The position numbers were made by a program, and so were the translations under genes. A stretch of DNA of 6,465 nt from Spirochaetaceae bacterium. Lineage in GTDB: Bacteria; Spirochaetota; Spirochaetia; B11-G9. The notes below the pieces were generated by a model. The model had not been told where the DNA came from and did not search any database. It saw only the letters and a list, made by a program, of their open reading frames with translations. Shown here piece after piece: positions 1 through 6,465 of this stretch. The stretch spans positions 1-6,465 of the forward strand of contig DAOVSY010000170.1 in assembly GCA_030633365.1 (NCBI GenBank), in the 5' to 3' direction. Within the stretch, counting starts at the first letter, position 1. Every line of letters begins with the position of its first letter.

Positions 1-591
1 AAAATAGCTTCTTTATATGCAGAAGATGGTGAGTATAGAAAGGCTTTGGTTTTTTACAGTGATTATTTAACAAGTTATTCCGACTCTGATTCTGCAGTTA
101 ATGTACGTTCTCAAATTAAAAAACTAAATTTATTGCAGAGTGGATCTAATGAAGCAGAAGCCGAACTGCTTGTAATAATAGAAGATAATAGTATTCAAAC
201 AAGTAAATCCAGAGAAGCACATATAGCACTTGCAAAAATGTATCTTTACAAATTTAATGGTAAAGAAGAATATGCCTTTGAGCTATTAACTACAATTGCT
301 GAATTAAGAGATCAATACCCATTTTCTGCAGCAAAAGCTATTTATTATTTGGGGGACTATTATTCAATTAAGAAAGAATATGTAAATGCTGCGAAGTCAT
401 TTGTTGATGCAGCAGGTTTGTATCCGGAAGATAAAGATCTTACAGGTGTATCTTTATTAAGAGCTGCCGAAATGGCAGTTGCTGCAGGAGATATTCGAAC
501 AGCAAAAAAAATGGTAAACCTGTTGGAAATAAATTTTCCATCCAGTGGATGGCTGGAAGAAGGGAAAAAGATTTTGGAGGAAAATAGATGA
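1..591 (+). CDS. TPR-repeat protein, 3' part (start lies upstream of window)
   Basis: The frame is open from base 1 to the TGA at 589-591, giving 196 visible residues. A TTG at base 46 could be taken as a start, but it sits inside a continuing helical repeat (YAEDGEYRKALVFY begins before it) and has no Shine-Dalgarno, so the gene almost certainly starts outside the window. The visible part consists of paired amphipathic helices with TPR-like spacing: residues 1-30, then AHIALAKMYLYKF, AIYYLGDYYSIKKEYVNAAKSF with a following YPED turn, and a last pair around LLRAAEMAVAAGDIRTAKKM. TPR proteins are scaffolds that bind partners; here the likely place is the periplasm or envelope, but the N-terminus that would show a signal peptide is missing. 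The gene overlaps the next one by 4 bases (ATGA), which suggests translational coupling. Its position upstream of an ExbB/ExbD/TonB set recalls CpoB/YbgF-type TPR proteins of Tol-Pal loci, but this is only an analogy. Confidence 0.8.
   Translation, partial: KIASLYAEDGEYRKALVFYSDYLTSYSDSDSAVNVRSQIKKLNLLQSGSNEAEAELLVIIEDNSIQTSKSREAHIALAKMYLYKFNGKEEYAFELLTTIAELRDQYPFSAAKAIYYLGDYYSIKKEYVNAAKSFVDAAGLYPEDKDLTGVSLLRAAEMAVAAGDIRTAKKMVNLLEINFPSSGWLEEGKKILEENR
576..580 (+). promoter_or_regulatory. Ribosome binding site of the barrel-like gene
   Basis: A GGAGG lies 7 bases before the ATG at 588, inside the last codons of the TPR gene. Together with the ATGA stop/start overlap it supports ATG 588 as the start and coupled translation of the two genes. 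Confidence 0.8.
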
Positions 592-2144
592 AAAAAATAA
601 TTTTCCCAATAATTTTCAGTATTGCTTTTTTTGTTTATGGAGAGGAGGATGCTCCATCATCTATAGAGCTGATTATACCTCCTGTAATAATTGAGTTTGA
701 AGAAAGACTTGAACAGAATATGGAATTAAAAGTGCCTGATTACGATGAAATTATTTTACCTGATCTGGAAATAACACTTCCTGATCCAGGAGAAATGATT
801 ATTGATAGTATAAATATTGACCTCCCAATTCCTGATATTGTTGAATATAGTTATAAAGAAAAAAATTCTTTTTTTAGCGAGGGGGTTCTTGGTATAGGAA
901 ATCGAAACCATCTTATAGGTAATATATCTCTTTTTCGTCTTGGACAAGGTTTAAGATTTTCCCTTTTATTTGCACATGATGGTCTTGATGGGTTTGGTCG
1001 TAATGCCGCAGGTATGGGATATTTTACCAGAGAGGAATTATTTGAGGGTAATTTTGAAAATGGATATGAATCTATAGTAATTAAGGGTTCTGGTTCATTT
1101 ATAGAAAATGAAAATGGTCTTCAGGGGAAGACTTCTTCTTATACTTCTGTTATTCATCGCATAAGCAGTTTGGAACTGGGTCTTTCTGGCGGTACTGTAT
1201 TTTCCTGGGATGGAAAAGTTGATTTGAATTTATCAGGAAAGACTCTTTCCGGAGAAATACCTGAATTAAAAGAAGAACTTATCCTTTCTTTATATAGCGG
1301 AATTGCCTGGCAGAAAAAATGGTTTGGCATCTCCCTTAATGGTAACTATATTTATGACAGATTAAGTGGAAGTAATGTTCAAAATATAGTTAATACAAAT
1401 CTAGAGTTTGGATTTGCTTTTAATTCTTTAGATCTGAAAGTAAAAGGTGGATTATTTTTACTCCAGGATTTATCCCTGTTATATCCTTTTTCTGTTTCAT
1501 TGGATGGTGCTTTCGGAGAATCTTTTCAGTACCAAAGTTCTGCTGGTTATTTTGCCAGTAATTACCTTAACTATAAAACCTGGATAGATTATCCCTTTTT
1601 TGATTTATCAGAGGGTATTGATAAGGGATGGTTCTGGGATGGTAAAATCATAGTATCACCTTTTTCTTATTCTGAATTTGGTCTGCAGTGGCAATATCAT
1701 AATATGGATAGTTATATGTCTGTTAATCCTGAATCATTTAATTCTACAAGTGGTTTGTTTAGTGTTGGTGCTGTTCAGGGTAATTATCTGGATTTATCAC
1801 CTTTTTTGAAATTAGAGATACTTTCCAGTTGGGATTTATTTTTTGGGTGGGATGCACAAATCCTTGCTGATAAAAAATTACTCAAGCCAGTACATTCAGC
1901 ATATACAGAAATAAATTATAACAAAGAAAAATATGGATTTTATATTATGGGGAATTACAGCATTGATCCATTAGTGGGAATCCCTGATCTTTCTTTTGGG
2001 ATAAATTATACAATAACCGAAGGTGTTGTTCTTGGATTCGAGGGTGAAGATATATTAGGCTTTTTTGCTGAAGATAGAATATTATTTGGTGATTATATAA
2101 AAGAGGGTGGGAAAATTTCACTCTTAACTAAGATATCTCTATAG
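588..2144 (+). CDS. Secreted beta-rich protein, probable outer-membrane beta-barrel
   Basis: I do not recognise a named family. The 518-residue product begins with a clear signal peptide: lysines at 2-3, a hydrophobic core from about 4 to 16, and a probable signal peptidase I site after VYG at residue 18. There is no lipobox cysteine. Residues about 25-87 form an acidic, proline-spaced segment with short recurring units ending in LPD, LPDPG or LPIPD, which looks like a periplasmic extension. From about residue 95 to the end the sequence is rich in Gly, Phe, Tyr and Trp, with alternating polar and hydrophobic residues in strand-length blocks separated by Asn/Gly/Ser turns. This is the texture of a transmembrane beta-barrel. 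The C-terminus (SLLTKISL) ends in Leu rather than the Phe usual for proteobacterial barrels. No TonB-box or plug domain is apparent, so it is probably not a classical TonB-dependent receptor. It is coupled to the TPR gene upstream and followed by the hairpin element and exbB. Confidence 0.7.
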   Translation: MKKIIFPIIFSIAFFVYGEEDAPSSIELIIPPVIIEFEERLEQNMELKVPDYDEIILPDLEITLPDPGEMIIDSINIDLPIPDIVEYSYKEKNSFFSEGVLGIGNRNHLIGNISLFRLGQGLRFSLLFAHDGLDGFGRNAAGMGYFTREELFEGNFENGYESIVIKGSGSFIENENGLQGKTSSYTSVIHRISSLELGLSGGTVFSWDGKVDLNLSGKTLSGEIPELKEELILSLYSGIAWQKKWFGISLNGNYIYDRLSGSNVQNIVNTNLEFGFAFNSLDLKVKGGLFLLQDLSLLYPFSVSLDGAFGESFQYQSSAGYFASNYLNYKTWIDYPFFDLSEGIDKGWFWDGKIIVSPFSYSEFGLQWQYHNMDSYMSVNPESFNSTSGLFSVGAVQGNYLDLSPFLKLEILSSWDLFFGWDAQILADKKLLKPVHSAYTEINYNKEKYGFYIMGNYSIDPLVGIPDLSFGINYTITEGVVLGFEGEDILGFFAEDRILFGDYIKEGGKISLLTKISL

Positions 2145-2148
2145 AGAT
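2135..2148. repeat. 14-bp perfect palindrome over the stop codon
   Basis: ATCTCTATAGAGAT reads the same on both strands and spans the TAG stop at 2142-2144. It may be an operator-like half-site pair or chance in AT-rich DNA. No T-run follows, so it is not a standard terminator. I could not build a convincing promoter around it. Confidence 0.35.
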
Positions 2149-2157
2149 TACTATTAA

Positions 2158-2186
2158 GGCTGGTCGGGACTTCGTCCCTGCTCGCC
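2158..2186 (+). repeat. Hairpin 1 of the element (copy A of the palindromic motif)
   Basis: GGC 2158-2160 pairs with GCC 2184-2186. UGGUC 2161-2165 faces UGCUC 2179-2183, giving U-C and C-U mismatches around G-U, G-C and U-G pairs. GGGAC 2166-2170 pairs with GUCCC 2174-2178 around a UUC loop. Confidence 0.7.
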
Positions 2187-2188
2187 CA

Positions 2189-2229
2189 TGAGTCGTACCG
2201 GAAGGACGAAGTCCTGAGGAACGATCTCA
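2189..2229 (+). other. Hairpin 2 of the element (long irregular stem)
   Basis: UGAG 2189-2192 pairs with CUCA 2226-2229 and U2225 is bulged. UCGU 2193-2196 pairs with ACGA 2221-2224. An A-A mismatch (2197/2220) is followed by CC/GG (2198-2199/2218-2219). A GGA/GA internal loop (2200-2202/2216-2217) may form tandem G-A pairs. AGGAC 2203-2207 pairs with GUCCU 2211-2215 around a GAA loop. The GGA/GA loop resembles part of a kink-turn but lacks the usual three-base bulge. Confidence 0.6.
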
Positions 2230-2230
2230 A

Positions 2231-2281
2231 CAACCAAAGCCTGGTCGCAAACAAGTTTGCTGCTCGGCTATGCAACCAAAG
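2231..2281 (+). repeat. CAACCAAAG direct repeats flanking hairpin 3
   Basis: The 9-mer CAACCAAAG occurs at 2231-2239 and again at 2273-2281, so hairpin 3 lies between (and slightly overlaps) two copies. The second copy runs into the exbB ribosome binding site (AAAGGAG). It may be part of a repeated unit, a duplication made by insertion, or a single-stranded binding site. Confidence 0.55.
2238..2269 (+). repeat. Hairpin 3 of the element (copy B of the palindromic motif)
   Basis: AGCC 2238-2241 pairs with GGCU 2266-2269. UGGUC 2242-2246 faces UGCUC 2261-2265, exactly as in hairpin 1. GCAAA 2247-2251 pairs with UUUGC 2256-2260 around CAAG. The outer and inner helices differ in sequence from hairpin 1 but keep their pairing. 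It is in the same orientation as hairpin 1, 80-81 bases downstream. Confidence 0.7.
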
Positions 2282-2284
2282 GAG
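2278..2284 (+). promoter_or_regulatory. Ribosome binding site that decides the exbB start
   Basis: AAAGGAG ends 9 bases before the ATG at 2294. An in-frame ATG at 2270 lies upstream of this site, within and just after hairpin 3, and has no ribosome binding site of its own. ATG 2294 is therefore the better start. Confidence 0.8.
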
Positions 2285-2293
2285 TTAATAAAT

Positions 2294-2902
2294 ATGTTTT
2301 TGATGATTTCAAAGGGCGGCCCTATTATGGTGCTGATCATTTTTTTATCTATAGTTGCAGGAGTCATTATTATTGAGCGCTTATTATTTTTCCGCAGAAT
2401 TCGTATGGATGAAGAAAAATTTATTGATCGCTTAAAATCTGCAATTCAAAAGAGTCATTATGATGAGGCTCTTGATATTTGTGAAAACAATACAACTCCC
2501 CTTTCTAACTTAATGAAGGTTGGTATTGAGCATCGAAGTTATGGGAAATCCGAGATAAAGGAATCTATTTTAGCAGCTGCAAATTTAGAGGTTCCTCAGT
2601 TAGAGAGGTATTTGACATCTCTTGGAACAATAGCCCATATTTCACCTTTGTTGGGTCTTTTGGGAACAGTCACAGGAAACATAAAAGCTTTTGGTGTACT
2701 GGGTAATTTTGGATCTGTAGCAGACCCTTCTCTTTTGGCAACAGGAATATCCGAAGCATTACTTACAACTGCTGCAGGTATTATTGTATCTATCCCTGCT
2801 ATTGCATTTTATAATTACCTCGTTGGAAAGGCAAATAATACAATTACAAATTTAGAGAACAGAGTAAATGATATGGTTCTGTTTTTTGGAGCAGGTGAGT
2901 AA
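2294..2902 (+). CDS. exbB: ExbB/TolQ/MotA-family proton channel subunit
   Basis: The product is an inner-membrane motor subunit that, with ExbD, uses the proton gradient to energise TonB. From ATG 2294 it has 202 residues, close to the usual size for short ExbB/TolQ proteins. The family layout is visible: a first membrane segment at about 10-30 followed by a basic FFRR, a long cytoplasmic part from about 35 to 108, then two membrane segments at about 110-130 and 157-177. The second holds SPLLGLLGTVTGNIKAF with the conserved threonine (T125). The third is preceded by GISEALLTTAAG, whose glutamate (E154) matches the functionally important TM3 glutamate of the family. I chose ATG 2294 over the in-frame ATG 2270 because the AAAGGAG at 2278-2284 fits only the former. 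The stop overlaps the exbD start by one base (TAATG). TolQ is the alternative name; the TonB-like third gene favours ExbB. Confidence 0.92.
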   Translation: MFLMISKGGPIMVLIIFLSIVAGVIIIERLLFFRRIRMDEEKFIDRLKSAIQKSHYDEALDICENNTTPLSNLMKVGIEHRSYGKSEIKESILAAANLEVPQLERYLTSLGTIAHISPLLGLLGTVTGNIKAFGVLGNFGSVADPSLLATGISEALLTTAAGIIVSIPAIAFYNYLVGKANNTITNLENRVNDMVLFFGAGE

Positions 2903-3312
2903 TGGTCTTTAAACGCCGTTTAAAGCCGGAAGCAAAAGTTGATCTTATTCCTATGATTGATGTTATTTTTCAATTGGTTGTTTTTTTTATGGTATCCAGT
3001 ACTTTTATTATTACTCCAGGAATTTCTCTGGAATTTCCTGATTCTACTACTGCAGAACCAGTGGTTATGACAAATCTGATTGTTACAATAGTTTCCGAAG
3101 ATGAGCTGTATCTTAATGATGAACTTAGTTCTGTTTCCAGTTTGAGCGAAATGCTTGGTTCTCTACCGGGAAGTAGTTCTGAAGAAATACAAAATGTGGT
3201 TATTGAAGGCGATCGCCGGGCTTCGTACAGTCTTATGGTTGATGTTCTTGATGTACTTAGAGAAAGCGGATTTACAGGTATTAATTTAAGAATGAGAGAA
3301 TCCGGAAATTGA
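2902..3312 (+). CDS. exbD: ExbD/TolR-family biopolymer transport protein
   Basis: The partner of ExbB in the proton-driven motor. The 136-residue product has a short basic cytoplasmic N-terminus (KRRLKPEAK), then VDLIPMIDVIFQLVVFFMV. The aspartate at residue 20 at the start of the single membrane segment is the family's proton-carrying acid. Residues from about 45 to 136 form the small periplasmic domain, with VTIVSEDELYLNDE matching the family's typical strand-turn-strand. The start codon overlaps the exbB stop (TAATG) and a GGAG/AGGTGAG region at 2887-2899 can serve as ribosome binding site. Its own stop overlaps the TTG start of the next gene, so the three genes are tightly coupled. Confidence 0.93.
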   Translation: MVFKRRLKPEAKVDLIPMIDVIFQLVVFFMVSSTFIITPGISLEFPDSTTAEPVVMTNLIVTIVSEDELYLNDELSSVSSLSEMLGSLPGSSSEEIQNVVIEGDRRASYSLMVDVLDVLRESGFTGINLRMRESGN

Positions 3313-4223
3313 AAAAAACAGATAATAAGCGACTTTCAAAAGCTATTTTAATAAGTATTGGTTTGCATATTTTTATATTATTAGGGATGAATTTTCTTAA
3401 CTGGTTTCCTACAGAGAATATTAAAAAAAAATACACTCCCCTTACTGTTAAAATTGAAAGTAGAACCGTAGAGACCAGTTCCAATGAAATTAAAATTGAA
3501 AACAAAGATTCTCAAATAGAAACTTATGTAGCTGAAACAGAAGTCGGATCAGTTGCCCAAATAGTTCCAAAAATAGAAACTGCTCCTGTTGTATCTTCAA
3601 CAGATACGGTCTTTGATCCATATGCAGATCTTGGTATGAATACGGGTAGCTCTTCTTCTGATCCTGAACCTTTGGAAGAGGGAGTCAGGGAAACACCATA
3701 TGTCCCAAAAAGTAAAAATAAAATCGAGTTGGAAGATCTTCCAACTAATACTGGAACAAATAATTTAGCATCTTCAGATTTGACATCAGCCTATTCAGAA
3801 GATAATAATGTATCAGTTGTAAGTGATAATGAGCTTTTAGATCTAAAGTCCGCTATTAGCGGGAGTAATGATCAAAGGGTCTCAGTATCAGGAAACCAGT
3901 CTGATTCTGAAACAAGTTCATTTGAATATAGAGATGTTCCTGTTGAATTTGATATTCCAGGAGAAAGCCGGGAGTTGTTGACAAATCCTCCACCAGAAAT
4001 TCCAGATGATCTTCCTTCTGATTTCCCTCCGGAGATTACATACCATATAAGATTTAGTTTAAATTCAGACGGATTGATTAAGGTCTTGAGCATAACCCAT
4101 TCCTTAGTATATCCTGAGATCGATGCAAGTATTCGAAAAGCTCTTAGATCCTGGACTTTTAAAGGTTCTTCAGATTCCGAACTTGTCGAAGGAACAATTA
4201 CATTAATCTTTAAGGGCAAATAG
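3309..4223 (+). CDS. tonB: TonB-like energy transducer
   Basis: The product links the ExbB/ExbD motor in the inner membrane to the outer envelope. It has 304 residues starting at a TTG (3309) that overlaps the exbD stop (TTGA). No in-frame ATG lies nearby upstream and a weak GAGAG at 3294-3298 is suitably placed. The N-terminus is diagnostic: a basic stretch, then a membrane helix at about 12-29 carrying S16-I-G-L-H20, the SxxxH motif that contacts ExbB/ExbD, at the same residue numbers as in E. coli TonB. Residues about 38-225 form a long linker rich in Ser, Asp, Glu, Asn and Thr, without the Pro-Lys/Pro-Glu runs typical of proteobacterial TonB. Residues about 226-304 look like a TonB C-terminal domain: ITYHIRFSLNSDGLIKVL, then YPEIDASIRKALRSWTF and a closing strand GTITLIF. 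TolA is the less likely alternative. Confidence 0.85.
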   Translation: MKKTDNKRLSKAILISIGLHIFILLGMNFLNWFPTENIKKKYTPLTVKIESRTVETSSNEIKIENKDSQIETYVAETEVGSVAQIVPKIETAPVVSSTDTVFDPYADLGMNTGSSSSDPEPLEEGVRETPYVPKSKNKIELEDLPTNTGTNNLASSDLTSAYSEDNNVSVVSDNELLDLKSAISGSNDQRVSVSGNQSDSETSSFEYRDVPVEFDIPGESRELLTNPPPEIPDDLPSDFPPEITYHIRFSLNSDGLIKVLSITHSLVYPEIDASIRKALRSWTFKGSSDSELVEGTITLIFKGK

Positions 4224-4228
4224 TTTAT

Positions 4229-4888
4229 ATGAAAATAAAAGCAGTAGGTTTTGACATTGATGGGACTTTATACCCTAATCTTTCTATGTATATAAGGTCC
4301 TCATCCTCTTTTCTCAGTCATCCCCGTTTAGTTTATCATTTTGGTAAAGTGCGAAAAGAGGTTCGTAAAACTGAGTTTTCCGGTGATTTTAGAGCTAATC
4401 AGGCTAAACTTCTTGGATATTCTATGAATATTTCACAGGAAAGGGCTGCTGATTTAATAGAACGACAATTATACCAAAGATGGGTTTATTCATTTAAGGG
4501 AGTTAAACCCTTTAAAAGTGTCAGACCAGCATTGCTTTCCCTAAAGCGTGAAGGTATAAAACTGGGTGCTTTATCGGATTTCCCAGTGGAGAGAAAATTG
4601 GAATTTTTAGGTCTTGCTGATTTAATGGAAATTGCTTTTTCTTCCGAAGAGACTGGTCATCTAAAGCCTCACAACGCACCTTTCATTAATTTGATAAGTA
4701 AATTCGGTATAAACCCCGGGGAAATTCTATATGTGGGAAATAGTTATAAATATGATATTCTAGGTGCAAAAAGAGTAGGTTTACGTACTGCTCATTTAGT
4801 AAAAAAACCGGATCCTGATAGTCAGGCAGATTTTTCCTTTCATTCGTTTCTGGATTTACGGGATTGGATATTAGCAATTAATAATTGA
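4229..4888 (+). CDS. HAD-superfamily hydrolase
   Basis: A probable phosphatase of the haloacid dehalogenase superfamily, cytoplasmic, substrate unknown. The 219-residue length is normal. Motif I is FDIDGTLYP, with D9 as nucleophile and D11 as acid/base. Residues about 17-95 are the helical cap. Motif II is LGALSDFP with S116. Motif III is GHLKPH with K146. Motif IV is YVGNSYKYDILGA: the first position that is usually Asp is Asn171, while D176 is kept. This GN variant occurs in some HAD hydrolases, so activity is still likely. The ATG is 5 bases after the tonB stop; an AAGGG at 4212-4216 is a somewhat distant ribosome binding site. It probably shares the exbBD-tonB transcript, but nothing in the sequence ties its function to the motor. 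Confidence 0.88.
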   Translation: MKIKAVGFDIDGTLYPNLSMYIRSSSSFLSHPRLVYHFGKVRKEVRKTEFSGDFRANQAKLLGYSMNISQERAADLIERQLYQRWVYSFKGVKPFKSVRPALLSLKREGIKLGALSDFPVERKLEFLGLADLMEIAFSSEETGHLKPHNAPFINLISKFGINPGEILYVGNSYKYDILGAKRVGLRTAHLVKKPDPDSQADFSFHSFLDLRDWILAINN

Positions 4889-4913
4889 CATCTTTTCATT
4901 CATAGGTAACAAT
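4885..4913 (+). promoter_or_regulatory. Possible sigma-70-type promoter for the coiled-coil gene
   Basis: A perfect TTGACA (4885-4890) overlaps the HAD stop codon. After a 17-base spacer comes AACAAT (4908-4913), 4 of 6 to the -10 consensus. The transcript would start near 4920, leaving a very short leader before ATG 4935. The 46-base gap holds nothing else I can name. Confidence 0.4.
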
Positions 4914-4923
4914 AATGGGGATT

Positions 4924-4928
4924 GGGAG
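4924..4928 (+). promoter_or_regulatory. Ribosome binding site of the coiled-coil gene
   Basis: GGGAG lies 6 bases before ATG 4935, inside a longer purine run GGGAGAGG. It supports that start, after which a membrane helix follows directly. Confidence 0.75.
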
Positions 4929-4934
4929 AGGTGT

Positions 4935-5543
4935 ATGGAATTCACAATTGGAAATATAATAACCTTGCTTGTGGTTGCTGTTGTTTTAGCTGTTTACAGG
5001 CAGTTGGATAAAAATAACCGTTCACTGGAAAAGATAAAACGATATTCCGAAAAAATTAAAGATGAGCTGGATGCATATATAGATGGCAAAACAGTAGAAG
5101 TTAAAAATTTTGCTATTGAGCTGGATGTACATCAGGAAACAGGAAAAGCCATTTTAAATCGGATTAACAAAGCCGAAGAACATCTGGAATCAAAAGCTGC
5201 TTATATTGAGAAAATGTATGAAAGAATAAACGAATACGATAAAGCTTTAAATGAACTGACACAAATGACAGGCCGGGTGCAGGATAACCTTGACAGGCTT
5301 CATGAAGAATCAGAATTTGTAGATAAGGTTGGGAAGAGAGTCAAAGAAGCTGGTTTAGGAATTCTTAAGCTTGAAAAAGAGATTCCAGGTTTAAAGCATG
5401 AGTTTGCCAAAGAAAATATTAAAGAATTGAAACTTGTCAGAACTGTTGTTTTAAAAGATACTCAGAAAATTGTTTCTCATGTAAAGAATGAACTTGATTC
5501 CGGTGAGAAGATGATAAAAGCTTTTGGCATTACTGTAGGTTAA
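4935..5543 (+). CDS. Membrane-anchored coiled-coil protein, SpiroCoCo-like, N-terminal part
   Basis: The 202 residues to the TAA at 5541-5543 begin with a membrane helix at about 4-20 (ending VVLAVYRQLDK). From residue 23 onward the sequence is highly charged and helical, with heptad-like spacing of Leu, Ile and Val. This fits an inner-membrane anchored coiled coil facing the cytoplasm or periplasm. The opening pattern RQLDKNNRSLEKIKRY and the later MTGRVQDNLDRLHEESEFVD resemble long coiled-coil proteins annotated as SpiroCoCo in spirochaetes; this is recognition from memory, not a search. The molecular role is unknown, and a structural or envelope-organising role is a guess. The family members I recall are long and uninterrupted, so this may be the front part of a split or broken gene: the same frame stays open for at least 307 more codons after the stop. 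Confidence 0.75.
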   Translation: MEFTIGNIITLLVVAVVLAVYRQLDKNNRSLEKIKRYSEKIKDELDAYIDGKTVEVKNFAIELDVHQETGKAILNRINKAEEHLESKAAYIEKMYERINEYDKALNELTQMTGRVQDNLDRLHEESEFVDKVGKRVKEAGLGILKLEKEIPGLKHEFAKENIKELKLVRTVVLKDTQKIVSHVKNELDSGEKMIKAFGITVG

Positions 5544-6465
5544 TTGGATAAAACTAAAGAAATAATGAAAAAAGAAACTGTAGAATCCATTCAAAAATTT
5601 TTGGATGAACAGGTGTATAAATCAGAACAGGCAAGTGAACAGCTTACATCAGAACTTACTGATCGGTTTGATGTTATAATATCAAGGAAGACAGAAGAAG
5701 CCGAGACAATAGAAGCAGATTTGAAGAAGTCATTTGAAAGAAGTTCTGAATATTTTTTATCTACAGTAAATGAGGCAGAAGAGAAAGTCTCCCTGTTTAA
5801 AGATCAGATCAGAATTGTTGAAGCTGCTTATACGAAATCACTTAAATCAGCAGCCGAAAAAGGAAAAACACTGGAAGATGAGGCTTTCGATAGTATCAGA
5901 CAAAAAATTACAACAGATGTTGAAAATTTGAAGAATGAATATGAACAGAGTCTAAGTGAAATGAACAATTCTGTAAGTGCAAAAATGTCTGATTTTGGAA
6001 CATCCTATGTAGAAATATCTGATAAAAATAAAGAAGCTCTTGAAAAATTATCCGAAGAACTTATCTCTTCTGATAAATCAGTCAGAGATAGAATTTCCGG
6101 TGTAGAGTCCATGGTTCATGATTTTGAAGATATTATAAACTATAAATTTACAAAAATAGAATCTATAAGTTCTGATCTTGATTCTCTTGATAAAAATTTA
6201 AGAATTTCAATGGAACAGACTGTAAATAATATTGAAGCTGATTTCCTCGATTATGCTAAACAACAGGATCAGATACAGATTGATTACGAACAGAAAATAT
6301 CTGAGGAGATGAAAGAACTTGATAATAGCTTGAATAGTCTCGAACTTGAACTAAATGGTTTAAAAACCAGGGCATATGAAAATGTTGCCAAAGGGCTTAA
6401 AGTTTTTGAGGATGATTTCTTTTCAAATTTAAAAAATAGAAATGTTGAAATAGAAGAAAAATTTA
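5544..6465 (+). CDS. Coiled-coil protein, continuation in the same frame after TAA; runs off the window
   Basis: Immediately after the TAA the same frame is open to the last base of the window, 307 codons with no stop. The translation is a highly charged, Glu/Lys/Ser-rich coiled coil of the same style as the preceding gene (for example LTSELTDRFDVIISRKTEEAE and LDKNLRISMEQTVNNIEADF). Independent starts exist (TTG 5544, ATG 5565), but neither has a good ribosome binding site: only a weak AGG is 4 bases before the TTG, and nothing clear precedes the ATG. It has no signal peptide or membrane segment of its own in the visible part. The simplest reading is one long gene interrupted by a nonsense codon or sequence error. 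A coupled second gene cannot be excluded. The C-terminus is outside the window. Confidence 0.7.
   Translation, partial: MDKTKEIMKKETVESIQKFLDEQVYKSEQASEQLTSELTDRFDVIISRKTEEAETIEADLKKSFERSSEYFLSTVNEAEEKVSLFKDQIRIVEAAYTKSLKSAAEKGKTLEDEAFDSIRQKITTDVENLKNEYEQSLSEMNNSVSAKMSDFGTSYVEISDKNKEALEKLSEELISSDKSVRDRISGVESMVHDFEDIINYKFTKIESISSDLDSLDKNLRISMEQTVNNIEADFLDYAKQQDQIQIDYEQKISEEMKELDNSLNSLELELNGLKTRAYENVAKGLKVFEDDFFSNLKNRNVEIEEKF

Follow-up and report, generated by a model that had tools for sequence, protein, structure and literature searches.

The known systems closest to the element reported here include the REP sequences mobilised by TnpAREP, a Y1 (HUH) transposase, which the available text of PMC8266576 portrays as imperfect palindromes of 20–50 nt with conserved mismatches, high in copy number and often intergenic; the spread of such repeats is described in the same text as poorly understood. 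The BOX elements of Streptococcus pneumoniae are modular (boxA-boxB(n)-boxC), with a tandem module, many copies and nesting, possess terminal inverted repeats and target-site duplications (TSDs) and have been proposed to affect neighbouring genes, as far as the accessible part of PMC3049150 goes. Another class of REPs, tagged with CGTC, has been reported also from Spirochaetes and consists, in the portion of PMC3733652 at hand, of small palindromes that end in an unpaired tail of the CC(A) kind and, in the table given there, show no transposase gene association. The IS200/IS605 elements combine a hairpin with short internal-to-flank complementarity (available text of PMC8266576), while the free-standing IS605-type stem-loops of Borrelia plasmids, which differ from the present element, are presented in the accessible part of PMC2775950 as having a bulged T and lying 3′ of lipoprotein genes.

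The GC-rich block analysed here, located between a gene for a barrel-like protein and exbB in a spirochaete, very probably consists of two kinds of short, REP/BOX-like hairpin element, non-autonomous and arrayed as A-B-A, which have spread in a group of Spirochaetota. Like BOX, the A/B arrays are modular, the likeness being one of architecture and not of sequence homology; in contrast to BOX as presented in the available text of PMC3049150, a plain TSD is not established for A, and many A/B units end at a Shine-Dalgarno (SD) sequence or at a tRNA 5′ end. Element A is a short high-copy palindrome, as are the REPs of PMC8266576, but in comparison with what the accessible text gives for the latter it lacks GTAG, forms direct tandem arrays and carries a triplet complementary to both flanks. 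The palindromic form, the unpaired tail and the want of a tie to transposase genes are shared with the CGTC REPs in the available part of PMC3733652, whereas the stems, loops and direct tandem arrangement of A and B differ. A hairpin with short complementarity to its flanks is common to A and IS200/IS605, but, in contrast to IS200/IS605 in the text of PMC8266576 at hand, a single triplet at the 3′ foot of A matches both flanks and no Y1 gene is common to all carriers. MITEs carry terminal inverted repeats and a TSD; the A unit, for its part, consists of a single imperfect palindrome followed by a 3′ tail. The family was not found described in the titles, abstract openings and passages retrieved from the open-licence PMC literature, including the available text of PMC12306157 and PMC1590033.

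The window, which is the whole stretch of 6,465 nt that was analysed, contains a run of genes for a TPR-like protein, the barrel-like protein (588–2144), ExbB, ExbD, a TonB-like protein, a HAD hydrolase and two further proteins; a Pfam search produced no match for either the barrel-like or the TonB-like protein. The original prediction of a GC-rich block of three adjacent hairpins in AT-rich surroundings was confirmed in its composition (58.0% GC in 2158–2269 against 34.2% for the whole window) and in its predicted fold: the minimum free energy of 2158–2277 was −47.1 kcal/mol (z −3.35), with only 3 of 1000 dinucleotide shuffles as stable, and the longer segment 2145–2293 had a z of −2.97, reached by 2 of 200 shuffles. 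The block is not a single unit, as hairpins 1 and 3 are copies of one element (A), sharing CTGGTCG...CTGCTCG, and hairpin 2 is a different element (B); CAACCAAAG is present twice in the block, and both repeats had escaped the original prediction. Each element is about 40 nt in size, and the consensus of A reads CTGGTCG-stem-CTGCTCG-NNN-ATGCAACC. The parts of the array preceding exbB, in the order A-B-A, are as follows:

2156–2159, forward strand: AAGG flanking the array on the left; the final two of these bases pair with the foot of hairpin 1 (from the sequence and the foot pairing rule)
2160–2187, forward strand: first A hairpin as a whole (from the sequence, the fold and the covariation of the A family)
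2160–2166, forward strand: CTGGTCG of the first A hairpin, followed by the stem and tip
2178–2184, forward strand: CTGCTCG of the first A hairpin, followed by its internal triplet CCC (2185–2187)
2189–2230, forward strand: B hairpin TGAGTCGTACCGGAA...GAGGAACGATCTCAA, which separates the ATG of an A unit from its CAACC
2231–2235, forward strand: CAACC tail of the first A unit
2241–2277, forward strand: second A unit as a whole (from the sequence)
2241–2247, forward strand: CTGGTCG of the second A unit, followed by CAAAC-AA-GTTTG
2260–2266, forward strand: CTGCTCG of the second A unit, followed by the triplet GCT (2267–2269) and ATGCAACC (2270–2277)
2279–2284, forward strand: SD sequence AAGGAG of exbB, directly 3′ of the array and the same at the empty sites of two relatives (L002 and L003)
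2294–2902, forward strand: exbB, starting by homology at the ATG at 2294 and not at the ATG at 2270 within the A unit

The block had been regarded as having no assignable class. The Rfam search gave no credible match, only four chance-level ones far below the gathering scores, and a known Rfam RNA was rejected since no score exceeded the threshold. A terminator was also rejected, as inspection of the block revealed no T-tract. Integron attC sites have the ends RYYYAAC ... GTTRRRY; this motif was unmatched on either strand of 2131–2310, and an attC site was likewise rejected. The same segment contained no GTAG on either strand, and CGTC occurred in the window element only inside stems, at 2173 (forward strand) and about 2205 (reverse strand), so that membership in the CGTC REPs was rejected for lack of a terminal tag.

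The distribution of the elements supported the suggestion of a new family of dispersed palindromic repeats. The copies were counted in the genomes of the nearest exbB loci (G001–G008). The blastn search of these relatives with 2150–2285 resulted, with E values up to 1, in 49–62 matches for every one of six genomes, G001–G006 (42–58 at E up to 0.001), none in G007 and a single one (E 0.39) in G008. The A covariance model, with 150 candidates scored per genome, gave at least 65–141 matches in each of the same six and none in G007 and G008, while the B model found 10–25 in each of the six, none in G007, two in G008 and eight in a more distant carrier, G211, which is Salinispira pacifica (PMC4511686), a cultured spirochaete. 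A strict A pattern detected 40 hairpins, at least one of them false by eye, in 949 kb of contig-order sequence (26 in G003, five in G002, four each in G001 and G005, one in G006 and none in the 67 kb of G004). In the survey of the phylum with the A model, made with stricter filters and 16 candidates scored per genome, 15 of the 392 sampled Spirochaetota genomes were matched, G001 included; the B model matched nine of the 392, and none of 297 Thermodesulfobacteriota genomes had a match to the A model. A and B are dispersed and high-copy in a group of relatives and patchy between species. The exact A pattern was also present in five IMG/VR contigs, four of which scored with the model, two of these with the same surroundings. 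The distant blastn searches in phages returned 11 records with 31-base matches at E 0.4 in the first search and none in the second; in plasmids, there was nothing in the first and three partial matches, judged spurious, in the second. In G008, which has no A match, a B-like hairpin with an AGAT/ATCT outer stem was seen by eye to adjoin a 5S rRNA-like sequence at two loci (L326 and L332).

Both A and B are structurally conserved, and the covariation of their stems is stronger evidence for this than the fold shuffles. Among 23 aligned A units, nine of the 13 pairs changed on both sides, with none of 500 shuffles as high on any of five measures, and the core G-U, G-C and U-G pairs between the two mismatches were nearly invariant. 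In 18 B units, two-sided changes were found in five of 15 pairs, again with none of 500 shuffles as high, and the further measure of pair types was reached by two of 500. The B of Salinispira pacifica has GGG/CCC in the outer stem in place of GAG/CTC.

The proposal that the block is a structured leader controlling exbBD-tonB was not supported as its identity. An exbB homologue search produced 46 loci (L001–L046), and none of them contained an A array, nor was any recognised by eye in their upstream sequences, not all of which reached 330 bases. Empty sites are found in the close relatives L002 and L003, whose exbB is 94% and 91% identical and in which about 12 bases separate the stop codon of the barrel gene from AAGGAG, the latter being kept. 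At the locus with the most similar exbB of the three (L001, 97%), a different stretch of about 40 bases (4600–4640), possibly a decayed array, occupies the site. Moreover, copies precede a wide range of unrelated genes as well as tRNAs, and they also occur within introns and other repeats. A leader specific to exbB was rejected on the basis of the absence of the array at the exbB of relatives and the empty sites. The array may influence the translation of exbB or the stability of its mRNA; in the predicted fold of the leader with the array the SD is mostly paired with other sequence, a prediction not to be trusted either way.

A further identity considered at the outset, a non-autonomous mobile element, was likewise supported, since precise insertion of A was found both in B and in genes of group II introns, with empty and filled sites available for comparison. 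Two homologous group II intron reverse transcriptase (RT) genes, of G003 (L284) and G006 (L344), differ in that the former has a 42-bp A unit at a site empty in the latter, with the reverse at a second site, both units being in frame. A position-free scan placed A within B at the same point in five of five cases, which the B model aligned as B with a 42-nt insert, and eleven B-model matches had a doubled length of 84. In front of the same downstream gene, there is an intact B in G005 (L061) and a B carrying A in G006 (L296). Eight cases of A within A, one of them degenerate (L098), were found by a pattern examining only the point before the outer CTGCTCG, so that the choice of this point by A is not demonstrated. 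Only L158 and L316 remained clear nests in a position-free scan, in which nested and tandem A are inseparable because CTGGTCG and CTGCTCG differ by one base. Altogether, the architectures A, AA, AB, ABA, ABB and A-in-B were found.

Not every copy represents an independent insertion, because larger repeats, such as group II introns and TIR-like repeats, spread some of them. The ten A copies compared in Salinispira pacifica (L236 and nine sister copies) share their surroundings, and in the two Salinispira copies that were tested, L236 and L238, Rfam identified the surroundings as a group II intron (RF02001); in L236 the intron with its RT ORF occupies 694–2201, with the A unit ahead of the ORF. 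An intron match was obtained in all seven intron loci tested. A units lie within four of them (L343, L344, L284 and L238), all fetched for a known A unit, and in none of the three chosen without that knowledge (L345–L347); the genomes with A-containing introns are G211, G341, G006 and G003. By eye, the A units in G023 (L273–L277) and G072 (L261–L267) are situated in, or at the end of, larger TIR-type-looking repeats, which differ between the two genomes. Three loci of G003 (L089, L098 and L113) have A units inside a second palindromic repeat, CGTAGGGACAGG/TCGCGACCTGTCCCTACG. In L320 of G211, three tandem copies of about 228 bp (about 1430–2000) each appear by eye to consist of a tRNA-Leu-3′-end-like sequence, a B hairpin and a terminator-like sequence.

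The flanks of A follow a complementarity code which is statistically supported and directly testable. Among 152 non-redundant A units, complementarity to the dinucleotide preceding CTGGTCG was shown by the first base following CTGCTCG in 149 units and by the second in 150, the shuffle maxima being 101 and 109. The same was true for 25 single units outside SD sites, with related flanks collapsed, where left-flank pairing of these two triplet bases was seen in 25 and 24 units (in the shuffles, means of 11.8 and 13.2 and maxima of 19 and 20). Taken alone, the left-flank complementarity could represent two variable stem pairs of the element. The real surprise was the right flank: in the same 25 units the triplet was complementary to positions 3–5 after CAACC in 41 of 75 base pairs, against a mean of 26.7 and a maximum of 40 in 2000 shuffles, this being the best of five offsets tested. 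The third and the second triplet base each contributed 17 of 25 and the first only 7 of 25, so that two of the three bases carry the signal. The right-flank complementarity hints at a guide function or at a trace left by the junction. The third base matched the left flank in 9 of 25 units (8.2 expected by chance), unlike a plain duplication. A plain 5-bp TSD, convincing by eye, was significant neither in the 31 single non-SD copies (54 matches, against a mean of 44.7 and a maximum of 62 in the shuffles) nor in the 24 single SD copies (87 against 86.9), and the flank complementarity took its place; the slight excess in the 55 pooled copies (141 against a shuffle maximum of 140) can arise because the two classes are mixed.

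Roughly every second array ends immediately upstream of a start codon. In the contig-order sample of 33 arrays, three of them at edges, an ORF of 60 aa or more had its ATG no further than 40 nt downstream in 15 of 30 arrays, compared with 4 of 30 on the other side. The corresponding values for all loci (132 unique arrays, nine at edges, a few false ones included) were 61 and 8 of 123, a count which favours SD copies because many loci were fetched by a query including the SD. Four arrays end 1–2 nt before the 5′ end of a tRNA, among 37 tRNAs in the loci: tRNA-Met in L240, L255 and L279 and tRNA-Ile in L075. The last array is one of two exceptions among the 19 flagged as ending in B, the other 17 having a start codon within 40 nt; in the second exception (L286) an SD and ATG are followed by no ORF above the cut.

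In an alternative reading, the tandem hairpins would be cis-regulatory RNA of 5′ UTRs controlling downstream translation and the copies would be kept for regulation. Besides the arrays ending in B, this reading is favoured by the looser B pattern, with start codons on the downstream side of 47 of 66 copies and on the opposite side of 9 (seven more copies at edges; false matches in non-carriers included), by the fixed start distance of SD-located copies (13 nt in 20 of 33, with a pattern that demands AGGAG), by the covariation of both stems and by the complementarity of the triplet to the right flank. Against it, roughly every second array precedes no start codon, copies away from SD sites retain the complementarity to the right flank, close relatives lack the array at exbB, and copies occur in introns, coding frames and other repeats. 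Furthermore, a preference for AGG/GGG targets combined with purifying selection explains the gene-start bias equally well, because the SD or tRNA stays intact 3′ of the insert. Control of translation as the reason for the copies is rated unlikely; one conceivable form of it is that a CCU-type triplet would pair alternately with the left flank or with the AGG of the SD.

Membership in the classic REP elements moved by TnpAREP is largely refuted and very improbable. The size, mismatched palindrome, copy number and intergenic location of the present elements match the REPs of the available text of PMC8266576, and Y1 transposase genes were found in all eight family genomes. However, the latter include G007 and G008, which have no A; the GTAG tag is absent; and no Y1_Tnp (PF01797) match was obtained in 9 of the 14 carriers outside the six relatives, Salinispira pacifica among them, in a search which was positive in the E. 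coli control. Of the 32 Y1 matches, 20 were inspected and only one locus had a clear A unit, about 280 bases upstream (L186), while the loose-pattern A hits at L180, L189 and L195 look spurious. The A unit of L186 (G005), upstream of the Y1_Tnp gene, has flanks nearly identical to those of an A unit in L135 (G001). The carriers without a detectable Y1 transposase make the family informative on the spread of REP-like repeats.

An RNA route via the RTs of group II introns, or a spread mainly by riding with such introns, is no more credible than TnpAREP, because the four genomes with A units inside introns came from loci fetched for a known A unit, the three loci without this bias contained none, and RVT_1 was unmatched in 8 of 20 A carriers searched. 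One of these negative carriers is G356, with a 4.01 Mb contig equal to its whole stated size; another, G367, counts as a carrier only at E 9e-4. Overall, RVT_1 was absent in 10 of 22 genomes searched, eight of them with A, and the intron RT was rejected as a necessary mover.

The preferred explanation, a pair of short non-autonomous hairpin elements, would involve an enzyme acting in trans that recognises a hairpin with the near-invariant non-Watson-Crick loop UGGUC/UGCUC in single-stranded DNA or RNA and then links it to its targets. Selection or marking of the target sites is probably aided by the triplet that follows CTGCTCG and is complementary to both flanks, and copies would survive where a key sequence sits just 3′ of the insertion, either the AGG(AG) of an SD or the initial GGG of a tRNA; the array before exbB would be among these survivors. 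A more specific version, considered possible but rather doubtful, is a self-guided hairpin transposon of about 40 nt, in which the A triplet specifies the cut and joining site of a trans-acting enzyme other than Y1, pairing with the left junction through bases 1–2 and with the right junction mainly through bases 2–3. As suitable triplets (AGG and GGG) are present in SD sequences and tRNA 5′ ends, such an element would be steered upstream of functional RNAs, and its hairpins could become regulatory modules there. The family offers precise insertions and empty sites at single-base resolution.

A further consequence concerns gene annotation. The conserved ATG of the A unit resembles a start codon, and gene starts in carrier genomes may be misread and mis-annotated for this reason. 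In the window it causes exbB to begin 24 bases too far upstream in the ORF list (2270–2293), and among 33 A units at SD sites the ATG shares the reading frame of the gene in 21.
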